Source of the DNA: Chloroflexota bacterium
GTDB lineage: Bacteria; Chloroflexota; Anaerolineae; Aggregatilineales; Phototrophicaceae
Direction: 5' to 3'
DNA length: 64,000 nt
NCBI GenBank assembly: GCA_011523705.1
Contig: WTGC01000004.1
Coordinates: 60,633 to 124,632 of the forward strand
A program made the position numbers and the translations under genes. Within the stretch, counting starts at the first letter, position 1. Each line of letters opens with the position of its first letter. Of the stretch, positions 1 through 64,000 are shown piece by piece. Below the pieces are notes generated by a model. That model was not told where the DNA came from, made no database searches, and saw only the letters and a program-made list of their open reading frames with translations.

Positions 1-468
1 GAAGATGCCAAAAGCCGGCGCCATCCAGGGGATGATCATCGACGCGGGATGATTTACCCAGTCAATCCGGCTCATCAATATGAATAGCGGAATCAGGATC
101 AGCTGAAAGGGAATCATTGTCGAGCCGATCAAGATTATGAACAAGAAATTCTTGCCGCGAAAGAAATACTTGGCGAAGGCGAAGCCGGCCAGCGAACAGA
201 AGAAAAGCACGAATACCGTCACCACCGCGGCGTATATGATGCTGTTGGCATACCAATAGGGAAAGTGCCAGCCGGTCAGCAGAGTTTCATAATTCCTGAA
301 TGACCACTCGGCCGGCGGCAGCCAGGGCGGCAGCGTGAAAATCTCGGTCGTCGTCTTGAATGACGAATAGATCATGAAGGCGATCGGCAGCACCGTCAAC
401 AGCGCCCCGCTGATGACCACAACATGCAGCGCAACGACGCCCAGGCGCTGGCCGAAACGCTCGCCCAT
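1..468 (-). CDS. Carbohydrate ABC transporter permease, MalG-type (partial)
   Basis: An integral-membrane permease of a binding-protein-dependent sugar importer. The frame begins MGERFGQRLGVVALHV and runs off the window at base 1, so only about 155 residues are visible. It shows an N-terminal membrane helix (VVVISGALLTVLPIAFMIY), the family segment FKTTTEIF..PPWLPP, and further helices with SMIIPWM. Its ATG overlaps the TGA of the upstream permease gene (TGATG), which indicates translational coupling, and a GGAGGA site precedes it. The EAA loop that contacts the ATPase lies outside the window. The substrate is unknown. Confidence 0.88.
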   Translation of the reverse strand, partial: MGERFGQRLGVVALHVVVISGALLTVLPIAFMIYSSFKTTTEIFTLPPWLPPAEWSFRNYETLLTGWHFPYWYANSIIYAAVVTVFVLFFCSLAGFAFAKYFFRGKNFLFIILIGSTMIPFQLILIPLFILMSRIDWVNHPASMIIPWMAPAFGIF

Positions 469-1388
469 CAGTCCTCCTTCCGGAAGACGCCGTACCACTG
501 CAGCTGCAGCAGCGACAAAATGAATACCGTCGCGAATAGCACCGTTCCTACTGCCGATGCGAAACCAAGACGCAAACGCGTGTAGCCGCGCTCGTAAAGA
601 TACTGCACGACGCTCATGGTGGAGTTAGCCGGTCCGCCCTGTGTAAGAATCTGCGGTTCGTCGAATATCTGGATTGAGCTCAGCAAGACGATAATGCTGA
701 CGAACAAGATGATCGGACGCAGCATGGGGATGGTGATGCGAAAGAATTTTTGCAGCATGCTGGCGCCATCAATCGACGCCGCTTCGTATAATTCTTCGGG
801 AATGCTCTGCAGCCCAGCCAAGAAGTAGATGGTCAGCAATCCGGTCGAGCGCCATGCGATCAGAATGATAATTGCAACCTTGGCCCATGATCGATCGCCC
901 AGCCAGTATATCGGCTCCAGTCCCAGATAGATCAGCGGCGCGTTCAGCAAACCGGTGTCGCGACTGTAGAGAATCTGAAATACCAGCGTAATCGCCACTG
1001 TCGATGTCACCACCGGCGTGAAGTACATCGCCCGCCAGACGTTGCTGAAGCGCAACGACTTGGCATTCAGCAGCACCGCCAGCACCAAGGCAAGGGGCAG
1101 GACAATCAGCAGGCTGGCAACCGCGTAGATGGCCGTATTCGTCGCCACCTGCGCGAAGACCTTGTCGCTCAGCAGGCGCCCGTAATTGCGCGCGAGAACA
1201 AAACGCGGATCGTTGATGCCATCCCAACGGAACAAGCTCAATACAAGCGCGATCAGGCTGGGCGCCAAAAAGAAGAAAGCAAACAGGACGTAGAAGGGAG
1301 AGATGAAGGCGTAGGGGGCCAGCTTGTGCTGCTGGAATCCACCGCTTTCACGCGCGTCACGTCCACGCGCGACGGCCGCTTGAACCAT
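468..1388 (-). CDS. Carbohydrate ABC transporter permease, MalF/UgpA-type
   Basis: The second inner-membrane permease of the sugar importer, 306 residues. After a short polar N-terminus come about six membrane helices. The EAA motif is visible as EELYEAASIDGASMLQKFFR around residues 195-215; this loop docks onto the ABC ATPase. Typical MalF-like neighbours are GGPANSTM and YLYERGYTR near the C-terminus. It sits downstream of a solute-binding protein gene, with a GC-rich hairpin repeat in between, and overlaps the following permease gene by one base. No ATPase is encoded nearby; a shared MsmK/UgpC-like ATPase elsewhere is likely (inference). Confidence 0.92.
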   Translation of the reverse strand: MVQAAVARGRDARESGGFQQHKLAPYAFISPFYVLFAFFFLAPSLIALVLSLFRWDGINDPRFVLARNYGRLLSDKVFAQVATNTAIYAVASLLIVLPLALVLAVLLNAKSLRFSNVWRAMYFTPVVTSTVAITLVFQILYSRDTGLLNAPLIYLGLEPIYWLGDRSWAKVAIIILIAWRSTGLLTIYFLAGLQSIPEELYEAASIDGASMLQKFFRITIPMLRPIILFVSIIVLLSSIQIFDEPQILTQGGPANSTMSVVQYLYERGYTRLRLGFASAVGTVLFATVFILSLLQLQWYGVFRKED

Positions 1389-1536
1389 GCTCTGCTCCTA
1401 CCGCACGACTGGATTTCCTCGTACGGCTTGTCCGCTACTTACCTATGTGAGCGAGTTTTCCAATGATAGCCTAGCAAATGTCGCGTCCAACGGGCGAAAT
1501 GCTGCCCTAATAGGCTGTTTCCAACTTGGCGACGCT

Positions 1537-1581
1537 CCCCCTCTCCCCTTGTGGGAGAGGGGGCCGGGGGGTGAGGGGTAG
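1537..1581. repeat. REP-like hairpin between binding protein and permease genes
   Basis: A perfect 11-bp stem CCCCCTCTCCC / GGGAGAGGGGG with a 5-base loop, followed by a G-rich tail (CCGGGGGGTGAGGGG). The tail matches the ends of the hairpins near 11.67, 19.58-19.74 and 34.15 kb. It lies in the 220-bp gap between the binding-protein stop and the permease start on the same strand. Confidence 0.85.
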
Positions 1582-1608
1582 AAATGCGCCCCTACAGCGC
1601 TATCAACG

Positions 1609-2907
1609 CTACTCGGCGAAGGCGATTTCGTCTTCCATGTATTGCACGATGTTGTCGATTGCTTCATCAGCGGTGACGGCGCCGTCAAAGAACAGGGCTA
1701 GCTCAGCCGCCATCTGTAACTCAAAGGTCCGGCGGAACAAGCTCTGATACCAGATCGGCACATCGTCCACGATCTCGGCGAAAATCTCGCCCGTCTTTTG
1801 ACCAGCGTAAAACGGATCGGACAATCCTACGATTCGATCATCATGGAAAGCGGCTGCCATCGTCGGATAATAGGCGATCTCCTCGTAACGCTTGATCTGA
1901 TTCTCCAGCGTCACATAGGTGTATTGCAGCAGCTCCCAGGCATATTGGGCGTTCTCGTTTTCCTTGGCGACGGCGAATCCGGTGCCGCCCCAGACGCTGG
2001 TCTTATGGCCCGCGCCATCCTCCCAAACCGGCATGCGGCCAATACGAAATTCCTCTGCCATATCTTCCGCTTGCGGCTTCAGGATGTAGTCGGAATACCA
2101 ATCGGGCATGATCGCGCCGACCAGATTGCCTTCGCGATAGGCATTGATGATCGCCGGTCCCCATACTTCGGCGCTGGGAACGTAGCGTATCGCGCCGCTG
2201 TCCAAGCCCTCGCTCAGCAAGTTCAGCACTTCAATCGCGATCGTCCGATTTTCCTCGTCCGGCAGTACAAATTCGCCGTGCTCGTCGAAGATCGCGCCGC
2301 CGCGCTGCAGCAAATACATCATGAACATGCCGCCGTGGTCGGTAATGTAAGACATGGCGATGCCTTCTTCTGCAAGCGCCGCGCCCGTCTCCAGGTACTC
2401 GTCCCAGGTCGTCGGCACCGACAGTCCTCGATCCTCAAAAATCGACGGCTGATAGTAATAGACAACGGCGCAAAGCGAACTGTCCACGCCATAGACGCGA
2501 CCCTGATATTTGTAAGGCGTGTGCCGCCCTTCCACGATCAGGTCATAGTCGTCAGCCAGCAGATCGGTCAAATCGAGGAATTTGCTCTCGATGATGCCGC
2601 CCTGCATGAAGCGCGGGAAGGAACCTTGCTCGATGCCCAGCAAATCCGGGATCTCCTCGCCGGCCGCCAAATTGCCCAGTACCTTGTCGAACACACTGGG
2701 CACCACCTCAAACTCGAATGTGAAGTCGATATCGGGGTAGCGCTCTTGCCACTCCAGCGCGCGAGCGTTGAAGAATTGCACGTACAAGCCGTCGTGCGTC
2801 CACATGGTCAGCGTCACTTCCCCGGCGTCCTGCGCCGCCGCCGGCAAGGCCACCCAAAGCAACGCGAAAGCAAGTAAGACCGTGACAATCGTAAGGAACC
2901 TTCTCAT
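1609..2907 (-). CDS. Extracellular sugar-binding protein (ABC transporter, family 1)
   Basis: A secreted or membrane-associated receptor that delivers a sugar to the two permeases downstream; 432 residues. The start at MRRFLTIVTVLLAF is chosen because a strong GAGGAGG site lies a few bases upstream and a Sec signal peptide follows at once, ending near ALPAAAQ. An in-frame extension upstream would run into the divergent moeA gene. The mature part has the SBP-type fold pattern (LTMWTHDGLYVQFFN, DLLGIEQGSFPRF, VWGGTGFAVAKENENAQYAWELLQY). There is no lipobox cysteine, so membrane anchoring is not obvious. It is divergent from moeA. Confidence 0.9.
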   Translation of the reverse strand: MRRFLTIVTVLLAFALLWVALPAAAQDAGEVTLTMWTHDGLYVQFFNARALEWQERYPDIDFTFEFEVVPSVFDKVLGNLAAGEEIPDLLGIEQGSFPRFMQGGIIESKFLDLTDLLADDYDLIVEGRHTPYKYQGRVYGVDSSLCAVVYYYQPSIFEDRGLSVPTTWDEYLETGAALAEEGIAMSYITDHGGMFMMYLLQRGGAIFDEHGEFVLPDEENRTIAIEVLNLLSEGLDSGAIRYVPSAEVWGPAIINAYREGNLVGAIMPDWYSDYILKPQAEDMAEEFRIGRMPVWEDGAGHKTSVWGGTGFAVAKENENAQYAWELLQYTYVTLENQIKRYEEIAYYPTMAAAFHDDRIVGLSDPFYAGQKTGEIFAEIVDDVPIWYQSLFRRTFELQMAAELALFFDGAVTADEAIDNIVQYMEDEIAFAE

Positions 2908-3028
2908 TTCAACCTCCTCTGAAAGAAACAAGCAGCGAAAGAACGAAACATGCAACGTGACGATTCTATCGCCTTTCGTTGTCTTCGTCAAAGCAGCCAG
3001 ACATGCAGCCTGAGATTTGTTCAATGTG

Positions 3029-3037
3029 TGATATAAT
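3029..3037 (+). promoter_or_regulatory. Extended -10 promoter for moeA
   Basis: TGATATAAT is a perfect extended -10 element 33 bp before the moeA start codon. No good -35 hexamer lies at the usual distance, as is common for extended -10 promoters. The moeA GTG is preceded by AAGGAG. Confidence 0.6.
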
Positions 3038-3070
3038 GCGCGCGCGAAACCGACACGTGGAAGGAGCGCC

Positions 3071-4318
3071 GTGAACCCGCTGCTCAACGTCGACCAAGCC
3101 CTCGACAACATTCTCGCCGACATGAAAAAGCTCGAAGCGGAGACCGTCTCCTTGCCCGATGCGCTCGATCGCGTGCTCGCCGCGGACATCGTTTCCCCGA
3201 TTGAACTGCCGCCCTTCGACAACTCGGCCATGGACGGCTACGCCATTCACTTCGAGGACAGCGCCGATGCCAGCCAATCCAAGCCGGCTGCTTTGCCGGT
3301 CACGATGGACATCATGGCTGGAAGCGCTCCCGATGAAGAGCTGAAGCCCGGCGCAGCCGCCCGCATCATGACCGGCGCGCCCATTCCACAAGGCGCCAGC
3401 GCCGTCATCCCGGTCGAAGACACAGATGATGAGTGGCAGAAGGGCGAAGACAGCGCGCTTCCCGCGGAAGTACGCCTATTCAGAAGCTTGGCCCGCGGCG
3501 AAAACATTCGTCTCGCGGGCGAAAACATCGGCGTCGGCGATACGATCATCCGCGCCGGAACCGTGATCGGTCCCGCCGAAATCGGCATGATCGCCGGCAT
3601 CGGCCGCCCGCGCGTCGAGGTCATCCGTCAGCCCAAAGTCGCCATCCTCAGCAGCGGCGACGAGTTGGTCGATATCTACGACGAATTGGGACCCGGCAAG
3701 ATCCGCGATACCAACGGCTATGCGCTGGCCGGCTTGATCCGAGGCGCCGGCGGCGTACCGATTCGACTGCCCATCGCCAAAGACAGTCTGGAATCTATCC
3801 GCGCCCTTTACCGCCGCGCGCTGGAGATCAACCCCGATCTGCTGATCAGTACCGCCGGCGTATCCGTGGGCGCCGCCGACCTGGTCAAAGTGGTGATGGA
3901 CGAGCTCGGTGAAATCGACTTCTGGCGCATCAACATGCGGCCCGGCAAACCGCTGGCTTACGGCACAATTCAAGGAGTGCCCTTCTTCGGCTTGCCCGGC
4001 AACCCGGTTTCGACCATGGTGACCTTCGAAGTGATCGTCCGTCCCGCGCTCGCTAAAATCGCGGGCCGCGCCTACAAGCGGCGAAAGGTCAAGGCGACGC
4101 TTGCGTCAGGAATGCGCTCCGATGGCCGGCGCACTTATGCCCGCGTCACTCTGAAGCGCGAGGGCGCCCGTCTTGTCGCTCGCTCCACCGGCATCCAGAG
4201 TTCTGGCGCGCTGATGTCCATGGTGCTGGCTGATGGCTTGGCGGTCATTTCCGAAGGGGTAAGGCGCGTTCCCGCCGGGAACGAGATTGAAGTCCTCCCC
4301 CTGCGTCCGCTCGAGTAA
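3071..4318 (+). CDS. moeA: Molybdopterin molybdenumtransferase MoeA
   Basis: Inserts molybdate into adenylylated molybdopterin, the last general step of molybdenum cofactor synthesis, in the cytoplasm. 415 residues, close to the usual 400-410. The MoeA N-terminal signature PPFDNSAMDGYA is at residues 47-58. The MoCF-binding domain follows (AILSSGDELVD, DTNGYALAGLI, STAGVSVGAADLV), then MRPGKPLAYG and GLPGNPVSTMVTFE near residue 307, and a C-terminal beta domain. The start is a GTG with AAGGAG four bases before it. The obvious client in this window is the xanthine dehydrogenase near 50-55 kb. A VKOR-type gene follows after 16 bp. Confidence 0.96.
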   Translation: MNPLLNVDQALDNILADMKKLEAETVSLPDALDRVLAADIVSPIELPPFDNSAMDGYAIHFEDSADASQSKPAALPVTMDIMAGSAPDEELKPGAAARIMTGAPIPQGASAVIPVEDTDDEWQKGEDSALPAEVRLFRSLARGENIRLAGENIGVGDTIIRAGTVIGPAEIGMIAGIGRPRVEVIRQPKVAILSSGDELVDIYDELGPGKIRDTNGYALAGLIRGAGGVPIRLPIAKDSLESIRALYRRALEINPDLLISTAGVSVGAADLVKVVMDELGEIDFWRINMRPGKPLAYGTIQGVPFFGLPGNPVSTMVTFEVIVRPALAKIAGRAYKRRKVKATLASGMRSDGRRTYARVTLKREGARLVARSTGIQSSGALMSMVLADGLAVISEGVRRVPAGNEIEVLPLRPLE

Positions 4319-4334
4319 AACCTGCGAGGTAGAG

Positions 4335-4817
4335 ATGAAATCGTTTTCAAACGAGAGTAATGATTCCGTACCGGGGCGCGACCGCCTCGTTCGCCGCGTC
4401 CAATTGCTGCTCGTCCTCATCGGCTTGTTAGTCGCCGGTTATCTGAGCTACCTCAAACTCGCCGAGGCGCCGGCCGTCTGCGTGGAAACGGGACCATTCG
4501 ATTGCAATGTCGTGCTGAACAGCCAATATTCGGAGCTTGGGGGCGTTCCCATCGCCTATTTGGGATTCGCCGTTTACGTCGCGATCGGGGTGATTCTCGT
4601 GCTGGAGGGCCAAGTTGGCTTTTTGCGCGAGTGGGGTCGGCTGCTCAGCTTCGGCATCGGCCTCTTCGCCTGGCTCTTTTCAATGTGGCTGGTTTACGTG
4701 CAGTTCGTACTGCTGGAGGCGCTTTGCCCCTGGTGCCTAACCCATGAGACAAACTTCACCGTTCTCTTCGCTTTGATCTGCTATCGCGTTTACCGCGAAA
4801 CCTTCAGCGAGGCATAA
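4335..4817 (+). CDS. Vitamin K epoxide reductase (VKOR) family protein
   Basis: A membrane thiol-disulfide oxidoreductase, 160 residues, with about four helices. VKOR homologues pass electrons from DsbA-like proteins to quinones, so a role in oxidative folding outside the membrane is likely. Visible features are the loop cysteines Cys49 and Cys57 (CVETGPFDCN), the family segment SQYSELGGVP, and the catalytic CPWC at 131-134. The ATG at 4335 is preferred over an upstream in-frame codon because GAGGTAGAG precedes it and it begins after the moeA stop. Co-transcribed with moeA, though no direct link in function is evident. No thioredoxin domain is fused. Confidence 0.9.
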   Translation: MKSFSNESNDSVPGRDRLVRRVQLLLVLIGLLVAGYLSYLKLAEAPAVCVETGPFDCNVVLNSQYSELGGVPIAYLGFAVYVAIGVILVLEGQVGFLREWGRLLSFGIGLFAWLFSMWLVYVQFVLLEALCPWCLTHETNFTVLFALICYRVYRETFSEA

Positions 4818-4851
4818 CTGTCGATAATGCGTCTCTGAGTTCACCCATCAT

Positions 4852-5106
4852 TTAGAAGATTTCAAACAGACGGCCAAGCGTAATAATCTGGCCGAGAACC
4901 AGCAATCCAAGAATCCACTTGTGGTAGTCAAGCGCAATTTCAATACGCGACAATGTCGCCGATATGTCGCTTTTCTTGACAAATTCTTCAGATCGCGTTT
5001 CCATCTGCGTTACTCGGCGGTCAATTGAGGACTTTGCCTTAGAATCTGCTCCAGGTCTGTCAAACTGACTCACCACAATTGTTGTCGGCGTCAGCAAATC
5101 TGTCAT
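4852..5106 (-). CDS. Small hypothetical protein with a C-terminal membrane helix
   Basis: 84 residues with no recognised family. A polar, probably coiled-coil stretch (RVTQMETRSEEFVKKSDISATLSRIEIALDYH) is followed by one membrane helix (KWILGLLVLGQIITLGRLFEIF) that ends the protein. This resembles the small coiled-coil, tail-anchored proteins common in bacteria. The ATG has no strong ribosome-binding site, and base composition is lower in GC than the neighbours. Convergent with the VKOR gene. The call as a real gene is moderate. Confidence 0.5.
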   Translation of the reverse strand: MTDLLTPTTIVVSQFDRPGADSKAKSSIDRRVTQMETRSEEFVKKSDISATLSRIEIALDYHKWILGLLVLGQIITLGRLFEIF

Positions 5107-5210
5107 GGCGACTCGATTTCAAGAGTTTCTGAAACTGGCTGAAACATACCAGGGAATCGGCTGAAGCGCGTGTGGAGAACTGATGTTAATGATTGAGTAT
5201 CAAACCTTGC

Positions 5211-5897
5211 TCAAGACTGCGAGCCACGCAGTGTCCGCGCCAGAATCTCTTCCTGTTTGTCGCGATGATTTGAACGAGCATTGGGCTTGTGATTGCTCAG
5301 CGCGTCCGCCGTCGGTTCGCTGCGCATCGCGCGTTGGAAAGCCTGCGCCATTGCCGTGGGCACATCCTCCCCTTCGTCCTCATCATCCTGAATCGCCGTC
5401 TCTTCCGGCGCGGATTTCATCGTCAGGTCAATCTGTCGCGAGCGCCCATTCTTCTTGAGCACGCGGACACGCACTTCCTGCCCGACAGCGGCGACATCGC
5501 TCGGCGTGCGCACATAATTGTCAGACATTTCGGAAACATGCACCATGCCAGGTCGCTCGGCCCCGAAATCGACGAAGACGCCAAAGTCTTCCACGCGGAT
5601 TACCTGGCCGGTGTAGGCATTGCCTTGCCGAATCGTCGCCCAGGGAACCGGAGGCGGCTTCTCCATCGTCAGCGCGACATAGCCATCCTGGCGCCTCTTG
5701 TAAACGAAGGCGGTAATCTCGCTGCCCGGCTGCGCCACCTCTTCAAAACGGCGCTTGTCCTTTTGAGCCAGTTGGGAAATATGGAGCAGCGCGTCCTGCC
5801 CGCTGCCGATATCAACCAGGGCGCCATAGATGCCGACGTGCCTGACCGTGCCTCGTACTTCCGCCCCAACCTTTAGCCTGCCTGTTTCTACCGCCAT
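5211..5897 (-). CDS. S1 RNA-binding domain protein, two S1 repeats
   Basis: A cytoplasmic RNA-binding protein of 228 residues, related to ribosomal protein S1 and YugI-type proteins; the exact target is unknown. The start MAVETGRLKVG is chosen because AAGGAGCGGTGG precedes it; an upstream in-frame extension overlaps the lipoprotein gene and is Arg-rich noise. S1 domain one: VGAEVRGTVRHVGIYGALVDIG..LLHISQL. S1 domain two: GNAYTGQVIRVEDFGVFVDFGAERPGMVHVSEMS. The C-terminal 60 residues are acidic, then basic and low in complexity, and probably disordered. The lipoprotein gene lies just upstream on the same strand. Confidence 0.9.
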   Translation of the reverse strand: MAVETGRLKVGAEVRGTVRHVGIYGALVDIGSGQDALLHISQLAQKDKRRFEEVAQPGSEITAFVYKRRQDGYVALTMEKPPPVPWATIRQGNAYTGQVIRVEDFGVFVDFGAERPGMVHVSEMSDNYVRTPSDVAAVGQEVRVRVLKKNGRSRQIDLTMKSAPEETAIQDDEDEGEDVPTAMAQAFQRAMRSEPTADALSNHKPNARSNHRDKQEEILARTLRGSQS

Positions 5898-5944
5898 CTT
5901 GCCACCGCTCCTTGAAATTCGTACCTGGCGCGCCGCCGGCCCGC

Positions 5945-6637
5945 TTAACTCTCCGGACAGATCGCTTCGTCTCCGACGCCGCTGCCAACATAATCGAACG
6001 CTTCCGCCTCGGCGTAGGCGCTGAGCGAAACGAAGCCCTTCCACAAATGCAAGCTCGCGCAGGTCAATAGCTCCCGCATTTCGCTCTCCGCCAAATACAT
6101 CACGCCGATAATCTTGTTGTCGACCGAAACCGCGCCCTGAGCGCCGCCCGCGACATAAGAGTATATCACCATCGGCGTCTCGGGATAAACGAAGACTGCG
6201 TAGGCCTGCTCTTCGCTGACTGGCTGGCCCGCCACATATTGCGGTTCGCCAAACTTGTCAAAGACGGGACCAAAACGCATCGCCGGCGCCAATTGAAGCA
6301 AGAACGAGGTGATCGTCTCGCCATCGCGGCTGATCATCTGGCAGCAAGGCTGATTTTCGCCCTCGGCGAACACAATGACCCGTCCCGGGTTGTCGTCTTC
6401 CGCTTCGGATTCTTCCGTGATTTTGAACCGCCCGGCGCTTTTCAGTATCACCTCGGCGTCTCGATAACTGGTCTCGCCGGCCGTGATGCCATTCCAGCAG
6501 GGCGCCTCACAGGGCTCGCCGCTGAGCAAGCTGGTATCCTGAAGCTTCGTCTCGTCAAGCAGATTGACTTCGCCAGCGCAACCAGCCAGCGCCGCGGCGG
6601 CAATCAAAAGTAGCGCGAAAAGAAACCGGCGATTCAT
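5945..6637 (-). CDS. Hypothetical lipoprotein
   Basis: 230 residues. A type II signal peptide is clear: MNRRFLFALLLIAAAALAGC with the lipobox LAGC, so the mature protein is anchored by Cys20. The rest (SGEPCEAPCWNGITAGETSYRDAEVIL, then a mixed alpha/beta region with several cysteines) has the look of small extracellular lipoproteins common in Chloroflexota, but I recognise no enzyme motif. CEAPCWNGI and the paired cysteines CCQM may form disulfides, which fits an extracytoplasmic location and a nearby VKOR system (inference). Confidence 0.8.
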   Translation of the reverse strand: MNRRFLFALLLIAAAALAGCAGEVNLLDETKLQDTSLLSGEPCEAPCWNGITAGETSYRDAEVILKSAGRFKITEESEAEDDNPGRVIVFAEGENQPCCQMISRDGETITSFLLQLAPAMRFGPVFDKFGEPQYVAGQPVSEEQAYAVFVYPETPMVIYSYVAGGAQGAVSVDNKIIGVMYLAESEMRELLTCASLHLWKGFVSLSAYAEAEAFDYVGSGVGDEAICPES

Positions 6638-6738
6638 ACGATGTCACTTTCAGCTGGGATCGGGCGGCAATCGGCGCGCATCATAGCAAAGGACGGTTTC
6701 TTTGTACAGTGCAGTCAATCAAGCCGGAGCTTCGGGCG

Positions 6739-8880
6739 TCAATTCTTGCGCAATGTCAGGGAATAAACGCCCAGCGTCCCCCCATACTGATTGGCGAAAC
6801 GCGTCGCGATAATGGTGTAGGGTCCGCTTTCGCGAAGGACGTATCCGCTGATCAGCGAATCCGTCTTGCGGCCAGCCGTGCCCAACAGCACTGGATCGGC
6901 GTCATCATTCGCCGCGATCTGCTGGTCGCCCGGGCTGATCAGATAAAGATTCGTGTCCAGGGTCTGCGTCGCCGCCGACATCGTGATCGTCACCGACTCG
7001 CCGGCGACGCCGTCAAAAGAATACACATCAAAGGTGTTCTCCGCGCTGATGACACCGGTGACGCTTTGCCCGCTTTCAATTGGCGGCGCGTCAAAGGCTT
7101 CCGCTTGATACGCCAGGGTAGCGCTGCCGCCATCAATGTATCCCGCCTCGCCGACGATGACCTCGCCCGCCGGCGTCACGGTGAAATTTGTCACGTAGCG
7201 CTGACCAATTAGCGGGAACTCGCGCGCGTCAGCGACCAAGTTGCCGTTCACCTCGATCAGCAAGGTGAAATCGACGGGCGGCGGCAGGTCCGAGCAGGCG
7301 TTCTGATACCAAACTTCCACTTCATAGGTGCCGGGCCGCATCGCGCCAAGGGGCCAATAAATGTAAGAAACCGGCGTGCCCGTCTCCGCCGGGATGCAAT
7401 TCACATTGCCGACTTCCTGCAATATGCCGCCACTCGCTATGAGCGGGCTGTCATCAAAAACGGACTGGCCGGTCGGGTCACGCACCAGCAGCTGCAAATC
7501 GGCGCTCGTGCTCCAGTACAGGCTCACTTCAATATCGCCTTGAGGCAAATCCAGGCTGGTCACTTGGCTCGCCACATCGCTGGTCGGCCCGCTCAAGGTG
7601 ATTTGGAATTGTCCTTCCGTGCCGCCGATCTCCTTGGCATAGCGCGTGGCGATGACCGTATACCGGCCGGTGCTCAACAAGCGCGCATTGACAATCGCCG
7701 AATCGGTCGTCCCGCCGACGGCGTCATCGTTGACGTTGACCACTTTCCCGGCCGGATCGACTATCTGCAGCAAGGTATCCAAATTCGCGCCCACCGCCTC
7801 CATATTCAGCGTAATCAATTCGTCGGCGGCGCCAGCGAAAGAATAAGCGAGGAAGGGTTCGACATTGCTGATCCGCCCCAGCACCGGCACACCACGCGCC
7901 AGTGGCGTCGCCGCCACGTTGGCGAATTCAAAGCCGGCCGGCAGCAGGGTAAGGCTCGTATCCGGATAGGGACCGCCCCTGCTGAGCGCCGCGCTGCCAT
8001 CGGCCATGATTTCGAAGCGAGTAACGTATACGCTCTTGCCGCTCGTTCCGCCCGGGGAGAGATTGATGTCCAATCGTCCAGCCGAAACGCCATCGACAAA
8101 GACCTCAAGCTGAAACGGGACCGTCACCGTGCGCGTGTCGCAAGCCTGCTCATAATAGATGATGACTTCATAACTGCCAGTCGACAGGAAGCCGGGCTGC
8201 CAGACGGCGCTCTCCTCCGGTGTTTCGCTGATCACCTGGCACAAGCCGTTGGCGTCAAAGCCGAATACGCCGCCGTTGTTCGTCGTGCGGGAATTCCAGT
8301 GCAATGCTTCGCCCGTGGGATCGCGCACTTCCAGGTTCAAATCGGCCGCGCCGCTCCAGCTTAGCCTCGCCTCAATTCCCGCGCCCAGTAAAATCAATTG
8401 CGGTTCCGCCGCTGCCGCTGGCGCCTCCTGCTCGCCGACCTCCGCGCTATCGCTCGCCGCTATATCCAGCCGAATGTCGAAGGTTGTGTCGGGCGCGCCG
8501 CCACCAGCCGCGAAATAAACGAAAACATTGTAACGGCCGCCATTCCTGAGCAGCACATCGCTCGCCGTGAAGGCGCCCGCGTTGGCTCTATCGGCCGCCT
8601 GCGCGATGGTGTTGCCGTTGATGTCGCTTATCAACAGCGCCAAGGTCCCGCCATTCACATTCGATAGCGAAATTGTCGCCGATGAGTTCGCGCCCGCGTC
8701 AAAGACATAAGTGGTCGCTGTGCTGGCCGGTCCCAGCACGCCGGAAACCGTTGCGCCCGCTTCCAAAATGTTAATCGCGTTTTGCGCCCAAGCCGGCATC
8801 AGCGCGAGAACCAGGCAAATGAACCCAAGCAAGACCTGCATTCTACACCGTTTCAGCCCACTGACTATTGATAAGGACAT
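6739..8880 (-). CDS. Secreted protein with alternating PPC and DUF2135-like domains
   Basis: 713 residues with an N-terminal signal peptide (LLGFICLVLALMPAWAQ). Three PPC-type beta-sandwich domains are visible: near residues 35-135, about 335-445 (PFLAYSFAGAADELITLNMEAVGANLDTLLQIVDPAGKVV) and about 610-713 (FDVYSFDGVAGESVTITM..DTNLYLISPGDQQIAANDDAD). Between them are two paralogous segments, each containing ADLxLxVRDPTG and two cysteines. The start at 8880 is chosen for a GGAGGG site; an earlier in-frame codon lacks one. Such domains usually accompany secreted enzymes or mediate adhesion, but no catalytic domain is present. Function unknown. Confidence 0.82.
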   Translation of the reverse strand: MSLSIVSGLKRCRMQVLLGFICLVLALMPAWAQNAINILEAGATVSGVLGPASTATTYVFDAGANSSATISLSNVNGGTLALLISDINGNTIAQAADRANAGAFTASDVLLRNGGRYNVFVYFAAGGGAPDTTFDIRLDIAASDSAEVGEQEAPAAAAEPQLILLGAGIEARLSWSGAADLNLEVRDPTGEALHWNSRTTNNGGVFGFDANGLCQVISETPEESAVWQPGFLSTGSYEVIIYYEQACDTRTVTVPFQLEVFVDGVSAGRLDINLSPGGTSGKSVYVTRFEIMADGSAALSRGGPYPDTSLTLLPAGFEFANVAATPLARGVPVLGRISNVEPFLAYSFAGAADELITLNMEAVGANLDTLLQIVDPAGKVVNVNDDAVGGTTDSAIVNARLLSTGRYTVIATRYAKEIGGTEGQFQITLSGPTSDVASQVTSLDLPQGDIEVSLYWSTSADLQLLVRDPTGQSVFDDSPLIASGGILQEVGNVNCIPAETGTPVSYIYWPLGAMRPGTYEVEVWYQNACSDLPPPVDFTLLIEVNGNLVADAREFPLIGQRYVTNFTVTPAGEVIVGEAGYIDGGSATLAYQAEAFDAPPIESGQSVTGVISAENTFDVYSFDGVAGESVTITMSAATQTLDTNLYLISPGDQQIAANDDADPVLLGTAGRKTDSLISGYVLRESGPYTIIATRFANQYGGTLGVYSLTLRKN

Positions 8881-9068
8881 GTTGCCAGCCCTCCATACCT
8901 GCGGCGCCAATTTGGCGCTGCGAACCGAAGTGTAACGGATTCTCTATACGCTTGCCAGACTAACAACCTTCGCCACACCAGTGAAGCCGCCGCTGCCATT
9001 GCCTTATCGCGGCGCTTTGGTTTGACTATAGACAACCAGGGCGTCGCCGGCGGCGAAAGGAGCATGTC

Positions 9069-10940
9069 GTGCCAATCACAGCTTTAGCATACTACAAAGT
9101 AAAATCACCCGCTTCAATTCTGGATAGCCCCTCTCGCCATCGTGACGGTGAGGGGCGGCATGACTATGCGGCAAATCGCGCCGGTGCGGGCCTTTCATCA
9201 CGGTCCTTCGCGCTGCGCTTGATCGCCTCCGCGCTGATCATCTTGCTGGCGGGCGTCGCCCAGGCGCAGCGTCCAGCGGCCGCCAAGCATATCGTCCGGC
9301 CCGGCGAAACGCTGGGGCTGATCGCGCAAAATTACGGCGTCGACATCTATACGCTGGCTTCAGCCAATGGCATCAGCAACGCCCACCGCATTGGCGCCTG
9401 GCAGCAGTTGACGATTCCAAACAACGCCGGTCAGCAGCGGGCGGCCGCCGCCGGGGGCGAGACCCACATCGTGCGCCGCGGCGAAACGCTGGATAGCATC
9501 GCCAAGTCTTACGACGTCGCCCTCGGCGACCTCATGGCGCTCAATAATGTCTTCGGCTGGATCTACCCTGGCGATGAACTGGCGCTGCCATTGCCCGGCC
9601 GCGCGGACCCGCAAGACTTGGACACGCCAACCGCGGACTCGGCTTCGAGCTCCGCGACCAGCGGCAATACACACATAGTGCGCGTCGGCGAAACCCTGGG
9701 CACAATCGCCGCCGCCTATGGCATCTCGCTGTATGACTTGCAAGTGGCGAACAATATCTGGGGCTGGATCATCTATGTCGGGCAAGAATTGACGATCCCC
9801 GGCGATGGCCTTGCTGTCATCAACCTTGATGAGGCGGCGGCTCCCGCAGAGAGTCCTGCGCCGACGGAGGCGCGCCCGCCGATTGAGTCCAGCGGCATCA
9901 ACCATACCGTGAAATCCGGCGACACCCTGGCCAAGATTGCGGCCGCCTATGGCGTGTCACTGGATGATCTGCAATCGTTAAATGACATCTGGACCTGGAT
10001 CATCTATGTCGGTCAAGAATTGGAGATTCCCGCCGGAGGAAAGCCTCCGGAAGTGGCGGAAGCGACGGAAGCTTCGTCAGAGTCGGCGCCACCCGTTCAA
10101 TCGCAAGAGCCGGCGACGCCGATTGAGAATCCAGCAACGGCGCCGCAAGCCGATACCCATACCGTCCAGCGCGGCGAAACTTTGTTTCGAATCGCCAAGA
10201 CCTACGGCGTCGACCTGGCTGCCCTGATACGCGCCAACGGCATCGCCGACGCCACTCAGATCCATTCGGGGCTCGTCCTGCGCGTGCGCAATCTCGACGC
10301 CTACACGCCGCCACCGCCCGCCGTGTCGAACAGCTCGGCCTCGCCGCCAGCTACCCAAAGGCAGCCCGCCCCCAGCCGCGAACAATACGTCGTGCGCCGG
10401 GGCGAGAATCTGTCTCAGATTGGGGCGAAGTTGGGCATGAGCTGGCTGGCGATCGCCGAGATCAACGGACTCAGCAATCCTGACGCCTTAAGAGTGGGGG
10501 CGCTGCTTTTGATCCCGACAGCCGAAGAAGCGGCGAAATACGGTCCCGTCCAGCCAACATACAGCGATCCCGGCGCCCGTGTCGGCCGGGGCCGCGAATT
10601 CGTTGTCGTGCTCAGCACGCAAATGGCTTATGCCTACGAAGGCGGCGTACTCCGGCGCAGCGCCCGCATTTCATCGGGCTTGCCCGATACGCCGACAGTG
10701 AAAGGCGACTTCAAGATCCGACGCAAGGTGCGCCGCCAGCGTATGCGCGGGCAAGATTACGACCTGGACAATGTGGAATGGGTGATGTACTTCTACGCCG
10801 GCTACGCCTTCCACGGCACCTGGTGGCACAACAACTTCGGCCGGCCCATGAGCCGCGGCTGCGTCAACATGACCAATACCGATGCCAAGTGGTTCTATGA
10901 ATTCGGCTCCATCGGCACGCCGGTGCACGTGCGAGCCTGA
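9069..10940 (+). CDS. Six-LysM L,D-transpeptidase (YkuD family)
   Basis: An exported peptidoglycan-active enzyme of 623 residues. A hydrophobic export segment is at 48-66 (ALRLIASALIILLAGVAQAQ). Six LysM glycan-binding repeats follow, each starting H-x-V-x-x-G-E/D-T-L or similar, separated by Pro/Ala/Glu-rich linkers. The C-terminal YkuD domain carries the catalytic motif, with His near 582 (FHGTWWHNN) and Cys near 598 (SRGCVNM). L,D-transpeptidases make 3-3 cross-links or attach proteins to peptidoglycan. The start is a GTG after AAAGGAG, giving an unusually long region before the signal peptide; a REP-like hairpin at 9128-9155 lies inside this region, so the start is uncertain. Confidence 0.9.
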   Translation: MPITALAYYKVKSPASILDSPSRHRDGEGRHDYAANRAGAGLSSRSFALRLIASALIILLAGVAQAQRPAAAKHIVRPGETLGLIAQNYGVDIYTLASANGISNAHRIGAWQQLTIPNNAGQQRAAAAGGETHIVRRGETLDSIAKSYDVALGDLMALNNVFGWIYPGDELALPLPGRADPQDLDTPTADSASSSATSGNTHIVRVGETLGTIAAAYGISLYDLQVANNIWGWIIYVGQELTIPGDGLAVINLDEAAAPAESPAPTEARPPIESSGINHTVKSGDTLAKIAAAYGVSLDDLQSLNDIWTWIIYVGQELEIPAGGKPPEVAEATEASSESAPPVQSQEPATPIENPATAPQADTHTVQRGETLFRIAKTYGVDLAALIRANGIADATQIHSGLVLRVRNLDAYTPPPPAVSNSSASPPATQRQPAPSREQYVVRRGENLSQIGAKLGMSWLAIAEINGLSNPDALRVGALLLIPTAEEAAKYGPVQPTYSDPGARVGRGREFVVVLSTQMAYAYEGGVLRRSARISSGLPDTPTVKGDFKIRRKVRRQRMRGQDYDLDNVEWVMYFYAGYAFHGTWWHNNFGRPMSRGCVNMTNTDAKWFYEFGSIGTPVHVRA

Positions 10941-10942
10941 GG

Positions 10943-11515
10943 CTAGCCCGCTGCCGCGCCGTTGAGCCCGAGCTCGGCGGCGCCCTCTTGCATCGCCTTC
11001 AAGACCAGCGGCACGTGAAACTCCCAGACATCAACGCCCAGTATTTCACAGCCATCGATGACATCCTGCCGATTGACGCCGGCGGCAAAGGCTTTGTCCT
11101 TCCATTTCCGGCGGATGCTCCTGACCTTGACATCGCGGATATCCTTGCTCGGCCGCACCAGCGCCACCGCCGTGATCAGGCCCGTCAGTTCATCAACCGC
11201 GTAGAGCGCCTTGTCGCGCAGGGTCACGCGGTCATCAGCCGCCAGCGGACCGTGACTCAGGATCGTGCGGATGTCTTCCTCGCCCAAGCCGCGCTCGCGC
11301 AAGATCGGCGCGCCATCCATCGGGTGCTGCTCCAGCGACGGGTGAATCTCCCAGTCGAAATCGTGCAGCAAGCCGACCAAGCCCCAAGCCTCCGGGTCTT
11401 CGCCGTAATGCTCGGCATAGGCGCGCATGGCGAATTCCACCGCCAGCATGTGCTTGCGAAGGGACTCTGCGCTCACAAATTCACAGACGATCTCGTAAGC
11501 GGTCTGTCTGTCCAA
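10943..11515 (-). CDS. HD-domain (HDIG-type) hydrolase
   Basis: 190 residues. The HD metal-binding phosphohydrolase pattern is visible: an upstream His (RKHMLAVEFAMRAYA), then LVGLLHDFDWEIHP with the HD pair, QHPMDGAPIL, and later DKALYAVDELTGLI. Related proteins are predicted metal-dependent phosphohydrolases acting on nucleotides, but the substrate is unknown. The start is set at TTG 11515 because GGGAGGC precedes it and the upstream in-frame extension is unlike the family. It ends two bases beyond the convergent L,D-transpeptidase stop. Confidence 0.8.
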   Translation of the reverse strand: MDRQTAYEIVCEFVSAESLRKHMLAVEFAMRAYAEHYGEDPEAWGLVGLLHDFDWEIHPSLEQHPMDGAPILRERGLGEEDIRTILSHGPLAADDRVTLRDKALYAVDELTGLITAVALVRPSKDIRDVKVRSIRRKWKDKAFAAGVNRQDVIDGCEILGVDVWEFHVPLVLKAMQEGAAELGLNGAAAG

Positions 11516-11630
11516 TTCTCTGTGCCTCCCAGCCTGCGATAAGCAATGCGCTCTAGTGTTCTCAATATCCGGCGCATTGCAATGCCGAATCCGCTCGTCA
11601 AAGTAACAGCTCTGCAGGCGCGAATGACGG

Positions 11631-11658
11631 TATGTGTCCACGCGACCCTGCGAGTCGC
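11631..11658. repeat. Short palindrome with variant CGTAGACACAG core
   Basis: Reading the minus strand, GCGAC-GTCGC arms (11642-11646 and 11654-11658) are followed by CGTGGACACATA. This is a diverged copy of the core found in the hairpin loops near 11.7, 12.85, 13.93 and 20.52 kb. It lies in the 391-bp gap between the HD-domain gene and the next permease gene, which holds no gene I can support. Confidence 0.5.
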
Positions 11659-11669
11659 CGGCGCGTTTC

Positions 11670-11734
11670 ACCCCATCCCCCCGGCCCCCTTCCCGAAGGT
11701 CTATGTCTACGTGACCCAGCGAGCTAGGGAAGGG
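11670..11734. repeat. REP-like hairpin with inserted CGTAGACATAG core
   Basis: Arms CCCTTCCC (11687-11694) and GGGAAGGG (11727-11734), preceded by the G/C-rich flank CACCCCATCCCCCCGG. The 32-base loop carries CTATGTCTACG (11701-11711), the reverse complement of CGTAGACATAG, plus the family loop word CAGCGAGC that also occurs in the copies at 19.70 and 34.16 kb. Confidence 0.75.
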
Positions 11735-11823
11735 AGAGCTAGCGATGGCGGGTTTTCGCGTTAAATGGATTCGATGGGCTTAGGGCGCTTTTCTCTCCCA
11801 TCCCCGTGACACCAACGTCTTGT

Positions 11824-11846
11824 AGGGGCGAGACTTGTCTCGCCCT
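11824..11846. repeat. Short hairpin AGGGGCGAGAC / GTCTCGCCCT
   Basis: A 10-bp stem with a two-base loop. It resembles the GGGCGACC type of repeat and the copy at 19468-19488. It lies about 60 bp beyond the end of the second permease gene and could act as a terminator-like or mRNA-stabilising hairpin. No T-tract follows. Confidence 0.55.
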
Positions 11847-11906
11847 AGCGCTCCATCAACGTGCTGCAAATGCGAGAGTATGGGATTAGGCGCGATTTAC
11901 TTCCAA

Positions 11907-12755
11907 CTAACCCTTCACTGCCCCAAAGGTGATGCCACGAATCAGGTACTTCTGCGCAAACAAAGCGAAGACAATCATCGGCAAGATCATGACCACGCTC
12001 ATCGCCGCCATCGGTCCCCACTGAATGCCCTTATCGCTGACGAAGCCGGCCACCGCAATCGACAGCACACTGGCTTTGCGCCGCGCGACGCTCGACGCGA
12101 TCAAGAATTCATTCCAGGATAAGAAAGCCGTCAATATCGCGGCGGCCGAAACGCTCGGCATCACAATCGGCAGTACGACACGGCGAAATCGCTGGAGCAC
12201 GCTCGCGCCATCGACGATAGCCGCCTCTTCGATCTCTCGTGGCAAGTCTTGAAATACCACGAGCATCAGCCAGGTCACGAAGGGAATCGTGATGCCCAGC
12301 TGCCCGATGATGATGGCCCAAACGGTATCCAGCAGGTCAAGCTCCCGCATGACCAGGAAGAATGGAATCACGGTGGTGACGCGCGGATAAAAGCGAATGA
12401 ATAGAAATATGAAGGTCACGCCGGCCAGGATCTTCGCCGCTAGCCGCATTCGCGCCAACCCGTAAGCGGCCAATGTGCCGCTGATGATGGTGATGCCGGT
12501 CGTCCACAGCGTCACCGTGAAGCTGTTGCGGAAATGACGTAAGGTCTTGCTGTCTTCAAACAGGTCGCGATAATGCTCCAAGGTCACCGCCGACGGCAGA
12601 ATCGTCGGGGGCACGGTCAAGAATTCGCGCGGCAGTTTGACGCTGTTGATGACCAGGTAGGCGAGCGGAACCAACACCACCAGACAAGCGATGAGCAATA
12701 TCAAACCATGCGCCATAGCGAGGGCGCGCTGCTTGGCTGATCGTTGCCGCTTCAT
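11907..12755 (-). CDS. Carbohydrate ABC transporter permease, MalG-type
   Basis: An inner-membrane permease of the second sugar importer, 282 residues. The first helix is GLILLIACLVVLVPLAYLVINSV, followed by the periplasmic segment KLPREFLTVPPTILPSAVTLEHY typical of MalG proteins. The EAA loop is EIEEAAIVDGASVLQRFRRVVLPI around 190-215, which binds the ATPase. The gene is last in the operon after a binding protein and a MalF-type permease, with a hairpin repeat between the two permease genes. No ATPase is present nearby. The ribosome-binding site is weak (AGGCA). Confidence 0.92.
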   Translation of the reverse strand: MKRQRSAKQRALAMAHGLILLIACLVVLVPLAYLVINSVKLPREFLTVPPTILPSAVTLEHYRDLFEDSKTLRHFRNSFTVTLWTTGITIISGTLAAYGLARMRLAAKILAGVTFIFLFIRFYPRVTTVIPFFLVMRELDLLDTVWAIIIGQLGITIPFVTWLMLVVFQDLPREIEEAAIVDGASVLQRFRRVVLPIVMPSVSAAAILTAFLSWNEFLIASSVARRKASVLSIAVAGFVSDKGIQWGPMAAMSVVMILPMIVFALFAQKYLIRGITFGAVKG

Positions 12756-12770
12756 TGCCTGTTTTGCCTA

Positions 12771-12869
12771 CCCCTCCCCCAACTACACACGCTTTCCCCC
12801 TCCCACACTCCCCAGTGGGGGATGCACCCCTCAGCATCAGCGCGCGTAGACACTGCGCGACGGGAGGGG
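12771..12869. repeat. Compound REP-like hairpin with CGTAGACACTG core
   Basis: Outer arms CCCCTCCC (12771-12778) and GGGAGGGG (12862-12869) enclose a smaller CCCC-AGT-GGGG hairpin and the core CGTAGACACTG (12845-12855). It fills much of the 204-bp gap between the two permease genes of the second ABC operon. Confidence 0.7.
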
Positions 12870-12959
12870 AGATTTGCTAGCGCGCTCGTTTATCGCAACC
12901 AGCTGGATTTTGCTTAGCCCGCGACAGCATACTCGCAAAGCCCGAGTCCGCCTTCGCCA

Positions 12960-13877
12960 TCACCAGTCCCGGCGCTGATACCAAAACACCAGGCCGATCG
13001 ACAGGCTGGCAAAGATCATAAATATCCACGAGGAGGCCGCCGCCGCACCGAAGTTAAAGCTGCGTAAGCCCAGCGTGTAAATGTAGTAGGTCAAGGTGTA
13101 CGTGCTATAGCCCGGTCCGCCGAAGGTCAATGAATAAATCGAATCCAGCGACAAAAGCGATTCCAGCATGCGAAACACCAGGGTCAACAGCAGCAGCGGC
13201 ATCAGCAGCGGCAGCTCGACGTAGAGGAAGGTCTGCCAGCGAGAGGCGCCGTCTATCGCCGCCACTTCCAGCAAGTCCTCGGGGATGCTCGCGATGGCCG
13301 CGCCAACCACCAGCAAGACGAAAGGCGTCCACTGCCAGGTATCCAGAAGAATCACCGACACGATCGCCCAATCCGGCGACGCCAGCCACTCCGGTCCCTT
13401 TACGCCGATCATGCTCAGCAGATGATTGACTAGCCCGGCGCGCGAATTGAGCAGGATGCGCCACAAAGTGCCGGCCGCCACCGGCGCGATCACCATGGGC
13501 AGTATCAGCAGCGTGCGGATCGCCCGCATGCGCCAGCTGGAGCCCATCGTCAAATAAGCCAGGCAGATGCCCAGCGTCATCTGCAGCACCAGCGCGCCGC
13601 CGGTGATGAAGACGCTGTTGCGAACGGAACGCCGGAAGGTCTCGTCCGAGAGCTCCTTGACGAAATTCTCCAGCCCGACGAAACCCTTGGGCGTCTGCGA
13701 CTCGGTCAGCACCCAGTCTGTTACCGAGAGGAAAGCCGAGTAGGCGAGCGGGTAGAACTGCACCGCCACCACAATGATGAAGGCCGGAACGACAAAGAGA
13801 ATCATCCAGGGCAACTCATGCCGGCGATGCCAATTGGCTGTCGAGTTGCTTGTTCTGGTCGCGGCGGACGAAGTCAT
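12960..13877 (-). CDS. Carbohydrate ABC transporter permease, MalF/UgpA-type
   Basis: The second membrane component of the importer, 305 residues. A polar N-terminus is followed by helix one (LPWMILFVVPAFIIVVAVQFYPLAYSAF), the segment TDWVLTESQTPKGFVGLENF typical of UgpA/MalF proteins, and the EAA loop (IPEDLLEVAAIDGASRWQTFLYVELP). FGGPGYSTYTLTYYIY near the C-terminus is also family-typical. Ser/Thr-rich N-terminal residues follow a poorly conserved start; the ATG at 13877 lacks a clear ribosome-binding site, so the start is uncertain by some residues. Binding-protein gene upstream, MalG-type permease gene downstream. Confidence 0.92.
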   Translation of the reverse strand: MTSSAATRTSNSTANWHRRHELPWMILFVVPAFIIVVAVQFYPLAYSAFLSVTDWVLTESQTPKGFVGLENFVKELSDETFRRSVRNSVFITGGALVLQMTLGICLAYLTMGSSWRMRAIRTLLILPMVIAPVAAGTLWRILLNSRAGLVNHLLSMIGVKGPEWLASPDWAIVSVILLDTWQWTPFVLLVVGAAIASIPEDLLEVAAIDGASRWQTFLYVELPLLMPLLLLTLVFRMLESLLSLDSIYSLTFGGPGYSTYTLTYYIYTLGLRSFNFGAAAASSWIFMIFASLSIGLVFWYQRRDW

Positions 13878-13910
13878 TAATCCGCAATTCGGTTATCGTC
13901 AGAAATCGGG

Positions 13911-13956
13911 AGGGCGACTCACAGCCGCGCGTAGACACAGCGGGTCAGTCGCCCCT
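13911..13956. repeat. REP-like hairpin GGGCGACT..AGTCGCCC with CGTAGACACAG core
   Basis: Arms AGGGCGACT (13911-13919) and AGTCGCCCCT (13947-13956), with CGTAGACACAG at 13930-13940 in the loop and CTACA just after the right arm. Compared with the compact copies at 19.51, 36.29 and 37.37 kb, the loop is enlarged by about 20 bases containing the core. It sits between the binding-protein and permease genes. Confidence 0.8.
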
Positions 13957-14009
13957 ACAGACTCCGCTACAACAGGCGATCCATGAATCGCCCGTATAGC
14001 CTTAATTGG

Positions 14010-15293
14010 CTAGCCCTCTTGCATCTGCCCCTGCGCCATCGCCGACTGCACCAGTCCTTCCGGCACCTCCAGCTCGGCCCAATCGGTCAGCGTAGCATCC
14101 AGCGTTTCTTCGGCGGTGGCGGCGCCGATGATGAACTCGCTCATGTGGCGGAAGAAGACCTCAAAGGCGGCGAAAATCCAGGGCACCGTCTCGGCCCGAT
14201 TCAGGTTCGCCACCATCGCCGGGAAGTCATGGCTGTACTGCTCGATCAGTTCCGGATCTTCGTACGTGCTCAAGAAGGGCGAGCCTACACCCAACTCGAC
14301 AAAGCGCCGCTTGGCCTCTTCCTCGGTGATGTAATACTTGATCCATTCCCAAGCCGCTTCCGGGTTCTCGCTGTAGCCCGAAATGAAAAGATTCCAGGCC
14401 GACAGGAAGGGGAAGCCCGGACCCGGGAAGGTCGCCGTCGCCCAATTGTCGACCACCAGCGACGCATCGGGATCTTGCGCCGCCGCCCGTACAAAGCTGA
14501 CCCAGCAGATCATCGTCGCCGCTTTGCCCGTGAGGAAGACAGAGTTGGCTTCGTCAATGCTCAATCCGGTGGCGCCCTCGGGATTGTAATCCAGCAAGCT
14601 CTTCAACTGATTCAGGGAGGCGATGGCTTCATCGTGTTCCAGCGCGTAATTGCCATCCGCATCCACCAGATAGCTATCGTACATGCCCAAGAAGATGGCG
14701 GCCGCCTGCTCCGAAGCGCCAAAAGCGAAGACGTTCGGCGCGATGTCCGTGCCTTCCAAATGCATCTCGAGCTCGCCTAGCACCGCGATGAAATCGTCCC
14801 AGGTCTCCCAGTCGGCGGAAATGCCCGCTTCCTCGAAGATATCGGTGCGATAGATCAAACCGTAGGCATCGGCGCTGTAAGGGATGCCGATCCGCTTGCC
14901 GTCAAAGTAGGCGGAGGGACCCTGCTTGGTCAAGCCTTCGATCATGGAGCCGCCCCACATATCGCGCTCGATGAAGTCATCCAGCGGATGCATCTGACCC
15001 CAAACGCTGCCGATCCAGAAGTCGCCCGAAATCACATCGAATTCGCCCGTGCCCGTCGCCAGATCGGTGATGTTGTTCTGCACCAAGACCACAAAGGGCG
15101 ACGCCACGATCTCGAGCTCGATGCCGGTCGCTTCCTCGAAGCCGGCTTCCAGCTGCTCGGCGCCGACGTCATAGGTGCCCGACTGCATGAAGTTGGTCAC
15201 AATTTCGGCGCCGGCATGGGGCATGTCCTGCGCCAGCGCGCCAGCTGGGAGGAGGAGGGTCAGCATGAGTAGGAATAGCATTGCTTTCTTCAT
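14010..15293 (-). CDS. Extracellular sugar-binding protein (ABC transporter, family 1)
   Basis: The receptor of the second sugar importer, 427 residues. The start MKKAMLFLLMLTLLLPAGALAQ is chosen because it opens a good signal peptide and follows GAGGTACAG. Type 1 binding-protein hallmarks are GTYDVGAEQLEAGFEEATGIELEIV, GEFDVISGDFWIGS, IPYSADAYGLIYRTDIFEEAGI and NPEAAWEWIKYYITEEEAKRRFVE. There is no lipobox. It is first in the operon, followed by a hairpin repeat and then two permease genes. The substrate cannot be told from sequence. Confidence 0.92.
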   Translation of the reverse strand: MKKAMLFLLMLTLLLPAGALAQDMPHAGAEIVTNFMQSGTYDVGAEQLEAGFEEATGIELEIVASPFVVLVQNNITDLATGTGEFDVISGDFWIGSVWGQMHPLDDFIERDMWGGSMIEGLTKQGPSAYFDGKRIGIPYSADAYGLIYRTDIFEEAGISADWETWDDFIAVLGELEMHLEGTDIAPNVFAFGASEQAAAIFLGMYDSYLVDADGNYALEHDEAIASLNQLKSLLDYNPEGATGLSIDEANSVFLTGKAATMICWVSFVRAAAQDPDASLVVDNWATATFPGPGFPFLSAWNLFISGYSENPEAAWEWIKYYITEEEAKRRFVELGVGSPFLSTYEDPELIEQYSHDFPAMVANLNRAETVPWIFAAFEVFFRHMSEFIIGAATAEETLDATLTDWAELEVPEGLVQSAMAQGQMQEG

Positions 15294-15537
15294 TTTCTGT
15301 ACCTCGTACTGTGAATGTGCGAAATCGAAAATTGCTGAATGCTGGAATGCGCGAATGGCAATCGTCACCTCCCTGGTCTGCGTGGACGGGCTGCGGTGAA
15401 GCTACGATGGTGATGGTGGGATTATAACGGGGTTGGGCGGGGTTGGCGAACTAAAGGAAATTTGTTCAGCCTGGCGAAGCGGGAGGAATCGAGGATGTTG
15501 GCGTACTTTAGGCTTGAATTCATGTGGTTGTTCAAGC

Positions 15538-16308
15538 CTAACGTGCAGAATCGGGTAAATCCCCAATATCAGCCCGATCCGTTATGTACCCAGTCAAGTC
15601 TTGAATAGCTGCAGCCACCGAGCCAAACGTTTTCAATACAATTTCGTCTTGTTCAGTCTTCATTAGTACTTCTACCGAGGATATCCGACGTGGCAACGTG
15701 GAAATATCTGTATCCAGCACATAGGCCACCGCATTAATCAATTCATCTTGAATATCTGACACAAGCTCTTTTGATATCCGTATTCTGTCGGATTCGTTCA
15801 ACCGGGTAAAGGTATTCCATGCTTCTCGCGGCCAGTCTCCAGCGCCGCTCTCTGGCCAATCAAACGCTACGTCATACCCGTAAAGAATATCGACAATGCT
15901 ATCGAATGAGACCTCAAAAAGTTGAACGCCGAAACTAGACATGAGCGCCTTTGAAGGCTCAGACCAACGACCACCTAACACCGCTATCGATTTACGAATC
16001 GTCGGATGCGTTTTCCTAAGATTGTAATGAGCAGTGCAGAGCCAGCTAGCCTTGTCCCTGTTGTGCTTTTTGTATCGGATATACTTAGGCTCGATGATGA
16101 TGATGGGCTTATCGTCTCGATCATATACGACGGCATCAATCTGGTATGTGTTGCCCGTGCCATTGGTGAGACGCGAAGGCCGTATAGTATGTCCACGCGC
16201 CGCGACTTCATTTTGAAGACAATCTATCACACCGCGTTCAAAAAGTTTTCCAACAGCTTCTCCTAGCGCGCTACTAGGATTTGATACCCTTCTTGAGGTT
16301 TCCGCCAC
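15538..16308 (-). CDS. PD-(D/E)XK restriction endonuclease of a type II system
   Basis: 256 residues. The nuclease core is readable: Asp58 in YQIDAVVYDRDDKP and Glu73-Pro-Lys75 in IIIIEPKYI give the D-X14-EXK arrangement of PD-(D/E)XK enzymes, which cut DNA with metal ions. The gene starts 10 bp after the stop of a DNA methyltransferase gene on the same strand, the standard layout for a restriction-modification pair. The recognition site is unknown. Codon use is richer in A and T than in the neighbours, a sign of transfer. It could also be a nuclease of a different defence module, but the pairing argues for type II. Confidence 0.75.
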   Translation of the reverse strand: MAETSRRVSNPSSALGEAVGKLFERGVIDCLQNEVAARGHTIRPSRLTNGTGNTYQIDAVVYDRDDKPIIIIEPKYIRYKKHNRDKASWLCTAHYNLRKTHPTIRKSIAVLGGRWSEPSKALMSSFGVQLFEVSFDSIVDILYGYDVAFDWPESGAGDWPREAWNTFTRLNESDRIRISKELVSDIQDELINAVAYVLDTDISTLPRRISSVEVLMKTEQDEIVLKTFGSVAAAIQDLTGYITDRADIGDLPDSAR

Positions 16309-16318
16309 CAGGCTAATC

Positions 16319-17626
16319 CTATCTTGTTATGGTAACAATGCTCTCGCGCAGGGGAACTTTGTGCCGCTGCGAGTTACCAGCCCATTTGTCGCCCCTTGTT
16401 CGGATGACCTGAATGTCGAAGTGCGAGAAGCCGACTGCCAAGGCTAATTCGCCTATAAGTTCATCTGTCCGAACATGAACTCCATAGGGGGCAGAATCTC
16501 CCAGAACTAGTATAAACGGCTGGCCGCTCTTCAATACGCAGTATACGCCTTCAATCACCTTCAACATGTCTTCAAAATATCCTGCAACCATAATGTCGTA
16601 GCTTTTCTTACCGCCCTTTTCGAGCCGCAACTTCGAAAGCCGATGCACGATGTCCTGTATCTCTTCATAGATCGCGTTGCTTGCATGGCGGACATTAGGA
16701 CTCAGCATCAGTTTGTCCATCTGATTTCGTCTAATCTGTGTGGTCGCGGCGACCATTAAGTGGTCACGAACTTCCCGAGTGATGTCGCCCCAAGTATCGT
16801 AAATGCCCCAGAAATAAGTTTCCAAGCGCGTGCGGTCCGCGTAATCATAGTTGTTAAGGTATGGTGGTGATGTCAAGACCATGTCAACGCTATTGTTATC
16901 AATGTATTTTTCTATTTTGCGGGCGTCACCGTTGTATAGTTCATGTTTCGAAATGGGAAAATCTGAGACCTCGCATTCGAAAACATCATTCACCATCATT
17001 TGTACGCGCTTCGGAAATTCTTCAAACGCCTCTCGATGTACCGTTCTTTTGGCATGTTTGCTAGGAGCAATGTACGGCCATCCCGCGCCTGCTGATGTTA
17101 CGTCCCTCAATGTGGCGGTTAATGCAACCTTGAAAAAATCCTTGTGCGCAGATGGGCATTCATGTCCTAAAATCGCAATTCTTAGAGCAAGCAACTGCCG
17201 AAGATTATCCTCAGTGAAGCACTTGTAGACGAGCGCTGGCCATACACCGTTACACTTGACGAGCTTTGAACAAATTCCCTTCGCTTTGCTCTGAATCGCC
17301 TCGGCGTCTTCTTCTATTGATCCAATGTCGTACTCCGAATGCAGCTTGGTCTTTGCAATCCAATAGACAAATGGGTGTGCTTCAATCCCAATGGAGTTAA
17401 CTCCCTTCGCCTTAGCCGCAAGAGAGGTTGTCCCGCTGCCGACAAACGGATCCAGTATCGTGTGATCGCTGTCAAGCATGTATTCGTCGATTTTCGCTTC
17501 TACAAGTTTGTGGGAGTATCCGGCCGGGTATGTAAACCAGCGATGTATCGGAGCACGCAGACTATCTTGAAATGAACCGTATTTCTCAATCGTCTTGGCT
17601 GTTGGCCGGGTGTCAGTCATAACCAT
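16319..17626 (-). CDS. Site-specific DNA methyltransferase (N4-cytosine/N6-adenine class)
   Basis: 435 residues; transfers a methyl group from S-adenosylmethionine to an exocyclic amino group in DNA, protecting host sites from the adjacent nuclease. Motif I, DPFVGSGTT, is at 59-67, and catalytic motif IV, TSPPYLNNYDY, near 250; this motif order is that of the beta class, and SPPY is common in N4-cytosine enzymes. An extra segment between the motifs (about 100-230) probably holds the target-recognition region. The ATG at 17626 is preferred over an upstream TTG because CGGAG lies six bases before it. Base composition is noticeably more AT-rich than that of fumC next door. Confidence 0.88.
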   Translation of the reverse strand: MVMTDTRPTAKTIEKYGSFQDSLRAPIHRWFTYPAGYSHKLVEAKIDEYMLDSDHTILDPFVGSGTTSLAAKAKGVNSIGIEAHPFVYWIAKTKLHSEYDIGSIEEDAEAIQSKAKGICSKLVKCNGVWPALVYKCFTEDNLRQLLALRIAILGHECPSAHKDFFKVALTATLRDVTSAGAGWPYIAPSKHAKRTVHREAFEEFPKRVQMMVNDVFECEVSDFPISKHELYNGDARKIEKYIDNNSVDMVLTSPPYLNNYDYADRTRLETYFWGIYDTWGDITREVRDHLMVAATTQIRRNQMDKLMLSPNVRHASNAIYEEIQDIVHRLSKLRLEKGGKKSYDIMVAGYFEDMLKVIEGVYCVLKSGQPFILVLGDSAPYGVHVRTDELIGELALAVGFSHFDIQVIRTRGDKWAGNSQRHKVPLRESIVTITR

Positions 17627-17809
17627 ATTTGACTCCGATGACAATTAATGAAGACATGATACATAAAGTGTACCATCGCTGGAACAAATGTGCCAACAAG
17701 TTTAACAGAAACCGCGACCATTCATTCACCCCATTCACCCCAATCCACACTAAAATACCCACAGAGTGCGCCTTACCAATCACAGACCCCGACCGCGCAG
17801 AAACCAACG

Positions 17810-17931
17810 TTTGCCGAAAAATCACATTTGCCGGCAATGGCAAACTGACCAGCACAATCGCCCCTATCGCAGCATTCTCAAGCGTTTCGCCTTTGCCGAA
17901 ATCCCCAATTGCTTTGCCGCAACACGGCAAA
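17810..17931. repeat. Cluster of TTTGCCG / CGGCAAA heptamers
   Basis: TTTGCCG occurs at 17810, 17827, 17892 and 17913, with CGGCAAA at 17925 and a near match TGGCAAA at 17838. The last pair forms a perfect hairpin (TTTGCCG, 5-base loop, CGGCAAA; 17913-17931) just beyond the fumC stop and could end fumC transcription, although no T-tract follows. The rest of the 318-bp gap between the methyltransferase and fumarase genes shows no gene; it should contain the promoter of the restriction-modification pair. Confidence 0.6.
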
Positions 17932-17944
17932 CAGCGCAACCACC

Positions 17945-19345
17945 CTACTCCGCGATCCCGCCCTCCGTCATCTTCATCACATCCAGCGCCGCATCCAGCT
18001 CGGCCGCTTCCATCAAGCCCATTTCCAGCACCACCTCGCGCACGCTTTTGCCTTCCGCCAGCGCCCGCTTCGCCACCTCCGCCCCGTTGTTGTAGCCGAT
18101 GATGGGATTCAGCGCCGTCACCAGAATCGGATTCCGCGCCAGCCAACTCGCCGCCCGCTCCCGATTCACCGCCAGCCCGACCATCAGCTTCTCCGTGAAC
18201 GCGCCGACCGACCCGATCATCACCGTCATCATCTCGTTCAGGTTATGCGCGATGACCGGCATCATCACATTCAGCTCGAATTGCCCGGCCGCGCCGCAGA
18301 GGTTGACCGCCGTGTCATTGCCGATCACATGGTACATCGCCTGGTTCAGCATCTCGGCCAGCACCGGATTCACCTTGCCTGGCATGATCGACGAGCCCGG
18401 CTGCACTGTGGGCGCGGTCAACTCGGCGATGCCGGTGGTCGGTCCCGCCGAGAGCAAGCGCAGGTCATTGGCGATCCGCGTGAAGTCCATCGCCAGGTTG
18501 CGCAGCGCCGCGCTGAAGAAGACCGCGTCGCCCATCGATTGCATCGACTCGAACAGGTCGTCGCTCTCGTAGAGCTGGATGCCGGTCAGCGCCGTCAGCT
18601 TGGCTACCATGCGCCCGTGATATTCGGGATGCGCGTTCAAGCCGGTGCCGGCCGCGGTGCCGCCGATGCCCAGCCGCCGCAGCCCCTCGGCCGCGAACTT
18701 GACCTTGTCCCCGCCCCGCTCGATCGCCGTCGCCCAGGCGCCCACTTCCTGCCCTAGCCGAATCGGCACCGCGTCTTGCAAGTGCGTCCGCCCGGTCTTG
18801 ACCACATCGTCCCATTCTTCCGCCTTGCCCCGCGTGACTTCGACGAAGCGCGCGAGCGTCGCCAGCAGCTCATCCAGCCGCCACAAGACGCCCAGCCGAA
18901 TCGCCGTGGGAATCGTGTCATTGGTCGATTGCGCCATATTCACATGATCGTTGGGATGGACCGGCTTGTCGCCCGCCTCAATGTCGAAGCCCAGGATCTG
19001 ATTCGCCCGATTCGCCATCACCTCGTTCGCGTTCATGTTATGGCTGGTGCCCGCACCCGCCTGAAAGGGATCGACCACAAAATGCTCATGATGCTCCCCA
19101 GCCAGGATCTCATCGCCCGCCTGCATAATCGCCCGCGCCAGCTCCGCGTCCAGCAGGCCAAGCTCCATGTTGACTTCCGCCGCGGCCCGTTTGACCAGCG
19201 TGATGCTCCAGATGAAAGCGGGCAGCGGCTTCATGCCGGTGATGGGGAAATTCTCCAATGCCCGCTGCGTCTGCGCCGCGTAGAGCGCCGCCTTCGGCAC
19301 GCGCACCTCGCCCAGCGAATCCACTTCAAAGCGAAACTCCGTCAT
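17945..19345 (-). CDS. fumC: Fumarate hydratase, class II
   Basis: Reversible hydration of fumarate to L-malate in the citric acid cycle; cytoplasmic homotetramer without an iron-sulfur cluster. 466 residues, the usual length. The N-terminal pattern FEVDSLGEVRVPKAALYAAQTQRALENF, HFVVDPFQAGAGTSHNMNANEV, and the superfamily signature GSSIMPGKVNPVLAEM near 317 are all present. The C-terminal LVTALNPIIGYNNGAEVAKRA favours fumarase over aspartase. It is a single gene with no operon partner; downstream is a hairpin made of TTTGCCG arms, and upstream are REP-like repeats. Confidence 0.95.
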   Translation of the reverse strand: MTEFRFEVDSLGEVRVPKAALYAAQTQRALENFPITGMKPLPAFIWSITLVKRAAAEVNMELGLLDAELARAIMQAGDEILAGEHHEHFVVDPFQAGAGTSHNMNANEVMANRANQILGFDIEAGDKPVHPNDHVNMAQSTNDTIPTAIRLGVLWRLDELLATLARFVEVTRGKAEEWDDVVKTGRTHLQDAVPIRLGQEVGAWATAIERGGDKVKFAAEGLRRLGIGGTAAGTGLNAHPEYHGRMVAKLTALTGIQLYESDDLFESMQSMGDAVFFSAALRNLAMDFTRIANDLRLLSAGPTTGIAELTAPTVQPGSSIMPGKVNPVLAEMLNQAMYHVIGNDTAVNLCGAAGQFELNVMMPVIAHNLNEMMTVMIGSVGAFTEKLMVGLAVNRERAASWLARNPILVTALNPIIGYNNGAEVAKRALAEGKSVREVVLEMGLMEAAELDAALDVMKMTEGGIAE

Positions 19346-19467
19346 GTTGCCAATCTCCTGTCAGTTCGCGCAACGAATCGCAGCGCGCCTAAACGCAAAA
19401 AGAGCGCCACCATTGTAGCGCCCTTTGAATTGCTTGAGAACAATTGTCCGCCGATTGGGAGACAGTT

Positions 19468-19535
19468 GGGGCGAGACGTGTTTCGCCCACCGAGCAACAT
19501 TTCAGAAAAGGGCGACCCACAGAGTCGCCCCTACA
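19468..19535. repeat. Two GGGCGA-type hairpins upstream of fumC
   Basis: A first hairpin GGGCGAGAC / GTTTCGCCC (19468-19488) and a second GGGCGAC / GTCGCCC (19510-19530) followed by CTACA. The second is a compact copy of the family repeated near 13.9, 36.3 and 37.4 kb. Both lie in the 394-bp gap between the fumC start and the superoxide dismutase stop, which holds only repeats. Confidence 0.75.
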
Positions 19536-19578
19536 AGGCTTGTCCGATACTGAAGAAAGCCTGTATCCAGCAAGATTT

Positions 19579-19740
19579 CACCCCATCCCCGGCCCTTCCC
19601 CAGTGAACCGGGGAAGGGTGACTCAGCAGCAGAATTGGGAGTTCGTGTGCTGTATCAGCAAGGGAATTGAGCGAAATTGTTCGCGGCGAGAGTACTCCCC
19701 CTTCCTTAGCTCGCTGGGGAAGGGGGCTGGGGGATGGGGT
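19579..19740. repeat. Inverted pair of CCCTTCCCC-type hairpins (BIME-like)
   Basis: Hairpin one: CCCTTCCCC (19593-19601) / GGGGAAGGG (19610-19618), with the C-rich tail CACCCCATCCCCGG on its left. Hairpin two: CCCCCTTCC (19697-19705) / GGAAGGGGG (19718-19726), with the complementary tail CTGGGGGATGGGGT on its right. The two units are thus in opposite orientation and their outer ends can pair, like a bacterial interspersed mosaic element. The right end reaches the stop codon of the superoxide dismutase gene. Confidence 0.8.
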
Positions 19741-20444
19741 CAGCCAGCGCCCGCGTAAAGCTCCGCCACCTTGTCCCAGTTGATCACGTTGAAGAAGGCG
19801 GCGATGTAATCCGCGCGCCGATTCTGATAGTGGAGGTAATAGGCATGCTCCCAGACATCAAGGCCTAGGATCGGCGTCCGCCCCTCCATCAACGGTGTGT
19901 CTTGATTCGGCGTCGTGCTGACGCTGAGCGCGCCACTGTCCGCCACCAGCCAAGCCCAGCCCGAGCCGAAGACGCCAGCGGCCGCGGCCGAAAATATCGA
20001 CTTGAAATCAGCGAAGCTCCCGAAGGCACTGTTGATCGCATCAGCCAGTTCGCCTTCCGCTTCGCCGCCGCCAGCGGGATGCATGATCTGCCAGAAGAGG
20101 CTGTGGTTGGCGTAGCCACCGCCATTGTTTCGCACTGCAATCCGGATATCCTCCGGCACCGCATTCAGGTCGCCGAGGATCTCTTCAATCGACATGCCAG
20201 CCAATTCCGTACCCTCGATAGCGGCGTTCAGCTTGCTGGTGTATCCGGCGTGATGTTTGCCGTGATGGATGCCCATCGTGCGCGCGTCAATATAGGGTTC
20301 CAGCCCATCTTCTGCGTAAGGCAATGGCGGCAGCTGGAACTGCTCATCATCAGCGAGCGACAAGCCAGACATCGCCAAGCCCAGCGCGCCGCTTCCAGCC
20401 AACTTCAGTACATCGCGCCGACTCAGTCCTTCCCGGTCATTCAT
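19740..20444 (-). CDS. Superoxide dismutase, Mn/Fe family, Tat-exported
   Basis: Converts superoxide to oxygen and hydrogen peroxide. 234 residues: a twin-arginine signal ([25 protein letters not shown]) at about 7-32, then a complete SOD domain. Metal ligands are visible in [21 protein letters not shown] and [10 protein letters not shown]. The NQDTPLM segment, with Gln in the position typical of Mn enzymes, suggests manganese or cambialistic use. Start [11 protein letters not shown] follows GGAGAGG. It is the second copy of a tandem pair, about 100 bp downstream of a cytoplasmic paralogue; the Tat signal implies export of a folded, metal-loaded enzyme. C-terminus [21 protein letters not shown] is nearly identical to that of its partner. 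Confidence 0.93.
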
Positions 20445-20489
20445 AGCCTGTGCCTCTCCCTTCTTACGAAAGCGTATGTTGTTTAGGCT

Positions 20490-20548
20490 CCCCTCCCTGA
20501 TGCTTCGGGGAGGGGTGCGCCGCGTAGACACAGCCGTTCGGGGAGGGG
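20490..20548. repeat. REP-like hairpin with duplicated right arm flanking CGTAGACACAG
   Basis: Left arm CCCCTCCC (20490-20497) pairs with GGGAGGGG at 20508-20515, and again with a second identical copy at 20541-20548. The 12-base word TTCGGGGAGGGG (20504-20515 and 20537-20548) directly repeats around a 21-base segment with CGTAGACACAG (20523-20533). This has the form of a small insertion flanked by a direct repeat. It fills the gap between the two superoxide dismutase genes. Confidence 0.75.
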
Positions 20549-21154
20549 TTAGCCGGCGGCTGCGTAGAGCTCCGCGACCTTGTCCCAGTTGATGACGTTG
20601 AAGAAGGCGGCGATGTAATCTGGACGACGATTCTGATAATTCAGGTAGTAGGCGTGCTCCCAGACATCAATGCCCAAAATTGGCGTCCCGCCTTCCATCA
20701 AGGGCGTATCCTGGTTGGGCGTCGAGGTTACGCTGACGGCGCCGCCATCAGTCACCAGCCAAGCCCAGCCAGAGCCGAAGCGGGTTGCCGCCGCGGCCGA
20801 GAAAGCCGACTGAAAATCAGCAAAACTGCCGAAGGCGCTGTTGATCGCATCAGCCAGCGCGCCGCTCGGCTCGCCGCCGCCATCGGGTCCCATGATCTGC
20901 CAGAACAGATTGTGATTGGCGTAGCCGCCGCCGTTGTTGCGGACAGCCGTGCGGATGTTCTCCGGCACCGCGTTGAGGTCAGCCAGGATTGCTTCAATGC
21001 TCATGCCATCCAGCGAGGTGCCCTCGATTGCCGCGTTGAGATTGCCCGTATAGGCTGCATGATGCTTGCCGTGGTGGATGCCCATCGTGCGCGCGTCAAT
21101 ATGCGGTTCCAGCGCATCTTCCGCATACGGGAGTGAAGGTAATTCAAAAGCCAT
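20549..21154 (-). CDS. sodA: Superoxide dismutase, Mn/Fe family, cytoplasmic
   Basis: 201 residues, the normal length for the family, beginning [24 protein letters not shown] with no signal. Metal ligands: the His in [12 protein letters not shown], the His in GYANHNLFW, and Asp and His in [17 protein letters not shown] again points to a manganese-type active site. AAAGGAG lies upstream of the ATG. It is first in a tandem pair with a Tat-exported copy, so duplication followed by relocation of one product is the simple history. Gene symbol is by similarity; Fe versus Mn is not proven. Confidence 0.95.
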
Positions 21155-21395
21155 GATTCAACTTGCTCCTTTACACTTGAAGCTTCGGACGTTCCCCCGA
21201 TACTCTATCACGCTGCCGCGTCGATGCTGCAATCTTCGCCGCGATAACGAACGGGAGTTCAGGATAAATTGTACTCCGCCACGCCTGAAATTCAAAGACT
21301 AGATGCCGCTGAAAGTATAGGCCAAGCGGCTAGATGACGATTCTGACTTGCAATTTCGCCGAATGCGCCCAAGATAGGCAATCGCCAAGCGGAGC

Positions 21396-22364
21396 ATGGT
21401 TCATCCTCATATGACATCGCCTGAAGTCAAGACTATACCCTTCAGAGCATACGTCGTCATCCTGATTGCGATCGTCGCGACATCGTCGGCCGCCATCCTC
21501 ATTCGTCTCGCTTTAGACGAAAGCATGCCGCCGCTTCTGATCGCATGCGCGCGGCTTCTGATCGCCACGATTGCGCTGACCCCAATTGCGCTGCGCAAAT
21601 ATAGAGAGCGCCTCGCCCAGCTCTCGATCGATGAATTGAAGCTGATCGCGCTATCCGGCATCTGCCTGGCGGTCCATTTCACCGCCTGGGTGACATCGCT
21701 GCAATACACGACCGTCCTGGTCAGTGTGGTGATCGTATCCACCGGTCCAATCTGGGTGGCGATTCTTGAGGTCATCTTTCTCCACATCCGCTTGTCACGT
21801 CTCGTGATCATGGGTTTGCTCGTCGCCTTGGCAGGCGGACTGATCATAGGCATTCCGCTCAATGGGTCGCTCGAAGCCGGGCGAGCGGGGGAGACTTTCG
21901 AGGCGACGGCGGCCGGCGCCTTGCTCGCCTTGCTCGGCGCTCTCTCGGTCTCGGTTTACATGTTGACCGGTCGCAAGCTGCGGACGAAATTGCCGGTGAT
22001 ACCTTATGTCTGGCTGGTCTACGGAGTCGCGTCGGTTAGCACATTGATCGTCATCGGCATCACATCGACGCCGGTCATTGGCTTTCGCACACAGGGATAT
22101 CTGGTGCTGCTGGCGATGGGACTGGCGCCGCAACTCCTCGGGCACTCCTCGCTGAATTACCTGCTGGAGTATTTCCCGGCGGCCATGGTCAGCATGTTCT
22201 CGCAGCTGGAGCCGATCGGCAGCGCGATTCTGGCTGTGATTCTCTTCCAGGAATTGCCGCCGGGCAAACAGATCATTGGCAGCCTCATCATCATCCTCGG
22301 CGTGATTCTGGCCAGCCGGGGCGAGTTCCGGGCGGCTGATAGCGGAGACCGAAATGCGGATTAA
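21396..22364 (+). CDS. EamA/DMT-family transporter
   Basis: A ten-helix inner-membrane permease of 322 residues from the drug/metabolite transporter superfamily, with two EamA repeats (about 17-155 and 170-310). Family landmarks: ILIRLALDESMPPLLIACARLL, HFTAWVTSLQYTTVLVSVVIVSTGPIWVAILE, and FSQLEPIGSAILAVILFQELPPGKQIIGSLIIILGVILASR. Members move amino acids, nucleotide-sugars or other small metabolites; the substrate is not predictable. The next gene overlaps by 11 bases and is a paralogue, so the two may form a heteromer or work in parallel. Confidence 0.9.
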   Translation: MVHPHMTSPEVKTIPFRAYVVILIAIVATSSAAILIRLALDESMPPLLIACARLLIATIALTPIALRKYRERLAQLSIDELKLIALSGICLAVHFTAWVTSLQYTTVLVSVVIVSTGPIWVAILEVIFLHIRLSRLVIMGLLVALAGGLIIGIPLNGSLEAGRAGETFEATAAGALLALLGALSVSVYMLTGRKLRTKLPVIPYVWLVYGVASVSTLIVIGITSTPVIGFRTQGYLVLLAMGLAPQLLGHSSLNYLLEYFPAAMVSMFSQLEPIGSAILAVILFQELPPGKQIIGSLIIILGVILASRGEFRAADSGDRNAD

Positions 22365-23283
22365 TCTGTCGGCGCCTTCCGCGACGCACTTGTGGATCCT
22401 GGTTGCGGTCTCGGCTTTCGCCTGGTCGTTCGGCCCGATCTGCGTACGCTTCGCCTTCCAATATGACATGCATCCGGCCTTGGTGTCCTTTGGGCGCATG
22501 ATCACCGGCGTCGTTCTGTTCGCTCCCTACATCTGGTACCGAGGCGCGCGCGAAATCGCCGACATGCCTGCGCGAAACCGCTGGCTGGCGCTGCTGGCCG
22601 GCGCGATGTCCGGCATCAACATCATGCTGATGGTGGCGTCGCTTGAGCATATCAGCGTCTTGATCAACCAGGCTTTCATCGCGACTATCCCGATCTGGGT
22701 CGCCTTTTTCGAGGTGACGCTCTTGAAGCAGAAGCTGGGCAAAGCCGTATGGATCGGAATCCTGGCGGCGCTGACGGGCGGCCTCATGATCGCGTTCGCG
22801 ACCACGGATGGTCCCGCGATTCTCCCCGGCGGCAATCCGACCCTGGGAATCGCGATGGCGGTGGTCAGCGCCTGCTCGGCATCGCTCTACATCATCGTAG
22901 GCCGCAAGGTGCGGGGCGAGGTTTCCTTCCTCCCTTACATCTGGCTGGTCTACGCCGCTGCCTCAGCGGCGACGCTTGCCATCATCGCCGTCAACGGAAT
23001 CTCCCTTATCGGTTATGACCCCCGCGGTTATCTCTGGGTTCTGCTGCTGGCGATTCTGGCGCAGATCATCGGCCATGGCGCGCTGAATTACGTCTTGCGC
23101 TTCATCTCGCCGACCACCTTGACGATGACAGCGCAATCCGTGCCGATCTTGAGCGCGCTCTGGGCCTTCCTGATTTTCAGCGAAGCGCCAACGCTCCCGC
23201 AGGCTTTCGGCAGCGTTATTCTTGTCTTGGGCGTAACGATTGTGCTGCGCGGTCAGCAGTCGCCTAGAAGCCCCGCAGATTGA
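22354..23283 (+). CDS. EamA/DMT-family transporter (second copy)
   Basis: 309 residues with two EamA repeats; same layout as the preceding gene and clearly paralogous (WILVAVSAFAWSFGPICVRFAF, SLEHISVLINQAFIATIPIWVAFFEV, IVGRKVRGEVSFLPYIWLVYAAASAATL). The start overlaps the end of the first transporter gene, which implies translational coupling. Its 3' end overlaps the convergent binding-protein gene by 20 bases. The substrate is unknown. Confidence 0.9.
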   Translation: MRINLSAPSATHLWILVAVSAFAWSFGPICVRFAFQYDMHPALVSFGRMITGVVLFAPYIWYRGAREIADMPARNRWLALLAGAMSGINIMLMVASLEHISVLINQAFIATIPIWVAFFEVTLLKQKLGKAVWIGILAALTGGLMIAFATTDGPAILPGGNPTLGIAMAVVSACSASLYIIVGRKVRGEVSFLPYIWLVYAAASAATLAIIAVNGISLIGYDPRGYLWVLLLAILAQIIGHGALNYVLRFISPTTLTMTAQSVPILSALWAFLIFSEAPTLPQAFGSVILVLGVTIVLRGQQSPRSPAD

Positions 23284-24982
23284 TGCCAGCGAAATCGGCG
23301 GCGCCCGGCGTTATCTCGAAGTCCGGCATTTCGTCCGAAAGAATCAGCGGTCCGGACAAATTGCGCAGCGTGCCGTCTCGAAAGAGTTCCTGGATGGTGT
23401 AGTCGACCAGCAGGCGGAAATCCCGATCGTTATAGGGTAGACCAAAAGCGAAATACGACTGGCTATACCAGCGGTCGGTCAAACGCAGGGCGTTGGGACT
23501 TGCCTGCAAATGCGATACCAGCAGTAGGCTGTCGGCGTAAATGGCATTGGCGTTGTTGAATTCAAGCAGTTGGATAGTGGCGCCGCCTTCGCGCGTCTGA
23601 AAAAAGCGCACGCTGGCATTGATGCTATCAGCCCAAGCCTGCGCCCGGTCGCGCGCGCCTTCGTCGCCGATAATGACACCGATGATGCGCCCTCTCAAGT
23701 CGTTAAAGCCCTGTATCCGCGAATGAGCTGGCACCATCAGGCGGTCGCCGTGCAAGAGATAGGGCGCGGAGAAGTCCATCGCCGCGGCCAAAGGCCAATC
23801 CGGCGCGATGCCGGCCACGATATGCACTTCGGCATTCGCTAGCATCGCAAGAGCCTCTTCTTGCGAGCCAGTGACGATCTCCACAGCGACGCCCCAGCGC
23901 CGCCCAAATTCGCGCAGGAGGGCCTCATTGAGCGAGGCTAGATGCGCTTCGCCAGCCGCAGTGGGCTCGGCGCCGTCGCCAATAATACCCGCTCGCAATT
24001 GGCCCGTCTGACGCAGTTGCGGAATCACGTAACGGGACGGCAATGTGAGCGCGTCAGCATACTGCGTTGGGTTCACCGTCTCGCCAATGCCATCCCATAA
24101 CGTAACCACTTCCTGCGCGTTTTCATTTTCCGGGAAGTATTCCCGATAGAGATTCGGCAGACTGCCATCCTCTGCGAGCGATTGAATGCTATGGTTGAGC
24201 AGGCGCCGCAAGGCGATATCATGCCGCCTGAGGGCAAAAGCGCGCGGTTCGCGCAGGACCGCTTCATCAAGTATGCGAACGCGTTCGGCGTAATCCGATG
24301 CCACGCGCAGAAGCGCCTGCTCCTCGCCAACAAGAGCTTCAATCCGGCCATCCGTCAGCGCGGCAAAGGCGCGATCCAGGGTCAGGAAGTATTGCAGAAT
24401 CAAGCTCGAGTCGAGCTGCGCGCTCCACAGATTCAGCGCCTTCTCGGAACGCGCTCCGATGACATAGCCAACGCGTTGTCCAACCAGCTCGCTCAAAGAC
24501 TGGTAAGGGCTATCCGCGCGAACCATCATCGCCTGCCGGCCGACCAGATAGGTCTGGCTGAATCCGAGTTGAGCGTCGAGGTCGCGATAGTGAACGAAGG
24601 CCGTGGCAATTGCATGAACCTGACCGTGATTCAAGCGTTCGAGCGCGTTTTGGCGCGTCACCTGGATGAATTCAACATCGCTGCCCCATAGCTCAACGAT
24701 GAGACGGGTCAATTCGATGTCAAAGCCGCGCAGGTCGCCCTGGAAGGTGAACTCACTGTATGGCGGCTCGTTATAGAGGACGCCAATTCGAAAGGCGCCC
24801 GACTCGATGATATCAGCCACAGCGGACCTGGTTGCCTGGACAGCTGACGGGACTGCGTCGGCATGATGGGGGACTAGTGTGGGTACGACTAGCGTGGGAA
24901 TCGGCGTCGGCTGCTGGGCGCCAACCAAGGGTATCAGCGCAAGAGCCAGCATGATAAGGCAGATCAAGTAACGAGCTTTCAT
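23264..24982 (-). CDS. Secreted tandem family-3 solute-binding protein
   Basis: 572 residues: signal peptide (LICLIMLALALIPLVGAQ), a Pro/Thr/Val linker, then two successive bacterial SBP family 3 domains. The first has FRIGVLYNEPPYSEFTFQGDLRGFDIELTRLI, the amino-acid-binding signature; the second (about 325-545) is diverged, with VEIVTGSQEEALAMLANAEVHIVAGI and YSQSYFAFGLPYNDRDFRLLVDYTIQEL. Such domains bind amino acids or serve as sensory domains. No permease, ATPase or kinase gene is adjacent, so a free-standing binding or sensing role is open. It lies nine bases downstream of the nadD stop and may be read through from obg-nadD. Confidence 0.87.
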   Translation of the reverse strand: MKARYLICLIMLALALIPLVGAQQPTPIPTLVVPTLVPHHADAVPSAVQATRSAVADIIESGAFRIGVLYNEPPYSEFTFQGDLRGFDIELTRLIVELWGSDVEFIQVTRQNALERLNHGQVHAIATAFVHYRDLDAQLGFSQTYLVGRQAMMVRADSPYQSLSELVGQRVGYVIGARSEKALNLWSAQLDSSLILQYFLTLDRAFAALTDGRIEALVGEEQALLRVASDYAERVRILDEAVLREPRAFALRRHDIALRRLLNHSIQSLAEDGSLPNLYREYFPENENAQEVVTLWDGIGETVNPTQYADALTLPSRYVIPQLRQTGQLRAGIIGDGAEPTAAGEAHLASLNEALLREFGRRWGVAVEIVTGSQEEALAMLANAEVHIVAGIAPDWPLAAAMDFSAPYLLHGDRLMVPAHSRIQGFNDLRGRIIGVIIGDEGARDRAQAWADSINASVRFFQTREGGATIQLLEFNNANAIYADSLLLVSHLQASPNALRLTDRWYSQSYFAFGLPYNDRDFRLLVDYTIQELFRDGTLRNLSGPLILSDEMPDFEITPGAADFAGINLRGF

Positions 24983-24991
24983 GGTTGCGGC

Positions 24992-25600
24992 TCAATGATA
25001 AAGATTGTTGGCGGCGATGTATTCCAGGACATCCTCGGGCACTAGATAGCGCACGCTGAGATCCTCGCGCAGGCGACTGACGACATAAGTCGAAGACAAC
25101 CACACGCTAAGCATGGGCACATCCACAATGTCCACCTGCTTCGATAGCCCGGGCAATATATCGTCGTGCATATCAGCGGCGATGTCTTCGTCGGCGCGTT
25201 TCATCACGGCAAGCCGACAGCAGGCGTAAAGCTCTTGCGCCCGCTCCCAGGTGGGTAATGAGCGCAAGTTGTCGCCGCCCATCACGAAATACAGCTGAGC
25301 CTGGGGATATTGCGAGCGAATAATCTTGACGGTGTCGGCGGAATAATGGGGACCGTTTCGATCAATGTCGACGCGCGAAATGCTGAACTGCGGATTGTCT
25401 GCTATCGCAAGCTCAAGCATCGCCAGTCGGTGCTTGACGGGAAGGCGAATTTCGCCTTTCTTTATCGGGTGGTCAGCAACCGGCACAAATAGAATGTGGT
25501 CCATATTGAGGCTTTCGCGGCTGTATTCCGCCAGGATCAGGTGTCCCATCTGCGGCGGATCAAAACTGCCGCCCAGTATGCCGATTCGTTTCGCGTTCAA
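24992..25600 (-). CDS. nadD: Nicotinate-nucleotide adenylyltransferase
   Basis: Joins ATP and nicotinate mononucleotide to make deamido-NAD in NAD biosynthesis; cytoplasmic. 202 residues. The nucleotidyltransferase fold motif GGSFDPPQMGH is at 10-20 and the phosphate-binding SSTYV segment at about 168-172, slightly diverged from the classic ISST-x-VR form. It overlaps obg by four bases (ATGA), a frequent bacterial arrangement. Confidence 0.95.
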   Translation of the reverse strand: MNAKRIGILGGSFDPPQMGHLILAEYSRESLNMDHILFVPVADHPIKKGEIRLPVKHRLAMLELAIADNPQFSISRVDIDRNGPHYSADTVKIIRSQYPQAQLYFVMGGDNLRSLPTWERAQELYACCRLAVMKRADEDIAADMHDDILPGLSKQVDIVDVPMLSVWLSSTYVVSRLREDLSVRYLVPEDVLEYIAANNLYH

Positions 25601-26862
25601 TCAGACCACTCCAATTCAAAATCCCCGATGAATACGGTATCGCCCGGGCGCACGCCCGCTTCCCTGAGCGCGCCAACAAGGCCCAGCGCTTCCAGCGTCT
25701 TGTAAAATCGAAGCACCGCCTCGTCATAATCCCAATAGGTCATCGCAGCCGCTCGCTCGATACGATCGCCGCTGACATAATAAACGCCGCCTTGGACCGA
25801 TAGCTCGAAGGGAAGGCCGGCATCATCCAGTTCATAAACCGGGACGTCTTCGACAGCGCTGGCCTGCGACCGCGGCAAGCTAGCCGCCTTTTCAAATACG
25901 CGCTGGATCAGACGGGTGACGTTTTCTTGTGTGGCCGCCGAGATTGCCATCGGTTCCGCGATGTCTCTTTCGAGCAAGCCTTCTTTCAGCAAATCCCAGT
26001 ATTCGCGCGCCTCGGGCAAGTCGATCTTGTTCACGACCACGATCTCTGGCCGCTCAGCCAGTTTGTCGTCGAAAAGCGCCAACTCGGTTCGGATCTGGCT
26101 GTAGTCGGCCAGCGGGTCGTCTGCGGAGCCGTCCAGAATATGCACGATGATTTTGGTACGCTGCACGTGGCGCAGGAAGGCGTGACCCAGCCCGACGCCC
26201 AAATGGGCGCCTTCGATCAGACCGGGAATATCGGCGAAGATGAGGTCTTTGTGGTCGTAAATGACTGTGCCCAGGTTCGGCTCCAGAGTCGTGAAGGGAT
26301 AATCGGCGATTTTGGGCTTGGCGTTGCTCACCACCGACAGCAAGGTCGATTTGCCCGCGTTGGGCATGCCGACCAGGGCGACATCGGCGATCAGTTTCAG
26401 TTCCAGAGTGATCCATCGTTCGCGGCCCGGCTCGCCCTTTTCGGCCAGGCGCGGCGCCTGATTGGACGAGGTCTTGAAGTGGGAATTGCCGCGACCGCCG
26501 CGACCGCCCGGCGCCACCACCACTTCATCTTCGGCGCGCGCGATATCGGCGATCAGCCCGCCGGTTTCGGCATCCCGCACGACCGTGCCCGGCGGCACGC
26601 GAACAATAAGCGTCTCAGCGTCCGCGCCAGTCTTGTTGCTTGAGCCGCCTTTGCCGCCCGCTTTGGCTTTGAAGTGAACGCGATTGCGGAAAAAATAGAG
26701 CGTATTCAGATTGGCGTCCGCCTTGAGCACGACATCGCCGCCACGTCCGCCATTTCCGCCGGAAGGTCCGCCGCGGGCGACATACTTCTCACGGCGGAAG
26801 GCGACTATGCCGTCGCCGCCTTTGCCGCTGGCCACAAATATCTTCGCTTCATCAACAAGCAT
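25597..26862 (-). CDS. obgE: Obg-family GTPase
   Basis: An essential GTPase linked to 50S ribosomal subunit assembly and stress response. 421 residues in three parts: the glycine-rich Obg domain (EAKIFVASGKGGDGIVAFRREKYVARGGPSGGNGGRGG) at 1-158, the G domain with P-loop GMPNAGKST near 165 and DIPGL, NKID and SAA motifs, and a C-terminal OCT domain (VYELDDAGLPFELSVQGG..). It is followed by nadD with a four-base overlap. The start codon lacks a strong ribosome-binding site. Confidence 0.96.
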   Translation of the reverse strand: MLVDEAKIFVASGKGGDGIVAFRREKYVARGGPSGGNGGRGGDVVLKADANLNTLYFFRNRVHFKAKAGGKGGSSNKTGADAETLIVRVPPGTVVRDAETGGLIADIARAEDEVVVAPGGRGGRGNSHFKTSSNQAPRLAEKGEPGRERWITLELKLIADVALVGMPNAGKSTLLSVVSNAKPKIADYPFTTLEPNLGTVIYDHKDLIFADIPGLIEGAHLGVGLGHAFLRHVQRTKIIVHILDGSADDPLADYSQIRTELALFDDKLAERPEIVVVNKIDLPEAREYWDLLKEGLLERDIAEPMAISAATQENVTRLIQRVFEKAASLPRSQASAVEDVPVYELDDAGLPFELSVQGGVYYVSGDRIERAAAMTYWDYDEAVLRFYKTLEALGLVGALREAGVRPGDTVFIGDFELEWSD

Positions 26863-26980
26863 CTTCTGAACACCACATTGATGGCGGGCTTTCTCAGATT
26901 TACAAGAATACCTAAGAATGAAACGGGCGTGTAGTCAAAATGAAAACGGCGATTCCCGTACGCTCAGCCGCCAACTAGGT

Positions 26981-27008
26981 ATGACATCGATACATCGTCA
27001 CTTATAAT
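26981..27008 (+). promoter_or_regulatory. Promoter for the MBL-fold hydrolase gene
   Basis: -35 ATGACA (26981-26986) and -10 TATAAT (27003-27008), 16 bp apart, upstream of the hydrolase gene and directed away from obg. Confidence 0.6.
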
Positions 27009-27021
27009 TCAGCAGTAAGGG

Positions 27022-27059
27022 CGCGTTTTCCCGGGTAATAACTTTGCCCGGGAAACGCG
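27022..27059 (+). promoter_or_regulatory. Long leader hairpin before the MBL-fold gene
   Basis: CGCGTTTTCCCGGG (27022-27035) pairs with CCCGGGAAACGCG (27047-27059) across an 11-base loop, leaving one bulged base. It begins shortly after the predicted transcription start and ends 26 bases before the start codon, so it would fold in the 5' leader. No poly-T tract follows. Confidence 0.6.
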
Positions 27060-27085
27060 ACTGGAATTAGCTGAAGGCAAATGGC

Positions 27086-27709
27086 TTGATCGATAGAATC
27101 CAATGGCAAGGGCATGGCAGCTTCGCCATCAATGGATCGCCATACATTCAAATTGCGCCCTGGCGCGTGGTCAAAGGAGACACGCCGCCCGATGTCATCC
27201 TGATTGGGCACGATCATTATGACCATTGTTCCCCGGCCGATGTGGCAAAGATCCGCGGCGAGAATACGGTGGTCATCGGCAATGAAAGCGTCGCGCGCGT
27301 CATCGAAGGCACAACTGTATTGAGAGAGTGGCACAGCCTGCGCGTTGACCGCGCCAGCATCAAAGCCATGCCCGCCTATTCGCCGAATGACCCGCGTCAC
27401 CCGCCCGAGGCGGGCGGATTGGGATTCGTGATCTCCCTGGATTATTTTGACATCTACTACGTAGGCGATTCGCAGATCGTGTCTGGGATGGAGCAGTTGC
27501 GGCCGGACATTCTGCTGCTGCCAATTGACGGCTACGGACGCCTTACCGTCGATGAAGCGCTGCGCCTGGTGGAGACATTGCAGCCGCGTTGGGCGATTCC
27601 ATACAATTGGGGCGGCGCGGGCGAGGAAGCAACTCAACTGGACGCGCAAAGCTTCAGGAGCCGCGTCCGCGGTCCATCAGAAGTCCTTTTGCTGCCGGTA
27701 ACGCAATAG
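27086..27709 (+). CDS. MBL-fold metal-dependent hydrolase
   Basis: 207 residues, metallo-beta-lactamase fold, short UlaG-like type. The metal-binding motif HDHYDHCSPADV is near 47-58 and later metal ligands are in YYVGDSQIVSG. Most relatives are hydrolases of unknown substrate. The start TTG is set by a GAAGG site eight bases upstream. It is divergent from obg and convergent with clpX, and stands alone with its own promoter and leader hairpin. Confidence 0.85.
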   Translation: MIDRIQWQGHGSFAINGSPYIQIAPWRVVKGDTPPDVILIGHDHYDHCSPADVAKIRGENTVVIGNESVARVIEGTTVLREWHSLRVDRASIKAMPAYSPNDPRHPPEAGGLGFVISLDYFDIYYVGDSQIVSGMEQLRPDILLLPIDGYGRLTVDEALRLVETLQPRWAIPYNWGGAGEEATQLDAQSFRSRVRGPSEVLLLPVTQ

Positions 27710-27734
27710 AAAGCGGCGAGCCCGCGCTTGAATC

Positions 27735-29018
27735 TCAGGCGGCCGAGTCGATCGCGTCGGACAAGTCAATGACACGCCCGTCGTCAGTGTGAATCCGCGG
27801 TTTTTCCTCTCCACGAATGATTGAATCATTAATGACGACCTTGGTGATGTCCTGGCGGCTGGGCACCTCAAACATGACATCGAGCAGGCAGGTCTCAATG
27901 ATGGAGCGCAAGCCACGCGCACCCGTATCGCGTTCGATCGCCATTTCAGCCGCCGCCTGAAGCGCCGCCGATTCGAAGACCAATTCCACATTATCGAGCG
28001 AAAGCAGATGCTCATACTGTTTGATGAGCGCGTTTTTCGGCTCGACCATAATGCGAACCAGATCCTCAAGTTCGAGCGGCTGCAAAGCCACGATGACGGG
28101 CAAGCGCCCGACCATTTCCGGTATCATGCCGTGCTGGATCAAGTCCTCGGGCGAGACTTCGCTCAACAGGTTCGCGGTTTCTTGTTCGCTGCTTTCCTGG
28201 CGGGCGCCGAAGCCGATCTTGCTCTTCATGCCGATGCGGCGTCGGATGACCTCGTCAAGCCCGGCAAAGGTGCCGCCGACGATGAAAAGGATATTTCGCG
28301 TATCAATCTGCAAGAATTCCTGATGGGGGTGCTTCCGCCCGCCTTGGGGCGGCACGTTTGAAAGCGTGCCTTCGAGGATCTTCAAAAGCGCCTGCTGAAC
28401 GCCTTCGCCTGAGACATCTCTTGTAATCGATGGATTGGCGTTGGACTTCCGCGAAATCTTGTCGATCTCATCAATGTAAATGATGCCGCGTTCCGCCCGC
28501 GCGATATTGCCGTCAGCCGCCTGGATCAAGCGCAGCAGGATATTCTCAACATCTTCGCCGACGTAACCGGCCTCGGTCAATGCGGTCGCATCGGTGATCA
28601 CAATCGGCACGTCGAGGATGCGCGCCAAAGTCTGCGCCAGCAGGGTCTTGCCGCAGCCGGTTGGTCCGGCCAGCAAGATGTTGCTCTTATCGAGCTCGAC
28701 ATCTTGCGGTTCATCAGAAGCCTGAATGCGCTTGTAGTGGTTATAGACGGCCACGCTGAGGACGCGCTTGGCCTCCAGCTGGCCGATCACATACTCGTCC
28801 AGACGCTCCGCGATCTGTCGCGGCGAGAGGGTCAATTCGAATGCGAATTTGTCATCGGTTTCAAGCTCGTCCGCGTCTTCTTCGTTCAGCAGGTTGTGGC
28901 AGAGCTCGACGCAATAGTTGCAGATGTAAATATGCTCTGGACCAGCAATCAGCCGCTCGACCTCATCGTGACTGCGATTGCAGAAGTTGCAGTGGTGCTT
29001 GATCGGCGAAAAACTCAC
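27735..29018 (-). CDS. clpX: ATP-dependent Clp protease ATP-binding subunit ClpX
   Basis: The AAA+ unfoldase that feeds substrates to ClpP. 427 residues. The N-terminal zinc-binding domain shows Cys10, Cys13, Cys33 and Cys36 ([19 protein letters not shown]); Walker A GPTGCGKT is at 118-125; Walker B is in [11 protein letters not shown]; and the IGF loop for ClpP docking appears as IGFGARQE. It starts one base after the clpP stop, so clpP-clpX are co-translated. The whole tig-clpP-clpX order is the classic bacterial one. Confidence 0.97.
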
Positions 29019-29019
29019 C

Positions 29020-29634
29020 TCACTCCCCCTCCGCTAAGCGAGCTTCGGAGAGGAGCACGGAATCGATCAAGCCGAATTCAGTCGCTTCCTGCGCAGTCAT
29101 GTATACATCGCGGTCGGTAATGTTCTCGACTTCCGCTTCGGACTTGCCCGTATGCTTGACAAAAATGTCGATGATGCGTTTTTTGAGGCGTACAATTTCC
29201 TCAGCCTGGATAACGATATCAGACGCTTGACCTTGCGCGCCGCCCAAAGGCTGATGCATGTGGATGGTCGCGTTTGGCAGGGCAAGGCGCATCCCCGGCT
29301 CGCCCGCGGCAAGCAGGACGGTGCCGAAACTCGCGGTGATGCCGACCGCAACCGTGCCGACCGGCGCCGAGATTTGCTGCATGCAGTCGTAGATTGCCAA
29401 GCCCGAATAAACGATGCCACCAGGCGAATTGATATACATTTGGACTCTGCGGTCGGGTCCTTCGCGCTCCAAGAATAGCAGCTGCGCGACAATGAGATTC
29501 GCGATCTGGTCATTGATGCCGGAGCCGACGAAAACGATGCGCTCCTTCAGCAGCAATGAGTAGATGTCGTAGGCGCGTTCGCCACGGCTGCCCTGCTCGA
29601 TCACCATCGGAATAACATTATGGAAGGTATTCAT
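29020..29634 (-). CDS. clpP: ATP-dependent Clp protease proteolytic subunit ClpP
   Basis: The serine protease of the Clp complex. 204 residues. Ser102 lies in [14 protein letters not shown], where most ClpP have ASMGA; the active-site His127 is in MHQPLGG, and an acidic residue follows in the [10 protein letters not shown] segment. The start [29 protein letters not shown] is family-typical. It lies 48 bases downstream of tig and next to clpX. Confidence 0.97.
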
Positions 29635-29682
29635 TCGCGGTCGGCTACCTTTCGTTGGTTTGAGCGGATTCTTGCGTTCATA

Positions 29683-31338
29683 TCAGGTATTGCCAGTCTC
29701 AGTTTCCGCGTATTCATCCTCAGGCGAAGGCGCATCCGCTGCTGGCGCGTTCGCTTCGGCCCGGGGCGTGCTCGCGTCAATCGCATCGCCACTTGCCGGC
29801 TCTTCATCGCCGCTGGCGGCATCTTCCTCTCGATAGCGCTGCAGGCGTTCGCGGCGTTCGCGAGCCCGCTCGGTATCGGCTGCCGCTCGCGATTCCATGT
29901 CTCCAATCAGCGCGCTCGGATCTTCGCCCATACCTATCGCGACAAGATGGGCATTCAGATGGTTCATGACGAGATCATTGCGGATGTTGTCGCGCATCTG
30001 CGGCGAATCGAATATTTTGCGTATCTCCGGGTTCGTTCCATATCCGGCGATTACATTGTTGAGCCGGGTCTCAATCGCTTCGTCGCTGATTTCTATGTCT
30101 TGAACGCGCACAAGCTCACGCAAAACCAGGTTCTGTCGCAAACTGTGGTCCGCGCTTTCGCGGTATTGCTCGCGCAGATCATCTTTGGTGCTGTTGGTCA
30201 AGCGCAGGTATTCGTCCAAACTGAGCCGCTGCTGCCTCAGATTGCCTTCGAATTCCGCGATCATGGCGTCGATTTGCTCGGTCAGCATCAAATCCGGATA
30301 CTCGATTTCAGCGCCTTCAACAATCTTCTCCAGCACTTCGGCGCTGTACTCCGATCTGGCGTTATCCTGCGCCGCTCGCGCCAGATCTTCGCGGACGGAT
30401 TGACGCAGGCCTGCCAGATCCAGCTCTTCATCGCCGCGTTCTCGGCTGGTCCGCCTTGCGAATTCGTCATCCAATTCCGGAATGGAAATCGCCTCAATAT
30501 CCTTGATCGTAACGATAAAACTGACGCGCCGCCCGATGATTGTTTCTTCGGCATCGTCCTCCGGTATCGTCAATTCAAACTGGACATCGCTGCCCCGCTC
30601 CGCGCCGATCAAATTCCCGACAAAGCCATGTATGAATGGATCCTCATTGGGATCCAGAATAATCTGCGTATTATCATCGTTGACAAAGGTATCGCCCTTC
30701 TTTGGAATGTAAGGCGCCGGCTCCTCTGCGGCGGCAGCGCCCTCATCTGCTTCATCAAGCTCGGCTGTCAACGCGTCGTCGACGGGAGCATTGAGCTCCT
30801 CATCGGGCGGTTCGCCATCGACAAATTCGCTATCCACGGCGATCGTCACTCGATGCCCCGCTTCCGTCAGCTGGACTTCCTCGTCCAGCACTTCGATCTG
30901 CCCCAGCCGCATCTGCTTTACCGTGGCGTCGATTTGGCTTTCAGTTACAACGGGTTCTTCAAAATCGAGCCGAACTTCTTGATAGTCCTGCAAGTCGACT
31001 TCGGGCTGCAAGGGCACCGAGAATACAAACGTTGGCGCCGGATCCAGCTGGAAGTCTTCAAAGGCGCCGGGACCATACGGAGTCAATTCGGACTCTTCCA
31101 GCGCCTGCTTGTACAGAACATCGCCCAGATCTTCCAGCGCTTCTTCCAGCACGGCGCCTTCGCCGACATGTTTCACGACCAATCCGTAAGGCGCTTTGCC
31201 TTTGCGAAATCCCTTGATGCGGACCTGGCGCGAAATCTTGCGAGCGGCTTTCCGCTTGGCGTCCTCCAGTTGGTTGGATTCGATTTCGATTGTGAACTGA
31301 GCTCTGTGATTTTCGATACGTTCGGTCTGGAGGTTCAA
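29683..31338 (-). CDS. tig: Trigger factor, ribosome-associated chaperone
   Basis: Binds nascent chains at the ribosome exit tunnel. 551 residues from a TTG start (AAGGA seven bases before it); most trigger factors have about 430-480. The ribosome-binding domain (RAQFTIEIESNQLEDAKRKAARKISRQVRIKGFRKGKAPYGLV) includes the GFRxGKxP signature. The FKBP-like domain (about 150-290) is split by an acidic and Ala-rich insert (EELNAPVDDALTAELDEADEGAAAAEEPA). The C-terminal domain ends in a long acidic, probably disordered tail of about 60 residues (EEDAASGDEEPASGDAID...). It lies directly downstream of a tRNA-Leu gene and upstream of clpP. Confidence 0.93.
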   Translation of the reverse strand: MNLQTERIENHRAQFTIEIESNQLEDAKRKAARKISRQVRIKGFRKGKAPYGLVVKHVGEGAVLEEALEDLGDVLYKQALEESELTPYGPGAFEDFQLDPAPTFVFSVPLQPEVDLQDYQEVRLDFEEPVVTESQIDATVKQMRLGQIEVLDEEVQLTEAGHRVTIAVDSEFVDGEPPDEELNAPVDDALTAELDEADEGAAAAEEPAPYIPKKGDTFVNDDNTQIILDPNEDPFIHGFVGNLIGAERGSDVQFELTIPEDDAEETIIGRRVSFIVTIKDIEAISIPELDDEFARRTSRERGDEELDLAGLRQSVREDLARAAQDNARSEYSAEVLEKIVEGAEIEYPDLMLTEQIDAMIAEFEGNLRQQRLSLDEYLRLTNSTKDDLREQYRESADHSLRQNLVLRELVRVQDIEISDEAIETRLNNVIAGYGTNPEIRKIFDSPQMRDNIRNDLVMNHLNAHLVAIGMGEDPSALIGDMESRAAADTERARERRERLQRYREEDAASGDEEPASGDAIDASTPRAEANAPAADAPSPEDEYAETETGNT

Positions 31339-31450
31339 GAGACATTCCTTGCTTCTCAAGCGTACTGCCGCGAAACCGGCAGCCGCGCACATGCACCATT
31401 CAGGCAGAAAATGCAAAGGCGCGTGACGCGCCCATAAAGCGAATACGAGA

Positions 31451-31531
31451 TGAGGAAGGAGGGACTCGAACCCTCACCTCAAAGAGACATGATCCTAAGT
31501 CATGCGCGTCTGCCAATTCCGCCACTTCCTC
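31451..31531 (-). tRNA. tRNA-Leu (anticodon UAG)
   Basis: Acceptor stem GAGGAAG/CTTCCTC, D-arm GGCGGAATTGGCAGACGC, anticodon stem CATGA/TCATG with loop CTTAGGA (anticodon TAG), a class II variable region (TCTCTTTGAGGT), T-arm GAGGGTTCGAGTCCCTC and discriminator A. CCA is not encoded. It reads CUA and related Leu codons. It is followed on the same strand by tig about 110 bp later. Confidence 0.95.
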
Positions 31532-31550
31532 ACGGCGAAGACGATTGTGA

Positions 31551-31579
31551 ATTATAGTCGCTGGTGAATAGCGCTTCAA
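31551..31579 (-). promoter_or_regulatory. Promoter for tRNA-Leu and probably tig-clpP-clpX
   Basis: On the minus strand, -35 TTGAAG (31579-31574) and -10 TATAAT (31556-31551) with 17 bp between, ending 19 bases before the tRNA 5' end. Confidence 0.65.
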
Positions 31580-31589
31580 GGGGCGATAA

Positions 31590-32180
31590 CTACTGCAGCT
31601 CCACGCCGGAGACATCGGAGACATCGTTGCCGCTGACCTGACCCAGCACGCTGTTGATCAGCAATTGGGCGAAGCGGAACAGGGCCTGCATTTGCGCGAT
31701 GCGATCGAGATAGAGCCGCGCCAGAATTTGTTGATCGGGCGGCAGCTCGGCGATGCCCTTGGAGATGCGCTGGCGGTTCTCCTCCATCACCGCGAGCGCG
31801 CGCTCCACATCTCGCAGTTCGCGTCCGCTGAGGAAATTGGAGAAAATCTGCCAGAAATCAGTCTCAGCCTGGTAGAATTTGCGCCGGCCACTGGCGCCGC
31901 GCACCCAAACTTGCCGCACCATGCCCATATGCTCAAGCGAGCGCATATTGGTGCTGACGCTGGCTTTGGATATCCCCAAGCGTCCCATCATGTCGTCGAG
32001 AGAAAGCGGCTCGGCGCTGAGCAGCAGACAGCCGTACAACTGTCCCATAATCTTGTTGAATCCGAAGTAATCCGCCAGTTGACCCAAACCGTCCAACATG
32101 CTGTCGTGCACGATTTGCAAATCATTAGCCAGCTGCCGGCCATTCGCGCTTTTTTCGCCCGCGTCAGTGGACATCGTCAT
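31590..32180 (-). CDS. GbsR/MarR-type transcriptional regulator
   Basis: 196 residues with a winged helix-turn-helix (FGFNKIMGQLYGCLLLSAEPLSLDDMMGRLGISKASVSTNMRSLEHMGMVRQVW), the pattern of GbsR-family regulators of osmoprotectant transport and choline use, although the target is unknown here. The C-terminal half is helical and is the likely dimerisation region. The ATG at 32180 is chosen; an upstream ATG at 32213 has GGAGG too close to it, so the start may be 11 codons longer. It lies next to rex in divergent orientation. No partner operon is evident. Confidence 0.82.
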   Translation of the reverse strand: MTMSTDAGEKSANGRQLANDLQIVHDSMLDGLGQLADYFGFNKIMGQLYGCLLLSAEPLSLDDMMGRLGISKASVSTNMRSLEHMGMVRQVWVRGASGRRKFYQAETDFWQIFSNFLSGRELRDVERALAVMEENRQRISKGIAELPPDQQILARLYLDRIAQMQALFRFAQLLINSVLGQVSGNDVSDVSGVELQ

Positions 32181-32347
32181 GGTCCCGCTCAATTCGCGCC
32201 GCCATTGTAGCATTGCCTCCCAGCGCTTTCAAGCGAGCCCACAGCCGTCACGCGCATGGTGGGACCGCAGCCGATCGCTACAAAGGCCGCGCTACCGATC
32301 AGCCGCGCTTCGCTAGCGCGTCGGGCAGCGCAATGGTAAGATGATGT

Positions 32348-32365
32348 TCGTAGAAAGTTTCACAA
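32348..32365 (+). promoter_or_regulatory. Candidate Rex operator upstream of rex
   Basis: The 18-base site TCGTAGAA-AG-TTTCACAA has a perfect right half of the Rex consensus (TTGTGAAA-NN-TTTCACAA) and five of eight matches on the left. It is 25 bases before the rex start codon, where autoregulation is expected. Confidence 0.45.
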
Positions 32366-32389
32366 ACACAACTCTAGGTTCCCAGCTTG

Positions 32390-33022
32390 ATGTCAGCCAA
32401 ATCGCCGGCAGAAATCCCTGATATTGTCATTGGTCGCTTGCCGCTTTACTTGCGCGCGCTGCGCCGTTTGCAGCAGGAGAACGAGTCGGTCACTTCTTCG
32501 CATGAATTGGGACGGCGGCTCGATATCAGTTCGGCTCAGATTCGCAAGGATCTCTCGCACTTCGGCGGCTTCGGCAAGCAGGGCACGGGCTATCAAATCG
32601 AATACCTCATCGACAAGTTGCAGGATGTGCTGCAGGTCAACCAGGAGTGGATGGTCGTTGTGGTTGGCGCCGGCAACCTGGGCATAGCCATTTCGCATTA
32701 TCGCGGATTCCAGGATCGCGGCTTTCGCATCGCCCATCTCTTTGACGTCAGTCCGCAGAAGATCGGGGAGCGGATCGGCGAGTTCGTCGTTCAGCCGGTT
32801 GATTCAATGCATAATATCATTCGCGATGAGGGCATCAAAATCGCTATGCTGGCGGTTCCGGCGGAAGATGCGCAAGAAGTGGCCGATCAATTGGTGGAAG
32901 CGGGCGTGCAGGCGATCCTGAATTACGCGCCAATCAATATCAATGTGCCGCTTGATGTACAGATTCAGTACATTGACCCGGTCACGCGCCTACAGCACAT
33001 GACCTTCTATCTCGATGGCTAG
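32390..33022 (+). CDS. rex: Redox-sensing transcriptional repressor Rex
   Basis: A dimeric repressor that leaves DNA when NADH rises relative to NAD, controlling fermentation and respiration genes. 210 residues. N-terminal winged helix (PDIVIGRLPLYLRALRRLQQENESVTSSHELGRRLDISSAQIRKDLSHFGGFGKQGTGY), then a Rossmann domain with VVVVGAGNLGIAISHY at about 88-102 and FDVSPQKIGERIG. The C-terminal dimer-swap helix is present in YIDPVTRLQHMTFYLDG. A TTG one codon upstream is an alternative start. Candidate operator sites are at 32348 and, on the atp promoter, 39090. Confidence 0.96.
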   Translation: MSAKSPAEIPDIVIGRLPLYLRALRRLQQENESVTSSHELGRRLDISSAQIRKDLSHFGGFGKQGTGYQIEYLIDKLQDVLQVNQEWMVVVVGAGNLGIAISHYRGFQDRGFRIAHLFDVSPQKIGERIGEFVVQPVDSMHNIIRDEGIKIAMLAVPAEDAQEVADQLVEAGVQAILNYAPININVPLDVQIQYIDPVTRLQHMTFYLDG

Positions 33023-33024
33023 CG

Positions 33025-33050
33025 GGCGCGGACCTCGCCCATTCCGCGCC
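33025..33050. terminator. GC hairpin between convergent rex and mreB
   Basis: GGCGCGG (33025-33031) and CCGCGCC (33044-33050) form a 7-bp stem in the 42-bp gap between the rex and mreB stops. It lacks a T-tract on either strand and could be a weak bidirectional terminator. Confidence 0.4.
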
Positions 33051-33064
33051 AGAGCAAATGCAAA

Positions 33065-34081
33065 CTAAAAGTAGTTCGTCTGCTCCAGTCTTCGCATGAT
33101 CGCCGGGTCTTCCAGCGCCTGACCGCAGCCTACGACCACATTGATGAGCGGGTTATCGGCTTGGTAAACGGGCACGCCGGTCTCGCGCGTCAAGTAGCTA
33201 TCGATGCCGCGAAGCAGAGCGCCGCCCCCGGTCAGAACAATGCCGCGGTCTATGATATCCGAGGACAACTCCGGCGGCGTGGTGGAAAGCACGGCTTTGA
33301 CCACGCTGGCGATTTGCCCCAGCGGCTCGGCAAGCGCTTCAACGACTTCGCCCGTGGTCACTCGCACAGTGCGCGGCAGGCCTGAAACATTGTCGCGCCC
33401 TTGAATCTCCATCGTCATCTCTTGCGGCTGATCAACGGCAGCGCCAATCTGGATTTTGATCGCCTCGGCGGTAGGCTGGCCCACGGTCAAATTGTACTTG
33501 CGGCGCACATAGCTGATGATGCCGTCGTCCAGACGCAAACCGCCAATGCGGCCACTTTCCGCGCGGACGATGTTATTCATGGTCAGGACGGCCGCCTCGG
33601 TGATGCCGCCACCGATGTTGACGACCATGCCGCCGGCGGGTGTGCTCACGGGCAAGCCGGCGCCCAAAGCGGAGGCGAGCGGCTCCCACATCAATTGAAC
33701 TTCGCGCGCGCCGGCGGCCAGAATCGCTTCGCGGACGGCACGTTTCTCCACGCTGGTGGCGCCATAAGGCACGGACACCATGACCGTAGGGCGAAACAGC
33801 CGAATGCGCCCGGCGATTTTGCCAAAAAAATACTCCAGCATCGCTTCCGTGACTTCGTAATCGGCGATGACGCCGTTCTGCAGCGGGCGCATGACCTGGA
33901 TGTCTTCGTCGTCTACCCGTCCCAGCATTTCGCGCGCCGGGTTGCCGAAGTCAACGATGCGTTCTTCTTCCGCCAGCAAAGCCACCAGCGACGGCTCCTG
34001 CAAGACAATGCGACCGCTGTCGTAGATCAGGACATTGACCGTGCCCAGATCGACGCCGAGCCGCTTTCCGAAGCGCGCCAT
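33065..34081 (-). CDS. mreB: Rod shape-determining protein MreB
   Basis: A bacterial actin homologue that guides cell-wall synthesis at the membrane. 338 residues. Actin-fold nucleotide-binding segments: phosphate 1 LGVDLGTVNVLIY, phosphate 2 VVNIGGGITEAAVL, and the adenosine segment GIVLTGGGALLRGI. The family often has LGTaNtlvy in the first segment; LGTVN is a small variation. No mreC or mreD follows, so it is isolated from the usual mreBCD cluster. REP-like hairpins lie upstream (34103-34188). Confidence 0.93.
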   Translation of the reverse strand: MARFGKRLGVDLGTVNVLIYDSGRIVLQEPSLVALLAEEERIVDFGNPAREMLGRVDDEDIQVMRPLQNGVIADYEVTEAMLEYFFGKIAGRIRLFRPTVMVSVPYGATSVEKRAVREAILAAGAREVQLMWEPLASALGAGLPVSTPAGGMVVNIGGGITEAAVLTMNNIVRAESGRIGGLRLDDGIISYVRRKYNLTVGQPTAEAIKIQIGAAVDQPQEMTMEIQGRDNVSGLPRTVRVTTGEVVEALAEPLGQIASVVKAVLSTTPPELSSDIIDRGIVLTGGGALLRGIDSYLTRETGVPVYQADNPLINVVVGCGQALEDPAIMRRLEQTNYF

Positions 34082-34102
34082 GGGCTTTTCCTGTCTCCTT
34101 TC

Positions 34103-34188
34103 GGGCGACCCACTCGCTCGCCCCCATTTACGTTGCGGGCGTCACACCCCATCCCCCGGCCCCTTCCCCAGCGAGCCACGGAAGGGGA
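34103..34188. repeat. Two REP-like hairpins upstream of mreB
   Basis: GGGCGA (34103-34108)/TCGCCC (34118-34123) of the GGGCGACC type, then CCCCTTCC (34160-34167)/GGAAGGGG (34180-34187) with loop word CAGCGAGC and left tail CACCCCATCCCCCGG. They lie in the 313-bp gap between the mreB start and the end of atpC; the rest of the gap holds the atp terminator and no gene. Confidence 0.75.
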
Positions 34189-34323
34189 GCTGGACCTCGC
34201 GAGCACTTGACTTATCAAACTTCTTGCCCACAGCGGGATGCAAGGTACTTTGCGTAGGCGGCGGTAGTGTCGCGCGGGTGTCCACAGTTATAGCAACGCG
34301 CAACCTCTATTTTACAGCAAAAC

Positions 34324-34355
34324 AAAAAACCCGGACCGCTTTGGCGGCACCGGGT
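34324..34355 (-). terminator. Rho-independent terminator of the atp operon
   Basis: On the minus strand ACCCGG..CCGC-CAAA-GCGG..CCGGGT is followed by TTTTTTG, 40 bp after the atpC stop. The stem (34329-34334 with 34350-34355; inner 36-39 with 44-47) has a small bulge. This is the clearest terminator in the window. Confidence 0.85.
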
Positions 34356-34394
34356 GGAGGTCAAATAGGAATAGGGAACTGGAGCTTGGCGCGA

Positions 34395-34847
34395 TCAGAC
34401 CTCGTCGCTGTCTTCGTCAAGTATGCGCAATCCCGAACCGCGGCTGCGGATCTTCTGGCTGATGCGAACAGCCAGATTCGCGCGCCGCAGAGCCATCAGC
34501 GCGTCTCGGTTTTCGGCTTCAGTCGGCGCCTCTTCCAGCGCCTGCCGCGCATGTTCGCGCGCTTCCTGGGCCCGCTCGAGGTCCAGCTCAAAAGAAGACT
34601 CGGCCAGGTCAGCCAATATGACCACTTTGTCGGGCCGCACATCGACAACACCGCCATAGATCGCGAATCGTTCTTCGGCGGCGCCCTTGCGCACGACCAA
34701 TTCGCCGTAGGTCAGGGTGGTCAAAACCGGCGCGTGATTGGGCAGCACGCCCATCTCGCCCTCGACGGCTGGCACCATGACGATGTCGGCCGCCGGCTCG
34801 TCAAAGACTCGACGCTCTTGCGTCACCAGCTCAACGTGAATCGGCAT
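34395..34847 (-). CDS. atpC: ATP synthase F1 subunit epsilon
   Basis: Central-stalk subunit with regulatory role. 150 residues: N-terminal beta sandwich (MPIHVELVTQERRVFDEPAADIVMVPAVEGEMGVLPNHAPVLTTLTYGELVVRK) with the family segment GxMGVLPNHAP, then a helical C-terminus that is slightly longer than in many members (RSRGSGLRILDEDSDEV). It is last in the operon and is followed by a strong terminator. Confidence 0.95.
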   Translation of the reverse strand: MPIHVELVTQERRVFDEPAADIVMVPAVEGEMGVLPNHAPVLTTLTYGELVVRKGAAEERFAIYGGVVDVRPDKVVILADLAESSFELDLERAQEAREHARQALEEAPTEAENRDALMALRRANLAVRISQKIRSRGSGLRILDEDSDEV

Positions 34848-34856
34848 GAGCGTCTC

Positions 34857-36360
<1,504 letters not shown>

Positions 36361-36384
36361 TCGCGTTGAGTGGCGCCTCGCGGC

Positions 36385-37353
36385 TCAAACGTCAAGCTGC
36401 TGTTCCCGCATTTGGCTGCCGTCAAGAATATCGGCGGCCGTCTTGTCAATCGCCTGCTGCAGGGCATTGGCGCCACCGACAATATCCAGAATTTCAGCCG
36501 TGATCTCCGCCTGACGCGCCTTGTTGTATTGCAGCGTCAGGTCGGCGGTCAGCTGCGTCGCGTTGTCGGTGGCATTCTTCATTGCCGCCATCCGCGCCGC
36601 ATGCTCGCTCGCCTGCGCTTCCAACAGCGCCTGATAGAGCTGCAACTCGGTGAAGCGGGGCACGATTTCGTCAACAACTGCGGCTGCGCTCGGTTCGTAT
36701 TCGTAGTTCTGCGTGCCTTCGGTGACGGTCGCGACATCTTTGACATATTCGGCGGCGACCTGCTCAGCGACGGTATGAGTGGTCAGCGGCAGCCAACCGA
36801 GAACTGCGGGACGCTGCGCCAGCATATTGATGAAGTCGGTATAGGCGATGAGCACTTCGTCGACATCGCCATTGAGGTAGGCGTCCATGGCGATGTGAGC
36901 GATCGGCGTGATATCGGAAACCTTGGGTTCGGCCGACATATCGGTGAAGGAAGCGACGATATTGGCGCCAAGGCGCGCCAGCGAATCCCGCCCTTTTCGC
37001 CCAACGGTGACATAATCGACCGGCTTTCCCAGCCGCGTTTCGAAGCGCTGCGCCACGCGCAGAATGTTGGTGTTGTAGGCGCCGGCCAGCCCGCGGTCAG
37101 AGGTGATGACGACGACCATGACGCGGTTAATCTCTTCGCGTTCGGTCAGCAAAGGATGCAGAGGCAGATTCTTGCTGGCGGCTTGCACATTGATCAGAAT
37201 TTCCCAAGCTTTCTCGGCATAGATGCGGCTGGCAAGCACACGCGCCTGCGCCCGGCGGACGCGCGAAGCCGAAACCGCTTCCAGCGCCCGCGTGATTTGG
37301 GCGATGTTTTTGACGCTGCGAATGCGATTCTTGACTTCGCGAAGCGTAGGCAT
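36385..37353 (-). CDS. atpG: ATP synthase F1 subunit gamma
   Basis: Rotary central-shaft subunit, one per complex. 322 residues. N-terminal helix PTLREVKNRIRSVKNIAQITRALEAVSASRVRRAQ; Rossmann-like core with VVVITSDRGLAGAYNTNILR; C-terminal helix NKARQAEITAEILDIVGGANALQQ. It is bordered on both sides by hairpin repeats (36285-36360 and 37372-37397), unlike atpD-atpC, which touch. Confidence 0.95.
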   Translation of the reverse strand: MPTLREVKNRIRSVKNIAQITRALEAVSASRVRRAQARVLASRIYAEKAWEILINVQAASKNLPLHPLLTEREEINRVMVVVITSDRGLAGAYNTNILRVAQRFETRLGKPVDYVTVGRKGRDSLARLGANIVASFTDMSAEPKVSDITPIAHIAMDAYLNGDVDEVLIAYTDFINMLAQRPAVLGWLPLTTHTVAEQVAAEYVKDVATVTEGTQNYEYEPSAAAVVDEIVPRFTELQLYQALLEAQASEHAARMAAMKNATDNATQLTADLTLQYNKARQAEITAEILDIVGGANALQQAIDKTAADILDGSQMREQQLDV

Positions 37354-37371
37354 CTAGTGGCTCCATTCTTC

Positions 37372-37397
37372 GGGCGACCTGATAGGTCGCCCCTACA
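37372..37397. repeat. REP-like hairpin between atpA and atpG
   Basis: GGGCGACCT (37372-37380) and AGGTCGCCC (37384-37392), a 9-bp stem with 3-base loop GAT, followed by CCTACA. Same family as the copies at 19510 and 36291. It fills the 65-bp gap between atpA and atpG. Confidence 0.85.
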
Positions 37398-37418
37398 ATT
37401 CAAGCGTTGACGGCGACA

Positions 37419-38924
37419 CTAAGACCAAGCTTCGTTAAAGGTCGAGATGGCGGTATCCAGCTTGTTCTGAATCTCGTCTCCGGCGCGCTCGTTTCGATTC
37501 ACGCGGATGAATTCGCCCGTGTCGGAGAATTGCGTGCGGAAGGAGCGCAGGAATTCTTCTTTCCAATCCAGCATCCGCTCGACCGGGACTTCATCAGTCA
37601 GCCCGCTGGTTCCAGCATAGGTGAGCGCCACCTGATCCTCGAGCGAAAGCGTCTGATACTGCACCTGCTTGAAGAGCTCGGTCAGGCGCAAGCCGCGATC
37701 AAGCTGCTGCTGCGTCGCCTTGTCCAGGTTGGAGCCGAATTGGGCGAAGGCAGCCAAATCGCGGAATTGCGCCATCTGCAGCTTCAAGCCGCCGGCGACA
37801 TCTTTCATGGCGCGCGTTTGGGCGGCGCTGCCGACGCGGCTGACGCTGATGCCCGTGTTGAGAGCCGGGCGCAAGCCGGCGTTGAAGAGCTCCGATTCCA
37901 GGTAAATCTGACCATCCGTGATCGAGATGACGTTTGTGGGAATGAAAGCCGAAACATCGCCCAGCAGCGTTTCGATGACCGGCAGGGCGGTCAAACTGCC
38001 GCCGCCACGCTCATCGCTGAGTTGCGCGGCGCGTTCGAGCAAGCGGCTGTGCAAATAGAAAACATCGCCCGGGAAGGCTTCACGCCCCGGCGGCCGGCGC
38101 ATGAGCAGCGATACCTGGCGATAGGCGTTGGCGTGCTTGGAGAGATCATCGTAGATCACCAGCGCGTCTTTGCCATTCTCCATGAACCACTCGCCAATGG
38201 CGCAGCCGGAATATGGCGATAGGTATTGCAGCGCCGCTGCATCAGAAGCCGAAGCGACCACCAGCGTGGTGTAATCCATCGCCCCTTCCCGTTCTAGGGT
38301 TTCGCGGATGCGCGCCACCTCGCCGCGGCGCTTGCCGATGGCGACGTAGATGCAATACATGTCTTCGCCCTGTTGGTTGACGATGGTATCGAGAGCCAGA
38401 GCGGTCTTGCCCGTCTGACGATCGCCGATGATCAGCTCGCGTTGACCGCGGCCAATTGGGATCATGGTGTCAATCGCTAGGATGCCCGTCTGCACCGGAC
38501 GATCCACGCTGCGGCGTTCCATCACGCCGGGGGCGATGCGCTCGATGTTGTAGTATTCGTCGAACTGCACTGGACCACGGCCATCGATCGGCTGGCCCAA
38601 GGCGTTCACGACGCGCCCGACCAAGCCCATGCCAACGGGCACCGAGGCGATGCGCCCGAGCGCGCTGACGCTGTCGCCCTCCTGAATGTCATCGTAGGCG
38701 CCCATGATGATGACGCCGACATTGTCCTTTTCCAGATTGAAGGCGATGCCGGCGATGCCGTTGTCGAATTGCACCAACTCGTTGTAGCGCACATTTGCCA
38801 AACCAGATATGCGCGCGATCCCGTCGCCGACCTCTTCCACATAACCGACCTCGACGGATTCGAGCGCGCCAAGCTCAATTTCTTGGATTTGTTCCAGGAT
38901 CGAATCGTAGATGTTGTCTGCCAT
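37419..38924 (-). CDS. atpA: ATP synthase F1 subunit alpha
   Basis: Non-catalytic nucleotide-binding subunit, three per complex. 501 residues, the normal length. P-loop [10 protein letters not shown] is near 167, with the family segments [39 protein letters not shown] and [15 protein letters not shown]. It is first in the operon here; no atpH, atpF, atpE or atpB lies upstream, and instead a promoter and then proC are found. Confidence 0.97.
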
Positions 38925-39067
38925 TCGCAGGCTCCTTGCCTAACCTAATGCCTTCGCTTTAATTCTCGCTCGCCCGAGGGGGAGCCAGATAGGAATCAAG
39001 TACTTGCAAGCCCTCGCGCGTGCAGCCCTTAGCTGGCACACACGCCGCGCAGGCGTAGTTGCGTGTC

Positions 39068-39096
39068 ATTCTAGCCCAAAGCCGGGCGCTTGTCTA
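39068..39096 (-). promoter_or_regulatory. Promoter of the atpAGDC operon
   Basis: On the minus strand, -35 TAGACA (39096-39091) and -10 TAGAAT (39073-39068), 17 bp apart, each five of six to consensus. Distance to the atpA ATG is about 140 bp. Confidence 0.6.
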
Positions 39097-39107
39097 TATT
39101 TTCACAA
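39090..39107. promoter_or_regulatory. Candidate Rex operator on the atp promoter
   Basis: TTGTCTATATTTTCACAA read on the plus strand; the right half TTTCACAA is a perfect Rex half-site and the left half matches five of eight. It covers the -35 element of the atp promoter, the position expected for a repressor. Confidence 0.45.
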
Positions 39108-39180
39108 ACGGATTTCGGCGCCGAATCCTTAGACGAACAGGCGCTGCGGGAATTAGCGCCGATATTGGATAAAGATGTCG

Positions 39181-40005
39181 TCATTCAGGTTTAGAACCCA
39201 ACGCCTGCGAGCGCCGATAAGCGGCCCAGACACCCTCCGAGAGCACGGTTCGCAAGCCGCCTTTTTCCATTTCATGCAGCGCGGCCGCGGTCGTGCCGCC
39301 GGGGCTGGTCACTTGATTGCGCAGCTGCGCCGGATGCAAGCCGGATTGCTGCGCGTAAAGCACGGAGCCGAGCAGCGTCTGCTCCACCAGCTTCTCGGCG
39401 TCGCGCCTGGCAAACCCCATGTGAACGCCGGCATCGACCAGCGCCTCCATGAACATGAATACGTAGGCCGGTCCCGAGCCGCTCAGCGCCGTCGCCATAT
39501 CGAGAAAGCGCTCATCGGCAGCGAAGATATGCTCGCCCATGGCGCCCAGCAGCGCCTCGGCTTGGGCGCGCTCTTCGGCGCCGACGTCGGGCGAAGCGGT
39601 CCAAACGGTAATCCCGCACCCGATCTGCCCAGGCGTATTGGGCATGGAACGCACGACGCGCGCGTTTAGAAGATTTTCCGATATCGTTTGCAGCGGCACG
39701 CCAGCGACGATGCTGAGGATCAGCCGGACGCCGTCGACCTGCCCTCGCAATTCCGGCAGCACCGCTCCCATCACTTGCGGTTTCACCGACAGCACCAAGA
39801 CATCGGCGGCGCACGCCGCTTCGGCATTGTCCGTCGTGACCTCGATGCCGTAACGCTCGCGCAGGGCGGCCAGATGCTCGCCGCGGGGGTCGGCAGCCAC
39901 AATGTTTTCCGGCGCCAGCAAGCGCTGCTTGAGCAGGCCCTTGATCATCGCCTCGCCCATCACGCCCGCGCCGACAAATGCCGTCTTTTCACCGTTGAAA
40001 GCCAT
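39181..40005 (-). CDS. proC: Pyrroline-5-carboxylate reductase
   Basis: Last step of proline biosynthesis, NAD(P)H-dependent. 274 residues. N-terminal Rossmann GxGxMG (FVGAGVMGEAMIKGLL), then VLSVKPQVM, RVVRSMPNTPGQIGCGIT, and the family signature DMATALSGSGPAYVFMFMEALVDAGV with LRNQVTSPGGTTAAAL. It is followed upstream on the same strand by a GNAT gene 9 bp away. Confidence 0.95.
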   Translation of the reverse strand: MAFNGEKTAFVGAGVMGEAMIKGLLKQRLLAPENIVAADPRGEHLAALRERYGIEVTTDNAEAACAADVLVLSVKPQVMGAVLPELRGQVDGVRLILSIVAGVPLQTISENLLNARVVRSMPNTPGQIGCGITVWTASPDVGAEERAQAEALLGAMGEHIFAADERFLDMATALSGSGPAYVFMFMEALVDAGVHMGFARRDAEKLVEQTLLGSVLYAQQSGLHPAQLRNQVTSPGGTTAAALHEMEKGGLRTVLSEGVWAAYRRSQALGSKPE

Positions 40006-40014
40006 ATCTACACC

Positions 40015-40899
40015 TTAATTCCTTCGTTCGTCTTCATCAAAGTGGCTGCTGAGCAGATAAAAGCTGCGCCGCCGATTTTCAAACTGCCCGCTGACAAAGT
40101 CAGTGACGATGTAGCCGGCCGCGAACATGCGCGGAAAGACATCGCGGATATGGTAGCGCCACTCGTCCGCCAAGACGCGATCGGCCGCTTCCAGCGCGCG
40201 GAAATCACCCGGGATTTCAACCAGGGCAAAGGTCGAGCCAGGCACGTCGGTCATGCGCCTCGGCTTGAGCCAGAATGGCGATTCCGCAGCCCGATTGACG
40301 ATCGGCGCATTCACATCAAAGTATTGCTGCAGCGTCAGCCCGCCGCCGGCGCCTTTCGACCGTTCCTTGACGCGCCGCTGAGTCACCCACCAATCGACCA
40401 CCAGCCGGTCAGACCGCAAGCTCTGGGTCTCATCCAGCCCGAAGAAGTTGGTGGCGTAGCGCTGGATCACGCCGCCTAATTTACGAATGTTGAGGTGGGC
40501 GTTTGCAGCCAGCAGCGGGTCAACGCTCCAGGTCACCAGGCGAATCGCCTGCTTGATCGCCAGATCGCGCTGCGCCAATTTCAGGCGGAAGCCGATATTC
40601 CGCCCACGATAGGCCGGCAGCACAACCATGCGCTTCGACATGATGAGCAGATTCGCCATCGCTGGTCTGGCGTCGGGGGCGTCGATATCGATATCGGTGC
40701 CGATGAAGCCGATCACCATGCCCACGAGCCGGTCCCGGTCAAAGGCGCCCAGAACATGTCCGCCATAATGCGCGATCGAGTGGAGCATGTGCCGCGGCAC
40801 CAGATAGGCGGCGTCCTCTCCCCAATAGGACTTCTGCAATTCGACCGCTTGATCGTGCTCGGCAGTGCTGAGCAGACGTTTGATTTCGATATCGCTCAT
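40015..40899 (-). CDS. Predicted GNAT-superfamily acetyltransferase (COG3375 type)
   Basis: 294 residues. N-terminal GNAT-like pattern: ELQKSYWGEDAAYLVPRHMLHSIAHYGGHVLGAFDRDRLVGMVIGF and the acetyl-CoA loop region MVVLPAYRGRNIGFRLKLAQRDLAI. Relatives are annotated as predicted acetyltransferases of unknown substrate. The C-terminal half (FGLDETQSLRSDRLVVDWWVTQRRV..) is typical of this particular group. It lies between proC and a Rossmann protein in one run. Confidence 0.8.
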   Translation of the reverse strand: MSDIEIKRLLSTAEHDQAVELQKSYWGEDAAYLVPRHMLHSIAHYGGHVLGAFDRDRLVGMVIGFIGTDIDIDAPDARPAMANLLIMSKRMVVLPAYRGRNIGFRLKLAQRDLAIKQAIRLVTWSVDPLLAANAHLNIRKLGGVIQRYATNFFGLDETQSLRSDRLVVDWWVTQRRVKERSKGAGGGLTLQQYFDVNAPIVNRAAESPFWLKPRRMTDVPGSTFALVEIPGDFRALEAADRVLADEWRYHIRDVFPRMFAAGYIVTDFVSGQFENRRRSFYLLSSHFDEDERRN

Positions 40900-40915
40900 G
40901 AGTTGGTCCTGCGCG

Positions 40916-41875
40916 TCATATCGGGCGCGGCCGCCGCCGGAAAGAATCTCGCAGCAGGCCGAGGAAATGCCCGCGCTGAGGCAGGTAATCCAGCAGGGTG
41001 GATTCGAAGCGCCGCGGCTGGAAACCGAAATGATCGTAGGTGCTGCCGAGGGGCGCCGTGCGGTTCGCCGCCAGGATATCCAGCCATTGCGCCGTGATGA
41101 GCGAACGCGGCAAGACGCGGCTGTAGACCGCCGTGATCCAGCGCAGCAGGTAGGGAGGGACGCCGATGACCAGGCGCCGCATCCCGGTGACGCGCATGAT
41201 CGTCAAGATCAGATCGCGCAAAGACAAGTATTCGGGACCGCCAATCTCGACGGTTGAATCTACGAGCCGAACCCGATCCAGGCTGCGATAAATGGCTTCC
41301 ACCAGGTCGTCAATATACAGGGGATGCAGGACCACCTCGCCATGCCCCGGCATTAGAAAGAAGGCGGGATTGATCCGCAGCATGCTCGCGATATGGTTGA
41401 CGAAGGCGTCGTCCGGCGCGAATATGATGCCGCTTCGGATCACCGTATAGGCGACGCCGCTGTTGCGCAAGAGGTCCTCAACTTCTCCCTTGACGCGATG
41501 CAGGGTGTAAGCCGACGATGGCGCCGCGCCCAGGTGACTGAGCGTGATGACCCGCCCGACCCGCGCCGCCCGCGCGACAGTCGCCAAACTGCGAGCGCCC
41601 GCCAGCTCGACTTGTTCCAGATCGCGGCGGCGGCCCCACCACTGCGCGTTCTCCAGGTGGATGACGGCGTGGCAGCCGGTCACCGCGCGGAAGAATGCTT
41701 CTTCATCAGCGACGGTGCCGACGAAGACCTCCGGCGCTTGTGGATCGCCAGTGTCCCAAGGCAAGCGCCTCATCCGTCTTTCGGGCAGCAAAACACGCGT
41801 GGGCACGGACTCTTGCATCAGCCGCTGGACAAGATACCGCCCTACCAGCCCGGTCGCGCCAGTTATCAAGATCAT
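40916..41875 (-). CDS. NAD(P)-binding epimerase/NmrA-like protein
   Basis: 319 residues, extended SDR type. The glycine motif ILITGATGLVGRYLVQRL opens the protein. The complex I NDUFA9-like and NmrA group has this form: VGTVADEEAFFRAVTGCHAVIHLE, SSAYTLHRVKGEVEDLLRNSGVAYTVIRSGIIFAP and HPLYIDDLVEAI. It lacks the YxxxK of classic SDR enzymes, so it may bind NAD(P) without oxidoreductase activity. The C-terminus is long and basic. A promoter on the minus strand precedes it. Confidence 0.8.
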   Translation of the reverse strand: MILITGATGLVGRYLVQRLMQESVPTRVLLPERRMRRLPWDTGDPQAPEVFVGTVADEEAFFRAVTGCHAVIHLENAQWWGRRRDLEQVELAGARSLATVARAARVGRVITLSHLGAAPSSAYTLHRVKGEVEDLLRNSGVAYTVIRSGIIFAPDDAFVNHIASMLRINPAFFLMPGHGEVVLHPLYIDDLVEAIYRSLDRVRLVDSTVEIGGPEYLSLRDLILTIMRVTGMRRLVIGVPPYLLRWITAVYSRVLPRSLITAQWLDILAANRTAPLGSTYDHFGFQPRRFESTLLDYLPQRGHFLGLLRDSFRRRPRPI

Positions 41876-41946
41876 CGTTCGTCAAGTGTCCCGTAGAATG
41901 ATTCGCCCCTGCGCCCGCGTTGCTCGCGTGGGATAATGAAGGGCGT

Positions 41947-41974
41947 ATTATAGGTGGCATTGCAGCGACTGTAA
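41947..41974 (-). promoter_or_regulatory. Promoter for the epimerase-GNAT-proC run
   Basis: -35 TTACAG (41974-41969) and -10 TATAAT (41952-41947), 16 bp apart on the minus strand, 72 bases before the start codon. Confidence 0.55.
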
Positions 41975-41996
41975 AGCAACGGAAAGGCGCGCGCAG

Positions 41997-42005
41997 TGTT
42001 ACAAT
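41997..42005 (+). promoter_or_regulatory. Extended -10 element before fabF
   Basis: TGTTACAAT, a TGn extension plus a TACAAT hexamer, 45 bases before the TTG start of fabF. No clear -35. Confidence 0.4.
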
Positions 42006-42049
42006 GATTGGAGAGTGGCGCAGCGGAGCCCGCAGCGCGGGAGGGCTGT

Positions 42050-43303
42050 TTGGAAAAGAAACGTATCGTCATCACGGGCATGGGCATCATTTGTCCGACC
42101 GGCAACAATGTCGCCGACGCCTGGTCAAACACCGCGTCGGGCAAGAACGGCATCGGCTATATCACGCGCTATGACCGTCAGTTGACGCAGAATCAACTGG
42201 CTGGCGAAGTCAAAGACTTCGACCCGGACGCGGTTTTCGGCCGCAAAGAGGCGCGGCGCCTGGACCGCGTCGCCCAATTCGCGCTTGAAGCCAGCCGGCA
42301 GGCGATGGAAGACAGCGGCTTGACGATCACGAGCGACAATATGTACGACGTTGGCTGCATCATCGGTTCCGGCGTCGGCGGCATCAATTCATTTGTCGAG
42401 TCGCAGCAGGGCATCGACAAGCGCGGCCACCGGGGCATCAAGCCTATGGCGATCCCCAAGATCTTGAGCGACAGCTGCTCCGGCGCCGTATCCTTGAACT
42501 TCAATCTGCGCGGACCCAATCATTGCATCGTCACCGCCTGCGCTTCCGGCAACAACGCGATCGGCGAAGCGATGCACATCATCCGGCGTGGCGACGCGGC
42601 TGCCATGATCGCGGGCGCATCAGAAGCGGCGATCGTGCCGCTTTGCGTGGCTGGCTTCAACAATATGACCGCCCTCAGCCGAAACGACGATCCGGAGACT
42701 GCCTCGCGCCCATTTGACTTGAATCGGGACGGTTTCGTTCCCGGTGAAGGCGCGGGCGTGCTCGTCCTCGAGGAAATGAATCACGCGCTTGAGCGAGGAG
42801 CGACGATCTATGCGGAATTGTTGGGATACGGCCATACATCGGATGCCTATCATATCACCGCGCCGATGGAGAGCGGTGAGGGCGCGGCGAAAGCGGTCGA
42901 GATTGCGTTGAGAGATGCCGGGCTCAGGGCGGACGATATCCAGTATATCAACGCTCATGGCACCAGCACGCCTTTGAATGACCGGGCTGAAACCAATGCG
43001 CTCAAGCGCGCGCTGGGCGAAACCATTTACAACATTCCTGTCAGCTCGACGAAATCCATGACGGGCCATCTCCTCGGCGGCGGCGCGGCGATCGAGGCGG
43101 TCTTCTCGATTATGGCGATCCGCGAGAATTTCATCCCGCCGACCATCCACCTGGCGGAACCGGATCCCAGCTGCGATCTGAATTACGCGCCCAACACCGG
43201 CTTCCAACATGAGGTCAGCAACGTCATGTCCAATGCATTTGGTTTTGGCGGACACAATGCCGTCGTGATATTTGGTGAATATAGGGACAATGGCAACATT
43301 TGA
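42050..43303 (+). CDS. fabF: 3-oxoacyl-ACP synthase II
   Basis: Elongating condensing enzyme of type II fatty acid synthesis. 417 residues. Start TTG is supported by GGGAGG five bases upstream and by the family N-terminus KKRIVITGMGIICPTGNN. The triad is complete: Cys164 (VTACASGN), His303 (NAHGTSTPLND) and His340 (MTGHLLGGGAA). fabH overlaps its 3' end. Confidence 0.95.
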   Translation: MEKKRIVITGMGIICPTGNNVADAWSNTASGKNGIGYITRYDRQLTQNQLAGEVKDFDPDAVFGRKEARRLDRVAQFALEASRQAMEDSGLTITSDNMYDVGCIIGSGVGGINSFVESQQGIDKRGHRGIKPMAIPKILSDSCSGAVSLNFNLRGPNHCIVTACASGNNAIGEAMHIIRRGDAAAMIAGASEAAIVPLCVAGFNNMTALSRNDDPETASRPFDLNRDGFVPGEGAGVLVLEEMNHALERGATIYAELLGYGHTSDAYHITAPMESGEGAAKAVEIALRDAGLRADDIQYINAHGTSTPLNDRAETNALKRALGETIYNIPVSSTKSMTGHLLGGGAAIEAVFSIMAIRENFIPPTIHLAEPDPSCDLNYAPNTGFQHEVSNVMSNAFGFGGHNAVVIFGEYRDNGNI

Positions 43304-44462
43304 CATGAGCGGCAGAGCCAGCCCGGCGGCGACTGCGCGACATGCGCATGTCATTGGCTGGGGCATGGCCGTGCCAGAAACGGTCATGACCAATGATGAC
43401 TTGTCGTCTTTCGTTGACACCAACGACGACTGGATCTTCGCTCGCACCGGCATCCGTCAACGATTCATCGCCAATGAAGGAGAATCGACGGCGACGCTAG
43501 CTTATCGAGCGGCGCAGCAAGCGCTGGAAGTGGCGGATATTCTGCCGACCGACCTCGATCTGATCGTGGTCGCGACATCCACGCCGGAGAATATATTTCC
43601 CAGCACGGCCAGCCTGGTGCAGGATTGGCTGAACGCGCATGAAGCTGGCGCCTTCGATTTGAGCGCCGCCTGCTCCGGTTTCGTTTACGCCGTGAACATG
43701 GCCGCCGATTCCATCCGCGCCGGTTCCATTCAGGCCGCGCTGGTCATCGGCGCTGAAACCATGAGCCGGATTCTAGATTGGCAGGATCGCAGCACCTGCA
43801 TCTTGTTCGGCGATGGCGCCGGCGCCGTCGTCCTTCGCGCGAGCGAGACGCCAGGCGGCGTGCTTTCAAGTGTCTTGCGCTCTGATGGCTCTGGTGGCGA
43901 CCTGCTGGCGATTCCCAGCGTTGGCAGCATTGACGCCAACGAGTCTCTCGCCGGCGCCAACGGCAGCAAGTTGTACAAAATGTCCATGGCCGGCGGCGAA
44001 GTATTCAAGTTTGCCACGCGCGTCGTCAGCGAGAGTGTGGAACAAGCCTGCCAAATCGCTGGCGTCAATGTGAGCGACGTCAATCTGGTGATTCCGCATC
44101 AGGCGAATCTGCGCATCCTGCAGGCGGCGGCGCGCAAGCTCGGCATCGACATCGAGAAATTCATGAGCAATGTCGAGCGCTACGGCAATACATCGGCCGC
44201 GTCCATCCCCATCGCGCTCTGTGAAGCGATTGAGCAGAGGCGGATTCAGGATAAAGATCATATTGCGCTGGTCGGATTCGGCGGCGGCTTGACCTGGGCT
44301 TCCATGATCATCCGTTGGGGCATCCCCAAGCCGAGCGAGCAGCAGGGTTCGCTCCTCAACCGCCAGCGCCGACATGTGCAGTATCGCATCGCCAAGTGGC
44401 GCTCGCGCTCGCGCCGCTGGCGCCGCCGCGTCAACACCAAGGTGCGCGATCTGCAGCCTTGA
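43290..44462 (+). CDS. fabH: 3-oxoacyl-ACP synthase III with an Arg-rich C-terminal tail
   Basis: Starts fatty acid chains from acetyl-CoA or other acyl-CoA and malonyl-ACP. 390 residues, longer than the usual 315-330. The catalytic triad is Cys128 (SAACSGFVYA), His270 (IPHQANLRIL) and Asn300 (YGNTSAASIP). The body ends at about residue 345 (GGLTWASMIIRWG); a tail of about 45 residues follows, rich in arginine (RQRRHVQYRIAKWRSRSRRW). ATG 43290 is preferred over two upstream codons because AGGG precedes it; all start options overlap fabF by at least 14 bases. Confidence 0.92.
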   Translation: MATFDMSGRASPAATARHAHVIGWGMAVPETVMTNDDLSSFVDTNDDWIFARTGIRQRFIANEGESTATLAYRAAQQALEVADILPTDLDLIVVATSTPENIFPSTASLVQDWLNAHEAGAFDLSAACSGFVYAVNMAADSIRAGSIQAALVIGAETMSRILDWQDRSTCILFGDGAGAVVLRASETPGGVLSSVLRSDGSGGDLLAIPSVGSIDANESLAGANGSKLYKMSMAGGEVFKFATRVVSESVEQACQIAGVNVSDVNLVIPHQANLRILQAAARKLGIDIEKFMSNVERYGNTSAASIPIALCEAIEQRRIQDKDHIALVGFGGGLTWASMIIRWGIPKPSEQQGSLLNRQRRHVQYRIAKWRSRSRRWRRRVNTKVRDLQP

Positions 44463-44548
44463 GTCGCGACTTTCAGCCCAGGGTCACCGTCCAATTTTGC
44501 CGCGGGAAACACCCATTGGCCGCGCATTCTGGAGAGAGCCGGGGGCGC

Positions 44549-45340
44549 TTAACGAACGGGCGTCAGCGTCGGCAGCGGATCCGAAATGAAGATATGAACC
44601 ATACATGAGGCTTTGAGCGTGTTGGTGATGTCGAATACCATCAGGCGAAACTGATATTCGCCGGCCTCGTAAGGCGCGGGCACGAATTGGCCAAACTCCG
44701 CCCGCTCTCGAACTTCCGCGTGCTGTTCGTCGATGACTTGAAAACCGCCCAGCGTGCTGGGACCGCTGATCTCAATGGAAGCGTACGAGAATTGATCGGT
44801 GAAGACGGTGCCGATCACCGGTATTGGCTGGAAAACGCGCATGCCATTGCCGGGAATCAGCAATTGAGCTTCCGGTCTGTCGCAGCCTTGGGGCGGGTTG
44901 GACGGAATGATGGTGCCGACCGGCGTGGGCGTCGGCACAGGCGTGGCTTGAATCTGATTGGCCGCGCCGGCTGAGCGCGGCAGGGCGACCGGATCAATGC
45001 CGAGATCCGATGCTGGCGGCGCCGGGACGGGCGTCCGGAAGTCGCCATCGTCCATGCGCGCGCCAGCGACGAGCGCTTCAATCTGGCGGTCTTGCAGCAG
45101 CGCCGGCACGATCACCACTTGCACGCCGGCGACGATGACCGCCAGCTCCAGTAAGAAGATGATCGCGGTGATCGCGTTCGTTCGCCGATAACGCGACAGT
45201 TCGCGTTCCAGTTCAAAATGAGTGGAACGGTATTCTTCCCCATGGATGACATAGCGCCTCAGCGCAAACAAGACGCCAGCGGCAATCAAGAAATAGATGC
45301 CGATGGCGACCTGGTCGATTAGCGCGATAAGGGCTGTCAT
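44549..45340 (-). CDS. Membrane-anchored hypothetical protein with extracytoplasmic domain
   Basis: 263 residues, no family recognised. Two helices (about 4-28 and 55-82) with a short cytoplasmic basic loop (HFELERELSRYRRTNAI) between them; then a Pro/Thr-rich linker (ATPVPTPTPVGTI) and an extracytoplasmic beta-rich domain (LLIPGNGMRVFQPIPVIGTVFTDQFSYASIEISGPS) that looks immunoglobulin-like. The gene begins within the last bases of the nucleoside phosphorylase gene (ATGA overlap). Its function is not evident. Confidence 0.7.
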   Translation of the reverse strand: MTALIALIDQVAIGIYFLIAAGVLFALRRYVIHGEEYRSTHFELERELSRYRRTNAITAIIFLLELAVIVAGVQVVIVPALLQDRQIEALVAGARMDDGDFRTPVPAPPASDLGIDPVALPRSAGAANQIQATPVPTPTPVGTIIPSNPPQGCDRPEAQLLIPGNGMRVFQPIPVIGTVFTDQFSYASIEISGPSTLGGFQVIDEQHAEVRERAEFGQFVPAPYEAGEYQFRLMVFDITNTLKASCMVHIFISDPLPTLTPVR

Positions 45341-46218
45341 ATTGGGAAATTGCTGAGCAGGCCTTTCAGTATCGCAGTGAGGCGCGGGACGATGATCTCG
45401 CCCGCCTCAAGCACTTCCTCATGATTGGTTTCCAGATCGGTGTCGACCGCGTCGATCGTTTGGTTGGTGATGCCGGAGCAGGCCAAAACGCGCATGCCGG
45501 CGTGACGGGCAACCAGCACTTCGTTGACCGTCGACATGCCCACCGCATCGCCGCCCAAAGCGCGGATCATTCTGATTTCCGCCGGCGTCTCGAAGAAGGG
45601 ACCGGACAAGCCGACATAAACGCCGCTATGCAGCGGAATATCATGTTCACGCGCCACTTCCAGCGCCCGCTGCCGAAGCCGCCGGTCATAAGCCTGCGAC
45701 ATGCCGACGAAACGGAGACCGAGCGTCTCGTCGTTAGGACCTATGAGGGGGTTTGCGCCCGCCATCCCGGGCAGATTAATATGATCCTCCAGCAGCATCA
45801 AGTCGCCGACTTGATAGCTTTTGTTCACGCCGCCGGCCGCGTTCGTCAAGAGTACGCTATGAATGCCCAATGCTTTCATCACGCGAATGGGAAAAGTCAC
45901 TTCAGCCATCGAGTAGCCTTCGTAGAAATGGGCGCGCCCCTGCTGGGCGGCGACCATCTGCCCTTCCAATTCGCCGATGACCAGGTTGCCCTGATGCCCT
46001 TCCACGGTGGAAACGGGCCAGCCGGGGATATCGACGTATGGAATGACGACTTTCTCCACTAGCTCGTCAGCCAGCTTGCCCAGTCCGGAGCCCAAGACGA
46101 GCCCGATCGACGGGCGCAAAGATGTGCGCGACTGGACGACCGAAGCGGCGCGCTGAAAGTCGGCTCGACTATACAATTTTTCCTCCCGAATTCGGCTGGG
46201 TCTCGGACTGCCGGCCAT
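45337..46218 (-). CDS. punA: Purine nucleoside phosphorylase (PNP-I, trimeric type)
   Basis: Splits purine nucleosides with phosphate to free bases, supplying the purine pathway. 293 residues. Phosphate-binding GLVLGSGLGKLAD, VEGHQGNLVIGELEG, GRAHFYEGYSMAEVTFPIRVMKALG, TNAAGGVNKSYQVGDLMLLEDHIN, and the base-site segment GPFFETPAEIRMIRALGGDAVGMSTVNEVLVARHAGM. It should provide hypoxanthine or guanine that xanthine dehydrogenase (49.9-55.4 kb) can use after processing (inference). Confidence 0.95.
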   Translation of the reverse strand: MAGSPRPSRIREEKLYSRADFQRAASVVQSRTSLRPSIGLVLGSGLGKLADELVEKVVIPYVDIPGWPVSTVEGHQGNLVIGELEGQMVAAQQGRAHFYEGYSMAEVTFPIRVMKALGIHSVLLTNAAGGVNKSYQVGDLMLLEDHINLPGMAGANPLIGPNDETLGLRFVGMSQAYDRRLRQRALEVAREHDIPLHSGVYVGLSGPFFETPAEIRMIRALGGDAVGMSTVNEVLVARHAGMRVLACSGITNQTIDAVDTDLETNHEEVLEAGEIIVPRLTAILKGLLSNFPI

Positions 46219-46309
46219 TTATCAGGCTCACATCTGCAGGGATTCCAAAGACACATAGGAATCCTCGTTAGCGCCATATTAACATAAGAACTTGTTCTCC
46301 GATATAATA

Positions 46310-46337
46310 TTGACAGTTGACACATCTATCGTATAGA
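46310..46337 (+). promoter_or_regulatory. Promoter of the RCK channel gene
   Basis: -35 TTGACA (46310-46315) and -10 TATAGA (46332-46337) with 16 bp between. Transcription should start near 46344, only a few bases before the GTG start, so the message would be nearly leaderless. Confidence 0.6.
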
Positions 46338-46348
46338 GACCGTCATCC

Positions 46349-48421
46349 GTGAACGATCTGCGACGGCAATTTCGCGCCGCTGCGGTTCTCATCTTTATTG
46401 TTGTGCCGATCGGCATCGCCGGCTTCGCCTTTATTGAAGGCATGTCCGTCTTTGACGCGATATATCTGACCATCATCACGCTGACGACCATCGGCTACGG
46501 TGATTTTACGCCAAAGACAGAACTCGGCCGGCTGTTCACGCTGGTGCTTGTCGGCGCTGGGATGAGCGCCCTGCTGTTTTTTCTTTCTTCTTCATTCGCG
46601 CTGCTCTTCAGTTCCGAAGCGATGACCCGCCGGCGTCTCTTCCAGACCCGGAAAAAGATCCGCAAGCTCAACAGCCACTACATTATCTGCGGCACCGGCG
46701 AAATGGTAGACAAGACGATTGGCTACGTTTTGCATGGCGCTGAAATCCGGCGCAAGCAGCACCAGCAGAGCCTCTATCAGCCCATAGAAAATTTGCTGAA
46801 TCGCTTTTTTGGACCGGCGGATCGCGGCCGAATGCTTGTGCTGCGCCGGCTGATTGACCGACTGTTCCTCTTGTACCACCATGTCTTCGTCGATCACGTC
46901 ACCTTGCTCGATTTGTTGGTCGTGGTGACTGACGATGAAGAATATGCCGAGCATCTGCGCGCCGCTGGCATCCTCGTGATTGATGGCGATCCAACAGACG
47001 ATGATGATTTGCTCTCGGCTGGAATCGCGCGGGCGCGGGCCATCATGGTCATGCTCAATCAAGATACCGAAAGCCTGTTGACCGTCTTGACGGCACGCAA
47101 CCTGAACCCGCGGTTATACATCACGGCCGCCGCGGTCGAAGAGGAACTCAAGCTGAAGATGGTCAAGTCCGGCGCTAATGTCGTCCTGGCGCCCTATGAA
47201 GTGGCGGCGCAATTCCTCAACAGCGCCACGCTGCGGCCAGCGGTGAACGACTTTTTCAGCAGCATTCTCTTTGAACAAGATCATCATCACCAGATCACGC
47301 AGCTGGAGTTGGGAGACGACTCGCCCTGGATCGGCCGGCGCATAAACGACCTGTCTCTAAGCGAAAGATACAATGGGGGAATCCTGGGCATACGGCTGGA
47401 ATCGGGCGATTTCGCGCATACGGCCGGCGGGCGGCGCTTCCTGCAAGAAGACGAGATTCTGCTGGTTGTCGCGCCGGGTCCGATGGTCCCTAACCTTCAG
47501 CACGACTGCCGGCCGCAGGGCCGGGACGAGATGCGCTTTGCCAGCTTCCAACGTCTGATCCCGACGCGCGCATCCAAGAGCCTGGATGATGTCTACAGCC
47601 TTGAGGAAAGCGAGGCCGTCATCGAGACGATGGCGAAGCATTTTGTCATCTGCGGCAACGACCATATCATCCAGAGCGCCGTGCGCTTTCTCGATCCGGC
47701 GCGTCCTTTCGTTCTGATCAGTAACGATGTAGAGGTCACCGAACGTTGGCGGCAGCGGGGTTTCCGCGTGATCCATGGCGATCCAGCCCAGGAATCCACG
47801 CTGAAGAAAGCCGGCGTCAAACGGGCGCAGGCGATTATGATCTCGATTCAGGACAAGGCGGCTGCCGTTCTGACCGTATTGTCGGCGCGCACCATCAGCA
47901 AATCGCTGCTGATATCGGTCACAGCCACTACTGACGACATGATCGAAAAGCTGCGGCGGTCTGGCGCTGATCGGGTCGTCAGTCCCTTCCATGTCGCCGC
48001 GCAGTTCGTGCTGCTCTCGACTACGCGACCGGAAATTGCCGATTTCCTGCAGCATGTGCTCTACAACGAAATCACCGGGTTGGAGACGGCCGAACTTTAC
48101 ATGGAAGATGATTCGCCCTGGATCGGCAAGACGATTCGCGAATTGGCTTTGACCATGCGTTATCGCGCCAGCGTCGTTGGCGTTCGCCGCGCCAATCGAA
48201 GGGACTTCCTCTATACGCCGCCGCCCGAACATCTGGTGCGGCCGCAGGAAGTATTGATCGTCATCACGCCGATGGAATTCTTTGATGAAATGCGCGCGAA
48301 CGCCACTGGTCACAAGGACAAACGACCAGCCACCTTGCGACTGGAAGTTGATGTCACCGCCAGCGGCGTCTGGTCAAGAGATATGATCCGCGAGCTGATT
48401 CAGCAGGGGGACAGCGGCTAG
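46349..48421 (+). CDS. Potassium channel with two RCK (TrkA-N/C) domains
   Basis: 690 residues. Two membrane helices (about 10-30 and 60-88) flank the pore loop with the selectivity filter TTIGYGD at 46-52, a two-helix K+ channel like MthK. Two RCK modules follow, each a Rossmann TrkA-N part plus TrkA-C part (GDDSPWIGRRINDLSL and EDDSPWIGKTIRELAL). RCK1 has HYIICGTGEM at 110-119 and is interrupted by an insert of about 55 residues before LLDLLVVVTDDEEYAEHL. RCK2 (about 430-660) starts HFVICGNDHII, without the second glycine of GxGxxG. The start is a GTG. The last four bases overlap the convergent yqeC/mocA gene at a shared CTAG. Confidence 0.92.
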   Translation: MNDLRRQFRAAAVLIFIVVPIGIAGFAFIEGMSVFDAIYLTIITLTTIGYGDFTPKTELGRLFTLVLVGAGMSALLFFLSSSFALLFSSEAMTRRRLFQTRKKIRKLNSHYIICGTGEMVDKTIGYVLHGAEIRRKQHQQSLYQPIENLLNRFFGPADRGRMLVLRRLIDRLFLLYHHVFVDHVTLLDLLVVVTDDEEYAEHLRAAGILVIDGDPTDDDDLLSAGIARARAIMVMLNQDTESLLTVLTARNLNPRLYITAAAVEEELKLKMVKSGANVVLAPYEVAAQFLNSATLRPAVNDFFSSILFEQDHHHQITQLELGDDSPWIGRRINDLSLSERYNGGILGIRLESGDFAHTAGGRRFLQEDEILLVVAPGPMVPNLQHDCRPQGRDEMRFASFQRLIPTRASKSLDDVYSLEESEAVIETMAKHFVICGNDHIIQSAVRFLDPARPFVLISNDVEVTERWRQRGFRVIHGDPAQESTLKKAGVKRAQAIMISIQDKAAAVLTVLSARTISKSLLISVTATTDDMIEKLRRSGADRVVSPFHVAAQFVLLSTTRPEIADFLQHVLYNEITGLETAELYMEDDSPWIGKTIRELALTMRYRASVVGVRRANRRDFLYTPPPEHLVRPQEVLIVITPMEFFDEMRANATGHKDKRPATLRLEVDVTASGVWSRDMIRELIQQGDSG

Positions 48422-49779
48422 CGGCCACGGTTGCTCACGCGCGCGTCTTGGCGGTCCGGCCGATGCAGGGACCGGCGCCCAAAATCATGAAAGATGCTGT
48501 CGCTATCGACATTCAGAAAAGTAATGTCGGCGAGGAAGCGCTGGGCGATGGCGCGAAAATCGCTCTGGCGCGGCATCTTGACAAGATCCTGCCAATAGCG
48601 TTTTCCAATGAGGACCGGGTATCCCGAGCGCATCCGGTAACGGGGGACGATGAAATCGCCATCGCCGCGCGCATAGGCGGCCAAGATGTGATATATCACT
48701 TTCGGTTGCAGGCGCGCCTGATCGCCGGGCACAACCAGCACCGCCGATAGCTGCTCCGGCAGCGCGCGCAGCCCGGCTTTCAGCGCGGTCACCGCCCCGC
48801 CCGCCTGATGCGCCCGATCATGTATCACCTTCACCCCGAGCGGTCTGGTCGCCGCTCGTACTTCAGGCGCCCGCCGGCCGGTGACCAGTCGAATATGATC
48901 AATTCGCGAACGCAGGACTTTTTCAGTAATCTGCGCGACGGCAGCCCGGCCCCGGTCAGAAGGCCGCAGCATCTGGTCTTCGTCTTTGCAGGGCGATTCT
49001 CCAGTGGCCAGCACGAGCGCGCCGACTCGCCGCTGCAATTCAAATACGGGTTCGGCGCCGCGCACCGCGCCCAGCGCGACCGCGTCAATCCGCGCGCTCT
49101 GCAAACTGAGCCTGGCGATCATCCGCGCCCGCCCGCGCATGAATCCGTGTTTGGGCGTCTGATTCAGGTATACAATGACGCGAGCTTCCGGCGGGACGCC
49201 GCGCAAACCGAGCTCTTCATCGCGCAGCACCTGCGCCAGCCAAGGCGATTTGACCGGTGAATTCTCCACGAAACCGTAGCGGGCGATCATCGCCGCCGGG
49301 TTGTAGATATGCTCGTTATCGAGCGGCAAACCCAGAGCGCGGAGCGAAGCGACGGAAATAACAAGCGATGTCTCCAGGGGAATCTGGGGTTCATGCGCCA
49401 GCGGCGCCTTGAAGGGCAAGCCTGCGGCGTCATCCGACTCGACCAGCAGGATATCCGAGTCTACGCTGTCCAGCAGCTGTCTGGTCCATTCGACTGGCGG
49501 GCCGAAAACATAGCCGCTGCGAATCTGCTCATGGAGCAAGACAAACTGGTGCTCGGTCAGCGCTTCCGAGATCGCCTGCGGAGCGGCGCCGGCCGCCATC
49601 GTGCAGGGAAAGAGGTCCAATTGGTCGGTGGAGAGTCTGGTGGTGGTGGTCGCCAAGACGCGCCAGCCGGCTTCGGCCAGCTCATAACCCAAGCTGACCA
49701 TCAGCGATGTTTTGCCGCCCGCGCCAATGAAGGCGACCACATCGCCAGGCGCCAATTCAAAAGCTTGCTCGAATCGCAT
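48418..49779 (-). CDS. YqeC-MocA fusion for molybdenum hydroxylase maturation
   Basis: 453 residues in two parts. Residues 1-230 match YqeC (selenium-dependent hydroxylase accessory family), with P-loop-like VVAFIGAGGKTSLM, ATTTTRLS, LVESDDAAGLPFKAP and ENSPVKSPWLA. Residues about 250-430 match the MocA/MobA nucleotidyltransferase fold, with VLVVPGDQARLQPKVI and GYPVLIG. The usual LAAGxSxRMGxxK nucleotide signature is diverged: LATGESPCKDEDQML lacks the Arg-Met-Gly-Lys part. MocA makes molybdopterin cytosine dinucleotide for xanthine dehydrogenase-type enzymes; here activity is uncertain. The xanthine dehydrogenase Mo subunit gene lies 168 bp upstream on the same strand. Confidence 0.85.
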   Translation of the reverse strand: MRFEQAFELAPGDVVAFIGAGGKTSLMVSLGYELAEAGWRVLATTTTRLSTDQLDLFPCTMAAGAAPQAISEALTEHQFVLLHEQIRSGYVFGPPVEWTRQLLDSVDSDILLVESDDAAGLPFKAPLAHEPQIPLETSLVISVASLRALGLPLDNEHIYNPAAMIARYGFVENSPVKSPWLAQVLRDEELGLRGVPPEARVIVYLNQTPKHGFMRGRARMIARLSLQSARIDAVALGAVRGAEPVFELQRRVGALVLATGESPCKDEDQMLRPSDRGRAAVAQITEKVLRSRIDHIRLVTGRRAPEVRAATRPLGVKVIHDRAHQAGGAVTALKAGLRALPEQLSAVLVVPGDQARLQPKVIYHILAAYARGDGDFIVPRYRMRSGYPVLIGKRYWQDLVKMPRQSDFRAIAQRFLADITFLNVDSDSIFHDFGRRSLHRPDRQDARVSNRGR

Positions 49780-49834
49780 CGACCTTTCCTGGATGACGAC
49801 CGGCTACGAACTAGGCGTGCCGGTTCTCGGCAAG

Positions 49835-49863
49835 ATTCTAAAGCGTTACAAGCCTAATGATAA
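49835..49863 (-). promoter_or_regulatory. Putative promoter of yqeC/mocA
   Basis: -35 TTATCA (49863-49858) and -10 TAGAAT (49840-49835) with 17 bp spacing on the minus strand, 55 bases before the start codon. It would give this gene independent expression from the xanthine dehydrogenase genes. Confidence 0.4.
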
Positions 49864-49947
49864 CATGAAAGCGAAGGCGCGCTTAATGCTGTTGGCGATG
49901 GCCCGCCGGGCGAATCTCGACGAGAGACAGAATGCCGCGATTGCCGA

Positions 49948-52206
49948 TCAGATGGCGCCGATGCCGCGCTCGCGCAGCGCCTTCGCCACCTTTTGCGCGG
50001 TGAATGGCTGGGAATCAATCCAGACGCCAACCGCATCATAAATCGCAGCGGCGATGGCCGGCGCCAGAGGAAGAAAAGGCATTTCGGCCATGCCCCGCAC
50101 GCCCCAGGGTCCGATGGGGTCGGGGTGCTCCAAGATGACGGATTTGATCCGCGGCGGCACATCAAGCGATGTGGGGATCAGATAGGTCGAGAGGAAGGGA
50201 TTGCGTATCCGACCTTGATCGGATACCAGGTATTCCATCAATGCGTAACCTTGCGCCTGCACGATCGCGCCTTCAATCTGCCCCTGCAGTTGCTGCGGAT
50301 TGATGACTTTGCCCACATCGTTGGCGCAGACGACGTCCAGCAGTTGCACTTGCCCGGTCTCAACGTCGACTTCAACCTCGACCGCTTCGGCTACGTAGCC
50401 GTAGGCGAAATTAGGCGTCGCCCGGCCGGTCTCCGGATCGAAGGGCGTCGTCGCTGGCGGATGATACATGAACTCACCCAGAGCCGGGCGCTCTTCATCC
50501 TGCCATTTGCGCAAGGCGATCTCGGCGGCGCCGCGAATGGCGTTGCCGGACATGAAAGTCAGGCGCGAGGCTGAAGCGCTGCCCGCCGACTCGGATGAGG
50601 CGGTGTCGGAGGCGACAATCTCGACCTTGTCGAAGGGCATGCCGACAGCCTCAGCCGCCATTTGACTCAGAGCGGTATGCGCGCCCTGCCCGACATCGGC
50701 GCCGGCGTGATAAAGAATCACCTTTTCGATTTCGGCGCTCCCGCGCAGCTCAATGCCTGCCCAGCAGTGCTCGGGAAAGCCAAAGCTGAAGCCAACATTC
50801 TTGAATCCGCCGGCGATGCCCCGACCGCGGCGCCGGTTTTGATCGGCCGGTTGCGGCGTCGATTGTAGTTTCCAGCCCTGGCCTGAGCGCTGCCACCAAG
50901 ACTCGCGCCCGCAGGCTTCAAATACTTGCGGCATGGTCACACCAGCGGGGAAAGGCGTATCCACGGAGCCGATGCTGCCTTCGCGGATACTGTTCTTCAG
51001 GCGAATCTCGAGCGGATCCAGCTTCAGCGCGGCCGCCAGGCGATTCATCTGCCCTTCGGCCGCGAACAGCGCTTGGGGCGCGCCAAAGCCGCGAAAAGCC
51101 CCCGACGGGATATTGTTGGTGTACACGGTATAGGTATCGACATGGACGTTAGGAATCTCGTAGGGACCGGTGACGGTCAGTTGGGCGTTGCCGAGCACCT
51201 TGTTCGATGTGTAATTGTAAGCGCCGGCATCGCCAATCACTTCGGCCGCGGCGGCGGTCAGCAGGCCGTCTGCGGTCGCGCCCCATTTCGCCCGCACCTT
51301 GATCGGATGCCGTTTGTGATGATAGAGGATGGACTCTTCCCGATTCCATTGAATCTTGATCGGAAGCCGCAGCTTCCAGGCGGCCAGCGCCAGAATGATT
51401 TGCACCGACATATCTTCGCGGCCGCCAAACGCGCCGCCAATGGCGGGATAGATGACGCGCACCTGTTCCGGCGGCAGATCGAGCGCATGATAGATTTGCT
51501 CTTGATCTTCGTGCGTCCACTGGCCCGCGACCAGGACCGTAACGCGATCTTCTTCGTCTATGTAGGCGAGGCCCGCCTCCGGCTGCAGGTAGGCATGTTC
51601 TTGCCAGGTCGTGTCGTATTCGCCTTCCACCACGATATCAGCGGCCGCCCAGCCCGCCTCCATATCGCCGCGGCGAATGCGATAAGTCGTCACCAGATTG
51701 CCCGGATTGTCCGGATGGAGTTGCGGCGCCCCTTCGGTCATCGCCTCTTCCGGATTGAAGACGGCCGGCATATCCTCATATTGCACGTCGATCAGAGCCA
51801 GCGCCTCTTGCGCAATCGCGTCAGTCTCGGCGACGACGGTTGCCACCATATCCATATAACAGCGCACGACGTCGGTACCGGCCTTGTCCCCGCCGGGACC
51901 GCAGAGCACAGGTTGGTCTTTGATCACGAGACCGTATTCATTGACGGGCACGTCGTGGCTGGTGAAGACGCGGGCGACGCCCGGCAAGGCTTCCGCTTGG
52001 CTGGCGTCAACCTGTACGACGCGGGCATGGGCGCGCTCGCTGAACTTGACGCGCATCCACAATTGACCATCGATATTGATGTCGCCGGGATAGAGCGTCT
52101 CGCCCGTAACTTTGCCGCGCGCATCAATGCGCTTGACTGATTCGCTGATGACCTTGGTTTGTTCAGGGATCACGGCGGGAATCCTCGTGAGATCGGCTTC
52201 GCGCAT
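49948..52206 (-). CDS. xdhA: Xanthine dehydrogenase, molybdenum-binding subunit
   Basis: The catalytic subunit of a molybdenum hydroxylase that oxidises hypoxanthine/xanthine or a related heterocycle. 752 residues. An N-terminal aldehyde oxidase/xanthine dehydrogenase a/b domain (RIDARGKVTGETLYPGDINIDGQLWMRVKFSERAHARV), then the Mo cofactor domain with GGAFGGRED, AFRGFGAPQ, GADVGQGAHTALSQMAAEAVG and the C-terminal active-site loop GVRGMAEMPFLPLAPAI, in which the Glu matches the catalytic Glu of the family. Substrate is not proven; AFRGF is xanthine-dehydrogenase-like rather than carbon monoxide dehydrogenase. Preceded by a phosphorylase-like gene. Confidence 0.9.
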   Translation of the reverse strand: MREADLTRIPAVIPEQTKVISESVKRIDARGKVTGETLYPGDINIDGQLWMRVKFSERAHARVVQVDASQAEALPGVARVFTSHDVPVNEYGLVIKDQPVLCGPGGDKAGTDVVRCYMDMVATVVAETDAIAQEALALIDVQYEDMPAVFNPEEAMTEGAPQLHPDNPGNLVTTYRIRRGDMEAGWAAADIVVEGEYDTTWQEHAYLQPEAGLAYIDEEDRVTVLVAGQWTHEDQEQIYHALDLPPEQVRVIYPAIGGAFGGREDMSVQIILALAAWKLRLPIKIQWNREESILYHHKRHPIKVRAKWGATADGLLTAAAAEVIGDAGAYNYTSNKVLGNAQLTVTGPYEIPNVHVDTYTVYTNNIPSGAFRGFGAPQALFAAEGQMNRLAAALKLDPLEIRLKNSIREGSIGSVDTPFPAGVTMPQVFEACGRESWWQRSGQGWKLQSTPQPADQNRRRGRGIAGGFKNVGFSFGFPEHCWAGIELRGSAEIEKVILYHAGADVGQGAHTALSQMAAEAVGMPFDKVEIVASDTASSESAGSASASRLTFMSGNAIRGAAEIALRKWQDEERPALGEFMYHPPATTPFDPETGRATPNFAYGYVAEAVEVEVDVETGQVQLLDVVCANDVGKVINPQQLQGQIEGAIVQAQGYALMEYLVSDQGRIRNPFLSTYLIPTSLDVPPRIKSVILEHPDPIGPWGVRGMAEMPFLPLAPAIAAAIYDAVGVWIDSQPFTAQKVAKALRERGIGAI

Positions 52207-52215
52207 GGACTGACT

Positions 52216-53970
52216 TTAAAGCGCAGGAAGCGCCTCGAAGGTGGTTTCGATCAGTTTTTCCGTCTCGTTGTAAAAGATGCGGCGCAAGATGGCGATGGCG
52301 GCGGCGTAGGTCGGTTCGACGCCGCCGTAACTGAGGCTCCCTGCGCCCAGATTCTGGCCCGTATTCATCGGCTTGTCCGATGCGTAATGCAGGAAACCGA
52401 TATCGAATTTGACCGAATGCAAGTTGACGATCTCGTTCATCGGATGGCGCTGCGGGCGGAAGGCTTCGTAAACCGCCGACAGGTAGGGACCGCCCTCCAT
52501 CTCGATATCGGTGTAGCCTTCTTTGTAGAAGACGCTCATGTAATGGGGATTTTGCAGAAAGGTGCCGAGAACGGTCACCGCCTTCTGATTGTCCAAGACG
52601 TTGCCATGCTGCATATAGCTGCGCACGTGCCGGGCGGTGAAGCAATTTCGGAATAGATAAGTGTTCTGCGAATGTTCGTCGTGAATCACATTGGGAATCA
52701 TCATATCGCCGATGCGGCCATTCAATGTGGCCGCCTTGCCCATGACATAGACGCCATCCAGCCGACCAGCGCCTTGCGAGATGCGGCTCAACAATTCATA
52801 CGAGGCCATGCCCAGGGGATAATCGATATTGATGATGATGGCATTGCTGTGGCGCAAGGGTTCCAGATCATCGGCGCGCCCCAATCGCGGATCAAACCAG
52901 CGCGGCTCAAGCTTGCCCAGCTCGATGACTTGCGTTTCCATTTCGAAGCCATGCTGGCTGGGCACGCGATGGATGCCCAGGCGATTTTCTTCCTTGGCGA
53001 AAACGTGGCGCGCCTGGCTGCCTTGTTCAGACAGATAGCGCCGCAAGACAAAATAAAGGAAGTTGTCCGTGCTCTTGTGATAACTCTCCTTGGTGTCTTC
53101 GTACTCGGTCAGCAGGGATTTCTCTTCGAATGCTTCGATGTAATCAATCAGGCTCTCTTCAAATCGGCGGGCGAATCCGGCGAGCAGGTTAATCAAAGCG
53201 TGGGTATTGCTGGAAACGAAGTAGACCGGACGCTCGCCGGGATCAATCCCGGCCTGCGACAATTCCTCGCAGAGTTCATTCCACCAGGAAGCGGTGGCGC
53301 GCCGATAATCGGCTAGGGAACCGGCGATCAAACGCAGCGACATGCTCTTGCGATGCTCGCGAATATGGAGCAGGTTGTTGACGAAGTCTTCCCCCCATAG
53401 CAAGTGCAGTCGCTTCAAATCGCTCACCCGGATTCGTAGAGCGGCGGCGAGCGCAGCAAAGTCTTCCGCCGGCAGATCGCCCGCCTCGGCGTAGGGCGCC
53501 AGAAGGTCCGAAATATCGGGACTCTGCAGCAGAAAATGCAGTTTGTTCCATTCGATTTGGAAGGCGGTCAATATCGGCGCCAGGTCATCTATATCCGAAC
53601 GGCTGACGACATAAACAGCCAGCGTGCTATCGCCATCGAAATGGGTGCGGCGGCGGCGGCCCGTCGCGAAGACGCGCTGCCAAGCCGCGATATCGCGGTA
53701 ACCGGCGGCGATGAAGGAGCGGTTCATCTGCCCGATTAAGACTTCTTCCGTCTGAATAATGCAAGGCGGCAGACGCAGCGCGCTGTACATCAAGGCGGAC
53801 GCGTCGGGCTCGACAGCGGCGGCGTGCTCATGCAAGGACGAGCGCATCGCCAGATGACTCTCGACCAGGGTTTCGATTTTGATCCCCTCGCTCGAACGCA
53901 ATAGCGAATAATAGGTTCGCATATAGAGTTCGATTTCTTCACTGCCCGTCTTTGGTACCGTTCGGTCCAT
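52216..53970 (-). CDS. Uncharacterized protein with nucleoside phosphorylase-like C-terminus
   Basis: 584 residues with no named function. The N-terminal two-thirds (about 1-330) is helical and unlike anything I recognise. The C-terminal part shows purine/uridine phosphorylase-like features: VYVMGKAATLNGRIGDMMIPNVIHDEHS (GDMMIP at 421-426) and GYTDIEMEGGPYLSAVYEA (EMEGG at 490-494), which resemble the base- and ribose-binding segments of that superfamily. It lies between the two xanthine dehydrogenase genes with gaps of 3 and 9 bp, so a role in the same purine pathway is likely. A phosphorylase or nucleosidase that releases a purine base is the leading guess, but it could be a degenerate, non-catalytic member. 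Confidence 0.8.
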   Translation of the reverse strand: MDRTVPKTGSEEIELYMRTYYSLLRSSEGIKIETLVESHLAMRSSLHEHAAAVEPDASALMYSALRLPPCIIQTEEVLIGQMNRSFIAAGYRDIAAWQRVFATGRRRRTHFDGDSTLAVYVVSRSDIDDLAPILTAFQIEWNKLHFLLQSPDISDLLAPYAEAGDLPAEDFAALAAALRIRVSDLKRLHLLWGEDFVNNLLHIREHRKSMSLRLIAGSLADYRRATASWWNELCEELSQAGIDPGERPVYFVSSNTHALINLLAGFARRFEESLIDYIEAFEEKSLLTEYEDTKESYHKSTDNFLYFVLRRYLSEQGSQARHVFAKEENRLGIHRVPSQHGFEMETQVIELGKLEPRWFDPRLGRADDLEPLRHSNAIIINIDYPLGMASYELLSRISQGAGRLDGVYVMGKAATLNGRIGDMMIPNVIHDEHSQNTYLFRNCFTARHVRSYMQHGNVLDNQKAVTVLGTFLQNPHYMSVFYKEGYTDIEMEGGPYLSAVYEAFRPQRHPMNEIVNLHSVKFDIGFLHYASDKPMNTGQNLGAGSLSYGGVEPTYAAAIAILRRIFYNETEKLIETTFEALPAL

Positions 53971-53973
53971 GAG

Positions 53974-55407
53974 CTAGCCTTGCCTGGCTTCCGCTATCAT
54001 GAGCGCCGCCTGGCGGAAAGCGTCGACGATTTTGTAGTAGCCGGTGCAGCGGCACAAATTGCCGCTGATGCTGTAGTTGATTTGTTCGGTATCGGGCGCG
54101 TCGAATTCGTCGAGCAACTTGGCGCCCGACATGAGAAAACCGGGCGTGCAGTAGCCGCATTGAACGGCCGCCTGATCGATGAAGGCTTTCTGGATCGGAT
54201 GCAGCGTTTCGCCCTTTTGCAAGCCTTCGACCGTGACGATCTCGGCGCCATGCGCGCGCGGGGCATGCACCATGCAAGCCATGACGGCTACGTCATCGAG
54301 AAATACAGTGCACGCACCGCATTCGCCCTCGGCGCAGCCTTCTTTCGTGCCGGGCAGCTTGACATCATCGCGCAGCCAATGAAGTAGCGACTTTTGCTGG
54401 CCCGTCGTAATATTGACATCGACGCCATTCACACAGCTCTTTATCGGCGCCTCCGGCGAATGCGCGATCGACGCCGGCAGGCCGCGCGTGACGATGCCTT
54501 CATCAGCGCCCCAGAGCATCGGCGGCGCCGCGGGAATACTGTCCAGCTGCTCACCTGAGGCCAAGTGGCGCAGGGCGCGCGCGACCAAAATCTTCACCAT
54601 TTCCGCCCGGTATTCGGCGCTGCCGCGCACATCATCGATTGGCTTGACCGACTCGCTAGCCAGCCGTCCGGCTTCGTCGACCGTATCTTCTGTGAGGCAT
54701 TTGCCGTTCAAATGCGCTTCGGCCGCCGGGACGCGCACGATGGTCTCCGCGACGCTGCCCAAGGCGATGCGCGCGTCGCTTGCCCGGCCTGATCCGTCAA
54801 GACGCAGGATGACAGCCGCGTCGACCACGGATATCGCCTGCGCGCGCCGCAAGCCCAGCTTCAGGAATATTCCGTGCTGATCAGCGCCCAATGGCGGAAT
54901 TCGTATCTCGCGCAAAAGCTCATCGGGGCGCAGAACAGTTTGTCGAAAGCCGCTGTAAAAGTCCGCCAGCTTCATCGAGCGCTCGCCCGCGACTGAAGTC
55001 AGCGTGACTTCGGCCTCCAGGGCGATTAGCGGGGTGATGGTGTCATTGGCGGGAGAGGCGGTGATGAGATTGCCGGCGACGGTGGCGCGATTGCGAATCT
55101 GCGGCGCGCCGACTTCCCAGGAGGCTTGCGCCAGGGGCAGCACCCGCTGGCGGATCAGCTCGCTCGCCACGACATGATTATGCGTGACCAGCGGTCCCAG
55201 CACGATCCTGTCGTCCTGCAGCGCAATCTGATCCAGATGCGGTACGCGCGTGATGTCGATCAGCGTCTTGAGCTGCGGATGCTGGCCGCGCTCCATCTCG
55301 ATGATCAAGTCGGTGCCGCCGGCGACAATGCGCGCCGCGCTTCCGTGATCGTTCAGAAGCGCCAAAGCCTCATCGATTGTGCTGACGCTATGGTAGGCTT
55401 CCCACAT
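53974..55407 (-). CDS. Xanthine dehydrogenase FAD subunit fused to 2Fe-2S subunit
   Basis: 477 residues, electron-transfer partner of the Mo subunit. Residues 1-290 are the FAD-binding domain: RIVAGGTDLIIEM, APQIRNRATVAGNLITASPANDTITPLIALEAEV and SGFRQTVLRPDELLREIRIP. Residues about 322-477 are the two 2Fe-2S domains: plant-type cluster GCAEGECGACTVFLDDVAVMAC (about 357) and the second cluster QCGYCTPGFLM..GNLCRCTGYYKIVDA. In most xanthine dehydrogenases the 2Fe-2S part comes before the FAD domain or is a separate gene; here the order is FAD then 2Fe-2S. The start has GGAGGG upstream. Confidence 0.92.
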   Translation of the reverse strand: MWEAYHSVSTIDEALALLNDHGSAARIVAGGTDLIIEMERGQHPQLKTLIDITRVPHLDQIALQDDRIVLGPLVTHNHVVASELIRQRVLPLAQASWEVGAPQIRNRATVAGNLITASPANDTITPLIALEAEVTLTSVAGERSMKLADFYSGFRQTVLRPDELLREIRIPPLGADQHGIFLKLGLRRAQAISVVDAAVILRLDGSGRASDARIALGSVAETIVRVPAAEAHLNGKCLTEDTVDEAGRLASESVKPIDDVRGSAEYRAEMVKILVARALRHLASGEQLDSIPAAPPMLWGADEGIVTRGLPASIAHSPEAPIKSCVNGVDVNITTGQQKSLLHWLRDDVKLPGTKEGCAEGECGACTVFLDDVAVMACMVHAPRAHGAEIVTVEGLQKGETLHPIQKAFIDQAAVQCGYCTPGFLMSGAKLLDEFDAPDTEQINYSISGNLCRCTGYYKIVDAFRQAALMIAEARQG

Positions 55408-55439
55408 CCGTGACCGCCCTCCTCAGTTTGACTTTGACT

Positions 55440-56054
55440 TCAGCTTAGCGGTTCCAGTTCCAGCACCGTGAACGGGTTAATATTCAGCACGCAGGTGGAT
55501 TCGTATATCGTCCGCACCGTCTTGCGCCGATCCCAGGTATGGACGTGCCCGTGCAGCATGTAGCGGGGCCGAAACCACTTCATGAAATTCAAGAAGCTGT
55601 CAAAGCCGCGGTGGGCGAAATCCCTGCCATCGTGAATATCCCGCGCCGGCGAATGCGTGACAAATAGATCGATGCCGCGCCCGCGCGCCCAGCGATTCCA
55701 CATCACCGCCGGCGCGAAGCCGAGCACCTTGCTGTGCATTTGCGTCTGCGTATATTGAATTTCGCCTCTGTTGTAGCGGATCGAGCCTTCCAAGCCGGCC
55801 ATGATCAATCCGCCATATTCCAGGAGCTGTCCGTGCAGATTGATGCCGCCGGGCGGTTCGTCGTGATAGATCTCATCATGATTGCCGCGGACATAGAACA
55901 GGGGCGCCCCGATGATGCTCGTGATGAAATCGAGGTAATTGGGGCGCATGTCGCCGCAGCTGATAATCATATCGACATCGCTGTATTGGCGGCGCAGATT
56001 GGCCGCATTGTGCAGCTGCGGCATCTCGGTATCGCTAACACAGAGAATCTTCAA
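55440..56054 (-). CDS. Metallophosphoesterase
   Basis: 204 residues, calcineurin-like phosphoesterase fold. Metal-binding motifs: MKILCVSDTEMPQL (a DTE in place of the usual DxH), MIISCGDMRP, FYVRGNHDEIYHDEPPG, LFVTHSPARDIHDG and LHGHVHTWDR. The first motif departs from consensus, but the rest is intact, so it is probably active, with an unknown phosphoester or cyclic-nucleotide substrate. The gene lies 32 bp before the xanthine dehydrogenase genes in the same direction. Confidence 0.85.
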   Translation of the reverse strand: MKILCVSDTEMPQLHNAANLRRQYSDVDMIISCGDMRPNYLDFITSIIGAPLFYVRGNHDEIYHDEPPGGINLHGQLLEYGGLIMAGLEGSIRYNRGEIQYTQTQMHSKVLGFAPAVMWNRWARGRGIDLFVTHSPARDIHDGRDFAHRGFDSFLNFMKWFRPRYMLHGHVHTWDRRKTVRTIYESTCVLNINPFTVLELEPLS

Positions 56055-56106
56055 CGCGACAGGCGCCTTTCCCGCACGGTGTCGAATCAGCGCTGAAAAC
56101 AGTCAA

Positions 56107-57114
56107 CTAGCTCGAATAGCCTCCAGCGAAAGTGTCAATCATAAGGCGCACATCGTCTCCCAGCGGATAGAGGATGGGACAGGTGGCGCCGGCTTCTATG
56201 TATTCGCGCACCTTCGCCTTTACCTCATCGGGCCTGCCGGAAGCGGTGATCATCTGCACGACATCGTCCGGCACCAGCTTCATCGCCTCCAGAATCTGTT
56301 CCTCGGTCGCGGGCCAGGTCAAGACTTGATTGATCTCGTCGAGAAGATCCTGGCTGACGCCGCTGGCTTTCATGATGTGCGGCTGCTGCCCGAGATATTG
56401 CGTCACCAGTTTGCGCGCGCCATCGAGAGCGGCCGCCCGATCATTGTCCACCGAGCAGACGACGAGCTGGGGGCGATCGACTTCGTCAATCGACTTGCCC
56501 GCTTTGCGCGCGCCGATCTCGAGCTGAGCCATCGCCATCTCGTTATATTTGGGCGAGACCAAATAATTGAGCACGGCGCCATCGGCGATTTCGCCGGTCA
56601 GCGCCATCATTTTGGGACCGGTCGCGCCGATGTAAATCGGCACGTTGCGCGGCTCTTTGCGCCCGTGCACCACATCCAGCTCCACATCGTCCATCTGCAC
56701 AAATTCGCCGTCAAAACTGACGCGCTCGCGATTGAGCAGCCGCCGCACGACGGTCACGACTTCGCGCATGGCCAGCAGATTCTTGCGCCGCTGAATGCCG
56801 ACCTTTGCCGCCAGCGGATCCCACCAGGCGCCGACGCCGCAGTAGATGCGGTCCTGCGCCAAGTCATCGAGGGTGAGGAAGGTGGCGGCGATCACGGCGG
56901 CGTTGCGCGTCCAGTTGTTGATCACGCCGGAGCCGATTTTAATGCGCGATGTCACCGCGGCAAAAGCCGCCATCGGCACAATTGCATCGCGGACCAGCCG
57001 GCTCTCGGCTTGCCATACCGCCTCGAAGCCGCATAGCTCGGCGTATTTGACGTATTCGATCGCGTCAGCCAGCGGGTGCGCGTCTTGCAGATACAATGCT
57101 ACACGGTCAGCCAT
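56107..57114 (-). CDS. LLM-class F420-dependent oxidoreductase
   Basis: 335 residues with the luciferase-like monooxygenase TIM-barrel fold. Family segments: [82 protein letters not shown] and [29 protein letters not shown]. This subgroup uses reduced F420 as hydride donor or acceptor (methylenetetrahydromethanopterin reductase-like), and its place beside F420 biosynthesis genes supports that. The substrate is unknown. Confidence 0.88.
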
Positions 57115-57198
57115 GAGTCTTCTCCAGTTTCCGCATCATTCGATTCGTATCATAATATCAGACATTTTGAGCGCATTTATCTCATGAACGCTAGGACC

Positions 57199-57846
57199 TC
57201 AGCCGGCGCTGCAGGCGAGCGGGAAAGACGGCAAATGCCCGAAGCTACCGCTCGAAAGGATTCGCTGATAGGTCTCGAGATCTTCCGGCAAATCAATATC
57301 CAGCGCCAGCCGCTCGGATTCGTAGGTGAAGGCTTGCAGCCCGGCCGCCTCCGCGAGCCGAATATGCCGTTCAAAACTGCCGCCGCCGTATTCAAACTCG
57401 ATCGCGCCCGGCGGCTTGACCAGCAAGGCATTCGTGCCGTCGCGCGCCTTGTCGGGGGCGATCACAATCGACCGATCGAGCGCCAGCCGAATGAGGCCGT
57501 GGATATCTTCCGCATTGATGAAGGGCAAATCGGCCGGCAAGACCAGCACGGCGTCGGCGCGCCAGCTCTCCACGACCAAAGTAGCGCGCATCAATGCCGG
57601 ATTCAGATTGGACATGGCGCCTTCTTGCAGCGTTTTGGCGCCCATCTCGCGGGCGATGGCGAGCGCCTTGGTATCGCGCGAGATCACCAGGACACCGGTG
57701 ATTTGCTGAATCGCCGTCGTCACCGTCAAGACATGGCGCAGCATGGCCTGCGCCAATTCAAAGCGCTGATCGGGCGATAGGACCGGCGACAGGCGGCTCT
57801 TGGCGTTCTTGAGCGGTTTGACCGGGAGAATCGCCCAGAGGCTCAT
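57199..57846 (-). CDS. cofC: 2-phospho-lactate/PEP guanylyltransferase (CofC/FbiD)
   Basis: Activates phosphoenolpyruvate or 2-phospholactate with GTP for F420 synthesis. 215 residues. MobA-like nucleotidyltransferase N-terminus MSLWAILPVKPLKNAKSRLSPVLS, a VLVLPADLPF metal-binding segment, and GTNALLVKPPGAIEFEYGGGSFERH. ATG 57846 overlaps the cofD stop as ATGA, which fixes the start. In bacteria PEP is usually the substrate (FbiD), but this cannot be told from sequence alone. Confidence 0.93.
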   Translation of the reverse strand: MSLWAILPVKPLKNAKSRLSPVLSPDQRFELAQAMLRHVLTVTTAIQQITGVLVISRDTKALAIAREMGAKTLQEGAMSNLNPALMRATLVVESWRADAVLVLPADLPFINAEDIHGLIRLALDRSIVIAPDKARDGTNALLVKPPGAIEFEYGGGSFERHIRLAEAAGLQAFTYESERLALDIDLPEDLETYQRILSSGSFGHLPSFPLACSAG

Positions 57847-58787
57847 AAAGCCCAACCCCCGATCCAGCCCAGCAAAGCGCGCGCCAGGGCGACCTTGTCC
57901 GCCTGGTCATTCATCAGCGTATTCAACTGAACGGTGCGCAGGCCGCTCATCTCAAATGGCTCATTGCGCCGATCATCGACAAATCCATCGATGAGTCCGC
58001 CATAGAAGCGAGCCACTTCCCGAGCCGAAACCTCCAGCCCCAACTCGCGCATGATCTTCGCCGTCGGCCCCTTGACCGCGTCGCCGGCGATGATCGGCGT
58101 CACCGCGACCACCGGCGCCGCCAAAAGCGCCAGCATATTGCGCAAGCCCGGCACCGCCAGAATCGGCGCCAGCGACAGCCAGGGATTGGAAGGCGCGATC
58201 AAGACGATGTCAGCGTCGCAGAGCGCCCCGGCGACGACCGGCGAAAGCCTGGCTCTCTCGCAACCGTGATGGCGGATCGCCCGAATCGCCGGTTCCCAAG
58301 CGTATTTCACGAAATACTCCTGAAAGCCAAGTTCGCCGCGCTCGACCGTATCAACCATCGTCGGCATTTCTTCGTCGCACATCGGCAAAATCGTCGCGCG
58401 CAGGCCGAGTCGTGCGCCGAGGCAGGCGGTCACCTCCGTAAGGCTGTGCCCCAGCCGAAGCCAATGCGTTCTCAACAAATGCGTCGCCAGATCTTTATCG
58501 CCCAGCCGGAACCATGGCTCAACCTGAAAATGTCTCGCAAGACTGTCCAAAGCGGCAGTCGAATCATTCACGACGCCCCAGCCCCGTTCTCGATTGACCA
58601 AACCAGCCAGCGTATACATCAGCGTATCGAGATCGGGACAGATTTTCAAACCAAGATGCCAGAAGTCGTCGCCGGTATTGACGATGAATGTCAGTCGTTC
58701 CGGCGGGACCGCCTCGACCAGCCCGCTGGCCAATTTGGCGCCGCCGACCCCGCCAATCAAGACCGCGATCTTCTTGTCTAGCGCCAC
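57843..58787 (-). CDS. cofD: F420 biosynthesis transferase CofD/FbiA
   Basis: Transfers the activated phospho-lactate or phosphoenolpyruvate moiety onto the deazaflavin Fo. 314 residues. The GTG start at 58787 gives the family N-terminus ALDKKIAVLIGGVGGAKLASGLVEAV; an upstream in-frame extension would be Arg/Ala-rich and unlike the family. Signatures FIVNTGDDFWHLGLKICPDLDTLMYTLAG and IAPSNPWLSLAPILAVPGLR are intact. The start lies in the last ten bases of the nitroreductase gene and the end overlaps cofC. Confidence 0.94.
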   Translation of the reverse strand: MALDKKIAVLIGGVGGAKLASGLVEAVPPERLTFIVNTGDDFWHLGLKICPDLDTLMYTLAGLVNRERGWGVVNDSTAALDSLARHFQVEPWFRLGDKDLATHLLRTHWLRLGHSLTEVTACLGARLGLRATILPMCDEEMPTMVDTVERGELGFQEYFVKYAWEPAIRAIRHHGCERARLSPVVAGALCDADIVLIAPSNPWLSLAPILAVPGLRNMLALLAAPVVAVTPIIAGDAVKGPTAKIMRELGLEVSAREVARFYGGLIDGFVDDRRNEPFEMSGLRTVQLNTLMNDQADKVALARALLGWIGGWAL

Positions 58788-59383
58788 AATACTCTCGTCT
58801 CCCAGGGCTCGCGGCTGCGTTCTCGCCGCTCGGCCGGGTAGCCCAGCGTGATCATGCCTTGAGGCTGCCAGTCGGCCGGCAACTCGAGGACCGAAACGAC
58901 CAAATCTTGACAGAATAAGGGCGCGCACATCCAGCAGGCGCCCAGCCCAAGTTTTTCCGCCATTAGGAGCATGTTCTGGCCCGCCATCGCTGTGCTCTGC
59001 TGCGCCATTGCGCGCTCATGACTGCTGCGTTCATTGTCAGAATATACATCCATATCGCTCAGGCTCGTGCAAAGCAGGATCAATAGCGGCGCCGAGGTAA
59101 TTCGAGCGTAGGAGCGGCCGACATCGGCTTCAATGACTGCCGGCGCCAGACCGTCAGCGCTGAGATCGCGCCGCAGCGCCGCCCCCATCGCGCGCGCCAG
59201 CCGCTCTTTTGTCTCATTCTCATCAATGACGACAAAGCGCCAGGGCTGCCGATTGTGGGCGGAAGGCGCCCAGATAGCGGCATCCAGCAAACTTTCGATC
59301 CAGGCGCGCGGCACGCGGTCAACTTGATAGCGCCGCACGGACCGGCGACCGCGCATGAAATCCAGCAGTTCAGTCGCGTTCAT
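58778..59383 (-). CDS. Nitroreductase-family protein in the F420 operon (FbiB C-domain type)
   Basis: 201 residues, FMN-binding nitroreductase fold: LLDFMRGRRSVRRYQVDRVPRAWIESLLDAAIWAPSAHNRQPWRFVVI and MAEKLGLGACWMCAPLF. In mycobacteria a homologous domain is fused to CofE as FbiB and acts on the F420 precursor; here it is a free protein between cofE and cofD. That place suggests reduction of dehydro-F420. ATG 59383 is preferred because it lies just after the cofE stop and matches the family start; a longer ATG at 59407 exists. Confidence 0.88.
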   Translation of the reverse strand: MNATELLDFMRGRRSVRRYQVDRVPRAWIESLLDAAIWAPSAHNRQPWRFVVIDENETKERLARAMGAALRRDLSADGLAPAVIEADVGRSYARITSAPLLILLCTSLSDMDVYSDNERSSHERAMAQQSTAMAGQNMLLMAEKLGLGACWMCAPLFCQDLVVSVLELPADWQPQGMITLGYPAERRERSREPWETRVLWR

Positions 59384-59390
59384 CACCGGC

Positions 59391-60158
59391 TCAACGATAC
59401 AAATCATGCTCGGCGGCGCGATTCAAATCGGCGGCGCGGCCATGTGGCGCTTCCAAATCCAGGCCGCGCAGCAATACCGCCGGCAAGCCCTCATCGGCTT
59501 CGCCACAGAGCAAGTGCGCCGCTGAAGCGACCAGATCGGCGTAGGCGACTTGCGTCACCTCCAGCACGCGTCCGTAGAGATCGCGTTTTCCGCGCAGGTC
59601 TTTCACTGCGGGCAAACCGGCCGCCCCGATCGCCACGCCCACATTGCCGACGCGGAATGGACGCCCGTGCGTATCGCTGATGATAATGGCCAGGTCGATC
59701 CCGAGCCGCCGTCGAATGCTGGCGCGAAAATCGCTGGCGGCGCCATCCGGATCGATCGGCAGCAGCAGCGCCATATCATCGCCCATTTCGATATTGCTTT
59801 GGTCGACGCCGGCGTTGGCCGAGACCATCCCCAAGTGATGCTCAGTAACTAACACGCCCAGTCGTTTGCGAGAAACGCGCCGCGACTGGCGCAAGATCAA
59901 TTCCACCAGCCGCGGATCTTTGCCCGTCTCGCCGGCCACAGTCTCAGCCTCGACCGATGGTTTAATGCCATCTAAAGCCACCACTCTTCCGCGAGACTTG
60001 GATACGATTTTGGATGAGATGACCAGGGTGTCGCCGGCGCGGAGCTCTATGCCGGCCGCCGCCGCGCGGTCGATGATGATCGCAATGATATCGTCATCGG
60101 CTTTGATCAGCGGGATGCCTGGAATCGCGTAGGCGATCAGTTTGGGCGCGCAAGTCAT
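59391..60158 (-). CDS. cofE: F420-0:gamma-glutamyl ligase CofE
   Basis: Adds glutamate residues to F420-0 using GTP. 255 residues: IPGIPLIKADDDIIAIIIDR, GDTLVISSKIVSKSRGRVV, RLGVLVTEHHLGMVSANAGVDQSNI and LAIIISDTHGRPFRVGNVGVAIGAAGLPAVKDLRGKRDLYGR. All are CofE signatures. The stop and start overlaps (ATGA with the reductase gene, 7 bp from the nitroreductase gene) make a tight operon. Confidence 0.96.
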   Translation of the reverse strand: MTCAPKLIAYAIPGIPLIKADDDIIAIIIDRAAAAGIELRAGDTLVISSKIVSKSRGRVVALDGIKPSVEAETVAGETGKDPRLVELILRQSRRVSRKRLGVLVTEHHLGMVSANAGVDQSNIEMGDDMALLLPIDPDGAASDFRASIRRRLGIDLAIIISDTHGRPFRVGNVGVAIGAAGLPAVKDLRGKRDLYGRVLEVTQVAYADLVASAAHLLCGEADEGLPAVLLRGLDLEAPHGRAADLNRAAEHDLYR

Positions 60159-60817
60159 CTGCCATCGTCCAGGCCGGTGATGCGAATGCCGGCGCCTTGT
60201 ACGCCATAGGTCTTGTTGATATGAAGCAGCACCGGCGTCAGCGATTCAGCCGCAACCGCATTCTTCAGCCCGCCCGCATCCAGGCCGCGCATGCCGGCCG
60301 CCTCGACCAGTTCAATGACCGCCCTTTGCGCCGCCCGATCGTCGGCGCAGACCAGAACATCGCAATCGACTGGCTGACCCAGCGCCTTGAGCTTGACGGC
60401 GCTGACATTCTGGAAGGCGGCGACGACGGTGACGCCGGGACCCAGAAGGGCTTGCGCTTCCAGCGCGGCGGCGGCGCCCCCCGGCAGATTCACTTGGGTG
60501 ATTGCGGGCGGCTGCAAGGGAACGGTCAAATCGACCAGGATCTTGCCCTGACACTGCTCGCGCACGCCAGCCAGCGTGGCTTGATGCGCGCTATAGGGCA
60601 CGCTCAAGATGACGATGTCGGCCAAGTCGGCCGCCTCCGCATTGGCGAAGCCGGTCAGATAATCCGCGCCCAATTCGCGGTTCATTTCCTGCGCGCGCGT
60701 CTCCGCCTTCTCGGCCGATCGCGAACCAATGATCACGCGGTAGCCATGAAGCGCCCAGCGCATCGCCAATCCGGCGCCTTCCTTGCCCGTTCCGCCCAAG
60801 ATCGCCAGTGTTTTCAT
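60155..60817 (-). CDS. npdG: F420-dependent NADP reductase
   Basis: Moves hydride between reduced F420 and NADP, linking the F420 pool to NADPH. 220 residues. N-terminal Rossmann TLAILGGTGKEGAGLAMRWALHGYRVIIGSRSAEKA, then ADIVILSVPYSAHQATL, VDLTVPLQPP, and a C-terminal NAVAAESLTPVLLHINKTYG. It is first in the F420 operon and overlaps cofE by four bases; ssnA ends 36 bp upstream. Confidence 0.94.
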   Translation of the reverse strand: MKTLAILGGTGKEGAGLAMRWALHGYRVIIGSRSAEKAETRAQEMNRELGADYLTGFANAEAADLADIVILSVPYSAHQATLAGVREQCQGKILVDLTVPLQPPAITQVNLPGGAAAALEAQALLGPGVTVVAAFQNVSAVKLKALGQPVDCDVLVCADDRAAQRAVIELVEAAGMRGLDAGGLKNAVAAESLTPVLLHINKTYGVQGAGIRITGLDDGR

Positions 60818-60853
60818 CGCTGCCTCTGTCTGCAGTCTTCCGCGTTCAGTCCA

Positions 60854-62203
60854 TCATTGTAGGGCATCCTGCGCGTTTCGCGTATACCTTTCCCAAACCG
60901 CCGGCGCCAGCTCGATGGCTTCGGCCACGATGGTCGACTCGTCAAGCGTCAGCAACTGGCGGTCGCGCATCAGCAGCTGGCCCGCGCATATGGTCGTCGT
61001 CACCATTGACGCTTCAAAGCCGAAGAGCAGATGCCAGGGCAGGTTGCCGGCGGTCAGCGGGGTAAATGGCTGGTAGTCGACGAAGATCAGATCGGCGAAG
61101 GCGCCCGCGCTGATTTCACCAATCTTAGCACTGGGGAAGAAGTTTTCCATGAGGCGAGCGTTATTTTCCCAAGCCATGCGCGCGATATGCATGCCATCGG
61201 CGCGGCGCGGATCGCGATTGACCACCTTGTGCAGCAGGTAGGCCGCCTTCCACTCGGACCACATATTATTGCTGAAGCCGTCGTTGCCCAGGCAAAGCTT
61301 GATGCCGGCTTCCAATAAGCCATCGATATCAGCGGCGCCCACCCCGTTATTCATATTGGAGCGCGGCTGATGACTGACCCAGACGCCGCGATCCAGTAAT
61401 ATGTCCCGTTCGTGCGCTTCGATATGCACGCAATGGGCGGCGATTGTACGCGCATTCATGATGCCAAAGCGATCGAGCCGCTCGACCACGTTCAATCCGC
61501 TTTTGACCAGGCAATCGCCTTGGTCGGCTTCGTGCTCGGCGACATGGACATGAAAACCGGTGTCTCCAGGTATGGCATCGGCGCAGGCGCGCAAGCTCTC
61601 GTCATTCAGCGTTAGGCTGGCGTGCAATCCGAAGGTTCCTTTCAGGCGCTCATGTTCAGCCTTCGCCGCCATGAATCGCAGGTTTTCATGGATGCCTTCG
61701 CGCGTCTTGTCCCCGCCGTCGCGGTCGGTCACTTCATAGCAGAGCACGGCGCGCAGACCGGCCGCTTCAACGGCCTCGCCGATGACATCGAGGCTGCCCT
61801 CAATGAAGTTCGGGCTGGCGTGATGATCGATCAAGCTGGTCGTTCCATGTTTGATGGCGTCAACCAGGCAGACAAGGGCGCTGGCGCGCACGCTTTCGCG
61901 ATCGAGCGCCTTGTCCAGGGGCCACCAGAGGCGTTCCAGAATCTGGGGAAAATCGCGAGGCGCCGGACCGGGAATCGCCAGGCCGCGGGCGTAGGCGCCG
62001 TAAAAATGCGTGTGGGCGCAAATCCCGCCCGGCATGACATATTGCCAGCGGGCGTCGACGATCTCGGCGTCGGGGTAGCTCGCCGCCAACTCAGCCTGCG
62101 CGCCCATGGCGGCGATACGGTCGCCATCGATATACAGCGCATGATTTGGCAAAATGCGTGGATCAGCGCCCAGCGTGATCAGGTTGGCGTTGATGATCAG
62201 CAT
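60854..62203 (-). CDS. ssnA: Putative aminohydrolase SsnA
   Basis: 449 residues of the amidohydrolase superfamily. His64 and His66 of the metal site are in ICAHTHFYGA; later HVHVAEHEAD, AAHCVHIEAHE and LGNDGFSNNMW complete the metal ligands. The segments LWWPLDKALDRE and TSLIDHHASPNFIEGSLDVI match SsnA, a protein usually found beside selenium-dependent molybdenum hydroxylase and purine degradation genes. Guanine deaminase-like or related activity is possible, but the substrate is not established. Confidence 0.9.
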   Translation of the reverse strand: MLIINANLITLGADPRILPNHALYIDGDRIAAMGAQAELAASYPDAEIVDARWQYVMPGGICAHTHFYGAYARGLAIPGPAPRDFPQILERLWWPLDKALDRESVRASALVCLVDAIKHGTTSLIDHHASPNFIEGSLDVIGEAVEAAGLRAVLCYEVTDRDGGDKTREGIHENLRFMAAKAEHERLKGTFGLHASLTLNDESLRACADAIPGDTGFHVHVAEHEADQGDCLVKSGLNVVERLDRFGIMNARTIAAHCVHIEAHERDILLDRGVWVSHQPRSNMNNGVGAADIDGLLEAGIKLCLGNDGFSNNMWSEWKAAYLLHKVVNRDPRRADGMHIARMAWENNARLMENFFPSAKIGEISAGAFADLIFVDYQPFTPLTAGNLPWHLLFGFEASMVTTTICAGQLLMRDRQLLTLDESTIVAEAIELAPAVWERYTRNAQDALQ

Positions 62204-62234
62204 GACCCTTCTCTCTTCTAACCCCTAGGTCAAG

Positions 62235-62678
62235 TCAGCTGCGCAAGGCGTGATAGACCCGGTCGACAAAGAAGTCGCTCTTGAGGTAGAGGTCGCCCAC
62301 AAACTCGGCGCCGATGAAGCGGTCCCAGGTGGTGCGTATGAAGCTGATGGGCCGCGCCGGCTGATTGCGTATCGGCGGATCTTTTTGGATCAGATCGCGA
62401 AACTGCACCTTGTAATAGACTTCGTCCGCCCGACGCGATTCATCCGGCAGCAGATCGCGGCGCCGCGCTAATTCCAAGCCGGTGATCCGAGCGAAGAAGG
62501 CGACGCTGCCGCCCCACTCTTCAAATGATCGGCCGCTGAGGAATAAAGCGATGTATTCGGCGTTCAAACCTCGCGGCAGTTGCCCTTCGGGAATGCGATA
62601 CCAATGGTGTCGCCGCGCGATTTCGAAGTCTTTTGCGCGCTTGACAACGCCAATCAGCACGCGGTCGTCAGCAAACAT
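62235..62678 (-). CDS. Conserved hypothetical protein in the ssnA operon
   Basis: 147 residues, start MFADDRVLIGVVKRAKDFEIARRHHWYRIPEGQLPRG set by GGAAGGGG just upstream. Mixed alpha/beta, with many Arg and aromatic residues, no signal peptide and no membrane helix. I do not recognise the family. Neighbours 16 and 31 bp away point to co-transcription with ssnA and the PLP enzyme. The basic HHWYRIPE stretch may be nucleic-acid- or phosphate-binding; that is a guess. Confidence 0.65.
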   Translation of the reverse strand: MFADDRVLIGVVKRAKDFEIARRHHWYRIPEGQLPRGLNAEYIALFLSGRSFEEWGGSVAFFARITGLELARRRDLLPDESRRADEVYYKVQFRDLIQKDPPIRNQPARPISFIRTTWDRFIGAEFVGDLYLKSDFFVDRVYHALRS

Positions 62679-62694
62679 TGCCCCTTCCGTTTCC

Positions 62695-64000
62695 TTAGCG
62701 CGCGCCCCGCTGCGCCAGCAGGCGCTTGTCGATCTCGATGACCCGCTCTTGATGCCCCAGCCACCAGTCCGGATCGCGCTGGGCATCGAGCTCGGCGACT
62801 GTTTTGCCTTGCTGCTCGACCCAAGTATAATACTTCAAATTGTGCCATCGTTCACGGGCGGCGCGCTCGCCTTCCATGATCCAATCGCTGCCGGCGCGAT
62901 GGTAAACGCCATCGACGATGGCTGTCGCTCCCGCTTCATCCAGCGCGCCCTGAGCAGTTCGCATATTCGCCATCACTGAAAGATAACGCTCCATGGCGTC
63001 GGTCGCCACCGTCACGATGACGTCTTGCCCGTTCATCTTATAGAATTTCGCGGTCTTGATGGCGCCGATAATATTGCAGACGCCGCTGATGCCCAGGTTA
63101 TCGGCCAAGGCGGCCACGGCGCTTTCCTCCAGGCCGAAGCGCCGCGTCAATGCTTCGCGCCCCTTTTCTTCCCAAAGGACGCGCAATCCATTTAAGGCAT
63201 CCAAATCGTCAATCGCCATGAGCGCGTCCATGTTGAAGACATTGTGGATCCAGGTCACATGCTTGTCGCCAATGCCCTGGATCTCATGCGCGCCATAGCC
63301 GTTGTTATAGAGAGTGGGACACTGGATCGGCTCCAAGCCCACAATTTTGTGCTCGGGCCAGACCTGCTTGAGGCGGTCGCCGGCCGCGATTGTGCCGGCG
63401 CTGCCCATGGCCGAGACGAAGGCGGAAATCCGACCGGCGCCGATGCCGGCGTCCTTCAGTTCGGCCGCCAATTCGACCAGCGTATTGCCCGTCACATAAT
63501 AGTGAAAGCGATAATTGCCCATCACTTCAAATTGATTCAATACGCGAATTTTGGGATCGCTGCCGCGCAGACGCTTGACTTCGTCGTAGATCTCTTTCAC
63601 ATTGCTTTCACTTCCAGCGGTGCGGATGATGCGCGCGCCGTAACTGCTGATGCGATCGAAGCGCTCCTGGCTCATCTCCTCGGGCAGGACGACGATGCTG
63701 TCATATTCCATGCGACAGCCGATGAAGGCGCCGCCGATGCCATAATTGCCCGTTGAGGGCCAAACCAGGGTATGCACCGCCGGATCGACTTCGCCCAACA
63801 ATTGTTCTTCCAGCAAGACAGAATAAGCCGCGCCAACCTTGTGGCTGCCCGAGGGAAAACGCTTGCCATAAATCACCACGATCTGGGCCTCGACGCCGGT
63901 CAATTCGCGCGGCAGCACGATGTGATACACCTGATTCTGTGGATCGCGCCAGGTAATATTATAAAGATTCAGCGGATTCAAGGGGTCGGCATCCAAAGCG
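62695..64000 (-). CDS. PLP-dependent lyase/synthase of fold type II (partial)
   Basis: At least 433 residues; the frame continues past the window edge, so the true start is outside. PLP lysine in FPSGSHKVGAAYSVLLEE; NYGIGGAFIGCRM and GSAGTIAAGDRLKQVWP are fold type II phosphate-loop segments; C-terminus DIVTVATDAMERYLSVM. Close relatives are annotated as cysteine synthase- or diaminopropionate ammonia-lyase-like proteins and recur next to ssnA and xanthine dehydrogenase genes. The reaction is unknown. Confidence 0.85.
   Translation of the reverse strand, partial: ALDADPLNPLNLYNITWRDPQNQVYHIVLPRELTGVEAQIVVIYGKRFPSGSHKVGAAYSVLLEEQLLGEVDPAVHTLVWPSTGNYGIGGAFIGCRMEYDSIVVLPEEMSQERFDRISSYGARIIRTAGSESNVKEIYDEVKRLRGSDPKIRVLNQFEVMGNYRFHYYVTGNTLVELAAELKDAGIGAGRISAFVSAMGSAGTIAAGDRLKQVWPEHKIVGLEPIQCPTLYNNGYGAHEIQGIGDKHVTWIHNVFNMDALMAIDDLDALNGLRVLWEEKGREALTRRFGLEESAVAALADNLGISGVCNIIGAIKTAKFYKMNGQDVIVTVATDAMERYLSVMANMRTAQGALDEAGATAIVDGVYHRAGSDWIMEGERAARERWHNLKYYTWVEQQGKTVAELDAQRDPDWWLGHQERVIEIDKRLLAQRGAR

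Follow-up and report, generated by a model that had tools for sequence, protein, structure and literature searches.

A DUF6909 protein with a predicted NP-I fold is encoded between the subunit genes of a purine-type molybdenum hydroxylase in Anaerolineae

The DUF6909 protein encoded between two subunit genes of a molybdenum hydroxylase in the window, i.e., the whole stretch of 64,000 nucleotides of Chloroflexota DNA analyzed here, is best viewed as a member of a divergent branch within the nucleoside phosphorylase-I (NP-I) superfamily, and it probably works in an AMP-nucleosidase-like manner. We put at roughly 0.6 the probability that it is an NP-I hydrolase of a purine nucleotide or nucleoside that feeds the hydroxylase where the two are linked in an operon, and serves general turnover elsewhere. 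DUF6909 (PF21850) is a family without assigned function, and a literature search returned nothing relevant on it or on a coupling of base release to a hydroxylase; the NP-I placement, the invariant catalytic residues and the missing phosphorylase site together point to a specific activity that can be assayed. Should its product feed the hydroxylase, a single operon would encode both base release and base oxidation, in bacteria for which metagenomes are almost the only source of knowledge.

The gene has an ATG start, encodes 584 amino acids and is present as a single copy in its own 4.7-Mb genome. The fused FAD/2Fe-2S gene upstream is 3 bp away and the Mo-subunit gene downstream 9 bp away, the same gaps that the original prediction had given. 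The operon comprises:

53974–55407, minus strand: fused FAD and 2Fe-2S subunit (Pfam FAD_binding_5, CO_deh_flav_C, Fer2 and Fer2_2)
52216–53970, minus strand: DUF6909 protein (PF21850), predicted NP-I-fold N-glycosidic enzyme (Pfam and AlphaFold)
49948–52206, minus strand: molybdopterin-binding (Mo) subunit with purine-type Glu and Arg (Pfam, phmmer against bovine xanthine oxidase, motif census)
48418–49779, minus strand: fused YqeC-MocA maturation factor (TIGR03172 over its cut-off; MobA-like domain)

The Pfam match to PF21850 (E = 1.1e-213; 710.9 bits, exceeding the gathering threshold of 27 bits) covers protein residues 32–566 and profile positions 1–534 of 535. No NCBIfam model matched the window protein, no solved structure in the PDB was matched by sequence with phmmer or a profile search, and a match to Collagen_bind_2 (E = 0.006, under the cut-off) was dismissed as noise. 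Bacillus subtilis puc and Escherichia coli xdhABC resemble the window operon in encoding Mo, FAD and 2Fe-2S subunits together with a MocA-type maturation gene, but differ in that the window operon has a fused FAD-2Fe-2S subunit and a predicted NP-I-fold gene between the subunit genes. YqeC and the MocA-type nucleotidyltransferase form one protein of 453 amino acids, encoded directly downstream of the Mo-subunit gene.

A full-length AlphaFold model built from an alignment of 65 relatives has a pLDDT of 87.4 and a pTM of 0.88. A Foldseek search of the PDB gave E values down to 2e-7; among its five best matches, four, including the top one, are AMP nucleosidase chains, and the further rows listed contain MTA/SAH nucleosidases, uridine phosphorylases, purine nucleoside phosphorylases (PNPs) and one methylthioadenosine phosphorylase. 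With VIA-align, the NP-I rows overall reach Z 15.5–16.4 over 207–240 residues; on residues 226–570 of the predicted model, hexameric PNPs (Z 16.4, 216 residues, 2.9 Å) and E. coli AMP nucleosidase 1t8s (Z 15.8, 225 residues, 3.3 Å) are tied within 1 Z. A predicted NP-I fold is well supported for the C-terminal ~350 residues, and the protein divides as follows:

53296–53970, minus strand: N-terminal domain, residues 1–225, possible degenerate second NP-I copy (separate model, VIA rows)
52249–53295, minus strand: C-terminal NP-I domain, residues ~226–574 (VIA-align)

The kinship to phosphorylases and AMP nucleosidase that had first been read from two motifs is thus backed by structure prediction, which returned an NP-I fold and not an unrelated one, and by invariant catalytic residues. 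The accompanying claim that the first 330 residues are unlike any phosphorylase needs correction in one detail: the likeness begins near residue 226, about 100 residues earlier. The PF01048 profile matched none of the 65 members at E ≤ 10, its cut-off being a sequence criterion that does not define the NP-I superfamily. A Pfam search of the 65 members found no AMNp_N domain (PF10423), the NCBIfam AMP nucleosidase models matched none of nine diverse members, and hhalign comparisons with AMP nucleosidases, DeoD, MTAN and Udp were not significant. Because these sequence-based tests for AMP nucleosidase failed, we refer to DUF6909 as a new NP-I branch and not as an AMP nucleosidase proper. A common fold does not by itself show function, and the candidate active-site motifs were compared with those of characterized enzymes:

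53200–53214, minus strand: S253-S-N255-T-H257, end of the first strand of the NP-I domain (S253, N255 and H257 invariant, n = 65)
52705–52740, minus strand: G411-K412-AATLNGRI-G421-D422, nucleobase/phosphate loop (Lys in place of PNP Ser90, no Arg87)
52489–52503, minus strand: E490-M491-E492-G-G, ribose/base motif (E-M-E in MTAN, M404-E405 in AMP nucleosidase; M491 and E492 invariant)
52369–52380, minus strand: S531-D532-K-P, catalytic Asp motif (S427-D428-K-P in AMP nucleosidase; D532 and P534 invariant)

In Klebsiella AMP nucleosidase, the base and sugar residues are N205, M404, E405 and D428, and a mobile active-site loop carries K436 (PMC9584410). Motif alignment pairs N255 with N205, M491-E492 with M404-E405 and D532 with D428, these equivalences being derived from motif order and aligned ranges and not from residue-level superposition on the model coordinates. 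All four residues are identical in 65/65 relatives and are also kept in a 25%-identical homologue from Persicobacter (Bacteroidota). SDKP at the catalytic Asp is common to E. coli AMP nucleosidase (Amn) and the window protein, and the register of the G411–D422 loop was also returned by hhalign against AMP nucleosidases, albeit without significance. The two segments that had prompted the comparison with phosphorylases, GDMMIP (residues 421–426) and EMEGG (490–494), are present as claimed, and they are not chance resemblances, since the GD pair, M491 and E492 are invariant in the 65 relatives and the C-terminal 350 residues are predicted to be NP-I. Conservation of the catalytic positions even in distant members, and the location of most DUF6909 genes away from any hydroxylase, also make it highly improbable that the protein is a catalytically dead NP-I relative acting as an assembly or regulatory partner of the hydroxylase, an explanation for which the insertion of the gene between two structural subunit genes, at distances of 3 and 9 bp, would otherwise speak.

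The phosphate site separates DUF6909 from the phosphorylases. The Arg87/Ser90 site of E. coli PNP is absent from the 65 aligned members, in which position 409 (Arg87) is V, I, A, L or S and position 412 (Ser90) is invariably Lys (K412); Bacteroidota AMP nucleosidases have GK at the site of K412. With these canonical phosphate residues missing, the protein is more likely to be a nucleosidase than a phosphorylase. A true phosphorylase, converting a nucleoside (inosine, xanthosine or guanosine) to the base and ribose-1-phosphate, would have to have re-invented its phosphate site from K412, H257 or the N-terminal R105–R107, the last in the manner of Arg43 from an adjacent subunit. Such residues are on hand, all being invariant and basic, and hexameric PNPs provide the best VIA-align rows, in a tie with AMP nucleosidase; we nevertheless regard this explanation as unlikely, given the loss of the Arg87/Ser90 pair and the presence of an ordinary PNP gene in the window (45337–46218, minus strand), which is one of two PF01048 genes in the genome and with the other one would already cover phosphorylase activity. 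The nucleosidase reading is further favored by the genome itself, in which no AMNp_N AMP nucleosidase was found.

Amn (PDB codes 1t8s, 2guw and 7uwq) and DUF6909 share an NP-I catalytic domain that follows an extra N-terminal domain, an Asn on strand 1 (N205 in Amn), the M404-E405 and S-D-K-P motifs, a mobile loop behind the catalytic Asp and the lack of the phosphorylase Arg, to which the GK of Bacteroidota Amn may be added. In DUF6909 the corresponding loop is predicted at residues 537–547 (pLDDT <50), where AMP nucleosidase has its mobile K436 loop, and position 537 is K or R in 50/65 members and T in the window protein. DUF6909 differs from Amn in having no detectable sequence homology to it, no AMNp_N by Pfam, a different set of invariant residues and a helical insertion (~266–330) in the NP-I domain, and the R381/W383 pair is not recognizable; no confident counterpart was found in DUF6909 for the AMP nucleosidase 5′-phosphate residues R381, K436, H188 and Y189. 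Hexameric purine nucleoside and uridine phosphorylases and MTA/SAH nucleosidase share with it the NP-I fold (Z up to 16.4), the G..G..GD loop, the M-E motif and the catalytic S-D, whereas DUF6909 lacks the Arg87/Ser90 site, is twice as long and is only ~8–12% identical over the aligned domain.

As judged from the sequence comparison, K412 and the AMP-nucleosidase-like residues and loop make a 5′-phosphate substrate plausible. In the AMP-nucleosidase-like mechanism that we propose, M491 and E492 would hold the ribose, D532 would assist at purine N7, and water, not phosphate, would attack C1′, with the 5′-phosphate bound by K412 and other invariant basic residues. Where the operon is present, the co-expressed purine-type hydroxylase would receive the released base and oxidize it; in lineages without the operon, the same enzyme would act in general purine salvage or turnover.

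The N-terminal domain, modeled alone, reaches a pLDDT of 90. Foldseek returned no match for it under E 0.48, although NP-I enzymes account for 22/50 of the rows listed, and they fill 43/50 of the rows listed by VIA, at Z of only 2.1–3.9, most of these aligning model residues ~61–225 with the N-terminal ~160 residues of phosphorylases. The make-up of these weak rows suggests that the domain may be a decayed second NP-I copy; no significant similarity was detected between the N- and C-terminal halves of the window protein. One further element of the domain is

53650–53658, minus strand: R105-R106-R107, N-terminal domain (invariant, n = 65, also in the Bacteroidota homologue)

In hexameric phosphorylases an Arg (Arg43 in E. 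coli PNP) reaches the phosphate site of the neighboring subunit, and by eye R105–R107 would lie near the position of Arg43. It is conceivable, if doubtful, that DUF6909 is a duplicated NP-I enzyme whose decayed N-terminal copy serves as a built-in neighboring subunit, with R105–R107 in the role of Arg43, and that it is a nucleotide N-ribohydrolase passing hypoxanthine or xanthine to the co-expressed hydroxylase as one operon-encoded unit.

The proposed hand-over depends on the nature of the hydroxylase. Bovine xanthine oxidase binds purines with E802 and R880. Its FGGKE and AFRGFG segments align by phmmer with FGGRE and AFRGFG in the Mo subunit, which has Glu and Arg at the positions of E802 and R880, the first of which is occupied by Leu in nicotinate dehydrogenase; GAFGGRED occurs in 61/71 of the Mo-subunit genes found in the loci examined. 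Among solved relatives the Mo subunit is by sequence closest to nicotinate dehydrogenase, followed by 4-hydroxybenzoyl-CoA reductase, aldehyde oxidoreductase and xanthine oxidase. None of the NCBIfam xanthine dehydrogenase equivalogs is over its cut-off (TIGR03196 reaches 578 of 784 bits, the others less), and "purine-type molybdenum hydroxylase" is therefore the limit of assignment by sequence. The purine-type Glu and Arg make it plausible that base release feeds the hydroxylase. The genome encodes several further hydroxylases of this kind.

Linkage to the hydroxylase was assessed at three levels. Among 62 well-flanked loci from the 80 nearest relatives, a sample biased to close kin, DUF6909 has both subunit genes nearby in 52, the FAD/FeS gene only in four, the Mo gene only in one and neither in five. 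The gene order is still intact in relatives with only ~52% identity, in which flanking genes have disappeared. In a more even sample of 199 Anaerolineae genomes, DUF6909 is present in 59 and, by contig and position, lies beside the FAD/FeS gene in 12 of these, from four families (f1, f93, f134 and f10); a FAD/FeS homologue (E ≤ 1e-60) is encoded in 46/59 genomes with DUF6909 and 79/140 without it, as raw counts uncorrected for kinship and broken contigs. DUF6909 occurs in 140/400 genomes across Chloroflexota, about a third, and in the loci examined outside Anaerolineae the hydroxylase is almost never near the gene, which mostly stands alone. For most of the family it thus holds that DUF6909 is never near a molybdenum hydroxylase, the finding that was to count against the predicted coupling, with the linked Anaerolineae as the exception.

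The notion that DUF6909 is an obligate hydroxylase subunit was rejected, as most genes of the family lie away from a hydroxylase. The coupling of base release to the dehydrogenase, as originally envisaged, fits the operon and the purine-type Mo residues, but our data do not support an obligate link: with 47/59 DUF6909-bearing genomes of the class and nearly all outside loci unlinked, it could only be a special role, confined to certain lineages, of an enzyme with a more general function. Such coupling is plausible in several Anaerolineae families and cannot be the general role of the family.

Except for a translin/TRAX-like RNase gene, no conserved partner was found outside hydroxylase operons. 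This gene directly adjoins DUF6909 on the same strand at five loci from two Chloroflexota families outside Anaerolineae, lying upstream of it in one and downstream of it in the second:

L133:6258–6911, TRAX-like gene
L212:6307–6966, TRAX-like gene
L221:8703–9419, TRAX-like gene
L145:8698–9366, TRAX-like gene
L146:6289–7005, TRAX-like gene

The proteins match archaeal AfTrax (3zc1) with E values of 9e-18 and 2e-21, and TRAX homologues occur in 220/400 Chloroflexota genomes.

These distributions bear on the choice of substrate. Residues invariant only within DUF6909 are numerous (D383-Y384-P385, D431-E432 and D460-N461-Q462 among them), and the substrate may therefore be something other than a purine nucleotide or nucleoside. 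It would then come from beyond the common purine pool (modified nucleosides, nucleotide sugars, cofactors or signals), and the hydroxylase operon would reflect incidental co-regulation. The small share of linked genomes in the class, the solitary gene in most other families and the frequency of hydroxylases in genomes lacking DUF6909 are in keeping with this explanation, yet we consider it rather improbable, as the gene order persists to ~52% identity though flanking genes disappear, and the other recurring neighbor, TRAX, is likewise a nucleic-acid enzyme. The AMP-nucleosidase-like hydrolase remains our preferred assignment.

Beyond Chloroflexota, a plasmid search returned only Persicobacter, where the 25%-identical homologue (L152:9020–10705, plasmid pPP3) resides on Bacteroidota megaplasmids and no molybdenum hydroxylase is annotated within 10 kb; a phage search gave no DUF6909 match. 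In more distant Anaerolineae operons (L042 and L054), a protein of ~120–135 amino acids with apparent membrane helices is often encoded between the FAD/FeS gene and DUF6909. The SelD gene of the window's genome (C199:35461–36396) carries an in-frame TGA within its catalytic motif (CAG*ASKL), the arrangement known from selenocysteine-containing SelD. With YqeC-MocA encoded beside the hydroxylase, one may ask whether the latter is selenium-dependent, but YqeB was sought in the genome and not found. The ordinary PNP gene of the window lies ~2.2 kb downstream of the last gene of the hydroxylase operon, with an oppositely oriented potassium-channel/TrkA gene in between. Upstream of the operon, 55440–60158 (minus strand) encodes a metallophosphoesterase, a Mer-like F420-dependent oxidoreductase and, further on, CofC, CofD, an FbiB-C-terminal-like nitroreductase and CofE, an F420 biosynthesis cluster that stays beside the hydroxylase operon in close relatives and is lost in more distant ones.
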